From assembly GCF_014696315.1 (NCBI RefSeq), contig NZ_JACJPX010000074.1:1-40087 (forward strand): a DNA stretch of 40,087 bases, written 5' to 3'. The stretch comes from Calothrix membranacea FACHB-236. Lineage in GTDB: Bacteria > Cyanobacteriota > Cyanobacteriia > Cyanobacteriales > Nostocaceae. A program made the translations under genes and the position numbers. This document shows, one piece after another, positions 1 through 40,087 of the stretch. Below the pieces are notes generated by a model that was given only the letters and a program-made list of their open reading frames with translations, made no database searches and was not told where the DNA came from. Every line of letters starts with the position of its first letter. Position 1 is the first letter of the stretch.

Positions 1-50
1 GCGTCCCCCAAACCCCCTCCAAAATTATTGTTCTGTTTTTTTGTTGAGTA
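1..50 (-). repeat. Dispersed repeat, minus-strand copy of the one at 9444-9492
   Basis: The first 50 bases are, on the reverse strand, nearly the same as 9444-9492: both run from TACTCAACAAAAAA through AATTTTGGAGGGGG to TTTGGGGGACGC with only a few differences. It is a non-coding interspersed repeat; its other end lies outside the window. Confidence 0.75.
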
Positions 51-141
51 ACTAGTTTTTTGGTTTTGTGATCAATTAATTTTCTTAACTGAACTGTATT
101 TAGCTATAGCTACATTGATTATGCTTTTTTTTGCAAATAAA

Positions 142-157
142 AAGACCGAATGGTCTT
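142..157. promoter_or_regulatory. Perfect dyad AAGACC-GAAT-GGTCTT, candidate TetR-type operator
   Basis: A 6-bp perfect inverted repeat with a 4-bp centre lies 22 bp upstream of the thioesterase start codon. The shape (GACC-N4-GGTC) is that of operators bound by several TetR-family repressors, for example the NemR box. A weak -35/-10 pair (TTGATT at 115-120, TAAAAA at 138-143) would place the dyad over the -10 element or transcription start, a repression geometry. No regulator gene is visible here; it may lie upstream of the window. Confidence 0.45.
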
Positions 158-179
158 AAAATTACAATCAGGAGTAATT

Positions 180-632
180 ATGTTATTGACTGACAACTTG
201 CAAAGACCTTTAGAAGTAGAACTTACCATACCTGTGAGGACTTATGATATTGATTTCGCTGGCATTGTGAGCAACATCGTTTATATCAGATGGCTAGAAG
301 ATTTACGTTTAAAGTTTTTAAACGAACATTTGCCACTTGATGAACAAATTGAGCAAGGATATATACCTATTATTGCTGGGACTGAAATTGAATATAAACG
401 TCCGGTAAAACTGATTGACAAAGTTATAGGTCGTTTATGGGTAAAAAGTTTAGGACATTTGAAGTGGATTGTGCAAGCGGAAATATTAGCTAATAATGTA
501 ATAGCTGCGGTAGCTATACAAAAAGGTGCATTTCTCAGTTCTCAAAATAATCGACCTGTGCCAGTTCCGGAAAAATTACAACAAAAATATTTAGATTATC
601 AAAACATAAATTTAACAACGTTCAATTCTTAA
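180..632 (+). CDS. Hot-dog fold acyl-CoA/acyl-ACP thioesterase (4HBT/YbgC-like)
   Basis: This 150-residue protein is probably a cytoplasmic thioesterase that hydrolyses an acyl thioester. The N-terminal motif Y-D-I-D-F-A-G-I-V-S-N-I-V-Y-I-R-W matches the YxxDxxGxVxNxxYxxW signature of the 4-hydroxybenzoyl-CoA thioesterase family, whose Asp is catalytic. The length is normal for a single hot-dog domain. The frame is open from 150, but the ATG at 180 is preferred because AGGAG stands at 170-174, 5 bp upstream. The ketosynthase gene starts 15 bp after the stop, so the two are probably co-transcribed and act on the same acyl chain. Substrate chain length cannot be read from sequence. A possible TetR-type operator lies just upstream. 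Confidence 0.8.
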   Translation: MLLTDNLQRPLEVELTIPVRTYDIDFAGIVSNIVYIRWLEDLRLKFLNEHLPLDEQIEQGYIPIIAGTEIEYKRPVKLIDKVIGRLWVKSLGHLKWIVQAEILANNVIAAVAIQKGAFLSSQNNRPVPVPEKLQQKYLDYQNINLTTFNS

Positions 633-647
633 TTGTGAGGTTTTAAT

Positions 648-1925
648 ATGGCTATTTTAGAATTAAAGCGAGTAGTTGTTACAGGCTTAGGAGCGATTAC
701 ACCTGTAGGCAACAATGTCTCAGAATACTGGCAAAATTTAATTTTAGGACGCAGTGGTATTAGCACCATTACGCACTTTGAGGCGAAAAATCATGGGTGT
801 CAAATTGCAGGAGAGGTGAAAGGATTTAATCCATTAGATTATTTAGAACGCAAGGATGTTAAACGCACAGATAGGTTTGTGCAATTTGCGATCGCCCTTG
901 GCGCTGCGCTCCGCGCAATCGCAGCTAGTCAACAGGCGCTTGCTGATGCTAATTTCACAATCAACGAGCTAAATGCTGAACAAGTCGGCGTGATTATTGG
1001 TTCTGGAATTGGTGGAATTAAGGTTTTAGAGGAGCAACAAGCAATCTACCTCAGCAAAGGGCCGGATCGTTCCAGTCCATTTATGATCCCGATGATGATT
1101 GCAAATATGGCTGCGGGATTCACAGCTATTTACATCGGCGCAAAAGGGCCTAACTCTTGTACTGTAACTTCTTGCACAGCTGGCGCTCATGCTATAGGTG
1201 ATGCATTCCGCTTGATTCAACGTGGAGACGCGCAAGCAATGATTTGTGGCGGTACAGAAGCAGCAATTACACCACTTTCAATTGCTGGGTTTGCAGCCGC
1301 GCGAGCTGTATCTAGACGCAATAACGATCCTACCCGTGCATCTCGTCCTTTTGATCGCGATCGCGATGGTTTTGTCATGGGTGAAGGCGCAGGGATTTTG
1401 TTGTTAGAAGAATTAGAACATGCTCAAAGCCGGGGAGCGAAAATTTATGCAGAAATTGTTGGTTACGGTATGACGAGCGATGCTTACCATATCACCTCAC
1501 CAGATCCTACTGGGGAAGGAGCCGCTAGGGCAATTAGATTTGCGCTCAAAGATGCAGGGATTAATCCCCATCAAGTGAGTTATATTAATGCTCACGGTAC
1601 AAGCACCTTAGCCAATGATTCCACAGAAACCGCAGCAATTAAAAAAGCTTTGGGTGAGTATGCTTATCACGTACCAGTGAGTTCCACCAAATCGATGACA
1701 GGACATTTATTAGGTGGTGCGGGAGGAATTGAAGCCGTCGCCACAGTTATGGCAATAGCAAATGACCAAATTCCGCCGACAATTAATTTAGAAAATCCCG
1801 ATCCGGCTTGTGATTTGGATTATGTACCTCATCAATATCGTCATCATCAAGTTGAGGTAGCACTTTCCAATTCCTATGCATTTGGCGGTCATAATGTTAC
1901 TTTGGCTTTCAATAAATATTCTTAA
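648..1925 (+). CDS. fabF: 3-oxoacyl-[ACP] synthase II (FabF-type ketosynthase) with a 9-residue insertion
   Basis: A 425-residue beta-ketoacyl-ACP synthase that condenses malonyl-ACP with an acyl-ACP in fatty acid elongation. The catalytic triad is visible: Cys176 in TSCTAGA, His316 in NAHGTST and His353 in KSMTGH; the 140 and 37 residue spacings equal those of E. coli FabF (C163, H303, H340). The C-terminal NSYAFGGHN motif is also present. The protein is about ten residues longer than usual, mostly because of residues 84-92 (LGAALRAIA), which look like an inserted repeat. GAGG sits upstream of the ATG. The gene is not next to acpP, where the housekeeping fabF commonly lies, but is paired with a thioesterase, so it may be a second, specialised copy. 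Only the synthase family call is firm. Confidence 0.9.
   Translation: MAILELKRVVVTGLGAITPVGNNVSEYWQNLILGRSGISTITHFEAKNHGCQIAGEVKGFNPLDYLERKDVKRTDRFVQFAIALGAALRAIAASQQALADANFTINELNAEQVGVIIGSGIGGIKVLEEQQAIYLSKGPDRSSPFMIPMMIANMAAGFTAIYIGAKGPNSCTVTSCTAGAHAIGDAFRLIQRGDAQAMICGGTEAAITPLSIAGFAAARAVSRRNNDPTRASRPFDRDRDGFVMGEGAGILLLEELEHAQSRGAKIYAEIVGYGMTSDAYHITSPDPTGEGAARAIRFALKDAGINPHQVSYINAHGTSTLANDSTETAAIKKALGEYAYHVPVSSTKSMTGHLLGGAGGIEAVATVMAIANDQIPPTINLENPDPACDLDYVPHQYRHHQVEVALSNSYAFGGHNVTLAFNKYS
897..923 (+). repeat. 27-bp GC-rich hairpin repeat inserted in frame in fabF
   Basis: Following a GCGATCGC site, the bases CTTGGCGCTGCGCTCCGCGC and the next seven bases encode LGAALRAIA. Removing exactly these nine codons restores the usual FabF reading F-A-I-A-A-S-Q-Q. 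The segment can fold on itself (GCGC..GCGC) and has the size of the very small dispersed repeats described in Nostoc genomes. Exact borders are ambiguous because ATCGC occurs at both edges. Confidence 0.6.
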
Positions 1926-2039
1926 AATTGATATAAGCACAGAAAAATATAGGGTCGTCGCTTCCAATTTTTTTATGGGAAAAACTGATCATAGCTAATA
2001 CCCACCTACAAATTAATTTCTGTGCCACATAGGTTATTT

Positions 2040-2098
2040 GTAAGGGCAAGTCATTGCCCCTACAATCTGTCACATTCTTTTTTAAAATTGGTATTACT
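2040..2098 (+). repeat. Dispersed repeat (CCCCTACAATCTGT / ATTGGTATTACT family)
   Basis: Shares CCCCTACAATCTGT, CATTCTTTTTT and TTGGTATTACT in the same order with 9347-9446 and 9568-9655, and in inverse orientation with about 16934-17010. Its left part, GGGCAAGTCATTGCCC, can form a hairpin. Its last bases contain the stop codon of the minus-strand gene that ends at 2094. The rest of the gap from 1926 shows nothing recognisable. Confidence 0.65.
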
Positions 2099-3011
2099 TA
2101 GATAATCTTGTCATTTCAAATAACTGCTGGGCATTCTTGCCTAAAAATGCATCAAAAAGTTTATGTTTTCCTGGCTCTATTTCAACGGGATAACGTTGAG
2201 CAATTTCATAATAAGCGTAAGTCCAGGGAATCTGAATTTCTGCATTATTGCTATCATCTAAAACAGTTACCATTTCCGTTACAGCTTGGGTTGCTGTTTG
2301 ACGCAAACCGCAGGCAATATTACCTTCTATCTCGGCTTTCATAGGAACGCCTAAGTTAATTAAACCTTGAACTGTGGCATCAATATCTGGGTATTTTGTA
2401 GTGTTTTGGCGGTTGACGTAGCCTGTAAAATGATTGACTGCATAACCATGCAACAATACCCAAGCACCATACTGAGTGACCTGATTCACTGCTTCCACAA
2501 CAGAACGTTGGGGAGTTTTCCAAGGACGGGTAAACATTTTTAGAAATTGTTGGGCAATAATTTTTTCGTCTTCATCTTCTTTGAGTGAATTCGGTAAAGA
2601 ATAGATGAGTTCGTCATCAATTGCAGACACTGTTTGATATATATATTGAGCAATCTTAGTGGGCAATTCATCTACAATTAACTCGCTAATAAATAGCTTG
2701 GGCAAGTCAAATTCTGCCTGCTGAGGATGACTATAATGACGGGCATATAAGTGAGTTTCTGGGAAAATATATTCCCCTGCTGCTGTATAACCTAAAGCTG
2801 TAGCTATTTGTTCTAGATAATTAATTCCCAAATTAACTTTACCTGTAGGCGTATCGAGAGATAAACGCAAAGAACGCAAAGCAATGTGGTCATTAGCAAC
2901 AGTTCCACCGGCAGCAGTAATCATTTGTTGATAGCTGCGGGCATAACTTACTCGGGTGCTGTATTCTTCCCACAGAGATGAATAGAGATTAAGGGCTATT
3001 TGGGGTTTCAT
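2094..3011 (-). CDS. hglS: 2-oxoadipate dioxygenase/decarboxylase (HglS/YdcJ, DUF1338 family)
   Basis: The family is a non-haem Fe(II) enzyme that turns 2-oxoadipate plus O2 into D-2-hydroxyglutarate and CO2 in lysine catabolism. The 305-residue protein has DHIALRSL near the N-terminus: His42 followed four residues later by Arg46, the same spacing as the metal His70 and substrate Arg74 of Pseudomonas HglS. His194 (AVNHFTGY) and Glu269 (YYEIAQR) are good candidates for the other two metal ligands. The class III aminotransferase gene lies immediately upstream on the same strand (172-bp gap filled by repeats), which fits a transaminase feeding 2-oxoadipate to this enzyme. No strong ribosome binding site is visible before the ATG. 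The family call is fairly sure; the substrate is inferred. Confidence 0.75.
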   Translation of the reverse strand: MKPQIALNLYSSLWEEYSTRVSYARSYQQMITAAGGTVANDHIALRSLRLSLDTPTGKVNLGINYLEQIATALGYTAAGEYIFPETHLYARHYSHPQQAEFDLPKLFISELIVDELPTKIAQYIYQTVSAIDDELIYSLPNSLKEDEDEKIIAQQFLKMFTRPWKTPQRSVVEAVNQVTQYGAWVLLHGYAVNHFTGYVNRQNTTKYPDIDATVQGLINLGVPMKAEIEGNIACGLRQTATQAVTEMVTVLDDSNNAEIQIPWTYAYYEIAQRYPVEIEPGKHKLFDAFLGKNAQQLFEMTRLSK

Positions 3012-3042
3012 AAGCTAAACAATTTTAGATTTTAGATTTTGC

Positions 3043-3169
3043 GGAAAGTTGCGTGCGGGGGTTCCCCCCGTTGAGCAAACTTTCCAAGACAGATTTTAGA
3101 TTTATCAGTAAATATTAAGTAATACACCAAGACAGATGGTGCGTTACGCTGTCGCTAACGCACCCTACG
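3043..3169. repeat. Two dispersed hairpin repeats between aminotransferase and hglS
   Basis: The first hairpin has outer arms GGAAAGTTGC and GCAAACTTTCC (3043-3085) and an inner G-run/C-run arm. The second (about 3137-3169) is GGTGCGTTACGC-TGTC-GCTAACGCACC followed by CTACG, a family also seen at 29767-29801 and 32896-32926. AGATTTT heptamers lie beside them. These fill the gap and may shape the transcript between the two genes. Confidence 0.6.
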
Positions 3170-3183
3170 TTATAAACCATCTC

Positions 3184-4482
3184 TTAGGAACTTAAGATAT
3201 TTGAGAGAATATCTAAAGCAATATGAATTTGATTGCTATCGATAACTAAAGGTGGACAAAAACGAATTGCGGCTTTACCGCAACCAAGCAATAATAAACC
3301 TCGCAAGAAAGCTTCTTGAATGATGCGATCGCGCAGATTACGATCAAGATTACCTTCTTCATCCCATAAATCCACCGCTACCATTAAACCTTTACCTCGT
3401 GGTAGGGATAGCTGGGGAAATTTTTCATGCAATTGAGTTAAACCTGTTTGTAATAACTCTCCCATTTGCAAGGCGTTAGCCATCAAACCGCTTTCTAAAA
3501 TTTGTAGTGTCGCAATCCCAGCAGCGCAAGCTACGGGATTTCCACCAAATGTTGTAGCATGGGCCCCTGGCGGCCAAGTCATTAATTCTGGGCGAGAGAG
3601 AATTGCACCTAAAGGTAACCCGCTAGCGATACCCTTGGCTGTGGTAATGATATCAGGCATCACACACCAATGCTCAATGGCAAATAAGCGTCCGGTGCGC
3701 CCCATTCCCGATTGCACTTCATCAACTACCATCAGGATGCCATAGCGATCACATATTTCCCGAATTCTTGGTAAAAAACCATCTTCCGGTACGATGTAGC
3801 CACCTTCTCCTTGTATCGCTTCTACAACAATTGCTGCTACCTCCTGGGGTGGTAACATTGTCGGGAATAAATGTTTTTCTAAATAATCTAAGCTGGCGTG
3901 AGTACCGTAAGGAATATGAGTTACACCGGGTACAAAGGGGCCAAAATTCTGTCTTTGCACTACTTTAGAAGCAGTCAGAGACATTGCACCATAAGTCCGT
4001 CCGTGGAATGCGCCTAAAAATGCCACGATTTGCGATCGCTTGGTGTAATATCGAGCTAGTTTAATTGCTCCTTCGTTAGATTCTGCCCCGGAATTGGTAA
4101 AAAATATCTTAGCGCCTGCGGGGAAAGGGGCGCGACTAGCTAATTTTTCGGCTAATTCCACCATCGGTTCATAATAAAAATCAGTCCCCGACATATGTAG
4201 AAGATTTGCTGACTGTGCTTGAATAGCTGCAATTACTTCTGGGTGGGCGTGTCCGGTATTAGTCACCGCAATCCCTGCAGTCATATCTAAGAAAACATTA
4301 CCGTCAACATCCTCCACCATACAACCTTCACCCCTAGCCACCACTAAGGGATAATCTCTTGTATAAGAAGGAGAAGTGACAGCGCGATCGCGTTCTATAA
4401 TTGCTTGAGCATGAGGCCCCGGTAAAGAAGTCACTAAACTTGGTACACGGGGTAAACCAAGATTCACAGGGATACTCAACAT
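3184..4482 (-). CDS. Class III PLP-dependent aminotransferase (acetylornithine/GABA/lysine aminotransferase type)
   Basis: A 432-residue fold-type I aminotransferase. Visible landmarks are FFTNSGAESNEGAIKLAR (PLP phosphate region), AFHGRTYGAMS, the VVDEVQSGMGRTG segment whose Asp pairs with the PLP ring nitrogen, and TTAKGIASGLPLGA with the Schiff-base Lys. The C-terminal ATTFGGNPVACAAG motif is also typical. The sequence reads closer to the GabT-like/archaeal ornithine-racemase branch than to biosynthetic ArgD, so the amino donor is uncertain. Its partner hglS directly downstream suggests lysine or 2-aminoadipate as substrate. Length is normal. No clear Shine-Dalgarno precedes the ATG. Confidence 0.8.
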   Translation of the reverse strand: MLSIPVNLGLPRVPSLVTSLPGPHAQAIIERDRAVTSPSYTRDYPLVVARGEGCMVEDVDGNVFLDMTAGIAVTNTGHAHPEVIAAIQAQSANLLHMSGTDFYYEPMVELAEKLASRAPFPAGAKIFFTNSGAESNEGAIKLARYYTKRSQIVAFLGAFHGRTYGAMSLTASKVVQRQNFGPFVPGVTHIPYGTHASLDYLEKHLFPTMLPPQEVAAIVVEAIQGEGGYIVPEDGFLPRIREICDRYGILMVVDEVQSGMGRTGRLFAIEHWCVMPDIITTAKGIASGLPLGAILSRPELMTWPPGAHATTFGGNPVACAAGIATLQILESGLMANALQMGELLQTGLTQLHEKFPQLSLPRGKGLMVAVDLWDEEGNLDRNLRDRIIQEAFLRGLLLLGCGKAAIRFCPPLVIDSNQIHIALDILSNILSS

Positions 4483-4573
4483 ATTTTTTTAGATTTTTTT
4501 AAGATAATGTTTGATTAAAAACCGAGGTTTTAACTATTGCAGTAGCATTTGATTCTCTTTGCTAAAGATTTAT

Positions 4574-4708
4574 GCTTAATGGGGATTGGGGACTAGGGAC
4601 TAGGGACTAGGTAATTGGTAATTGGTAATTGGTAATTGGTGTTTTTTATTTCTTCCTCATTTTCCCAATCCCCAGTCCCCAATCACCAGTCCCCAACCCC
4701 CAATCCCC
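4574..4708. repeat. Heptamer repeat tract (GGGACTA, TAATTGG, CCCCAGT types)
   Basis: Short tandem heptamers follow each other: GGGACTA three times, TAATTGG four times, then CCCCAGT/CCCCAAT variants. Such tracts are known as STRR sequences in heterocystous cyanobacteria. The 4483-4921 gap has no convincing gene; besides this tract it holds the hairpin at 4808-4837 and CAACAGT-like copies near 4862-4881. Confidence 0.8.
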
Positions 4709-4807
4709 TTACCATCTAGATTTGGCAATTTGGCAGATATTTTTATTACTAAATTGGTATCTTAAAACTCGCGAATGTCTTTGTGCGACAATACCGACTT
4801 GCAGAAT

Positions 4808-4837
4808 CCCCTGGCTAATCACCGGGGGTCTTTTTTT
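4808..4837 (+). terminator. Rho-independent terminator with no gene before it on this strand
   Basis: Stem CCCCTGG / CCGGGGG with loop CTAATCA is followed directly by TCTTTTTTT. The T-run is on the plus strand only, so it ends a plus-strand transcript, yet no plus-strand gene precedes it (fabF is 2.9 kb away). A small RNA from about 4720 to 4838 is possible. A 25-codon frame from 4768 runs through the hairpin but is not convincing as a peptide. Confidence 0.65.
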
Positions 4838-4921
4838 ATTGTTAACTGTTGACCGTTAACTATCAACAGTCAACAGTCAACCAACCTGATTAGTAAGTAT
4901 GTAATTTCAATATGTAATAGG

Positions 4922-5197
4922 TTAGTTATTTTGCTCTGGGCGTTTGCGAAATAAGCCTGTCATACTTATACCAGTAATTAACAGGCCTAATAATCCTAAA
5001 CCATTCAAAATTGGGTAGATTTTACCTAATCGTAAGATTTCAAAAGTATGAATTCGCAGCAAAAACTCTCCTAACTCACCTTGGTGGAACCATTCATCTG
5101 CGATTGTATAGCCCATACCAGTAAGAACAGTCAAAAATAAGGGTATACATAAAGCGATCGCAATTTGACGATGGTATTTACGAAACATCCGGTTCAT
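4922..5197 (-). CDS. Small membrane protein, PepSY-associated TM-helix type
   Basis: This 91-residue protein has two membrane segments (about 11-31 and 62-83) joined by a short polar loop. The N-terminal RKYHRQIAIALCIPLFLTVL followed by TGMGY resembles the first helix of PepSY-associated membrane proteins, which start R-x-x-H-R and carry a T-G motif. It is too short to be a complete PepSY transporter/reductase and is probably a stand-alone cyanobacterial member. It is transcribed away from the nucleoside transporter gene, so the two share a 114-bp promoter region. Function is not known. Confidence 0.6.
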   Translation of the reverse strand: MNRMFRKYHRQIAIALCIPLFLTVLTGMGYTIADEWFHQGELGEFLLRIHTFEILRLGKIYPILNGLGLLGLLITGISMTGLFRKRPEQNN

Positions 5198-5311
5198 AAA
5201 GCTTCTCTAGTACAGTAACTTTCAGGTTATCAAATACTTTTGTCAAATCAGGCCTATTTTTGTGTATGCTTTGTGACCAAATGTTTTGCTGTGCATTTAT
5301 TGGGAGTGAAT

Positions 5312-6520
5312 ATGGAACGCGCTATCTCCGCGTTAGGAATTTTAGTTTTTATTGGTATATCTTATGCGCTTTCTGTGAATCGCAGCGCGGTGCGTTGGCG
5401 GACTGTCGCCTGGGGTTTGGGTTTGGAGTTTATATTTGCACTGCTAATCCTCAAAACTCCTGGGGGTTTGGCTGTATTTAAAACTCTAGGGGATGTAGTC
5501 ACTAATTTTTTAGCGTTCTCTGATGTTGGTGCCAAATTTGTCTTTGGTGAGAATTTTAAGGAGCATTTATTTGCTTTTCAAGTTTTACCCACCATTATCT
5601 TTTTCTCTGCTTTTATTAGTGTTTTGTACTACTATGGCATTTTGCAACGTGTTATAAGTGGCATGGCATGGGTGATGATGAAAACGATGAAAACATCGGG
5701 TTCTGAGTCTTTATCCTGTGCTAGTAACATATTTTTGGGGCCGACAGAGTCAGCGTTAATAGTTAAACCCTATGTTGCAAAAATGACTCAATCAGAACTC
5801 CATGCAGTAATGACCGGTGGTTTTGCCACAATCGCTGGGGGAGTCTTGGGAGCTTATTTATCATTTGGCATCCCATCTGAACACCTAATTGCAGCTTTTT
5901 TTATGACTGCGCCTGTATCTTTGGTGGTTTCAAAAATACTTTACCCAGAAACAGAAGTATCAGCAACTGCTACCCATGCCCAGCTTGATGTGGAAACCAA
6001 TTATGTAAATGTAATTGATGCGATTACTAGCGGAGCAATTGACGGTGTGAAGCTAGCGGTTAACGTTGGGGTAATGATTATTGCCTTTTTGAGTTTACTA
6101 GCAGCCTTGAATGCTCTTTTAGGATGGTTAGGGGGGTTGGTAAGCTTACCGCAGTTATCATTGCAGTGGATTTTGTCTTATATAATGGCTCCCGTAGCTT
6201 GGTTGATGGGAGTACCTTGGGCAGATTGTCTGCAAGTTGGGGCATTATTAGGGACAAAGACAATTCTTAATGAGTTTATTGCTTTCTTAGATTTAAAAAC
6301 CCTCATTGAAAGCGGCAAAATTTCTCAAAGAGCCATAGTTATTGCCACTTACGCCTTATGTAATTTTGCAAATCTTGGCTCAATTGGCATTACCATTGGT
6401 GGCATTGCAGGTATGGCACCCGATCGCCAACATGACCTAGCCCGTATGGGTGTAAAATCCATGCTTGGTGGATTACTCGCAGGCTTCATTACTGCTTGCA
6501 TTGCGGGAATGTTAGTTTAA
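5312..6520 (+). CDS. Concentrative nucleoside transporter (CNT/NupC family)
   Basis: A 402-residue inner-membrane symporter for nucleoside uptake, driven by H+ or Na+ in this family. Diagnostic stretches are SNIFLGPTESALIVKPYV, the GGFATIAGGVLGAYLSFGI re-entrant region, LLGTKTILNEFIAF and GSIGITIGGIAGMAPDR. Nearly all remaining sequence is hydrophobic helix, and the length equals NupC. The frame is open from 5240, but the ATG at 5312 (MERAIS) is chosen because GGGAG stands at 5302-5306 and the extra 24 residues resemble no family N-terminus. No nucleoside-processing gene lies beside it; ion coupling cannot be decided here. Confidence 0.9.
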   Translation: MERAISALGILVFIGISYALSVNRSAVRWRTVAWGLGLEFIFALLILKTPGGLAVFKTLGDVVTNFLAFSDVGAKFVFGENFKEHLFAFQVLPTIIFFSAFISVLYYYGILQRVISGMAWVMMKTMKTSGSESLSCASNIFLGPTESALIVKPYVAKMTQSELHAVMTGGFATIAGGVLGAYLSFGIPSEHLIAAFFMTAPVSLVVSKILYPETEVSATATHAQLDVETNYVNVIDAITSGAIDGVKLAVNVGVMIIAFLSLLAALNALLGWLGGLVSLPQLSLQWILSYIMAPVAWLMGVPWADCLQVGALLGTKTILNEFIAFLDLKTLIESGKISQRAIVIATYALCNFANLGSIGITIGGIAGMAPDRQHDLARMGVKSMLGGLLAGFITACIAGMLV

Positions 6521-6660
6521 TGGGGCATGGGGCATGGGGCATTGGGCATTGGGCATGGTAATTGGTAATTGGTAATTGGTAATTGTAATTTCTCCCCCTG
6601 CTCCCTGCTCCCTGCCCCCCTGCCTCCTCATCTCCCCAACCCCCAATCCATCCCCAACGT
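6520..6660. repeat. Heptamer tract (GGGGCAT, GGGCATT, TAATTGG, CTCCCTG) running into the neighbouring gene
   Basis: Directly after the nucleoside transporter come GGGGCAT/GGGCATT copies, four TAATTGG copies, then CTCCCTG and CCCCAATC types. The tract continues into the 3' end of the minus-strand gene at 6628, whose last codons (WGLGR) and stop appear to be made of repeat sequence. Confidence 0.75.
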
Positions 6661-7146
6661 AACTTTCCTACGTTTTTTAGGGATTTTCTCGCCGTAGCCT
6701 AATTTCCAGTTGGTGGGTTGCTGTAATTCGTCTGCTTTACCTTGGGCAATTAGCAACAGAGCAACCCGTGTATTTAAGTACCCTTTAACTAGATAATGTC
6801 CTGGAGGAGCCTGAATGCCTTCACTCTGTGGGCTAGGAATATTATGTATAGTTCCACAGTCCGTATCATTATCCGGTAATGTAACTTGCATTACATAGTC
6901 AGTTTTATATTGATTGGGAACTGCAAATACAGCATAGACATGATGTTGACCGCGCCAAGGCTGAATTACTATTTTTTCAGGATAGGCATAGTATTTTTGA
7001 CCTTTAGTAGCAATGAATTTTGATGGCTGACAAACAGGAATTCGCGATCGCTTGCGGCTGAAGTAGGAAAAACCTAGGATACTAACTAAACTCAGCGCCA
7101 CAAAAATGTAAATGAATTGATGTTTTCGCACTTGCTCGATCAACAA
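6628..7146 (-). CDS. Hypothetical membrane-anchored protein
   Basis: I do not recognise this 172-residue protein. One hydrophobic helix at about residues 10-29, preceded by MLIEQVRKHQ and followed by Arg/Lys, suggests an N-terminal anchor with the rest outside the cytoplasm. The remainder contains two cysteines (in PVCQPS and TDCGTI) that could form a disulfide, and a beta-rich middle (HHVYAVFAVPNQY, DYVMQVTLP, GHYLVKGYLNTRVALLL). The last residues, GMDWGLGR, are encoded by the heptamer tract, so the original C-terminus may have been changed. It is transcribed after the terminator at 7178-7208 and so is probably separate from the upstream operon. Confidence 0.6.
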   Translation of the reverse strand: MLIEQVRKHQFIYIFVALSLVSILGFSYFSRKRSRIPVCQPSKFIATKGQKYYAYPEKIVIQPWRGQHHVYAVFAVPNQYKTDYVMQVTLPDNDTDCGTIHNIPSPQSEGIQAPPGHYLVKGYLNTRVALLLIAQGKADELQQPTNWKLGYGEKIPKKRRKVTLGMDWGLGR

Positions 7147-7177
7147 CTACGGTTTTTTGGTTATATTCTAGCGATCC

Positions 7178-7208
7178 AAAAAAAAGTACGTAGGTATAAC
7201 CCTACGTA
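7178..7208 (-). terminator. Rho-independent terminator of the methyltransferase-cupin operon
   Basis: Read on the minus strand: stem ACGTAGG, loop GTTATA, stem CCTACGT, then ACTTTTTTTT. It lies 86 bp after the stop of the gene at 7294 and before the start of the gene at 7146, and fits as the end of the three-gene operon. Confidence 0.7.
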
Positions 7209-7293
7209 AAAATCGCTTTCCATTCATTCATAGGCGATCGCATTCCAGCAGTACAATTTTTGCTTGCTATCTCCTGAATATGTTTCAGCCTAA

Positions 7294-7785
7294 TTAAACA
7301 GGTACAGTTAATTTATCTTGTTCGCGAGCTGCGACTACCAGAACTAAACAAAGAATTGCGATCGCATTTTGCCATGCGTGACGTATTTGAGCGTTGTTAA
7401 GCCCATCAAATAATGCTATCAAGCGCGGAATGGAAGCTTCTAAAGCCGCACGTGGTACAGGACGATGTAAATCCACTAAGTTAGTTAAACTTTCGCGATG
7501 ATGAACAAAACCAATTACCCAAGCTGTTGTGTGATCGGGACTATCAGGAACGCGCTTCACTCCTAATTCATTTTTTAGCCAGTTGTAAAAAGGTGGTAAT
7601 TCTTTGGCTAAAACTGCTCCGGCTGTTGGTAATGTTTCCTTGAGCAAATGAGTATCTAAACTGTCTAATTTTTGCTTTAATTCCGGTGAATTCAAAAATT
7701 CATTGAGTGGATGAGATAGTATTGCTTCTAATTGAGGTTGAGCAATATCTGAGTATTGGGCGAAGGTAGAAATTAGTGATTGCAT
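7294..7785 (-). CDS. Hypothetical protein, last gene of methyltransferase-cupin operon
   Basis: I do not recognise this 163-residue protein. It appears largely helical and soluble, apart from one hydrophobic stretch near the C-terminus (NAIAILCLVLVVAAREQD). A conserved-looking region reads WVIGFVHHRESLTNLVDLHR, with two adjacent His and a further His that could bind metal or substrate. Its start lies 17 bp after the cupin stop, so the two are almost surely co-transcribed. There is no signal peptide. A role beside the methyltransferase and cupin is inferred only from position. Confidence 0.6.
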   Translation of the reverse strand: MQSLISTFAQYSDIAQPQLEAILSHPLNEFLNSPELKQKLDSLDTHLLKETLPTAGAVLAKELPPFYNWLKNELGVKRVPDSPDHTTAWVIGFVHHRESLTNLVDLHRPVPRAALEASIPRLIALFDGLNNAQIRHAWQNAIAILCLVLVVAAREQDKLTVPV

Positions 7786-7802
7786 AGTTATTTATCCAAA
7801 AA

Positions 7803-8150
7803 TTAATTTTTATCTGATGCTTTCTCGGAAAGGATGAGTAAAAAGCTGAGATTTTCTGCAGTTTGTAAAGCGTGAGGTGCGTTAGCAGGCATAAAAACTA
7901 AAACACCAGGTTCTAGGACAATATTTTCACCGCATAAAGTTAGTAAACCTTTACCTTCAATGACGCTGATTGTGGCATTACGGGTGGAAGTATGTTCTGA
8001 AATTTCTGTATTAGCTGCTAGACAAAATAAGGTATATTGACAAACTTGGTCTTTAAGCAGCACTTTACTGAGAACTCCACTATGGGGATATTCAATTTGT
8101 TCTCGCAGTTGAGTAACAAAAGATTGGTTATTTGTGATTGTAGAAGTCAT
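7803..8150 (-). CDS. Small cupin-domain protein
   Basis: A 115-residue single-domain cupin. The order of elements fits the family: a first motif around EISEHTSTRNATISVIEG (one His and Glu rather than the full set of metal ligands), then G-x-G-x-L-x-L, and a second motif L-E-P-G-V-L-V-F-M-P-A-N-A-P-H-A-L. Only part of the usual His/Glu metal set is visible, so it may bind rather than oxidise its ligand. The methyltransferase gene ends 45 bp upstream and the hypothetical gene starts 17 bp downstream; the three form one unit ending at the hairpin at 7178. Confidence 0.75.
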   Translation of the reverse strand: MTSTITNNQSFVTQLREQIEYPHSGVLSKVLLKDQVCQYTLFCLAANTEISEHTSTRNATISVIEGKGLLTLCGENIVLEPGVLVFMPANAPHALQTAENLSFLLILSEKASDKN

Positions 8151-8195
8151 ATTTTTAGAGGATAATGAAACGCCGATTGAGGCAGATAAATAACG

Positions 8196-8972
8196 TTATT
8201 GGGCAACAGCAGATATTAGAATGTAGCCTAATTCCTGATGATATTTATGGAAGACATGGCGCATTTCTAAAACACGCTTGCGGATTAATGGTTGCGTTAA
8301 GATATTCCACAAAATCTTGATTGTGTTCACAATGCCTTCTTCTTGAAGCATTCGTTGCCAATTCAATAAATTCATGGAACCAGTATGATGCTGTTGTACT
8401 TGTAATCCTGCTGTTGTGAAAGCTGTAATCCAGCTAGATTCGGAAAGCGGTGTAGAATTAACACGAATTACCTGAGCTAATTCAGCACGAATTTGTTCTT
8501 CTTTGTTACAAGCTAATAGTTCATGAGAGAGGAATTTTCCTCCTGGTTTTAGGCGATTATAAATTGCCGTCAAAAGTTTAGCTTTCCCCTGAGGAGATTG
8601 CATCGTGAGAATAGCTTCTGCTAAAACGTAGTCGAATTTAATTGGGATTTGCTCGAGATGAAAAATATCACCTTCAATAATTTCGATTTGGTTATCTAAC
8701 CCAGCAGCATGAATATTAGCACGGGCATGAATTACACTTTCGTGATTCTTTTCTATTCCGATTACTTTTACATGGTAGCGTTGAGCAAGAGCGATCGCAC
8801 TATAACCAAAGCTAGAAGCTAGCTCTAAAACTGTTTCTCCTGGTTGGAAATTTGCCCACATGAGCAATTTATCTGTAGCTATTCTGCCGCCAGGACGCAA
8901 ATATTTTTTACCTGCGGCTGCTAAAACTTGGTGTCCGGAAGCTGTTTGCAAATTGAGGGTAAGGTTGGTCAT
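8196..8972 (-). CDS. Class I SAM-dependent methyltransferase
   Basis: A 258-residue methyltransferase of the Rossmann type. Motif I is VLELASSFGYSAIALA (about residues 49-64), the acidic end of strand 2 is IGIEKN, and a motif II-like strand reads DYVLAEAILTM; the post-motif LKPGGKFLSHELL is typical of small-molecule methyltransferases. Substrate is unknown; the C-terminal part (ITAFTTAGLQVQ) follows the UbiE/COQ5-like pattern. It is the first gene of the minus-strand operon with the cupin and the 163-residue protein. It starts with ATG at 8972, opposite the divergent small gene at 9120. Confidence 0.8.
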   Translation of the reverse strand: MTNLTLNLQTASGHQVLAAAGKKYLRPGGRIATDKLLMWANFQPGETVLELASSFGYSAIALAQRYHVKVIGIEKNHESVIHARANIHAAGLDNQIEIIEGDIFHLEQIPIKFDYVLAEAILTMQSPQGKAKLLTAIYNRLKPGGKFLSHELLACNKEEQIRAELAQVIRVNSTPLSESSWITAFTTAGLQVQQHHTGSMNLLNWQRMLQEEGIVNTIKILWNILTQPLIRKRVLEMRHVFHKYHQELGYILISAVAQ

Positions 8973-9119
8973 CTGTGTGACCCTCTGAACTCATCTTACC
9001 CTCACTTTGCCAGGAATTTATCATGCTGTCTTTGAGGTAGCTCAAAGAAGAAAAAATATATGGCTGTTTTGCAAAAATGTCGATTAGACTATGGATCTAC
9101 TATTGCTGGGTATCAAACA

Positions 9120-9341
9120 ATGCGTAAGACAGCTACGACATGGTTGCTTTTGTTGTTCTTGATATTTGTAGGTTTTGGAGACAGCTTCTTACCCAAACCC
9201 TTAAGTTCTGCCAGCTTACAAACTCGCACAGCCATCAATAAATTTGTTGTTGGGTTGTTTCCAAATTGGCAGCCTAAAACTAATCCAAATGCACGTACAG
9301 AAAGGGCTTTAGACGATATAGAAAAAGGCAGAGCAAAATAG
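9120..9341 (+). CDS. Small conserved-type membrane or exported protein
   Basis: This 73-residue protein begins MRKTATTW and continues with one strongly hydrophobic helix (LLLLFLIFVGFGDSFL), then a short soluble part (SLQTRTAINKFVVGLFPNW) and a charged tail. It resembles small proteins I associate with many cyanobacteria, but no function is known to me. An upstream ATG at 9060 would add 20 residues without a signal-like character; the second ATG gives a normal n-region with two basic residues before the helix, so I prefer it. Neither has a clear Shine-Dalgarno. Confidence 0.55.
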   Translation: MRKTATTWLLLLFLIFVGFGDSFLPKPLSSASLQTRTAINKFVVGLFPNWQPKTNPNARTERALDDIEKGRAK

Positions 9342-9346
9342 CTAAT

Positions 9347-9446
9347 ACCAATTCAAATAATGTTTGCGACACATCAATATATTCTAGATGGCACAGCGTG
9401 CTGTGCCCCTACAATCTGTTGCATTCTTTTTTCCCATTGGTATTAC
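9347..9446 (+). repeat. Dispersed repeat copy (CGACACATCAATATATTC ... TTGGTATTACT)
   Basis: Carries the same landmarks as 9568-9655: GCGAC[A/G]CATCAATATATTC, a GC-rich dyad (GGCACAGCGTGCTGTGCC), CCCCTACAATCTGT, CATTCTTTTTT and TTGGTAT. The gap 9342-9884 contains no convincing gene; it holds two copies of this repeat, the element at 9444-9492 and three hairpins. Confidence 0.75.
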
Positions 9447-9492
9447 TCAACAAAAAACCGAACAATAATTTTGGAGGGGGTTTGGGGGACGC
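9444..9492 (+). repeat. Dispersed repeat, inverse of the copy at 1-50
   Basis: Nearly the same as the reverse complement of bases 1-50. It is followed by further GGGGTTTGGGGGA sequence able to pair with CCCCC runs at 9520-9530. Confidence 0.75.
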
Positions 9493-9567
9493 AACCGTCA
9501 CCCAATCGGGGGTTTGGGGGAGAATCCCCCAATTCTTCTGGCTTCTTTAATAGTGATACAAAATCAA

Positions 9568-9655
9568 AAAATGTTCGCGACGCATCAATATATTCCAGAG
9601 GGCACGGCGTTCCCTACCCCTACAATCTGTCGCATTCTTTTTTCAAATTGGTATA
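9568..9655 (+). repeat. Second direct copy of the CATCAATATATTC ... TTGGTAT repeat
   Basis: About 220 bp after the first copy and in the same orientation, with the central dyad changed to GGCACGGCGTTCCC. A related hairpin with arms AACGGTG and CACCGTT follows at 9670-9695. Confidence 0.7.
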
Positions 9656-9740
9656 ATTTCATGGAATTAAACGGTGAGGTTTAGGAACCACCGTTAATAC
9701 GGTTGGAATAAAACAAATCGATTTACGTTTAAATCCTGTA

Positions 9741-9762
9741 GAGACGCGATTTATCGCGTCTC
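9741..9762. repeat. Dispersed hairpin GAGACGCGAT-TT-ATCGCGTCTC
   Basis: A 10-bp perfect stem with a two-base loop, preceded by TGTA. A second copy with one changed base lies at 15808-15829 just after the HlyD gene. This is a repeated palindromic element rather than a dedicated terminator. Confidence 0.7.
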
Positions 9763-9790
9763 CACAACTCGGTAAAGATATCAAAATAAT

Positions 9791-9816
9791 AAGGGTACAA
9801 AAATATTTGTACCCTT
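9791..9816 (-). terminator. Probable terminator of ilvC
   Basis: Perfect inverted repeat AAGGGTACAAA / TTTGTACCCTT with a 4-base loop, 68 bp after the ilvC stop. On the minus strand it is followed by ATTATTTTGAT, a T-rich but not uniform tail. No competing gene is near. Confidence 0.6.
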
Positions 9817-9884
9817 AACGAAGTCTATTCAAAATTCAATTGAAGTGAATGCGATCGCACTCGTTCGATTGATAATAGAGTAAA

Positions 9885-10907
<1,023 letters not shown>

Positions 10908-10954
10908 TTATTGGCAGGCTTTTGATTTTACCCCAAATTAGGTACATATTGGGT

Positions 10955-11063
10955 ACTGGGGATTGGGTATTAGGGACTGGGAAAAGGCAGGGGGCAGGGT
11001 GCAGGGAGACAAGGGGAGAAATTCTTTTACTAATTACCAATGCCCCATGCCCCATGCCCCATT
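10955..11063. repeat. Heptamer tract between ilvC and the aldo/keto reductase
   Basis: Degenerate GGGGATTGGG/GGGACTGG copies, GGCAGGG copies and GCCCCAT copies (CCCCATGCCCCATGCCCC) run up to the stop codon of the reductase gene. A plus-strand open frame through them is a repeat artefact. Confidence 0.7.
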
Positions 11064-11064
11064 A

Positions 11065-11931
11065 CTACGTCCCTTGGTCAATTTTTTGGACTTCGTCTGC
11101 GGTTAGTTTGACATTGATAGCGCTTACCGAGTCTTCTATACTGGCAATTTTGCTAGCGCCGGGGATGGGTAAGATTGCGGGGGATTTGGCACGCAGCCAG
11201 GCTAGGACAATACAATAAACTGATACACCTTTGGCTTGAGCTAATTTAGCGATCGCAGGAATATCTTGCAAGTTTTGATGGCGACGACTACCACCAAAGG
11301 GACTCCACGGTAAAAAGGTTAATCCTTCCTGTTCGCAATATTCCAATACACCATCACGTTCTGGTTGTCGTTCCCAAGGATTATATTGATTTTGCACAGA
11401 GACAACATCAACTAAATCCCGCGCTTGCTGAATCTGTTCTACAGAAAAATTAGAAACTCCCACAAACCGAATTAAACCAGCTGCTACCGCTTCCTTAACT
11501 GGTGCGAGGGACTCTGCAATTTTGTACTTGGGATCGGGGGCGTGATATTGCCACAGATCTATTGGTTTATTTCCACCCAAAGCCTGAAAACTTTCACGAA
11601 TAGTTTCGCGTAAATGTTTTGGGTTCCCGTTGCGTATCCAGTTACCATTAGGACGCATCAAACCGCCCTTGGTGGCGACAACTACTTGGCTAACATCGCC
11701 GTTGTAACTGCTTAGTGCTTTGTTAATTAGTCTTTCGTTGTGGTGCTTATCTGCCTCATCTAAGCAGTAAGAGTCAGCAGTATCAATGAATGTGATACCC
11801 AAATCCAAAGCGCGATGGATAACTGAGATTGATTCTGATTCAGCAGGGCGATTCGATATCGACATTGGCATACCACCCAAGCCGATCGCACTCACGGAGA
11901 TACCCGTTTTTCCTAGCTGTTTAGTTTCCAT
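11065..11931 (-). CDS. Aldo/keto reductase
   Basis: A 288-residue NADPH-dependent TIM-barrel oxidoreductase. The catalytic set is visible: Asp and Tyr in FIDTADSY, Lys in VVATKGG and His in LWQYHAPDP. The C-terminal cofactor motif is ILPIPGASKIASIEDS. The N-terminus METKQLGKTGISVSAIGLGG is typical. A GTG three codons upstream is in frame, but the ATG at 11931 is the family start. Substrate is not predictable. The gene stands alone between repeat tracts. Confidence 0.88.
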   Translation of the reverse strand: METKQLGKTGISVSAIGLGGMPMSISNRPAESESISVIHRALDLGITFIDTADSYCLDEADKHHNERLINKALSSYNGDVSQVVVATKGGLMRPNGNWIRNGNPKHLRETIRESFQALGGNKPIDLWQYHAPDPKYKIAESLAPVKEAVAAGLIRFVGVSNFSVEQIQQARDLVDVVSVQNQYNPWERQPERDGVLEYCEQEGLTFLPWSPFGGSRRHQNLQDIPAIAKLAQAKGVSVYCIVLAWLRAKSPAILPIPGASKIASIEDSVSAINVKLTADEVQKIDQGT

Positions 11932-12107
11932 GCTTCTCACTCTTGTTTGCAGTGCTGTGAAGTAGGAGGGCGATTAGGGTAAAGGGGAAGGGGAAAATGG
12001 AGAAAGGGGAAATCTTTAACCTTATTCTTTCCGTTTTTCCGATAAACAACTTTATATAAGCTGATACGCAGCTAAATCAAATATTCTGGCGTTAGGACTG
12101 TCAAGGG

Positions 12108-12195
12108 TCAAGAGTCCAGAGTCAAAGGCTAGCTTGGACTTTGGACTCTTGAACGCCAGTTGCTTCAAGTCGGCAAAGCCGCCCAACGCACTGGC
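12108..12195. repeat. Hairpin repeats in the 728-bp gap before the peptide gene
   Basis: Two structures: an inverted repeat CAAGAGTCCA ... TGGACTCTTG (about 12108-12151), and at 12155-12195 GCCAGTTGC ... GCACTGGC with an inner GGC/GCC arm. The latter resembles the hairpins inside the elements at 22653 and 29619. The rest of 11932-12659 holds AGTGCTGAGT, GGGGCATT, GGTAATT and CTCCCTG heptamers and no convincing gene; the promoter of the peptide gene must lie in it but I cannot place it. Confidence 0.55.
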
Positions 12196-12659
12196 TCCTT
12201 TTGACAACCTGAGTGCGAAATATACAATTTAAATGCGTAACAGCTTATTTCACCTTAATCGCGCCTACTTAAACTATTTAGTAGCGATTCACAGCGGTTT
12301 TGACAATTCATCTTTAGTCTTGTTAAGCGTGAGTGAGATTACATAAGCTCTATCGGCAGACTGATGTAAACTTCTAAGTAGTGAGCAATAAGTGCTGAGT
12401 GTTGAGTTGCAACAGATGCGATTAATCGCTTCTGTACAAGAGTGCTAAGTTCTGAGTCAAAAATAAAAATTAATCTCATCCCATCCTTTAAGGAGTGGGC
12501 ATGGGGCATTGGGCATATGGCATGGGTAATTGGTAATTGCTTTTCTCCCCTGCTCCCTGCTCCCTGCCCCCTTGCCTCATCCCCAATCCCTCAACTTCTG
12601 CATAAGTTCTCACCCTTCAGAGATATGTAATTACAGCAGCGATGCAGAGGAAAAGAACA

Positions 12660-12938
12660 ATGTCTAAGGAAAACGATATAAATAACGCTCCTATTGAATT
12701 AACAGAGGAAGAACTCGACGGCGTGTCGGGTGGTATTGATATTTACTTATCTGGCTCAATGTTTGAGCAAAGAGATGTATTTTCTGCTCGTCGCAATTCC
12801 CGGCGGCGTAGTAGCAATCTGTTTAGATCTTCTTCTATCTCTTCTTCTGCATTTCAATTGGTTGGTTTGGGCTTCGGCTCGGTTGGCGATGCTATGAGCT
12901 TTCTCCAAGGGTTCGCCAAACTCTTCGGCAGAAGGTGA
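12660..12938 (+). CDS. Double-glycine leader peptide, bacteriocin/RiPP-like precursor
   Basis: A 92-residue peptide starting MSKENDINNAP. Residues 12-25 (IELTEEELDGVSGG) form a classical double-glycine leader of the E-L-[ST]-x-E-E-L-x-x-V-x-G-G type, cut after Gly25 by C39-type peptidases. The remaining 67-residue core has no Cys: an Arg/Ser-rich part (SARRNSRRRSSNLFRSSSIS) is followed by a Gly-rich amphipathic end with a GxxxG motif (GLGFG) and the basic tail FAKLFGRR. Thioether bridges are therefore impossible; it may be an unmodified bacteriocin or signalling peptide. AGAGG lies 9 bp upstream of the ATG, making it the better start than 12642. The CNB-domain and HlyD genes follow on the same strand. 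Leader call is strong, activity unknown. Confidence 0.75.
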   Translation: MSKENDINNAPIELTEEELDGVSGGIDIYLSGSMFEQRDVFSARRNSRRRSSNLFRSSSISSSAFQLVGLGFGSVGDAMSFLQGFAKLFGRR

Positions 12939-13105
12939 AGAAGGATGAAGGATGAAATTACCGCATTAATGCCAAAATGAGGTAATAAAAAGCGCAAAAC
13001 GTAGTTTTTGCTGTTAACAGGCAAAAATTATTATAGCTTTCACTTCATCCTTCATCTTTCAGCCTTTTTTAGTTACTGGAATCCCCGAAGTGTGGAGGAT
13101 ATTAA

Positions 13106-14203
13106 ATGACAGAGGTTTTACTCAAAGAACTTAGTAATGAAGATATAGATTGGATGTTGGCGGCTGGTAAGCAAGTGGAATTAGAGCCGGAAACGGTTCT
13201 GATTCAGCAAGGTCAACCCCTGGAAGCGCTGCATATTCTGCTGGATGGTGCCTTGAAAGTTACTCTAGCACAAGCTGATAAAAACCCTTTGGGTCGTGCT
13301 TTTGCAGCACTGGAAGGTGGAAGTTTATCAGGACGGGAAATTGCTCAGTTATCAAGTGGGGAGATGGTAGGGGAAATTCCTTTTGTGGAAACCTACTTAC
13401 CAGCTACCACCGTTAGCGCTACTAGCAGATCTTTGGTGTTGACTATTCCTAGAAGTCGCTTAATTCAAAAACTAGAGCAAGACTTGAGTTTTGCGGCGCA
13501 TCTCTACCGTGCAAGTGCGGTGCTATTGGCTAATCGCCTAGAGCAAATGATCAATCAACTGGGAAATAGTACGGTAGTTTTAAGCCAACCGCAACTCAGG
13601 GAAGCGTTGATTGTATTTGCAGAATTACACGATCGCGATTTGGATTGGTTAATTACTGCTGGAAAAGTCGAACAATTTCCCGCAAATACCGTATTAATTC
13701 GTAGTGGTAGACCTATAGAATCGTTATATATTTTACTTGATGGCTCTGTGACTTTAAATGCAGCAGAAACAGAGTATAACCCCTTATCACAAGCTTTTTC
13801 TAATTTAGAAGATAGTGAAAATCAAGTATTTGAAAAGGAATTTGGGCGCTTATGGCGCGGTGATATTCTCGGTGAGACTCCATTTATCGAAGTGCAACCA
13901 TCTGCGGTAACAGTGAAGACCTTAGAGGATTCACGGGTGTTAAAAATTCCTCGTTGGCGGTTATCTGCAAAATTATTGCATGATGTTGGATTTGCATCTC
14001 GATTTTACCGAGTTTTGGCAATTTTATTAGCCGATAAACAACAAGCGATCGCACAACGCCTCGGATATGGGCGAGTAACTTACAGCAGCGGTCAATCTTT
14101 AGAAGAATCTTTCAGCAATGAACTCTCTACCAATTCTCTGGGACAGGTAGCGCTAGCCGGCGCACGATTTGAATGGATGCTGAAGCGCATTGGAATTGAG
14201 TAA
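13106..14203 (+). CDS. Tandem cyclic-nucleotide-binding-like domain protein of bacteriocin export locus
   Basis: A 365-residue soluble protein made of two related halves (about 1-150 and 168-320). Each has a CNB beta-roll: ETVLIQQGQPLEALHILLDG and NTVLIRSGRPIESLYILLDG, an inserted loop with NPLGRAF or NPLSQAF, then GEMVGEIPFVE and GDILGETPFIE. The phosphate-binding Arg that follows the GE motif in true cAMP receptors is missing in both (LPATTV and QPSAVTV), so cyclic nucleotide binding is doubtful. Such proteins accompany NHLM-type bacteriocin secretion genes in cyanobacteria. GGAGG stands 6 bp before the ATG. It lies 167 bp after the peptide gene and 137 bp before HlyD. There is no DNA-binding domain, so it is not a Crp-type activator. 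Confidence 0.8.
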   Translation: MTEVLLKELSNEDIDWMLAAGKQVELEPETVLIQQGQPLEALHILLDGALKVTLAQADKNPLGRAFAALEGGSLSGREIAQLSSGEMVGEIPFVETYLPATTVSATSRSLVLTIPRSRLIQKLEQDLSFAAHLYRASAVLLANRLEQMINQLGNSTVVLSQPQLREALIVFAELHDRDLDWLITAGKVEQFPANTVLIRSGRPIESLYILLDGSVTLNAAETEYNPLSQAFSNLEDSENQVFEKEFGRLWRGDILGETPFIEVQPSAVTVKTLEDSRVLKIPRWRLSAKLLHDVGFASRFYRVLAILLADKQQAIAQRLGYGRVTYSSGQSLEESFSNELSTNSLGQVALAGARFEWMLKRIGIE

Positions 14204-14254
14204 TTAACCACCGATACGCCGATAAACCAGATTTTTAGTTCCCCAAAATAAAAC

Positions 14255-14312
14255 CCAGTCCCCAATCCCCAGTCCCCAGTCCCCAGTCCCCAATCCCCAA
14301 TCCCCAGTCCCC
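14255..14312 (+). repeat. STRR1-type heptamer array (CCCCAGT/CCCCAAT)
   Basis: About eight consecutive heptamers CCCCAGT or CCCCAAT lie between the CNB-domain gene and the HlyD gene, ending just before the HlyD ribosome binding site. This is the STRR1 consensus known from Calothrix and Anabaena. Confidence 0.88.
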
Positions 14313-14340
14313 TATCATCAATCATCAAAGGAGAAATGAA

Positions 14341-15792
14341 ATGGTTCCCCAGCAAGAAGCACAGAAAAATAATATGTTCCGCAAAGAAGCTTTAGAAAAG
14401 GTAGCTTCTCCGGAACAATTAGACCAACTAATTCAGGTTACTAACCCTAAACGCTGGTTTTCTTTGGTCGCGCTGGGTTCCTTAGTAGCAGCGGGTCTTG
14501 CTTGGAGTATACTCGGACGCATCCCCATTATTGTTACAGGTCGCGGTGTATTAGTTTATCCCAGTAAGGTTGTCACAGTCCAAGCTGCGAACTCTGGACG
14601 TATCCAATCCTTAAATGTGCAAGTGGGCGATAAAGTCAAAAAAGGTCAAGTTCTCGCCACAATTGATCAAACAGAATTACGCAAACAATTGCAGCTATCT
14701 TATGAGAAACTTGCACAACTGCGATCGCAAGACCAGACTGCAAATAATGCACAACAAGAACGTTTTGGCTTAGAACAAAATGCCAACCAGCGCCAACGGG
14801 AAGCATTACAGCAGAGTCTACAGACAGTACAATCCCTAACCCCAGTATTGCGGGAAAAAGGCTTAGAAGTAATCAAGCGCGATCGCGAAACTCTTAAACA
14901 ACGCCTAAACACCTTACGGGAACTACAACCCACACTGAAAAAACGCTGGGAAGACCGTCAAGCACTGTTCAGAGAAGGGGCTGTTCCTCAAGATACAGTA
15001 CTACAAGCCCGTCAAGAATTTATTGGTGCCCAAGCTCAAATTAATGAGGCAGAATCGCAGTTAAATCAACTAGAAGTCAAAGAGGCCAGCGCCCAACGGG
15101 AATATCTCACCAATCTCAATCAAGTCAACGAATTGCAAGCACAAATCAAAGCCTTAGATAGCCGTCAAGCTAGCCAAAAAGAACAAGATATTAATACCAA
15201 TACCAGCCGCAGAAAGGAAATTCAAGAAACTCAACGCCTGATTTCTCAATTAGAATTACAGTTGCAACACAGCACTCAAATTGTCAGTGACTTTAGCGGC
15301 ACAGTTTTAGAAGTTACCGCTAAACCCGGACAACTCTTAGAAGCAGGTGCAGGAATTGGTACAGTAGCTGCCCAAGAATCAAATGCTAAGTTAGTTAACG
15401 TTGCCTTTCTACCAGTGAGTGAAGGTAAGAAAATTAAACCAGGGATGTCCTTACAAATCACACCTTCCACAGTCAAACGCGAAGAAGTTGGTGGTATTCA
15501 AGGAAAAGTTACCAACGTCTCTGCATTCCCCATCACTCAACAAGGTGCAGCTAGTTTAATCGGCAATCCAGATATTGTCACTAGCATTATCTCCCAAGGG
15601 CCACAACTAGCAGTATTTACAGAAATGGAGCAAGATTCTTCAACTTCTAGCGGTTATCGTTGGTCATCATCCAAAGGGCCAGATCAAAAAATCACCCCTG
15701 GAACTACCAGTTCTGTGCGGATTACAGTAGAAAATCGCGCCCCCATTACCTTTGTTCTACCCATTCTCAAAACTTGGACAGGCTTAAATTAA
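14341..15792 (+). CDS. HlyD-family periplasmic adaptor (NHLM bacteriocin secretion type)
   Basis: A 483-residue membrane-fusion protein of a type I-like export machine. A cytoplasmic N-terminus is followed by one membrane helix (about 40-60), a lipoyl-like half-motif (GRIQSLNVQVGDKVKKGQVLA), a long Gln/Glu/Leu-rich coiled coil (about 115-310), the second lipoyl half (FSGTVLEVTAKPGQLLEAG) and a beta-barrel end. AAGGAG at 14328-14333 sets the start. The family normally works with a peptidase-containing ABC transporter that cleaves double-glycine leaders; none follows here, where a toxin-antitoxin pair begins instead. The transporter would have to be encoded elsewhere, or the locus is incomplete. 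Confidence 0.85.
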   Translation: MVPQQEAQKNNMFRKEALEKVASPEQLDQLIQVTNPKRWFSLVALGSLVAAGLAWSILGRIPIIVTGRGVLVYPSKVVTVQAANSGRIQSLNVQVGDKVKKGQVLATIDQTELRKQLQLSYEKLAQLRSQDQTANNAQQERFGLEQNANQRQREALQQSLQTVQSLTPVLREKGLEVIKRDRETLKQRLNTLRELQPTLKKRWEDRQALFREGAVPQDTVLQARQEFIGAQAQINEAESQLNQLEVKEASAQREYLTNLNQVNELQAQIKALDSRQASQKEQDINTNTSRRKEIQETQRLISQLELQLQHSTQIVSDFSGTVLEVTAKPGQLLEAGAGIGTVAAQESNAKLVNVAFLPVSEGKKIKPGMSLQITPSTVKREEVGGIQGKVTNVSAFPITQQGAASLIGNPDIVTSIISQGPQLAVFTEMEQDSSTSSGYRWSSSKGPDQKITPGTTSSVRITVENRAPITFVLPILKTWTGLN

Positions 15793-15807
15793 AATTCAAC
15801 CCTTGTA

Positions 15808-15829
15808 GAGACGCGATTCATCGCGTCTG
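15808..15829. repeat. Second copy of the GAGACGCGAT hairpin
   Basis: AGACGCGAT-TC-ATCGCGTCT, 16 bp after the HlyD stop and matching the hairpin at 9741-9762. It could end HlyD transcription, although no T-run follows. Confidence 0.65.
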
Positions 15830-15838
15830 TGCCTACAG

Positions 15839-15884
15839 ATTTTCATGTAGAGTTAAGAGCGATCGCAAGATAGCAAATGCATGA
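15839..15884 (+). repeat. Left 46-bp direct repeat flanking vapBC
   Basis: Begins ATTTTCATGTAGAGTTAAGA, contains GCGATCGC and ends GCATGA. It matches 16856-16901 at 43 of 46 positions. Confidence 0.85.
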
Positions 15885-15944
15885 CATCCAAATGGGACGC
15901 TATATTTTAACGATGAGGAACTACAACAGAAAAACCCTAAGCTC

Positions 15945-16172
15945 ATGAACACTGCCAAACTCAGCACTGATGGCACTCACCAAGTTGTTATTTTGCCGGA
16001 AGATTTTCAACTCACTGGCACAGAAGTGTATATTAAAAAAATTGGTAACGCTATAGTTCTGATCGCTAAAGATAATCCTTGGCAATCTCTCATTGAGAGT
16101 CTAGATAATTTCTCCGATGATTTCATGACTACTAGAGATCAGCCAGATATGGAAACCAGAGAGAGTTTTTAA
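15945..16172 (+). CDS. vapB: VapB-type antitoxin (AbrB/SpoVT fold)
   Basis: A 75-residue antitoxin that should neutralise the VapC toxin and repress the operon. The N-terminal 45 residues (AKLSTDGTHQVVILPEDFQL, then TGTEVYIKKIGNAIVLI) follow the swapped-hairpin AbrB pattern of VapB proteins. The C-terminal part, with aromatic and acidic residues (WQSLIESLDNFSDDF), is the likely toxin-binding tail. The stop codon is directly followed by the toxin ATG, the usual tight coupling. No clear Shine-Dalgarno is present before the ATG at 15945. Confidence 0.85.
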   Translation: MNTAKLSTDGTHQVVILPEDFQLTGTEVYIKKIGNAIVLIAKDNPWQSLIESLDNFSDDFMTTRDQPDMETRESF

Positions 16173-16574
16173 ATGCGATACCTGCTTGATACCAACATTT
16201 GCATTTACATTATCAAGCAAAAACCCCAAAAAGTGCTGGATAAATTCCAAAGCCTTAGCATTTCAGATGTAGGTATCTCTTCTATCACTGTTGCTGAACT
16301 CGAATATGGAGTTGCTAAAAGTGAACAGCAAGAGAAAAACCGCGCTGCTCTGCTACAATTTTTGCTACCTCTAGAAATTGTTGATTTCAATCAAGCCTCT
16401 GCGGTGATTTACGGCACTATTAGAAGTAACCTTGAAAGTAGAGGACTCATCATTGGTGCAATGGATTTGCTCATTGCTGCTCATGCTTTAAGTTTAGGAG
16501 TTATCTTAGTTACCAATAATGTCCGTGAATTTTCTCGCATCCCTAATCTTTTATTAGAGAACTGGGCTGAGTAA
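16173..16574 (+). CDS. vapC: VapC toxin, PIN-domain ribonuclease
   Basis: A 133-residue Mg2+-dependent RNase of the type II toxin-antitoxin class. The acidic site is visible: Asp6 in LLDTNICIY, Glu42/Glu44 in VAELEYG and Asp98 in GAMDLLIAAHA; the final position reads TNN (residues 114-116), where other members have Asp or Asn. Length is normal and the gene looks intact. It begins on the base after the vapB stop. The pair lies between two 46-bp direct repeats (15839 and 16856), which suggests that the module was inserted or duplicated as a unit. Confidence 0.9.
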   Translation: MRYLLDTNICIYIIKQKPQKVLDKFQSLSISDVGISSITVAELEYGVAKSEQQEKNRAALLQFLLPLEIVDFNQASAVIYGTIRSNLESRGLIIGAMDLLIAAHALSLGVILVTNNVREFSRIPNLLLENWAE

Positions 16575-16623
16575 TTTATGACAATAATAACTGCCTGGGT
16601 AGGCGATCGCTTCAACATTAACC

Positions 16624-16800
16624 CTTAATGTTCAAACTTTAACCCTTAATGCTCGAGGTTTTGTTCTTAATGTTCAAACTTTAACCCTTAATGGTCGAGG
16701 TTTTGTTCTTAATGGTCAAGGTTTTGTTCTTAATGTTCAAACTTTAACCCTTAATGGTCAAGGTTTTGTTCTTAATGGTCAAGGTTTTGTTCTTAATGTT
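16624..16800 (+). repeat. 21-bp tandem array, eight full units of two types
   Basis: Units A (CTTAATGTTCAAACTTTAACC without its last base is 20 long; full unit 21 bp) and B (CTTAATGGTCAAGGTTTTGT plus T) alternate as A B A B B A B B followed by 9 bases of a further A. The first two B units carry CGAGG instead of CAAGG. One frame is open across the whole array but has no start codon. No spacers exist, so it is not CRISPR. The gap 16575-17064 otherwise holds the direct repeat at 16856 and the dispersed repeat near 16934. Confidence 0.9.
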
Positions 16801-16855
16801 GTAAGGTTGAGGACTAAAGTTTGTTAGCAATGCCAAAGGTGGGCTATGCCTAGGC

Positions 16856-16901
16856 ATTTTCATGTAGAGTTAAGAGCGATCGCAAGATGGCGAACGCATG
16901 A
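16856..16901 (+). repeat. Right 46-bp direct repeat flanking vapBC
   Basis: The same as 15839-15884 except for three transitions near the end. It lies after the 21-bp array, so vapBC plus array sit between the copies, 1017 bp apart start to start. Confidence 0.85.
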
Positions 16902-16933
16902 TGCTGAGTAATTTACAGCGTATATGGTAAATG

Positions 16934-17010
16934 AAGTGTAGGGGCATGGCAATGCCATGACCTCTAGAATATATTGATGTGTCGCTTATGAAAAAGTAAA
17001 TTGGGAACAG
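16934..17010 (-). repeat. Minus-strand copy of the CATCAATATATTC repeat
   Basis: GTAGGGGCATGGCAATGCCATG, CTCTAGAATATATTGATG and AAAAAGTAAATTGGG on the plus strand are the reverse of the family seen at 9347 and 9568, with diverged ends. Confidence 0.55.
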
Positions 17011-17064
17011 GTTCGGCTTTGATGGTTGTCTTACTTTCAGAACCACTGAACGAGGTTGCATCCC

Positions 17065-17733
17065 ATGAATCGTATTCTCATCGTTGAAGATGAACCCCGC
17101 ATAGCAGCTTTTATTGAGAAGGGACTACGTTCTCATGGTTTTGTCACAACTGTAGCAGGTGATGCCCACTCCGGTAGCAACATGGCATTAAGTAGCAGTT
17201 TTGACTTGATAATTTTGGATTTAGGGCTTCCTGGTAAAGATGGTTTAGAGATATTGGAAGAACTGCGCGGGCAAGGAGAAACTTTACCAGTAATAATTTT
17301 AACAGCACGTGATGATATCAAAGATAAAGTTGCAGGGTTTGAGGCGGGTGCAGATGACTACGTAACTAAGCCTTTCCGGTTTGAAGAATTGTTAGTAAGG
17401 GTAAAAGCGAGGTTGCGTAACAGTGCTAGCACTCCAGCCACAGAAGAGATGGTACTTAAAGTAGGGGATGTAGCTTTAGATTTGCGATCGCGTAAAGTAA
17501 AAGTAGGTCAAAACACAGTAGACTTACCAGCACGAGAATTCACTTTAGCAGAAACTTTCTTTCGCCATCCTGGGCAAGTTTTAAGTCGCGAACAATTGTT
17601 AGATAGAGTCTGGGGTTACGATTACGATCCAGGCTCAAATATAGTTGATGTTTATGTGGGTTATTTACGCAAAAAGTTAGGCGGTGATTTAATAGAAACT
17701 GTAAGAGGGATGGGTTATAGATTGAGGAAGTAA
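17065..17733 (+). CDS. OmpR/PhoB-family response regulator
   Basis: A 222-residue two-component regulator. The receiver domain (1-118) has Asp9, the phospho-acceptor Asp52 (LIILDLGLPG), Thr80 and Lys102 (VTKPF). The C-terminal winged helix (about 128-220) shows the family features EFTLAETFFRHPGQVLSREQ, VWGYDYDPGSNIVDVYVGYL and the closing VRGMGYRLR. The ATG at 17065 is chosen over a TTG three codons upstream; GAGG lies 9 bp before it. The partner histidine kinase follows after a 155-bp repeat tract, then a lipoprotein. Targets are unknown. Confidence 0.92.
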   Translation: MNRILIVEDEPRIAAFIEKGLRSHGFVTTVAGDAHSGSNMALSSSFDLIILDLGLPGKDGLEILEELRGQGETLPVIILTARDDIKDKVAGFEAGADDYVTKPFRFEELLVRVKARLRNSASTPATEEMVLKVGDVALDLRSRKVKVGQNTVDLPAREFTLAETFFRHPGQVLSREQLLDRVWGYDYDPGSNIVDVYVGYLRKKLGGDLIETVRGMGYRLRK

Positions 17734-17736
17734 TGG

Positions 17737-17866
17737 GGCATTGGGCATTGGGCATGGGGCATAGGGCATGGGTAATTTAGTATTGATTCTTTCTCCCTCA
17801 TCCCCCTCATCTCCCTCATCCCCCTCATCTCCCTCATCCCCCTCATCTCCCTCATCCCCCTCATTT
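17737..17866 (+). repeat. Tandem repeats between regulator and kinase genes
   Basis: GGGCATT/GGGGCAT heptamers are followed by an 18-bp unit CTCATCTCCCTCATCCCC repeated about three to four times. The tract separates two genes that would normally be tightly coupled. Confidence 0.85.
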
Positions 17867-17888
17867 TTAACATTGGGCTACTTAATTA

Positions 17889-19460
17889 ATGTGGAGAAAT
17901 AAAAAAGCACGGCAATCGCTAGAAACAACAAATACCAAACGGGGTAAAGGAGTTTTTTGGGCTACGCGTACCCGAATTCTTTTGTGGTATGCGTTAATTT
18001 TTGGCTTGATTTTTATAGTTTTTGTGCCAGCATTTCGTCAAGTTTTATATGCACGGATTAATAGTCGAGTGCATGGGCAAATAACTGAGAAAATGCAAAT
18101 ATTTAATCAATTAATTAGTGGTAACAGTCAATTTTCTAGAGAAGCCCTATTTGATGAAGAACCCGAAACCATCAATCGGTTGAGAGAAGCTGATAATCGT
18201 TTGCTGAAGCAACCAAAGACATCTGAGGAATTAAGAGAATTTTTAGATGCATTTTTGGTAAATCAGCTACCAGAAGATGACACATTTCTGATTATGTTAT
18301 GGAAAGGTAAATTTTATAAATCCAGTCCTAGAGCTAGGCCAAAAGAATTAAGTCGAGATTCGCAAATTATGCGCTATTGGGCAGGTTTAACCCAAGCAGA
18401 GCAAGGAGAAAGAGTACTTCCTAGTAGTAGCGTTGATAGTATCATTTATCTAGCACAACCTGTAAAAATTGATGGCGAAGTTCTGGGTGTATTTGTAATT
18501 GCTCATGCTACGGCTGGGGAACGTGGAGAAGTTTTAGAAGCTGTAGCAGTGATTATTCAAGTGAGTATAGGAGTGCTATTTTTAGCGTTAATTTTAGCTT
18601 GGTTTGCCTCCGGAAAGATTCTCGCACCCTTACGGTTGCTGACGCAAACGGCTCGCCAAATTAGCGAAACAGATTTAAATCAACGGATTAATATTAATGG
18701 TGATGGAGAATTAGCAGAATTAGCAGCTACCTTTAACGAAATGATGGATAGGTTACAAGCCGCTTTCATCAGTCAGCAAAATTTTATTGACGATGCTGGA
18801 CATGAATTGCGAACACCGATTACGATTATTCGCGGTCATTTGGAATTAATGGGTAACGATCCGCAAGAAGTTCAAGAAACTCTAGCTTTAGTCATGGATG
18901 AGCTAGAACGGATGAATCGCTTTGTCAATGACTTGATTTTACTAGCAAAAGCAGAGCGTCCCGATTTCTTACTCTTAGAAACAGTTGATGTTCACAGCTT
19001 CACAGAAGAATTATTTACTAAACTTAAAGCTTTAGGCGATGGAATACGCCCCACTATAGGCGATCGCAATTGGCAACTGCAAGCTACAGGTAAGGGTAAA
19101 ATTATCGCAGACCGTCAACGTCTGACTCAGGCTGTGATGAATTTGGCACAAAATGCTACTCAACATACAAACAATACTGATACAATTGCCATTGGTTCAA
19201 TGATTCACCAAGGTAAAGTTAGCTTTTGGGTGCATGATACCGGTGAAGGTATTGCAATAGCTGACCAAAAGAGAATTTTTCAGCGTTTTGCTCGTGCTGC
19301 AAACAGCCGTCGTCGTTCTGAAGGTGCTGGATTAGGTTTATCCATTGTCCAAGCGATCGCAGAAGCGCATGGTGGAAGAATAACTCTAGAAAGTCAGCTA
19401 GGAGCTGGAGCTAAATTTACAATCATCTTACCCTTAGAATTACCTCAAGACAAAAAGTAA
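17889..19460 (+). CDS. Membrane sensor histidine kinase (HAMP-HisKA-HATPase)
   Basis: A 523-residue kinase, the likely partner of the regulator before it. Two membrane helices (about 28-50 and 219-241) enclose an extracytoplasmic sensor of about 165 residues that I cannot classify. HAMP (about 242-293) leads into the HisKA domain with phospho-acceptor His305 in AGHELRTPI. The ATPase domain shows the N box (NLAQNATQHT), G1 (VHDTGEGIA), F box (IFQRFAR) and G2 (GAGLGLSI). The ATG has no visible Shine-Dalgarno and follows the repeat tract. A PepSY-like lipoprotein gene begins 7 bp after the stop and may supply or tune the signal. Confidence 0.92.
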   Translation: MWRNKKARQSLETTNTKRGKGVFWATRTRILLWYALIFGLIFIVFVPAFRQVLYARINSRVHGQITEKMQIFNQLISGNSQFSREALFDEEPETINRLREADNRLLKQPKTSEELREFLDAFLVNQLPEDDTFLIMLWKGKFYKSSPRARPKELSRDSQIMRYWAGLTQAEQGERVLPSSSVDSIIYLAQPVKIDGEVLGVFVIAHATAGERGEVLEAVAVIIQVSIGVLFLALILAWFASGKILAPLRLLTQTARQISETDLNQRININGDGELAELAATFNEMMDRLQAAFISQQNFIDDAGHELRTPITIIRGHLELMGNDPQEVQETLALVMDELERMNRFVNDLILLAKAERPDFLLLETVDVHSFTEELFTKLKALGDGIRPTIGDRNWQLQATGKGKIIADRQRLTQAVMNLAQNATQHTNNTDTIAIGSMIHQGKVSFWVHDTGEGIAIADQKRIFQRFARAANSRRRSEGAGLGLSIVQAIAEAHGGRITLESQLGAGAKFTIILPLELPQDKK

Positions 19461-19467
19461 TTATGTA

Positions 19468-19923
19468 GTGAACGGGATATTTATCAAATCAATTATTGCT
19501 AGTTTTAGTAGTACATTATTAGTAGCTTGTCATCAATTACAAAATCATCAACAAGCTATTATAGTTCCTCCATCTGTAGAAGCAGCTTTTCAAGCCAAGT
19601 ATGCTGATGTTCCTCGCACTTGGCAAAAAACTCACTATGGTTATGAGGCAAATTTTATTCAAAATAATATTAAATATGAAGCCGAGTTTTCTGAAACAGG
19701 AAAATGGTTAGAAACTGAATACTATGTCCAAGGTAAAGATTTTCCTGCTGTTGTCCTAAAGCGCATCAAGCAAGAACGTCCTCAATTTAAAATCACAAAA
19801 TACGAAATTGAGATTACGCCGCAAGGTAACTTTTATGAAGTAGATATTACCGATGGTGAAATCGAAGAAGAACTATATTTTGATAGTAGCGGTAATCCCC
19901 AACTAGATTTATATGAGGATTAA
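19468..19923 (+). CDS. PepSY-like (DUF2874-type) lipoprotein
   Basis: A 151-residue protein read from a GTG codon, 7 bp after the kinase stop. The N-terminus has Lys7, a hydrophobic run and the lipobox L-V-A-C with Cys21, so it is probably a lipid-anchored envelope protein. The rest shows two PepSY-like repeats: VEAAFQAKYADVPRTWQKTH with YEANFIQNNIKYEAEFSETG, then VVLKRIKQERPQFKITKYEI with FYEVDITDG. This is the pattern of the PepSY-like beta-lactamase-inhibitor-fold family. Its place in the operon suggests it works with the kinase. The CAACAGT array starts directly after its stop. Confidence 0.7.
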   Translation: MNGIFIKSIIASFSSTLLVACHQLQNHQQAIIVPPSVEAAFQAKYADVPRTWQKTHYGYEANFIQNNIKYEAEFSETGKWLETEYYVQGKDFPAVVLKRIKQERPQFKITKYEIEITPQGNFYEVDITDGEIEEELYFDSSGNPQLDLYED

Positions 19924-19926
19924 GAT

Positions 19927-20092
19927 ATTGACTGTCAAAAGTCAAAAGTCAACAGTCAACAGTCAACAGTCAACAGTCAACAGTCAACAGTCAACAGTCA
20001 ACAGTCAACAGTCAACAGTCAACAGTCAACAGTCAACAGTCAACAGTCAACAATCAAAAGTCAACAGTCAAAAGTCAACAGTCAACAGTCCT
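19927..20092 (+). repeat. STRR3-type CAACAGT heptamer array, about 23 copies
   Basis: GTCAACAGTCAACAGT continues for about 165 bp with a few CAAAAGT and CAACAAT variants near both ends. CAACAGT is a known STRR family in heterocystous cyanobacteria. The open frame through it is only a by-product of the repeat. With the dyad at 20129 it fills the gap 19924-20249. Confidence 0.93.
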
Positions 20093-20128
20093 CATGCGTG
20101 ATGAAGTAATCTCAATGCGTTGGCTTTC

Positions 20129-20153
20129 ATGAGAACCTTCTCATAAAACCTTC
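20129..20153. promoter_or_regulatory. Dyad ATGAGAA-CC-TTCTCAT and AACCTTC direct repeat before the glycan cluster
   Basis: A perfect 7-bp inverted repeat with a two-base centre (20129-20144) overlaps two AACCTTC copies (20134-20140 and 20147-20153). It lies about 100 bp before the first glycosyltransferase gene. It looks like a regulator-binding site; the protein is unknown and no promoter boxes can be assigned with confidence. Confidence 0.35.
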
Positions 20154-20249
20154 ATCGATAACTCATCTGCAACAGTAATTATATGTATCAGCAAGAGAAC
20201 ATCAAAGCGATGTTTCTGGCATAAATAATCCCAATTCTTGGTAAAAACT

Positions 20250-21470
20250 ATGCGAATGCTGGTATATTCCCATGACGCATACGGACTGGGTAACATCCGC
20301 AGAATGTTGGCAATTTGCGAACATTTACTAGCTGAAATACCTCAACTATCTATTTTATTGCTATCTGGTTCGCCGATGCTGCAAGGGTTTCGCTTACCTA
20401 AAGGGTTAGATTATATCAAGCTACCTTGCTTAAATAGAGGTACAACTGGGGAAGTTGCGGTAAAGTATTTGGGGATGGGTATTGAAGAGACTGTAAGATT
20501 GCGATCGCAATTAATTATCTCGGCTGCAATTACCTTTCAACCGGACTTATTTCTCGTAGATAAAAAACCCTACGGTGTTAAAAACGAGTTAGCTGACACC
20601 ATTAATTATTTTCATCAAAAACTACCTACAACCAAGCTAGTACTTTTACTGCGCGATATTCTAGATTCTCCAGAAGTTACTATTAATGATTGGCAAAAAC
20701 ATGGCTATTACACCGCCATCGAAAAGTATTATCATCAAGTTTTAATAGTTGGCACACCAAAAGTTTTTGATACTGTAAAAGAATACAATTTTTCTCCAAT
20801 TATTGCTAAAAAAGCTCGTTATTGTGGCTATATTAAGCGCAAACCTGGATTAAAAACACCGACACATATTAGAGAAGAATTACAAGTATCTCCACAGGAA
20901 CGTTTAATTTTAGTAACTCCTGGTGGTGGTGAAGATGGTTATGAATTAGTTGATACTTATCTAGCGGCGATTAACTTATTACCAGAAGCAAAACTCTACA
21001 AAAGTTTAATCATTTATGGGCCAGAGATGCCTGTCAGCCAAAAACAACTGATAATTCAGGCTGCAAAGCATAATCCGCAAGTAACAGTTAGAGAATTTAC
21101 AGATGATTTAATGAGTTATATCCAGGCAGCAGATACCATCGTATCAATGGCTGGTTATAACACAGTATGCGAGATTTTATCTGCCAATAAACCTGCGGTG
21201 ATTATACCACGCTGTCACCCTTCACAAGAACAATTAATTCGCGCTGAAAAAATGGCAGTATTAGGCTTATTCAAAGTAATTAATCCCAATAATTTGCAAG
21301 CAGAAGTATTACAAAATGCCCTAGAAAATTTGTCAGATGCGAACAATCTGAGTTTAAACATGAATGGTTTGTCTAATGTCAAAAATTACATTTTTTTGCT
21401 ATTAACTCAAACAAGCTGCGAACGCCAATTTAATTATGAAAAAAATCCTGTTTTATTGCCAGTACCTTAG
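20250..21470 (+). CDS. MurG-like (GT28/GT-B) predicted glycosyltransferase
   Basis: A 406-residue protein starting MRMLVYSHDAYGLGNIRRML, the N-terminal signature of a MurG-like predicted glycosyltransferase family. The C-terminal half has ILVTPGGGEDGYELVDTYL (start of the nucleotide-sugar domain) and a MurG-like donor site region VSMAGYNTVCEILSANKPAV. The frame is open from a TTG at 20238, but the ATG at 20250 matches the family. It overlaps the next, paralogous gene by 35 bp, so the two are translated together. It opens a cluster of glycan genes. Donor and acceptor sugars cannot be predicted. Confidence 0.75.
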   Translation: MRMLVYSHDAYGLGNIRRMLAICEHLLAEIPQLSILLLSGSPMLQGFRLPKGLDYIKLPCLNRGTTGEVAVKYLGMGIEETVRLRSQLIISAAITFQPDLFLVDKKPYGVKNELADTINYFHQKLPTTKLVLLLRDILDSPEVTINDWQKHGYYTAIEKYYHQVLIVGTPKVFDTVKEYNFSPIIAKKARYCGYIKRKPGLKTPTHIREELQVSPQERLILVTPGGGEDGYELVDTYLAAINLLPEAKLYKSLIIYGPEMPVSQKQLIIQAAKHNPQVTVREFTDDLMSYIQAADTIVSMAGYNTVCEILSANKPAVIIPRCHPSQEQLIRAEKMAVLGLFKVINPNNLQAEVLQNALENLSDANNLSLNMNGLSNVKNYIFLLLTQTSCERQFNYEKNPVLLPVP

Positions 21471-22623
21471 TGGTATGGGACATTTAGTCAGAAGCACAGA
21501 AATAGTGCGGAGTTTAGTAAAATATTTTCAGGTTTATTTTATTTGTGGCGGCCCAGAAATTACAGGTTTTGAAATTCCGCCACAAGTAGAAGTAATTAAA
21601 TTACCTGCACTATGGTTAGAAAATGGTAAATTCACCGTTGATGATACCTACCAAACAGTAGAAGCAGTTCAGAAAATTAGAAAAAATCTGTTGATTGCAG
21701 AATTTGAACGCATCCAACCTGATTGTGTAATTACTGAATTTTTCCCCTTTGGCAGACACAAGCTATTATTTGAACTAGTGCCATTTGTTGAGCATATTAA
21801 ACTTACCAGCCCTGATACTAAAATTATTTGCAGTTTACGTGATGTCATTGGCAAAGAAAGCCTTCAAGAAGAAGCGGAAACTATTTGCTATTTAATGAAT
21901 CGCTATTTTGATTTACTGCTATTTCATGCTGATGCTAATTTTCAGACTTTTTCTGAAACCTTTAATAGACATAGAGATATCAAAGCGCAAATTTTTCATA
22001 CTGGATTTGTAACTCAATCTGCAAAAGATAGTATTAATGAGCATCAATTGTGGGGTGAGACAAACCCAGAAATAGTCAAAATTTTAGTAAGCGTTGGTGG
22101 TGGGAGAATTGGCTATGAACTTTTAGAGACAGTGATAGCAGCTAGCCCAATTCTAGAAAAAACAGTACCACATATTATCAAAATATTTACCGGGCCTTTC
22201 ATGGCAGAAGAGAAAGTGCAGCAGTTAATCAAAGTTGCTGAACAACAAAAAAATATTCAGATAGAAACATATACGTTACAACTATTAGCTTATATGCAAA
22301 GCGCAAATATTTCTCTCAGCTTAAGTGGTTATAACACAACCATGAATATTTTGAGTACAGGTGTGCGGGCTATTGTGGTGCCAATTGGTCATGAAAATGA
22401 AGATAAAGAACAATTAGTGAGAACGCAAAAATTACAACAGTTGGGAATTGTTGATTATATTTTGCCAAAGGATTTAACAGCTACTCATTTATCACAGAGA
22501 ATTATTGCTGGTTTAAATAGAAATTTAGTTTTAGATAATGCTGCTAAATTTGATTTGCAAGGTGCAGATAATACAGCTAGTTTCCTCAAAGAATTTTTGC
22601 GAATTTCTGCGTTTGCTAAATGA
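21436..22623 (+). CDS. MurG-like predicted glycosyltransferase, paralogue of the preceding gene
   Basis: This 395-residue protein starts MKKILFYCQYLSGMGHLVRS, the G-x-G-H-x-x-R variant of the same N-terminal motif. The donor half shows ILVSVGGGRIGYELLET and a SLSGYNTTMNILSTGVRAIV segment aligned with that of its neighbour. The start lies inside the end of the previous gene (35-bp overlap in another frame). Two adjacent paralogues suggest consecutive transfers or a heterodimer. The gene ends 29 bp before the transposase-less element at 22653, which separates it from the ABC exporter. Confidence 0.75.
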   Translation: MKKILFYCQYLSGMGHLVRSTEIVRSLVKYFQVYFICGGPEITGFEIPPQVEVIKLPALWLENGKFTVDDTYQTVEAVQKIRKNLLIAEFERIQPDCVITEFFPFGRHKLLFELVPFVEHIKLTSPDTKIICSLRDVIGKESLQEEAETICYLMNRYFDLLLFHADANFQTFSETFNRHRDIKAQIFHTGFVTQSAKDSINEHQLWGETNPEIVKILVSVGGGRIGYELLETVIAASPILEKTVPHIIKIFTGPFMAEEKVQQLIKVAEQQKNIQIETYTLQLLAYMQSANISLSLSGYNTTMNILSTGVRAIVVPIGHENEDKEQLVRTQKLQQLGIVDYILPKDLTATHLSQRIIAGLNRNLVLDNAAKFDLQGADNTASFLKEFLRISAFAK

Positions 22624-22652
22624 CAATAGCATCGCCGTGGATCTGCGGCTAA

Positions 22653-22903
22653 GAGACCATTTATAAAGTAAATCTTAAGTAGGGGAGCCACTGCGTTGCG
22701 CGGGTTTCCCGCGTTGTAGCAAGTGGCGTTGTGTTACGGCTATGAAAGGATTTGGGACAAAGAGACAATGGAATTTAGCCGTAACGCACCGCCGCGTGGA
22801 TGATGCGTTAGGCGCTAGAATGTTTCTTTCGTGACAAATCATATTGGAAACCAGCGCCTAACACATCCTACGATAATTTTATTTTTACTTTATAAATAAC
22901 CTC
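22653..22903. mobile_element. Transposase-less element (MITE-like), 251 bp, TAA target duplication
   Basis: Ends GAGACCATTTATAAAGTAAA on the left and, inverted, GAGGTTATTTATAAAGTAAA on the right. TAA flanks both sides (22650-22652 and 22904-22906). It has no coding capacity; inside are GC-rich hairpins (GCCACTGCGTTGCGCGGG..., TAGCCGTAACGCACC). A second copy lies at 29619-29826. GAG ends and TNA duplications are the habit of the IS1031 group of IS5-type transposons, which would be the likely source of the transposase acting on it. With its flanks it fills the gap 22624-22974. Confidence 0.82.
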
Positions 22904-22974
22904 TAATTATTCTTATCTGAAACACATTGATTGACAAGCAAAATTCCAAAATAACTAATAAAGAGGCATAATTA

Positions 22975-24816
22975 ATGGGTCAACGTGCCAAAGAGAAAGA
23001 ATTAACAGGAGTTATCCCCGGCATTTTGCGGATATTAGATAAATTCTCTCCTTATATTCATCAACAAAAACTTTTAATCGCTGGTTCTTTTCTAGTCCTC
23101 TTAATTGAAACAGGCTTACGCTTACTTGAGCCTTGGCCTTTAAAATATGTTTTTGATTATATCCTCATACCTGCTCACAATAACTCGCTCAATATTACTA
23201 ATACCTATGGCTATAGTCCAGCTTTATTATTAACTTTTTCCGTAATAGCAATTGTCGTAATTGCGGGAGTGGGTAGCATAGCTGCATACCTCAGCACCTA
23301 TGGCATGTCTTTAGCTGTAGTGCGGGTATTGTCCCAGGTAAGGGGTGATATTTTTCATCATTTACAAAATCTTTCTCTATCTTTTCACCAAAAATCTAAA
23401 AGTGGAGATTTAATCGCCCGTGTGACTGCTGATATTGAAAAGATGCGGACTGTTACGGTAAAAACAGCTTTGCCTTTATTTACCAATACAGTCTCTCTGG
23501 TGGGGATGTTGGGAATAATGTTTTGGCTAAATTGGGAATTGGCGTTAGTAGTTATGACAATTTTTCCATTATTAATGTTGTTAAGCCGCAACATGATTAG
23601 CCGGATTCGCAAATTCGCTAAAAAACATCGTGATTCTGAGGGGGTTTTAGCCGCAACCACAGGGGAAACTATGGGTGCAATTAAAGTTGTGCAAGTTCTA
23701 TCTCTACAAGAAAAGTTGCATGGCGTTTTTTCAGCCCAAAACCAAAAGAGTTTAGATGAAGCGATTGAATCTTTAAGATTGTCAGCCGCTTTAGAAAGGG
23801 CTGTACAAATTTTGATGGCGATTATTGTGGCTGTGGTGTTGTGGCGGGGTTCTCATGTGGTGTTACACAAGGAACTTAGCCCAGGGGAATTGTTAGTATT
23901 TATGACTTATTTAAGAAATGCTTTTGAACCTTTGCGAAAACTTTCTAACCAAATCGGACAAATAGCCAAAGCGACAGCTTCCGGGGAACGGGTGGTAGAA
24001 ATTTTGGATTATGAACCCCATGTCAAAGATTTACCAAGGGCGAAGCCAGCCCATCCCTTCTTTGGTACAGTCAGGTTTGAAAATGTGTTCTTTGGCTATC
24101 ACACAGGAAAAAATATTTTAAAAGATATTAATTTGATTGTGCAACCGGGACAGCAAATCGCTATAGTTGGGGCTTCTGGTGGTGGTAAATCAACGCTGCT
24201 GAGTTTAATATTACGGCTTTATGACCCAGAAATTGGGCGGATATTAATTGATGGTCAAGATATCCGCGAATATACCCTAAATTCTCTACGACAACAAATT
24301 AGCGTGGTGTTGCAAGATAGCGTGTTATTTGCAGTTAGTGTTAGAGAAAATATTGCCTACGGTAAATTAGGGGCTACGGATATAGAAGTAGAACAAGCCG
24401 CCAAGTTAGCCAATGCCCATGAATTTATTATGAAATTGCCCCAAGGCTACGATACAATTTTGGGCGATCGCGGTGGTACACTGTCAGGAGGACAAAGACA
24501 AAGAATTGCGATCGCACGTGCTGCTATTCGTCAAGCACCAATAGTAATTCTGGATGAACCCACTACAGGTTTAGATAAAAAAAGCGAATATATCGTTAAT
24601 GCTGCACTGGCGAAATTAACCGAAGGATGCACAACTTTTATTATTTCCCATAACCTGAAGGCAGTAGAGAACGCAGATATGATTCTCTATATCGAAGATG
24701 GCAGCATTTTAGAACAAGGTACTCATGCAGAACTCTTGAGGTTAGGTGGTTTTTACTCCACTTTATACCGGATGCAAAGCATTGTAGATACAGATAATAC
24801 AGTGTCACCCCTATAA
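22975..24816 (+). CDS. MsbA-like ABC exporter (fused permease and ATPase)
   Basis: A 613-residue half-transporter; a homodimer would form the exporter in the inner membrane. The membrane domain (about 35-340) has six helices and the coupling region RSGDLIARVTADIEKMR-like K-S-G-D-L-I-A-R. The ATPase domain (about 365-600) carries Walker A GASGGGKST (near 398), signature LSGGQRQRIAIARA (near 502), Walker B VILDEPTTGLD and the H-loop His in IISHNL. AGAGG lies 8 bp before the ATG. Among glycosyltransferase genes, the likely cargo is a glycolipid or lipid-linked glycan, but this is inferred from context. Confidence 0.87.
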   Translation: MGQRAKEKELTGVIPGILRILDKFSPYIHQQKLLIAGSFLVLLIETGLRLLEPWPLKYVFDYILIPAHNNSLNITNTYGYSPALLLTFSVIAIVVIAGVGSIAAYLSTYGMSLAVVRVLSQVRGDIFHHLQNLSLSFHQKSKSGDLIARVTADIEKMRTVTVKTALPLFTNTVSLVGMLGIMFWLNWELALVVMTIFPLLMLLSRNMISRIRKFAKKHRDSEGVLAATTGETMGAIKVVQVLSLQEKLHGVFSAQNQKSLDEAIESLRLSAALERAVQILMAIIVAVVLWRGSHVVLHKELSPGELLVFMTYLRNAFEPLRKLSNQIGQIAKATASGERVVEILDYEPHVKDLPRAKPAHPFFGTVRFENVFFGYHTGKNILKDINLIVQPGQQIAIVGASGGGKSTLLSLILRLYDPEIGRILIDGQDIREYTLNSLRQQISVVLQDSVLFAVSVRENIAYGKLGATDIEVEQAAKLANAHEFIMKLPQGYDTILGDRGGTLSGGQRQRIAIARAAIRQAPIVILDEPTTGLDKKSEYIVNAALAKLTEGCTTFIISHNLKAVENADMILYIEDGSILEQGTHAELLRLGGFYSTLYRMQSIVDTDNTVSPL

Positions 24817-24885
24817 ATGCCAGGAAGCAGGGGAAAAAGAGTTTTCCAGTTTTTGCCATAAATCTATTTTTTCCAGTCAACCATC

Positions 24886-25629
24886 ATGTATTTTAAACTT
24901 GAAAAATCCACCGGAACTCGCGTGATTCTGCTACGCCACGGAGAAAGTACATTTAATGCTTTGGGTTTATATCAAGGAAGTAGTGATGAATCTGTATTAA
25001 CAGCAATTGGGCGCAGGGATGCGAGAATTACAGGTAAGTTTTTACAAGAAATTGCCTTTGATGCTGCTTATATTAGTTCTTTAAAACGGGCGCGGGAAAC
25101 TGCTAAGGAAATTTTTGCAGTTATGGCGGTACAGCCAAGGGAAATTTTGATCAGCGATAAATTACGCGAAAATGATTTACCAATTTGGCAAGGTTTGGCA
25201 TTTGAATATGTACGCGAAACTTTCCCAGAAGCTTATCAAATGTGGAAACAGCGTCCCCATGAATTTTACATACAGATAGATGCAGAAACTAAGTTTTATC
25301 CGGCATTGGATTTATATCAACGGGTACAGGAATTTTGGCAGGAAGTGTTACCAAAACATATAGGGCAAACTTTATTAGTAATAGCGCATGGGGGAACAAA
25401 TCGGGCTTTAATTAGCACTGCTTTGGGGATAAGTCCGGCGTTTTATCATTGTTGGCAACAGTCTAATTGTGGGATAAGTGTACTGAATTTTGCTGATGGT
25501 TCGTTAGGTTCTGCAAAATTAGAGGTGATGAATTTGAATCATCATCTGATTTGGGGAAGGGAGGAGAGAAGGAGTATTTTTAAACGCAAAGTATCACAGA
25601 GGTTTACGCTAAGGGGCGCGGAGGTTTAA
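24886..25629 (+). CDS. Histidine phosphatase (phosphoglycerate mutase-like)
   Basis: A 247-residue branch-1 histidine phosphatase. The catalytic His18 is in LLRHGESTFN; the second His lies in VIAHGGTNRAL (near residue 168), with supporting Arg in SLKRARETA and Glu in KLRENDLPIWQG. It may dephosphorylate a sugar phosphate or other metabolite; the family is broad. The C-terminal end (FKRKVSQRFTLRGAEV) is basic and looks repeat-derived. Its stop overlaps the next ATG (TAATG), so it is co-translated with the GT4 gene. Confidence 0.85.
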   Translation: MYFKLEKSTGTRVILLRHGESTFNALGLYQGSSDESVLTAIGRRDARITGKFLQEIAFDAAYISSLKRARETAKEIFAVMAVQPREILISDKLRENDLPIWQGLAFEYVRETFPEAYQMWKQRPHEFYIQIDAETKFYPALDLYQRVQEFWQEVLPKHIGQTLLVIAHGGTNRALISTALGISPAFYHCWQQSNCGISVLNFADGSLGSAKLEVMNLNHHLIWGREERRSIFKRKVSQRFTLRGAEV

Positions 25630-25631
25630 TG

Positions 25632-26942
25632 ATGAAGGTAGCATTTATTCTTTGGCGATTTCCGATTTTATCTGAGGCGTTTATTCTCAATCAAATTACG
25701 GGTTTAATTGACCGGGGACATGAGGTGCATATTTATCCAGTGAATGGGTTACCTAAAAATTATTCGGGGAAAATGCATCCCATTGTGGAGGAATATAAGT
25801 TGATGGATTGTGCTTATTTTCCTCCCCTTCTTCCTGAGAATATTACTTGGCGATTTTTTCAGGGTGTTGGCTTACTACTGCAAAATATTCATCGAGGTTC
25901 TTTAAAAACTTTGCGGTTTTTTCAACCTGGAAAGTATCACTATGAAGTAGCGACTTTAAAAACCTTTTATCGCATGGTGCCGTTTCTCCAAGATGGTAAA
26001 TATGATATTATTCACTGTCAATTTGGCACTTTATCACCAATTGCCCTGGCGTATCGGGAGGCGGGGATAATTTCTGGTAAACTAATTACAACTTTTCGCG
26101 GTGTTGATATTAGTAAGTATGTAGATGAGAATGGTGTAAATGTTTATGATCAACTGTTTCGCGAAGGAGAGTTTTTCTTAGCCAACTGCAAATTCTTTGG
26201 CGATCGCGCCATTAATTTAGGCTGTAATCCTGATAAAATGGTGGTGCATGGTTCTGGTTTAGATTGTACGAAATTCGCTTTTAAACCGCGTTATTTTCCT
26301 AGCAATGGCAAGGTGCAGATTGCGACAACGGGAAGATTGGTAGAAAAGAAAGGTATTGAATATGCGATTCGTGCAGTTGCTAAAATAGCTGAGATTCACC
26401 CTCATATTGAATATCAAATTATTGGTGATGGGGAATTAAAGCCGCATTTTGAACAGCTAATTGCTGAATTAAATATCGGTCATCTTGTCAAATTATTGGG
26501 ATGGAAGCAACAAAAAGAAATTGTTGAAATCCTCGATAATGCTCATATTTTTGTAGCGCCGAGTGTCACGGCTGCTGATGGGAATCAAGATGCGCCAGTG
26601 AATACGTTAAAAGAAGCGATGGCGATGGGTTTACCTGTGATTAGTACCGTACATGGCGGGATTCCAGAATTGGTTGCTGATGGGGTTTCGGGGTTTTTAG
26701 TTCCCGAACGAGATGCAAATGCGATCGCTTCTAAATTATCCTATTTAATTGAGCATCCAGAATTGTGGGTAAAAATGGGTAAAGCTGGACGTGCGCGTGT
26801 AGAAGAAAAATACGATATGCACAAGCTAAATGATGAATTAGTCGCCATTTATCAACAAATGCTGCAGCCAGAATTACCGCCACAAAATCTGCAACAGCCA
26901 GCTAAAGAATTAACTCAGCGAATTTTAGATTTTAGATTTTAG
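25632..26942 (+). CDS. GT4-family glycosyltransferase, copy 1
   Basis: A 436-residue GT-B glycosyltransferase resembling WcaL-type polysaccharide enzymes. The N-terminus KVAFILWRFPILSEAFILNQ is typical, as are TTFRGVDISKY, TTGRLVEKKGIEYAIRAV and the donor-site region with DAPVNTLKEAMAMGLPVIST. Two ATG codons (25629, 25632) are in frame; the second has GGAGG 7 bp upstream. The last codons (RILDFRF) lie in an AGATTTT heptamer run that also supplies the stop. Its paralogue lies 156 bp downstream and shares a nearly identical 282-bp block (26577-26858). Confidence 0.88.
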   Translation: MKVAFILWRFPILSEAFILNQITGLIDRGHEVHIYPVNGLPKNYSGKMHPIVEEYKLMDCAYFPPLLPENITWRFFQGVGLLLQNIHRGSLKTLRFFQPGKYHYEVATLKTFYRMVPFLQDGKYDIIHCQFGTLSPIALAYREAGIISGKLITTFRGVDISKYVDENGVNVYDQLFREGEFFLANCKFFGDRAINLGCNPDKMVVHGSGLDCTKFAFKPRYFPSNGKVQIATTGRLVEKKGIEYAIRAVAKIAEIHPHIEYQIIGDGELKPHFEQLIAELNIGHLVKLLGWKQQKEIVEILDNAHIFVAPSVTAADGNQDAPVNTLKEAMAMGLPVISTVHGGIPELVADGVSGFLVPERDANAIASKLSYLIEHPELWVKMGKAGRARVEEKYDMHKLNDELVAIYQQMLQPELPPQNLQQPAKELTQRILDFRF

Positions 26943-27092
26943 ATTTTGGATTGAATATGTCAAATATAAAATTCAAAATAGTAGTTTCACCTATCTTGGT
27001 TGGGGAATATTCTCAGAATTTACCATTACAAGCTATGTGGAATAAATCTAAAATTCCAAATTCAAAAATTACCAATTTAAAATCCAAAATTT
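26920..27092 (+). repeat. AGATTTT heptamers and AT-rich repeat spacer
   Basis: Three AGATTTT units cross the end of the first GT4 gene. The spacer continues with TAAAATTCAAAATA and inverse-like AAATCTAAAATTCCAAATTC segments of the same low-complexity family. No gene is seen. Confidence 0.65.
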
Positions 27093-27098
27093 AAAATC

Positions 27099-28388
27099 AT
27101 GAAAGTTGCCTTTTTTGTAGCACATTTCCCGGTGCTATCTGAGCCGTTTATTTTAAATCAAATTGTTGGCACAATAGAACGGGGACATGATGTTGATATC
27201 TATTCTCTGGATGGTTATCCTGAAGATTTATCAAAATTACACCCAGCAGTTGAAAAATATCATCTCATTGAACGCACAATTTACGCTCACTCTCGCCCAA
27301 ATAATCAGTTATGGCGTTGGGTGAAAGGTTTAAGTTTACTGTTGCTCAACTTTTACAAAAATCCTGGTGTTTGTCTCCAGTTACTTAATACTTCTCGCTA
27401 TGTTAGCCAAGCCAAATCATTAAAAATGCTCTATCGAGCGTTACCATTTTTAGAAAAGAAATCTTACGACATAATTCACTGTCAATTTAGCACCTTAGGC
27501 GTATTTGGTGTATGGTTTCGTCAACTGGGTTTAATTGAAGGTAAATTAATTTCCACCTTTCGCGGTTCAGATATTAGCAAGTTTCTCCCTAAATGGGGTG
27601 AACAGGTTTATCAAGAATTATTTCAAGAAACAGATTTCTTTTTAGCTAACTGTGAATTTTTCAAAAATAAAGCAGTTGCTTTGGGTTGTGATGCTAATAA
27701 AATTCATGTCCACGGTTCAGGAATTGATTGTAGTAAATTCTTTTTTAAAGAACGTGTAATTCCCCACGATGGAATTATCCGCATTGCTACTACTGGACGT
27801 TTAGTAGAGAAAAAAGGCATTGAATATGTAATTAAAGCTATCGCTCAAGTAGCTAAATATCACCCTCATCTTGAATATAATATTATTGGGGATGGGGAAT
27901 TAAAAGAAAATTTGCAAAACCTAATTGCCGAATTAAATCTGAGCCATATTGTCAAATTATTAGGTTGGAAACAGCAAAAAGAAATTGTCGAAATTCTCGA
28001 TAAATGCCAAATTTTTATTGCGCCTAGCGTCACGGGTAAAGATGGGAATCAAGATGCGCCAGTGAATACGTTAAAAGAAGCGATGGCGATGGGTTTACCT
28101 GTGATTAGTACAATACATGGCGGGATTCCAGAATTGGTTGCAGATGGGGTTTCTGGCTTTTTAGTTCCCGAACGAGATGCAGATGCGATCGCCTCTAAAT
28201 TATCCTACTTAATTGAGCATCCAGAATTGTGGGTAAAAATGGGTAAAGCTGGACGTGCGCGTGTAGAAGAAAAATACGACATGGATAAGCTAAATGATGA
28301 ATTAGTCGCCATTTATCAACAGCTTTTACAAGGTGAATTAACCACAGAAAATCTGGTAGAGAAGTCATTAATTACATCTCAATATTAA
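27099..28388 (+). CDS. GT4-family glycosyltransferase, copy 2
   Basis: A 429-residue paralogue of the gene before it with the same landmarks: KVAFFVAHFPVLSEPFILNQ, STFRGSDISKF, TTGRLVEKKGIEYVIKAI and DAPVNTLKEAMAMGLPVIST. The N-terminal two thirds differ clearly from copy 1, whereas 28041-28322 is almost the same DNA. The acceptor domain has therefore diverged while the donor domain stayed the same, which suggests the same sugar donor and a different acceptor. The GT2 gene starts 22 bp downstream. Confidence 0.88.
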   Translation: MKVAFFVAHFPVLSEPFILNQIVGTIERGHDVDIYSLDGYPEDLSKLHPAVEKYHLIERTIYAHSRPNNQLWRWVKGLSLLLLNFYKNPGVCLQLLNTSRYVSQAKSLKMLYRALPFLEKKSYDIIHCQFSTLGVFGVWFRQLGLIEGKLISTFRGSDISKFLPKWGEQVYQELFQETDFFLANCEFFKNKAVALGCDANKIHVHGSGIDCSKFFFKERVIPHDGIIRIATTGRLVEKKGIEYVIKAIAQVAKYHPHLEYNIIGDGELKENLQNLIAELNLSHIVKLLGWKQQKEIVEILDKCQIFIAPSVTGKDGNQDAPVNTLKEAMAMGLPVISTIHGGIPELVADGVSGFLVPERDADAIASKLSYLIEHPELWVKMGKAGRARVEEKYDMDKLNDELVAIYQQLLQGELTTENLVEKSLITSQY

Positions 28389-28410
28389 TTATCAACAGGA
28401 GTCATCAACA

Positions 28411-29460
28411 ATGCCAGCACCAATCGTTACTTTAGTTGTTGTACCCCGTGAGCGTTTTAGCTGTACGCAAGCATCATTAGAAAGCATTTACGAATATACA
28501 ACTATTCCTTTTAAATTAGTTTATGTTGATGGTAATTCACCAAATAAAGTTCATCAATATTTAGAAACTCAAGCCCAAGAAAAGAATTTCACCTTAATTC
28601 GCACAGATTATTATCTGTCTCCCAACCATGCGCGGAATATTGGTTTAAGCTATGTAGATACAAAATATTTAGTATTCATTGATAATGATGTCATCGTTTC
28701 TCCTGGTTGGTTAGAAGCCTTAGTTAATTGTGCAGAAACCACAGGCGCAACCGTTGTCGGCCCTTTAATGTGCGAAAAGCAACCCATACATCAAAGAGTA
28801 CATTTTGCGGGGGGAGAAAGTCACATTGTCATTGATATTAAAGGCAGAAGACATCTGCGTGAGAAAATGTATAAACAAGGTCATCAAGTACCAGAATTAC
28901 TTCCCCATCTGCAGCAAAATGAAACAGAATTGGCAGAGTTTCACTGTACTTTAGTTCGCACTAAAATATTTGAGGAAATTGGCTATTTAGATGAGCAAAT
29001 GCTCAATACTAAAGAACACCTAGATTTTTGTATGACTGTCAGAGATGCAGGTGGTAAAATTTATTTTGAACCTGAAAGTTTAGTTACTTATGTACCAGGC
29101 CCTCCCCTAGAATGGAGTGATTTACACTTTTATATGCTGCGTTGGAGTGATGCTTGGACTTTAGGCAGTTTACAACGCCTCCGCAGCAAATGGGATTTAT
29201 CTGAAGATGGCTATTTCCAAACCAAATACAAAAAATTAGGCGTAAGAAGAGTAGCGACAATTATTAAACCTTTTGTACGTCAAGTCAGTTTCGGGAATGA
29301 GAATAAGCCGTTAAAAAGATTATTGAAAAAGTTAGATAGAAAATTTAACCAATTTCTTACTGACCGCTATACCAAAATGCTTTCACAACGCAAACTTACA
29401 TTACCATCTCATATTCCCCAGCCTCAGATATCTTGTGGAAAGCCCTACGCCAACGTTTGA
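28411..29460 (+). CDS. GT2-family glycosyltransferase
   Basis: A 349-residue GT-A glycosyltransferase, last gene of the glycan cluster. The N-terminal half has IVTLVVVPRERFSCTQASLE, KLVYVDGNSPN, then NHARNIGLSYVDTKYLVFID with the D-x-D-like metal motif IDNDV, and a C-terminal domain with ED-like TKEHLDFCMTVRDAGG. AGGAG at 28398-28402 precedes the ATG. The C-terminus is basic and soluble. Sugar specificity is unknown. A strong hairpin follows at 29461-29501. Confidence 0.87.
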   Translation: MPAPIVTLVVVPRERFSCTQASLESIYEYTTIPFKLVYVDGNSPNKVHQYLETQAQEKNFTLIRTDYYLSPNHARNIGLSYVDTKYLVFIDNDVIVSPGWLEALVNCAETTGATVVGPLMCEKQPIHQRVHFAGGESHIVIDIKGRRHLREKMYKQGHQVPELLPHLQQNETELAEFHCTLVRTKIFEEIGYLDEQMLNTKEHLDFCMTVRDAGGKIYFEPESLVTYVPGPPLEWSDLHFYMLRWSDAWTLGSLQRLRSKWDLSEDGYFQTKYKKLGVRRVATIIKPFVRQVSFGNENKPLKRLLKKLDRKFNQFLTDRYTKMLSQRKLTLPSHIPQPQISCGKPYANV

Positions 29461-29501
29461 CGAGAAATTGACAATCCCTGAGATTGTCAATTGTAGTCTC
29501 G
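29461..29501 (+). terminator. Strong hairpin directly after the GT2 gene
   Basis: Perfect 10-bp stem AATTGACAAT / ATTGTCAATT with loop CCCTGAG, enclosed by CGAGA / TCTCG. It begins on the base after the stop codon. No T-run follows, so it may stabilise or end the transcript, or be another dispersed palindrome. Confidence 0.45.
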
Positions 29502-29603
29502 AAAATAGCAAATGTACTGTTCACAAGAAATGATTTAAGAAGTAAACATCAATTAAATTGTAGTTTGCGTTAGCGATCGCGTAACGTACTAAGAAAGATG
29601 CTG

Positions 29604-29911
29604 CCTTACTGTATTTGAGAGGCTATTTATAAAGTAAATATTAAGTAGGGGAGCCACTGCGTTGCGCGGGTTCCCCGCGTTGTAGCAAGTGGCATTGTGT
29701 TACGGCTGTGCAAGGATTTCGTCCTTAGAGACAATGAAATTTAGCCGTAACGCACCAATCTTTGTCGATGCGTTACGCTATCGCTAACGCATCCTACAAT
29801 TTAAGTTTTACTTTATAAATTATCTCTGAGATCCCAATTACTGTATTTCACTCCTCAATTACTGTATTTGAGATTCCAATTACTATATTTGACTCCTCAA
29901 TTACTGTATTT
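29604..29911 (+). repeat. 21-bp tandem array split by the element at 29619
   Basis: Five units of the form ATTACTGTATTTGAGATCCCA, with the second and fourth ending in CACTCCTCA or GACTCCTCA, appear when the inserted element and one TGA are removed. The left part of the first unit is at about 29604-29618, the remainder at 29827-29911. The gap 29461-30093 otherwise holds the hairpin at 29461, an HIP1 site and CTCCCTG heptamers near 29955-29990; no gene is seen. Confidence 0.85.
29619..29826. mobile_element. Transposase-less element (MITE-like), 208 bp, TGA target duplication
   Basis: Ends GAGGCTATTTATAAAGTAAA and, inverted, GAGATAATTTATAAAGTAAA. TGA is present on both sides (29616-29618 and 29827-29829). 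The first half matches the copy at 22653 closely (GGGGAGCCACTGCGTTGCGC, then GTAGCAAGTGGC), while the second half differs and contains the TGCGTTACGC-TATC-GCTAACGCA hairpin. No coding capacity. Confidence 0.85.
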
Positions 29912-30093
29912 AAGGGACTTCCAGAACAATATAGTCCAATAATATTTTATTCTCCCCCCTGCTCCCTGCTCCCTGCTCCCTGCCCCCCTGCCTCTCTAAA
30001 GAAGACTTCCCAAAAAAACAATGTGATAATCTCTCCCAAAATCCCAAATTGGTATAAGCTGGTACGAAGTTGAATAGCAAAGAATAGCGCCTT

Positions 30094-30864
30094 ATGTCAA
30101 TTATTGCGCTCAGGGCATGGTATATACAGGATTATGAGCCGATCGCGGAACTAGAAAAGCGTCAGCCAGACATTCGCCTCAGTAAAAAAAGTTTACTGCG
30201 ATCGGGTTTGCGTGCGGATTTTTTAGAAGACAGTGACGATGTCAAGCAGTCAACTTGGTTTGGGCGCTATTTAGAAGGCGAAAATATTGAATTTTATATT
30301 GAAGGTAGCGGTGGCTATGCGGTAGCCAATATTGACTTGATTAGTCATGAAATCTATTTCACTAAGCAAGCGCTGTTAGCACAGTTAGATCCGACAATTT
30401 TTTTATGCTATCAAACCGAGTATGCCGATGCGAGTGAGGCTTTGCGAGAAGGGTTGCAAAATAGTTTGGAAAATTTGAATAAGCGATCGCGTCTCCCCTT
30501 AACTTTAGTAGAATCTTATCGCCCAGGTAGCGGCCCTTTGCGCCTTTCTACTGGTATTCTGCGAAAAATCCGCAAAAGTTTACTGTTTATTGCCGATACT
30601 ACAGCCATTGCTAGCATCGCTGGGAAAGAAACCACACAATTAATCCCCAGCCCTAATGTCTGTATTGAACTTGGCTATGCGATGCAAAGTAAGCGATCGG
30701 AACAAATTTTACTAGCGCAAATGCAACGCCCAGATTTAGAAGGAGACTTTCCCTTCGATTTACCAAAGCAGCAAATTCTACAATTTCAAGATAGTAAACA
30801 ACTCAATAAAATTCTCACAAGCGCAATTACAGCCCAGTTAGCAAGATTTAAGTTATTTTTTTAA
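30094..30864 (+). CDS. Protein with C-terminal TIR-like nucleotide-binding domain
   Basis: A 256-residue soluble protein in two parts. Residues 1-98 are not recognised. Residues 101-250 follow a TIR-like pattern: strand TIFLCYQTEYAD, a helix (ASEALREGLQNSLENLN), strand LPLTLVESYR, strand SLLFIADTTA, then PSPNVCIELGYAM, with Glu192 where NAD-cleaving TIR proteins carry their catalytic Glu, and PFDLPKQQILQF. The PNVxxELGYA...PFDL signature recurs in predicted nucleotide-binding proteins near defence genes. No partner defence gene is adjacent; neighbours are the transposon-like element and a membrane protein. Function as NADase is a guess. Confidence 0.55.
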   Translation: MSIIALRAWYIQDYEPIAELEKRQPDIRLSKKSLLRSGLRADFLEDSDDVKQSTWFGRYLEGENIEFYIEGSGGYAVANIDLISHEIYFTKQALLAQLDPTIFLCYQTEYADASEALREGLQNSLENLNKRSRLPLTLVESYRPGSGPLRLSTGILRKIRKSLLFIADTTAIASIAGKETTQLIPSPNVCIELGYAMQSKRSEQILLAQMQRPDLEGDFPFDLPKQQILQFQDSKQLNKILTSAITAQLARFKLFF

Positions 30865-30958
30865 CCCTCAGAGTAGTCAATTGACCTGGAAATAGCTTAT
30901 GAAGGATACATTCAAGTAAAAAGCTTGTATCAAATTTACCATAGGCTCAGGAGTCAAT

Positions 30959-32029
30959 ATGACAACTGCTCTAGAGGATAGACCATTACCATCACGCCTG
31001 CAAGTATTAGATGTAACCAAGGGCTTCGTAATGATCACGATGGCAACTCGCCATTGCGCTTTCTTTTTTTCTGCTTACTTACTACAATTACCGTTCAATT
31101 TGTTTGACCCCTACATCTTTTCTACCTTTCTGCTATGTTTTGGTATTGGTAATGGTTTGTCACGCCGTACCAAAAAACCGGAAGTATTAGGCAAACTTTT
31201 AATTGTCTATTTAATGGGTGGATTACCCAGCGCCGTAGTTACTTACCTTTTGAGAAATAAAGAAGCCAGTGTGAGCATGATACCTACTATTGCTCGCGAT
31301 CAACTAATCAATGCAGTAACCTTACAACAGAGGCTAACTTTTGCTGACTTTTTGGTACCCTTTATCGTCGCCTTTGCCCTTTTTCTGGGTCTGCAATTTT
31401 TATTCCGAGAATTTAACTATCTTACAGTCGCTACGGCTTTTGGTATTTCCACTATTTTATATCTTTCCGGCTATGTTTTAGTGCAAATAGCTCCTGACTC
31501 ATTCTTTCGTGATTTTTACGCTCAAGGATTTCGTTGCCTTCAAAGTATACCCATATTTATCACAGGTGTTTGTCTTGGTCTATTTCTGAGAGAAAAAGGA
31601 AGAATGCCAATTATAAAAATGCCAGTATTACTATTGATGAATATTAGCTTTTTCGCTTTGATATTTATTGCGGATTCCAAATTTCAACATCAAATGTATC
31701 AGGGGAGAATTTGGAAGAAGAGTGGAGAGTTAAGCTATTTACTAGTTAGTATTATTGTTTCAGTTTTATTATTATTTGTCATAGAAAGTATCATTAAATC
31801 AAAATTTATGCAAAACCAACTTTCTTTGGTTCTAAATTTTTTAGAAAATATAGGTAAAAAAACTATGAAATGCTTATGGATACAATTTTTATTGTTTCCC
31901 TTAGCAGGTTATGTTGTATCTATGAATTTTATTCATCCATTCAACCTAATACTCAGCCTAGCTACTATTGCTTTGATGTGTTGGCTAACCGTAGATGAGC
32001 GTTTCGATAAAATTTTGCCGCATAAGTAA
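30959..32029 (+). CDS. Multi-pass membrane protein, acyltransferase-3/HGSNAT-like
   Basis: This 356-residue protein has about ten hydrophobic helices. The start of the first helix, RLQVLDVTKGFVMITMATRH followed by C, matches the R-x-x-x-L-D-x-x-[RK]-G-x-x-[MI]...H pattern of membrane acyltransferases of the acyltransferase-3, OpgC and HGSNAT/DUF1624 type, where Arg and His matter for acyl transfer. It could decorate a glycan or lipid. AGGAG at about 30949 sets the start. It stands 94 bp after the TIR-like gene on the same strand; no functional link is evident. The precise family is uncertain. Confidence 0.6.
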   Translation: MTTALEDRPLPSRLQVLDVTKGFVMITMATRHCAFFFSAYLLQLPFNLFDPYIFSTFLLCFGIGNGLSRRTKKPEVLGKLLIVYLMGGLPSAVVTYLLRNKEASVSMIPTIARDQLINAVTLQQRLTFADFLVPFIVAFALFLGLQFLFREFNYLTVATAFGISTILYLSGYVLVQIAPDSFFRDFYAQGFRCLQSIPIFITGVCLGLFLREKGRMPIIKMPVLLLMNISFFALIFIADSKFQHQMYQGRIWKKSGELSYLLVSIIVSVLLLFVIESIIKSKFMQNQLSLVLNFLENIGKKTMKCLWIQFLLFPLAGYVVSMNFIHPFNLILSLATIALMCWLTVDERFDKILPHK

Positions 32030-32141
32030 GATGCGTTAGCCAGCAAAGCATATGGTAATTCAATTTTACTTGATAAGTAATAGGTATTTACTCATTACTC
32101 ATTACTCATTACTCATTACTCATTGCATAACGCATCCTACC
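32028..32141. repeat. Split GATGCGTTA ... TAACGCATCCTAC hairpin enclosing ACTCATT heptamers
   Basis: The arms GATGCGTTA (from 32030) and TAACGCATCCTAC (32128-32141) belong to the common hairpin family, but here they are about 100 bp apart and enclose five ACTCATT units (about 32090-32124). A heptamer tract appears to have grown inside a dispersed repeat. Confidence 0.65.
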
Positions 32142-32221
32142 ATCAAAATATTCTGAGCTAAAGAATAAGTAAAATATTGAGGTATTTAAATATTTTGAAT
32201 TTTGAATTTCGCTACTAGCAT

Positions 32222-32800
32222 TTATTCCCATATTTTCTGTAAATTCAAGATAAATCCAGGTAAGATATCTTCTCCCGAAACTGTTGTTGGTGCTGTTAAA
32301 ATTTCCACCGATTGCTGAGGGCGATAAATTTCTAATTCTTGTTTTTTACGGTTAATTAACAAACCTAAACGGCAACCATTATCAATATACTCTCGCATTT
32401 TTTCTTGAACTTTTTGCAGCCTATCTGATGGTGAAAGTATTTCAATGACAAAATCAGGACATAGGGGAATAAATTTTTCTTTTTGTTCTGGAGTCAAAGC
32501 ATTCCAGCGGCTTTTTTCTACCCAAGACACATCAGGAGAACGGTCAGCACCATTTGGTAAAGTAAAACCTGTAGAAGAATCAAACACTTCTCCTAGTTGA
32601 TTTTGTTCGTTCCATTGTGCTACTTGCAATATTAAATTAACATTGCGTTTTCCTGTCTCTCCTCCTGTAGGTGGCATTATAATTAGTTCTCCTTCAGCAT
32701 TACGTTCTAATTTCAAATCAGGGTTATCTTGACAGAGTTGATAAAACTCTTCTGAAGTTAGTTTAATTACAGAATCGAGCTTTAATGTAAGTGATGTCAC
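32222..32800 (-). CDS. Uma2-family (DUF820) putative endonuclease
   Basis: A 192-residue member of a family greatly expanded in cyanobacteria, with a PD-(D/E)XK-like core. Visible features are PPTGGETGKRN, the first acidic motif RSPDVSWVEKSRW, then CPDFVIEILSPSD and M-R-E-Y-I-D-N-G-C-R-L-G. The frame is open to a TTG at 32839, but the GTG at 32800 is chosen: GGAG lies 9 bp upstream and the resulting start VTSLTLKLDSVIKLT matches the usual family N-terminus. The role is unknown; many members lie near mobile DNA. It is isolated here. Confidence 0.82.
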   Translation of the reverse strand: MTSLTLKLDSVIKLTSEEFYQLCQDNPDLKLERNAEGELIIMPPTGGETGKRNVNLILQVAQWNEQNQLGEVFDSSTGFTLPNGADRSPDVSWVEKSRWNALTPEQKEKFIPLCPDFVIEILSPSDRLQKVQEKMREYIDNGCRLGLLINRKKQELEIYRPQQSVEILTAPTTVSGEDILPGFILNLQKIWE

Positions 32801-32895
32801 GTGGCTTGGCTCCAAATTCAAAATTAAAAATTTACTCAATGGTTGCCATATTATTTCTATTTTATTTTGTGAAATGGTTGCACGGTGAAAATCCA

Positions 32896-32926
32896 GATGC
32901 GTTACGCCATAGGCTAACGCATCCTA
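32896..32926. repeat. Dispersed hairpin GATGCGTTA-N10-TAACGCATCCTAC
   Basis: Perfect 9-bp arms with the usual CCTAC tail, 14 bp after the end of the minus-strand nucleosidase gene. Related copies are at 3137, 29767 and 32030. Confidence 0.75.
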
Positions 32927-32939
32927 CAAAAGCGGAATA

Positions 32940-33626
32940 TTACGCGGAAAATAATAAGGCTGGGATTTGTTCTAAAACTTTTAATGCTTTTAAAGAACCA
33001 CGAATTAAATTAGTAGCAGCAAAAGGCTGTCGGAGTAATGTAATTGCTAAAGGTAAGGGTTTGAGGGAACCATCAGCACTAATTGCTGATGAGAGGTTAG
33101 GGATATCATGGTTACAATCATCGCTGACTACACGCAACATAGCTACAGAAATACCCAACGGATGGAAAAATTCTAAAGCTGCAAATCCTTCCATATCTAC
33201 AACATCTGCGCCTAAAGTCTCTCCGAGATGGCGTTTTTCTGTAGCCGAACAAATGACGCGATCACTTGTTAGTCCTTTGACGAAAGATAGTGCTGAGTCG
33301 TGAGTGCTGAGTGCTGAGTGTAATTGTGCGGTGAAAGCGCGATCGCACTCTTGCGCTTTCCCTTGATATACACATTTCTCATACAGCACAATTTTACCTA
33401 CAGGGTACTGGGGCGATAAACTACCACACAGACCCATAATTAGCACTTTCATCTCTGAAGGATTCAAAAATATACCATCAGCTTGCAATTGATGCAGATA
33501 TGTGTTTAAAGGTTTTATACCTACAGGTATAGGTATAACTTTTGGCGTTGAGCTACTAATAGTGCTTAAGCCGCGATAAACAGCTTTAAACTCTGCACCT
33601 TGAGGGACAAGAATTATACTGGTCAT
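32940..33626 (-). CDS. Nucleoside phosphorylase-superfamily protein, HpnG-like
   Basis: A 228-residue protein of the phosphorylase/MTA-SAH nucleosidase fold. Features are IILVPQGAEFKAVYRGL at the N-terminus, VLIMGLCGSLSPQYPVGKIV (the G-x-x-G strand-loop), VVDMEGFAALEFF and the catalytic-type Asp in RVVSDDCNHD. With HpnA and HpnH encoded 3-5 kb away, it is likely the hopanoid nucleosidase that removes adenine from adenosylhopane; this rests on context. Residues in QLHSALSTHDSALS are encoded by ACTCAGC-type heptamers (33289-33320), an in-frame repeat invasion. The start ATG adjoins a TAATTGG tract. Confidence 0.65.
   Translation of the reverse strand: MTSIILVPQGAEFKAVYRGLSTISSSTPKVIPIPVGIKPLNTYLHQLQADGIFLNPSEMKVLIMGLCGSLSPQYPVGKIVLYEKCVYQGKAQECDRAFTAQLHSALSTHDSALSFVKGLTSDRVICSATEKRHLGETLGADVVDMEGFAALEFFHPLGISVAMLRVVSDDCNHDIPNLSSAISADGSLKPLPLAITLLRQPFAATNLIRGSLKALKVLEQIPALLFSA
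33289..33320. repeat. ACTCAGC-type heptamers inside the nucleosidase gene
   Basis: On the plus strand AGTGCTGAGT, CGTGAGTGCTGAGTGCTGAG: four to five units of the heptamer that also lies just before the radical SAM gene (38762-38780). The frame of the minus-strand gene continues through it. Confidence 0.75.
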
Positions 33627-33628
33627 GG

Positions 33629-33655
33629 GTAATTGGTAATTGGTAATTGGTATTC
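33629..33655. repeat. TAATTGG heptamers before the nucleosidase gene
   Basis: Three to four TAATTGG units lie immediately upstream of the minus-strand ATG at 33626, where its ribosome binding site would be; no Shine-Dalgarno is visible. Confidence 0.75.
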
Positions 33656-33791
33656 TTCTCTTGTCCTCTTGTCCCCTAGCCCCTTGAAATTCAGTAACAT
33701 TACCATCCGACGGTAGATATAACTCGCAAACTTTGGGTGTTGTACTGTAGCATGACTAATAATTGTGTCACCCGCACGATGATTTTCCAAG

Positions 33792-36584
33792 ATGGTCAAG
33801 CCTATTAGCTCAAAATCCGCACGAGAGCGCTTTAATATTTCTAGATTGGCGATTGAATTTTCGTGGTTGACGGTAGGTTTTTGGATTGCTGTGACGGTAG
33901 CTGGGCTATTAGCTTTCAGCTCCCTCAAGTATGCTTTGTTTCCAGATATTACCTTTCCTGTAGTGGTGGTAAATGCTACCGCCCCCTTAGAAACGGCTCT
34001 GGATACTGAGACAAAACTGACTCAACCAATAGAAAAAGGTTTGCAATCTCTGGAAGGACTTGAGGACATCCGCTCATCGACTTATCCAGGGCAAACTGCT
34101 GTAAGTTTGTCGTTTGTAGTTGGTACAAACCTCGACAAATCAACTCGCCAAGTAGAAACAGCGCTGAAAAAGTTAACCCTGACTCAGGGAGCAAATTACA
34201 AAATTATTCCGCTGAACTTAAATGAGTCAGCTGCCATTAGTTACGCCATCGAGAGTCCCTCAGGGAATCTTACGGATTTGACGAAATTGGCAAAAGACCA
34301 AATAGTTCCCGCGATCGCTAAACTGCCAGGAGTGTTAAAAGTAGTGCTATTAGGTGCTACTAATACCTCACCTCCCCAGCTATCAGCAAATATAGGGGCT
34401 TTACCAGAAGGCGGGGCGACTTTAGTCCGCTTCAACGGTAAAGAAGCTTTGGCATTTCAGGTCATCAAAAAAGGCACAGCCAATACTTTAGAGGTGGTGA
34501 GCCGGGTTGAGAAAGAAGTCCAAAAGCTACGGACTTCCCTAAAAGATGTCACACTCACCTTAGCTGCTACCCAGGCTGAATATATCCGCAACGCCACCCA
34601 TTCTACAATCGATGCTTTGATTGAAGCTGTGGTGTTGTCAGTAGTGGTGATATTTCCATTTTTATGGAACTGGCGGGCAACTCTCATCTCCGCCTTGGCA
34701 ATTCCCACATCTCTGGTAGCGACATTTATCGCTATGGCGTTTTTTGGCTTCAACTTAGAAACGATTACACTGTTAGCCTTAGCTTTGGTAATCGGTAGTG
34801 TAATCGATGATGCCATCATTGATGTGGAGAACATCTTGCGGCACATTGATGAAGGCAAAACCCCTCGCCAAGCTGCTTTTGCTGCTACAGATGAAATTGG
34901 CTTAACTGTTATTGCCACCACTGCTACAGCCGTAGCAGTATTTTTACCTATTGGGTTAATGGGTGGGGTTGTTGGGCAGTTCTTTAAACCATTCGGTATT
35001 ACGGTTTCAGCAGCTTTTATTGCTTCGACATTAGTTGCTCGAACCTTATCACCAGTGTTATCTATTTACTGGCTCAAACCCAAACCTTCCCACTCCCCGC
35101 GCCGAGAAGGCAAAATCTGGGTAGCTTTTACTCAATTTTACAGAAACATCCTGCACTGGTCTCTCACTCACCGGAGAATAGTGATTGGATTAGCCGTACT
35201 CAGCTTAATTGCGAGTATGGTATTGGTGCCACTAATTCCCAAAGGCTTCATCCCCAAACTTGATCGCGGCGAGTTCAATATTACCTATACAACTCCCTTA
35301 CTGAGTTTACCTGAGCATTTAAGAGCTGGGCAGGGAGTAGGGGAGCAGGGGAGCAGAGAGCAGGGGAGCAGAGAGCAGGGGAGCAGGGAGCAGGGAGCAG
35401 GGGGAAGTATCAATCCCCAATCCCTAATCCCTAATACCCAATCCCCAATCCCTAATTCCCAATCCCCAATCCCCAATCCCCAATCCCCAATCCCCAACCC
35501 CTTAGAAGATTCTTTGCAAGTTGCGAAGAAACTGGAAGATGTCGTCAGAAAATCACCTGAGGTAGCAACGGTGTTTACCACAGTTGGTTCCCGTGAGGGT
35601 GAGCCAAATAAAGGCACACTTTATGTCAAGCTCAAGAAAGACCGCCAAGTTGAGACTGCAAAATTACAAGATCAATTCCGTTCCTCTTTGCCCAATCTAC
35701 CTGGGGTAACTACCAGCGTGGAAGATATTCAATTTGTCGATACAGGTGGTCAAAAACCCCTGCAAGTGGCGTTAAGAGGTAACGATCTGGCAACCTTGAG
35801 CAAAGCAGCCAAGGCAATTAAACAAAAAATTGAGAAACTACCAGGATTTGCTGATGTCACAATTACAGGTGAAGCAAATCAACAGAATCAGATTTTTCAG
35901 ATCGAGCGACTGAATAATCAACGGGTAGCTTATATCAGTGCTAACCTTGGTCAAAATTTATCTTTGGGGGATGCTACAGACAAATTAGTAGCTGAAGCGA
36001 AAAAAGTTTTGCCCGCTGGTGTTTCTTTAGATTTAGGAGGAGACTCTGCCCACTTAACTGAAGTTTTTGGCAGTTTCGCCACTACTCTAGTTTTATCGGC
36101 ACTGTGTATTGTAGCCGTACTAATTTTGCTGTTTAAAAGCTGGATTGACCCCTTGGTAATTGGCGTTTCGTTGCCCTTGGCATTGGTAGGGGCCTTACTC
36201 GCACTACTAATTACCAAAAGTGACTTTGGCATGATCTCGCTCATCGGCTTTGTCTTTTTGCTGGGTTTGGCAAATAAAAATGCCATTTTGCTTGTGGATT
36301 ACATTAACCAGCTACGCCAATCTGGTTTAGAACGTACCGAAGCAATTCTCAAAACTGGGGTAGTGCGTCTTAGACCCATTATGATGACCACTGCTTCCAC
36401 TATCTTAGGAATGCTGCCTATTGCTTTAGGTTTAGGCGCAGCTTCAGAATTGCGATCGCCTATGGCTGTTGCGATCGCTGGCGGGTTGGTTAGTTCAACT
36501 ATCCTGAGTTTGATTGTTGTACCTGTGGTCTACACCATTTTGGATGATTGGCTTCCTCGGTTCAAAAAGCGGGGTAACAATTGA
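33792..36584 (+). CDS. RND-family efflux transporter permease (AcrB/HAE1-like)
   Basis: A 930-residue inner-membrane proton-driven exporter. The first helix follows [16 protein letters not shown], then [17 protein letters not shown] and the first porter loop. The membrane core has [18 protein letters not shown] and [20 protein letters not shown], with the two adjacent Asp of the proton relay, and [20 protein letters not shown] near the end. Residues 512-570 are an in-frame heptamer-derived insertion. No periplasmic adaptor or outer-membrane gene is adjacent, unlike typical RND operons. Its stop overlaps the hpnA start (TGATG), so it is translationally coupled to a hopanoid gene and might move hopanoids or lipids; HpnN itself belongs to another RND branch. 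Confidence 0.88.
35325..35501 (+). repeat. 177-bp in-frame heptamer insertion in the RND gene
   Basis: A GAGCAGG-type tract (35330-35402) is followed by a CCCCAAT-type tract (35410-35500). Translated they give E-Q-G-S-R repeated and then the heptapeptide I-P-N-P-Q-S-P repeated. The flanking residues (LLSLPEHL before and [10 protein letters not shown] after) look like continuous porter-domain sequence. Confidence 0.9.
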
Positions 36585-37570
36585 TGCAGGTTTTTGTAAC
36601 CGGGGGTACTGGTTTTATTGGTGCCCATTTGGTGAGGTTGCTGCTGCAAGAAGGATATACAGTCAAAGCACTGGTACGCCCTAGCAGTAACCTGCAAAAC
36701 CTCCAAGGGCTAGATGTAGAAATTGTCAAGGGCGATCTCAATGATGGAGATTTGGCGCAGAAAATGCAGGGTTGTCAATATTTGTTTCATGTTGCAGCCC
36801 ATTATTCCCTTTGGCAAACAGACCAAGAGTTACTTTACCGCCACAACGTCCAAGGTACGCGCAACGTTTTAACCGCAGCCCAACAAGCTGGGATTGAACG
36901 CACTGTATATACCAGTTCCGTAGCCGCAATTGGGGTCGGGGAATCTGGTAAAGTCGTAGATGAAACTCATCAGAGTCCCTTAGAGAAATTGGTTGGTCAC
37001 TACAAAAAGTCAAAATTTCTGGCGGAACAGGTAGCGATGCAAGCAGCTAGTACAGGTCAGGAAATCGTTGTGGTCAATCCCAGTAGCCCAATTGGGCCCT
37101 TGGATATTAAACCTACCCCCACGGGGGATATTATCCTGCGGTTTTTGCGGCGACAAATGCCCTTTTACATGGATACTGGCTTGAATTTCATTGATGTGCG
37201 AGATGTAGCCAAAGGTCATTTACTAGCATTAACGCAAGGTAAATCAGGCGATCGCTATATCTTAGGGCATCAAAATCTTACCCTGAAGCAACTTTTAGAA
37301 CAACTCGCCCAAATCACAGGTTTAAAAGCCCCACAAAAGGCTGTACCTGCTTGGCTACCCCTAACTGCTGCTTGGGTAGATGAAAAAATTCTCGCACCAT
37401 TCGGTAAAACGCCCTCAGTACCCTTAGATGGTGTACGCATGGCGCAACAACCCATGTACTACGATGCATCCAAAGCAGTAACAGAATTAGGCTTACCCCA
37501 ATCTTCCCTCACAACAGCCCTTAAAGACGCTGTCGATTGGTTTGTGAGTCAAGGCTACGTCAAAGGATGA
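36584..37570 (+). CDS. hpnA: Hopanoid-associated sugar epimerase HpnA (NAD(P)-dependent SDR)
   Basis: A 328-residue extended short-chain dehydrogenase. The cofactor loop is VTGGTGFIGAHLVRLLL, followed by GDLND, FHVAAHYSLW, NVQGTRNVLTAA and the catalytic Ser/Tyr-x-x-x-Lys seen in YTSSVAAIG and HYKKSKFLAE. NPSSPIGPLDIKPTPTG matches HpnA proteins well. It starts with the ATG that overlaps the RND stop by one base; an in-frame TTG one codon earlier is less likely. HpnA proteins go with hopanoid side-chain genes, though the exact reaction is not settled. hpnH follows after 127 bp. Confidence 0.88.
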   Translation: MQVFVTGGTGFIGAHLVRLLLQEGYTVKALVRPSSNLQNLQGLDVEIVKGDLNDGDLAQKMQGCQYLFHVAAHYSLWQTDQELLYRHNVQGTRNVLTAAQQAGIERTVYTSSVAAIGVGESGKVVDETHQSPLEKLVGHYKKSKFLAEQVAMQAASTGQEIVVVNPSSPIGPLDIKPTPTGDIILRFLRRQMPFYMDTGLNFIDVRDVAKGHLLALTQGKSGDRYILGHQNLTLKQLLEQLAQITGLKAPQKAVPAWLPLTAAWVDEKILAPFGKTPSVPLDGVRMAQQPMYYDASKAVTELGLPQSSLTTALKDAVDWFVSQGYVKG

Positions 37571-37616
37571 AGTGAGAAGTATGAATCTATTTTTTCAGCC
37601 TTTATCCTTCAGACTT

Positions 37617-37655
37617 TCGTAATTACCAATTACCAATTACCAATTACCAATTAGT
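37617..37655 (+). repeat. AATTACC heptamers between hpnA and hpnH
   Basis: Four to five AATTACC units (inverse of TAATTGG) lie about 45 bp before the hpnH start. The preceding bases 37570-37616 carry GAAGTGAGAAG and CCTTTATCCTTCAGAC remnants like those at 12945 and 13045. Confidence 0.8.
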
Positions 37656-37697
37656 ATTCAGTGGTGTTTTTCCGTATAGCAGGAGTGAACAGAGTCA

Positions 37698-38714
37698 ATG
37701 GCGATTAATCTACAACAAGCTATAGATATTGGTAAATATCTAGTTACACAACGCTTGAAAGGACGCAAACGGTTTCCTTTAGTATTAATGTTAGAACCGC
37801 TTTTTCGGTGTAACTTAGCTTGTAATGGTTGTGGTAAAATTCAGCACCCACCGGAAATATTAAAACAAAATCTCACCCCAGAACAGTGCTTTGCTGCTGT
37901 GGAAGAATGCGGCGCACCAGTGGTTTCCATTCCTGGGGGAGAACCGTTAATGCATCCCCAAATTGATGAAATTGTGCGGGGATTAGTGGAACGCAAGAAA
38001 TATATTTACTTGTGTACCAATGGTTTGTTATTAGAAAAAAGCCTCGATAAATTTCAACCTTCCCCTTACCTCACCTTCAGCGTTCATTTAGATGGAATGC
38101 GCGATTTACACGACAAATCTGTTGATCGCAAAGGTGTTTTTGATATTGCTGTTAAAGCCATTCGTGCTGCTAAAGCCAGGGGTTTTCGCGTTACAACTAA
38201 CACCACAATCTTTGATGGTACTGACCCCAAAGAAATGCATGAGTTCTTTGAGTTTCTAGAAACTCTGAATACAGATGGGATGATGATTTCTCCTGGTTAT
38301 AGCTACGAATTAGCACCAGATCAAAATCATTTTCTTCAGCGTGAACAAACACACGCCTTATTCCGGGAAATTTTGGCTCCCCAGAAAGCAGGCAAGAAAA
38401 ATTGGAACTTCAATCACAACCCCTTATATTTAGACTTTCTCACTGGCGAGAAGGACTACGAATGTACACCTTGGGGTAGCCCTAGTTACAGCGTTCTCGG
38501 TTGGCAAAAACCCTGTTACCTATTTGGTGATGGTTATTACGCCACCTTTAAAGAATTGCTAGAAGAAACCGACTGGAGCCAATACGGCCGCGCCAGTGGT
38601 AATCCCAAATGTGCCGATTGCATGATGCACTGTGGCTACGAACCAACAGCCGCAATGGATGCGATGCAACCACAAAACATTGCCCGTTCCCTCGGCACTG
38701 TGTTTGGTAAATAA
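37698..38714 (+). CDS. hpnH: Adenosyl-hopene transferase HpnH (radical SAM)
   Basis: A 338-residue radical SAM enzyme that attaches a 5'-deoxyadenosyl group to diploptene, the first step of C35 hopanoid side-chain synthesis. The FeS motif is Cys38, Cys42 and Cys45 in [20 protein letters not shown], the hallmark of HpnH. The S-adenosylmethionine motif [11 protein letters not shown] follows, then [13 protein letters not shown]. Further cysteines ([25 protein letters not shown]) match the family's C-terminal region. AGGAG stands 12 bp before the ATG. hpnA upstream and an HpnG-like gene on the other strand support the call. Squalene-hopene cyclase is not in this window. Confidence 0.93.
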
Positions 38715-38760
38715 CTGACATACTCCCACACTTTTGCAAGCCAGAAGTGTGGGCTTCTCA
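38715..38760 (+). repeat. IS200/IS605-end-like hairpin between the two radical SAM genes
   Basis: CTGACATACTCCCACACTT, an 11-base loop, then AAGTGTGGGCTTCTC: a perfect 9-bp stem (38725-38733 with 38745-38753). The frame GAC-N-T-x-CTCCC-stem-GGG-x-TTCT resembles the subterminal hairpin at one end of IS200/IS605 (tnpB) elements. No tnpA or tnpB is near, so it would be a solo end or a remnant. It begins on the base after the hpnH stop and may affect readthrough. Confidence 0.5.
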
Positions 38761-38783
38761 AAACTCAGCACTCAGCACTCACT

Positions 38784-39899
38784 ATGGCACAAAATAGTTT
38801 GGCGGTAGAAACAAAACGCCGCTCTTTATGGCAAATGGCACTACAGGCATTACAGGATGGTGGCCCTGCTACGTGTCAATTTGCCATTACCAGCGTTTGT
38901 AATGCTCGTTGCGGGTTTTGCAGCTTTGCAGTGGATCAAATGCCGATGGAACAACGGCATTCTGTAACCTTAGAACAGGCCAAAGAAGCAGCAGAAATTC
39001 TCTATCGCAATGGAGTGTATTTCTTAATTTATGTGGGTGGTGAACCAATGGCTCATCCCCATCTCAATGAGATGATTGCTCATGCATCAAGTATCGGTAT
39101 GGCACCGATGTTAGTCACTAATGGTTCTCTGCTGACACCACAGCGAATTGATGAGATGGCTGATGCTGGGTTGATCAGTGTGATTATTTCTATTGATGCG
39201 GCTGAAGTCGAGAAACATGAGCAGAATCGGGGACTTAAGGGAGTGTGCGATCGCATCCGCAAGGCTAATGCTCATTTCCAACGCCGAAATGTCAGTACTA
39301 CCGCCTCAGTCACCATGAGCCGACTGGTGGATGATTACTCTCAGCTACCACCATTTTTAAAATCCCTGGGATTTGACAGTGTCACTTTCTCTTATCCTCT
39401 CACCACTCTGGGATCTTCCTATCTTGGTTACGCGGAGTCTAACTTAGTAGATTACACCGCCGCAGAGTTGGATGAGCGCTTTGAGACTTTAAAAGCTCTT
39501 AAACGTGAATTTCCAGTTGTCAATCCTACGGCTTCTATTGAAGATATGCAGCGCCACTTACGTGGTGAACCAGAGCAATTTGGCTGTCTTGGTGGCTGGA
39601 AATTGTTTTATTTAGACTGGCATCTTAACCTTTACCGTTGCCACAACTGGGATAAACCCATGTGTCATATCACTGAGTTTGATAACTCCCAGAGAGTTCG
39701 TGATGGCTGTACTGCTTGTATGATTGACTGCTACCGCGACTCTAGCGTCATGCAACACATTGGCATTGCTGTCAGTGATGGCGTACAAGCAGCAGCAAAA
39801 GGACAATTTTACAAAGCTTGGAAATATTGGTTTAACCGCAAAAACCTAGTTTCTCTCAAATCCGTCTGGGAACAAGCAACTTGGTTACGTCGCCTTTAA
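38784..39899 (+). CDS. Radical SAM enzyme with C-terminal Cys-rich (SPASM-like) region, next to hpnH
   Basis: A 371-residue radical SAM protein distinct from HpnH. The cluster motif is Cys39, Cys43 and Cys46 in AITSVCNARCGFCSF; the SAM motif is YVGGEPMAHPHL, and VIISIDAAEVEKHEQNRGLK follows. Seven or more Cys near the end (FGCLGG, YRCHNWDKPMCH, RDGCTACMIDCYRD) suggest an auxiliary FeS cluster. It lacks a B12-binding domain, so it is neither HpnR nor HpnJ-like. Position 69 bp after hpnH suggests a role in hopanoid side-chain or another lipid modification. ACTCAGC heptamers occupy the place of the ribosome binding site. Confidence 0.8.
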   Translation: MAQNSLAVETKRRSLWQMALQALQDGGPATCQFAITSVCNARCGFCSFAVDQMPMEQRHSVTLEQAKEAAEILYRNGVYFLIYVGGEPMAHPHLNEMIAHASSIGMAPMLVTNGSLLTPQRIDEMADAGLISVIISIDAAEVEKHEQNRGLKGVCDRIRKANAHFQRRNVSTTASVTMSRLVDDYSQLPPFLKSLGFDSVTFSYPLTTLGSSYLGYAESNLVDYTAAELDERFETLKALKREFPVVNPTASIEDMQRHLRGEPEQFGCLGGWKLFYLDWHLNLYRCHNWDKPMCHITEFDNSQRVRDGCTACMIDCYRDSSVMQHIGIAVSDGVQAAAKGQFYKAWKYWFNRKNLVSLKSVWEQATWLRRL

Positions 39900-39935
39900 G
39901 GGAAACGTCAAACCCCTGTGGGGGAATTCAAAATT

Positions 39936-39965
39936 GAAGCCTTCACGTGAATCTGTGGGGGCTTC
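39936..39965 (+). terminator. Possible terminator after the second radical SAM gene
   Basis: Arms GAAGCC and GGCTTC with an inner CAC/GTG pairing, followed by TATTTAT. It lies 37 bp after the stop. The T-run is short, so confidence is moderate. The remaining bases to 40087 show no gene. Confidence 0.45.
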
Positions 39966-40087
39966 TATTTATGCAGGATTTTTAACCTGAACTTCCCCCT
40001 TTGACAAAATTCGTGTGCAATGCATAGCAAGGGTTTCAAGGATTTTGATTCGGAGTTTACTGGGTACAAATCAAGGAAACACCAAGC

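Follow-up and report, generated by a model that had tools for sequence, protein, structure and literature searches.

Heptamer-type tandem repeats occupy 59 codons, in frame, within an intact RND permease gene of Calothrix membranacea FACHB-236. They are probably the present occupants of an old, disordered linker that resident STRR-type repeats have colonised repeatedly, staying where translation tolerates them. The window, i.e., the whole analysed stretch of 40,087 nucleotides, is one contig (C137) of an assembly of 8.81 Mb in 164 contigs (G000). The gene (33792..36584, + strand) encodes a protein of AcrB/ACR_tran type (PF00873, E 3.2e-178) and is stop-free across its 930 codons; the nearest named protein matches are from Nostoc carneum NIES-2107 (86% identity) and N. 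linckia FACHB-104 (85%). The repeat stretch (35325-35501) opens with codon 512 and closes with codon 570. Its first part is a G-rich GAGCAGG array (35330..35403, +) of mixed 7- and 8-nt units, with TRF periods of 7, 8, and 15 nt, and the 15-mer (4.2 copies at 93%) accounts for the E-Q-G-S-R reading. The second part is a C-rich CCCCAAT array (35411..35501, +), found by TRF as CCCAATC with 13.0 copies, 89%, and score 140, and read as PIPNPQS. Perfect or near-perfect 7-nt units in tandem, as in STRRs, are thus present. An earlier note on this DNA had placed heptamer tracts in frame within an intact RND gene, which the open frame, TRF, and translation bear out. It had also called the tracts elsewhere in the window intergenic, and the other GAGCAGG- or CCCCAAT-type tracts listed by TRF do lie between ORFs of at least 100 aa. 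Such comparators are a GAGCAGG array at 29957..29987 (- strand; TRF, exact minus-strand match) and a CCCAATC array at 4664..4708 (+; TRF). A long intergenic array of another heptamer, GTCAACA (22.4 copies by TRF), is found at 19934-20090.

The variable linker that holds the repeats covers aa 501-573 (35292..35510, +). In the structure model, which has moderate overall confidence (mean pLDDT 65), the repeat falls between a strand (494-501) and a helix (570-586), and residues 504-568 have pLDDT below 50, mostly 24-39, so that the linker is probably disordered. In the sequence alignment the linker flanks meet at MdtB 576-577, and we assign the site to the beta1-alpha1 turn of the porter subdomain PC1, which supports the suggested position where the second periplasmic loop begins. 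Compared with the HAE-1 permeases AcrB and MdtB, the protein lacks the docking subdomains DN and DC and has a long PC1 linker: MdtB 192-284 and 710-800 are almost without counterpart, only residues 192-214 and 692-697 of the query standing opposite them. The two TM4 aspartates and the TM10 lysine typical of HAE-1 permeases are represented by D339, D340, and K829, which do not vary among 33 sequences. We take these residues to be the equivalents of AcrB D407, D408, and K940. The profile search reached no NCBIfam RND cut-off, and identification as HpnN is not supported, there being no HpnN model among the profile matches. A second variable segment, of 6-46 aa in the alignment of 81 sequences described below, replaces the missing DN subdomain. 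This segment (window-equivalent aa 189-207) is itself repeat-rich in some relatives, e.g., GRGAEGESGRVGEGE in Argonema (L079).

The linker is older than its present filling. Each of the 81 sequences in the alignment (that of the window plus its best 80 of 153 relatives, a choice that makes the sample lean to close kin) has a linker, of 26-73 aa and longest in the window, and no other segment of the protein varies as much. Thirty-two distinct lengths were found for the block aa 510-561 and 16 for the next most variable block. The earlier proposal, taken as one recent invasion that gave rise to the loop, is therefore unsupported, since the filling has changed many times. The 59 residues were not inserted into a compact loop either, because the aligned relatives (best 80 of 153) already carry 26-70 aa at this place. 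The same alignment could have revealed the insert as a conserved domain; none was found, as its sequence and length vary most, and no conserved motif is present among the aligned loops. Purifying selection acts on both flanks (dN/dS 0.078-0.174 either side of the linker, five pairs), and this, together with the low-confidence linker in the model, supports the suggested tolerance of the loop. Of 20 loops fetched from beyond the family, 15 were obtained, the extremes being G419, with almost no linker, and loops with long, unrelated ones. In the closest paralogue of the own genome the match segments on either side are 15 nt apart, two further paralogues (C77 and C19) have no linker, and the remaining paralogue loci inspected gave no match to the loop-flank pattern used.

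Orthologous linkers are filled with 7-mers, 8-mers, 9-mers such as GGRGGACAA, odd elements, or no repeat. Among the matches listed, 167 of 217 family genomes have the RND gene at E <= 1e-130; 128 of these loci were fetched and 126 loops cut out, G132 being excluded because its contig ends there and G170 because it gave no anchor. By a rule of thumb of three near-perfect copies, 29 loops score as 7-mer, seven as 9-mer, and three as 8-mer, while five have just an odd-element motif and 82 have none of these; odd-element motifs, chosen by eye, are present in seven loops altogether.

The filling follows the repeats that each genome harbors. The own genome has 59 + 46 matches to CCCCAATx3 and 16 + 14 to GAGCAGGx3, dispersed and mostly intergenic as in STRRs, and the reversed control patterns have none, hence the occurrence of the repeats is not due to chance. 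These counts support the implication of the earlier note that the tracts probably came from a repeat family dispersed in the genome. In the genus, the loop filling tracks genome content in all eight genomes: five with heptamer loops have 97-200 CCCCAATx3 matches (own loop included) and the other three have 0, 0, and 1, while the genome with 9-mer loops has 377 9-mer matches against 0-3 in the other seven. In the family, CCCCAAT matches outside the loop have a median of 43.5 in the 22 genomes with at least two tandem CCCCAAT units in the loop and 2.0 in the 104 without (Mann-Whitney p 1.7e-9 over the 126 genomes, kinship ignored). None of the 22 lacks CCCCAAT copies elsewhere, as opposed to 39 of the 104. 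Similarly, 9-mer copies are found elsewhere in 8/8 genomes with 9-mer loops and in 26/118 without. A test free of kinship, on 64 rows having both data sets, yields seven independent contrasts, of which about five agree and none opposes (sign test p 0.03-0.25), a consistent direction in an underpowered test.

The converse rule, that an abundant repeat enters the loop, was rejected. Counting all matches, tandem CCCCAAT is found in the loop of 12 of 21 genomes with at least 44 CCCCAATx3 matches and in one of 77 genomes with fewer than 10; rich genomes without it (9/21) include G117 (232 matches), G042 (169), and G072 (139), and the 9-mer-rich G082, G077, and G078 (343, 171, and 171 matches) have no 9-mer in the loop. 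A resident repeat family therefore looks close to necessary, and not sufficient, for a loop array. The 82 of 126 loops scored as none likewise count against colonisation by resident repeats.

The order of the two arrays is also that seen between genes. Wherever two arrays lie within 120 nt of each other in the own genome, the G-rich one precedes the C-rich one (30/30 pairs, in a sample fetched round these arrays, L117-L216, and the window). By GC skew, 79 of the 126 RND loops go from G-rich to C-rich, none in reverse, and 47 show neither; for the rest of the RND gene of the window, 24% of windows show the G>C skew. This order suggests that a composite element is the unit that moves.

These observations are best explained if the array is what currently occupies an old linker in the PC1 beta1-alpha1 turn, disordered and tolerant of length changes, which in Nostocaceae is repeatedly entered or converted by the dispersed repeats resident in the genome, STRR-type heptamers in the own genome and GGRGGACAA 9-mers in another. 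Entry, by slippage, gene conversion, or element insertion, would often be as a G-rich and then C-rich stretch, as between genes, slippage would then alter copy number, and selection would retain copies that contain no stop, leave the frame intact, and have the orientation giving a hydrophilic peptide. The peptide, if produced, would most likely be a tolerated spacer with no specific task.

The strongest competitor, although rather unlikely, is purely local growth, in which native seeds (IPNPLND coded CCCAATCCC and G-rich codons) expand by replication slippage with no outside input. The conserved linker end PNPLND or IPNPLND is coded CCCAATCCC in many orthologues, including ones without long arrays where such seeds are visible, so that a local origin of some arrays is possible, and a period of 9 nt is in itself frame-preserving. 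Tandem CCCCAAT, present in 10 of the 81 loops, needs eight changes on a tree built with the linker columns left out; this indicates recurrence, but is about as many as with shuffled tip labels (mean 9.6; 5.7% of shuffles need eight or fewer), as fast local turnover predicts. The repeat-rich genomes having no loop array are likewise in agreement with local growth. Against it are the association of the loop unit with the genome-wide family, the G-rich then C-rich order shared with intergenic arrays, and perhaps the odd-element motifs of 7/126 loops (picked by eye), which look unlike slippage products. Colonisation by resident repeats is thus preferred.

The repeats have one orientation in the loops. 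Among 143 different loops (126 from the family genomes and 17 further named loci, partly non-independent, one loop possibly counting for several units), the ratio of orientations is 31:0 for CCCCAAT, 11:0 for CCCCAGT, and 7:0 for GAGCAGG, i.e., 49 loop-by-unit counts. Pure heptamers give one and the same peptide whichever frame is used, and since neither strand of GGGAGCA or CCCAATC contains a stop, an open frame would be possible in both orientations. The orientation used for GAGCAGG reads EQGAGSR, and the unused orientations would read IGDWGLG, TGDWGLG, and PAPCSLL. Hydropathy is -1.16 and -1.61 for peptides of the orientations present as compared with +0.39 and +1.13 for absent ones, and the loop interior is hydrophilic (GRAVY < 0) in 90% of 141 in-frame loops. 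The same orientation is found in 12/12 arrays deep within other, non-RND ORFs (seven ORFs; that in L139 may lie upstream of the true start). An exception is the GH31 gene of G007, where the array is reversed and reads GDWGLG, hence the orientation filter is not absolute. Judged from the coding sequences, this bias suggests that the repeats are translated and selected as peptide; alternatively, a native seed may have fixed the orientation. Avoidance of G-quadruplexes or strand skew is not favored as the cause, because the sense strand is C-rich for CCCCAAT but G-rich for GAGCAGG, and peptide hydropathy accounts for both units. An mRNA hairpin was rejected as the selected feature. The 177-nt repeat stretch in the window folds with -74.6 kcal/mol (z -2.73), but heptamer loops in general are not special in fold z: their median is -0.75, with 18% below -2 (n = 22), and that of other loops is -0.16, with 11.5% (n = 104). 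The longest exact complement between loop halves has a median of 5 nt (shuffled mean 5.2) and reaches at least 9 nt in 4/126 loops.

The orientation bias and the hydrophilic interior, as well as the retention of the linker in 81/81 aligned sequences, would also be expected of a long flexible porter arm selected for adaptor or envelope contact or for spacing, with repeats as favored raw material. We consider such an arm improbable. Loops with no conserved motif and a span of 26-73 aa do not resemble a selected arm, and the outgroup G419 and the closest paralogue, with its 15 nt between the flanking segments, do almost without one. A tolerated spacer is more in keeping with these data.

The frame is kept in 124 of the 126 loops. 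It is broken within the loop in G091 (L097) and G107 (L098), each known from a single assembly, and both loops have a length mod 3 of 1, as one extra heptamer would give. The only other short RND frames among the matches listed, G132 and G133, are both at contig ends; G496 (L346), with the frame broken in the loop at an ambiguous base, and G356, broken downstream, are not counted as loop breaks. The breaks in G091 and G107 (two of 126 genomes), if not sequencing errors, fit a contingency switch, in which gain or loss of a heptamer toggles the transporter, yet such a switch is even less probable than a selected arm: there are two cases only, with one genome per species, many loops have irregular or no units, and phase variation is deemed unlikely for such repeats in the parts considered of Rehm et al. 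(PMC4692102), because many of the associated genes belong to general metabolism.

An assembly or sequencing artefact is scarcely credible, in spite of CCCCAAT arrays that start contigs C80, C100, C126, and C132 and end C113 (among the matches listed), given same-site tandem CCCCAAT in 22/126 family genomes and a frame kept in nearly all loops. Since similar arrays occupy the same place in genomes of other species, assembly error is an unlikely origin for the array as such; the exact copy number in the window is less certain. This assembly breaks at CCCCAAT arrays, and array lengths may be underestimated.

The RND gene is part of a hopanoid locus. It is followed by genes for HpnA, a hopanoid-associated sugar epimerase (36581..37570, +; TIGR03466, 493 bits, cut-off 368), and HpnH, an adenosyl-hopene transferase (37698..38714, +; TIGR03470, 554 bits, cut-off 225), and HpnA is found in the examined flank of 71 of 80 RND relatives. 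On the other side, an HpnG-like phosphorylase gene (32940..33626, -; TIGR03468, E 5.4e-24, below cut-off) has an in-frame heptamer site of its own, CACTCAG at 33289-33320. Of 81 loci, 46 yielded the corresponding hpnG segment, with a length of 37 residues in 30 loci, 40 residues in the window, and 63-68 residues in L034, L035, and L039; CCCCAGT-type arrays are present in L035 and L039, and GAGCAGG is found in L039 too.

Other coding sites in the own genome have taken up repeats. Seven of 77 arrays listed, RND included, fall inside genes supported by Pfam (ORFs read by eye); besides RND, these are found in genes for a C39-ABC transporter (L183), GH31 (L148), a MalK-like ATPase (L162), and NifJ (L178). 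Repeats differ between sister species at the MalK-like and GH31 sites (seven of eight MalK loci cut out, L324 being the exception; GH31 present in seven of eight genomes). Such exchange, there and in hpnG, speaks for colonisation by resident repeats. The NifJ protein has a second odd stretch, DKETRRQGEN, which resembles another repeat.

Heptamers of this kind are known from Nostoc PCC 7120, for which the parts considered of Rehm et al. (2015; PMC4692102) report 89 GGGGA(C/T)T repeats, 68% of them intergenic, with variable copy number and G-quadruplex formation in vitro. The present unit is the same on the other strand (ATTGGGG/CCCCAAT), and is likewise dispersed and mostly intergenic. The scarcity of G-rich repeats on the coding strand noted in those parts fits CCCCAAT here, and does not fit GAGCAGG on the sense strand. 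As far as those parts go, intragenic heptamers are counted in bulk; here, in contrast, a coding site is followed across species, with mirroring of genome content and a peptide orientation bias. Heptamer arrays within a functional gene are known from an RNA gene, while those described here are in protein-coding linkers.

The nearest precedent met for dispersed repeats in frame is that of Rickettsia palindromic elements (RPEs), described in the parts seen of two sources as palindromes of approximately 150 bp that code for a conserved peptide (PMC10969869, PMC3733652). As in RPEs, small dispersed repeats lie in frame within unrelated genes; unlike RPEs as described there, they are tandem arrays with a changing unit at recurrent sites, and the RND loops share neither the long palindrome nor a conserved peptide. 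The full-text literature searched yielded no paper on repeat exchange at coding linkers of cyanobacteria, nor one on mirroring or orientation bias. With most subscription journals outside that search, this is weak evidence of novelty.

More broadly, but only tentatively, protein linkers in Nostocaceae may be a standing habitat of mobile G-rich plus C-rich tandem elements that enter recurrent coding sites, are swapped when another repeat family takes over the genome, and are filtered by orientation at the peptide level. Linkers would then record past repeat activity, repeat DNA would be a routine source of disordered protein, and occasional one-unit changes in RND would also switch the transporter off.

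The function and spread of cyanobacterial STRRs still await an explanation, as Rehm et al. (PMC4692102) state for heptamers in the parts considered. The array in the RND gene is most likely a tolerated passenger from a resident repeat family, and its interest lies more in the recurrence of the phenomenon, which can be tested, than in this one case. Where a coding site admits resident repeats, it offers a comparable record of repeat movement and shows where repeats are tolerated, and intragenic repeats in Nostoc proteins are a warning against their annotation as domains.
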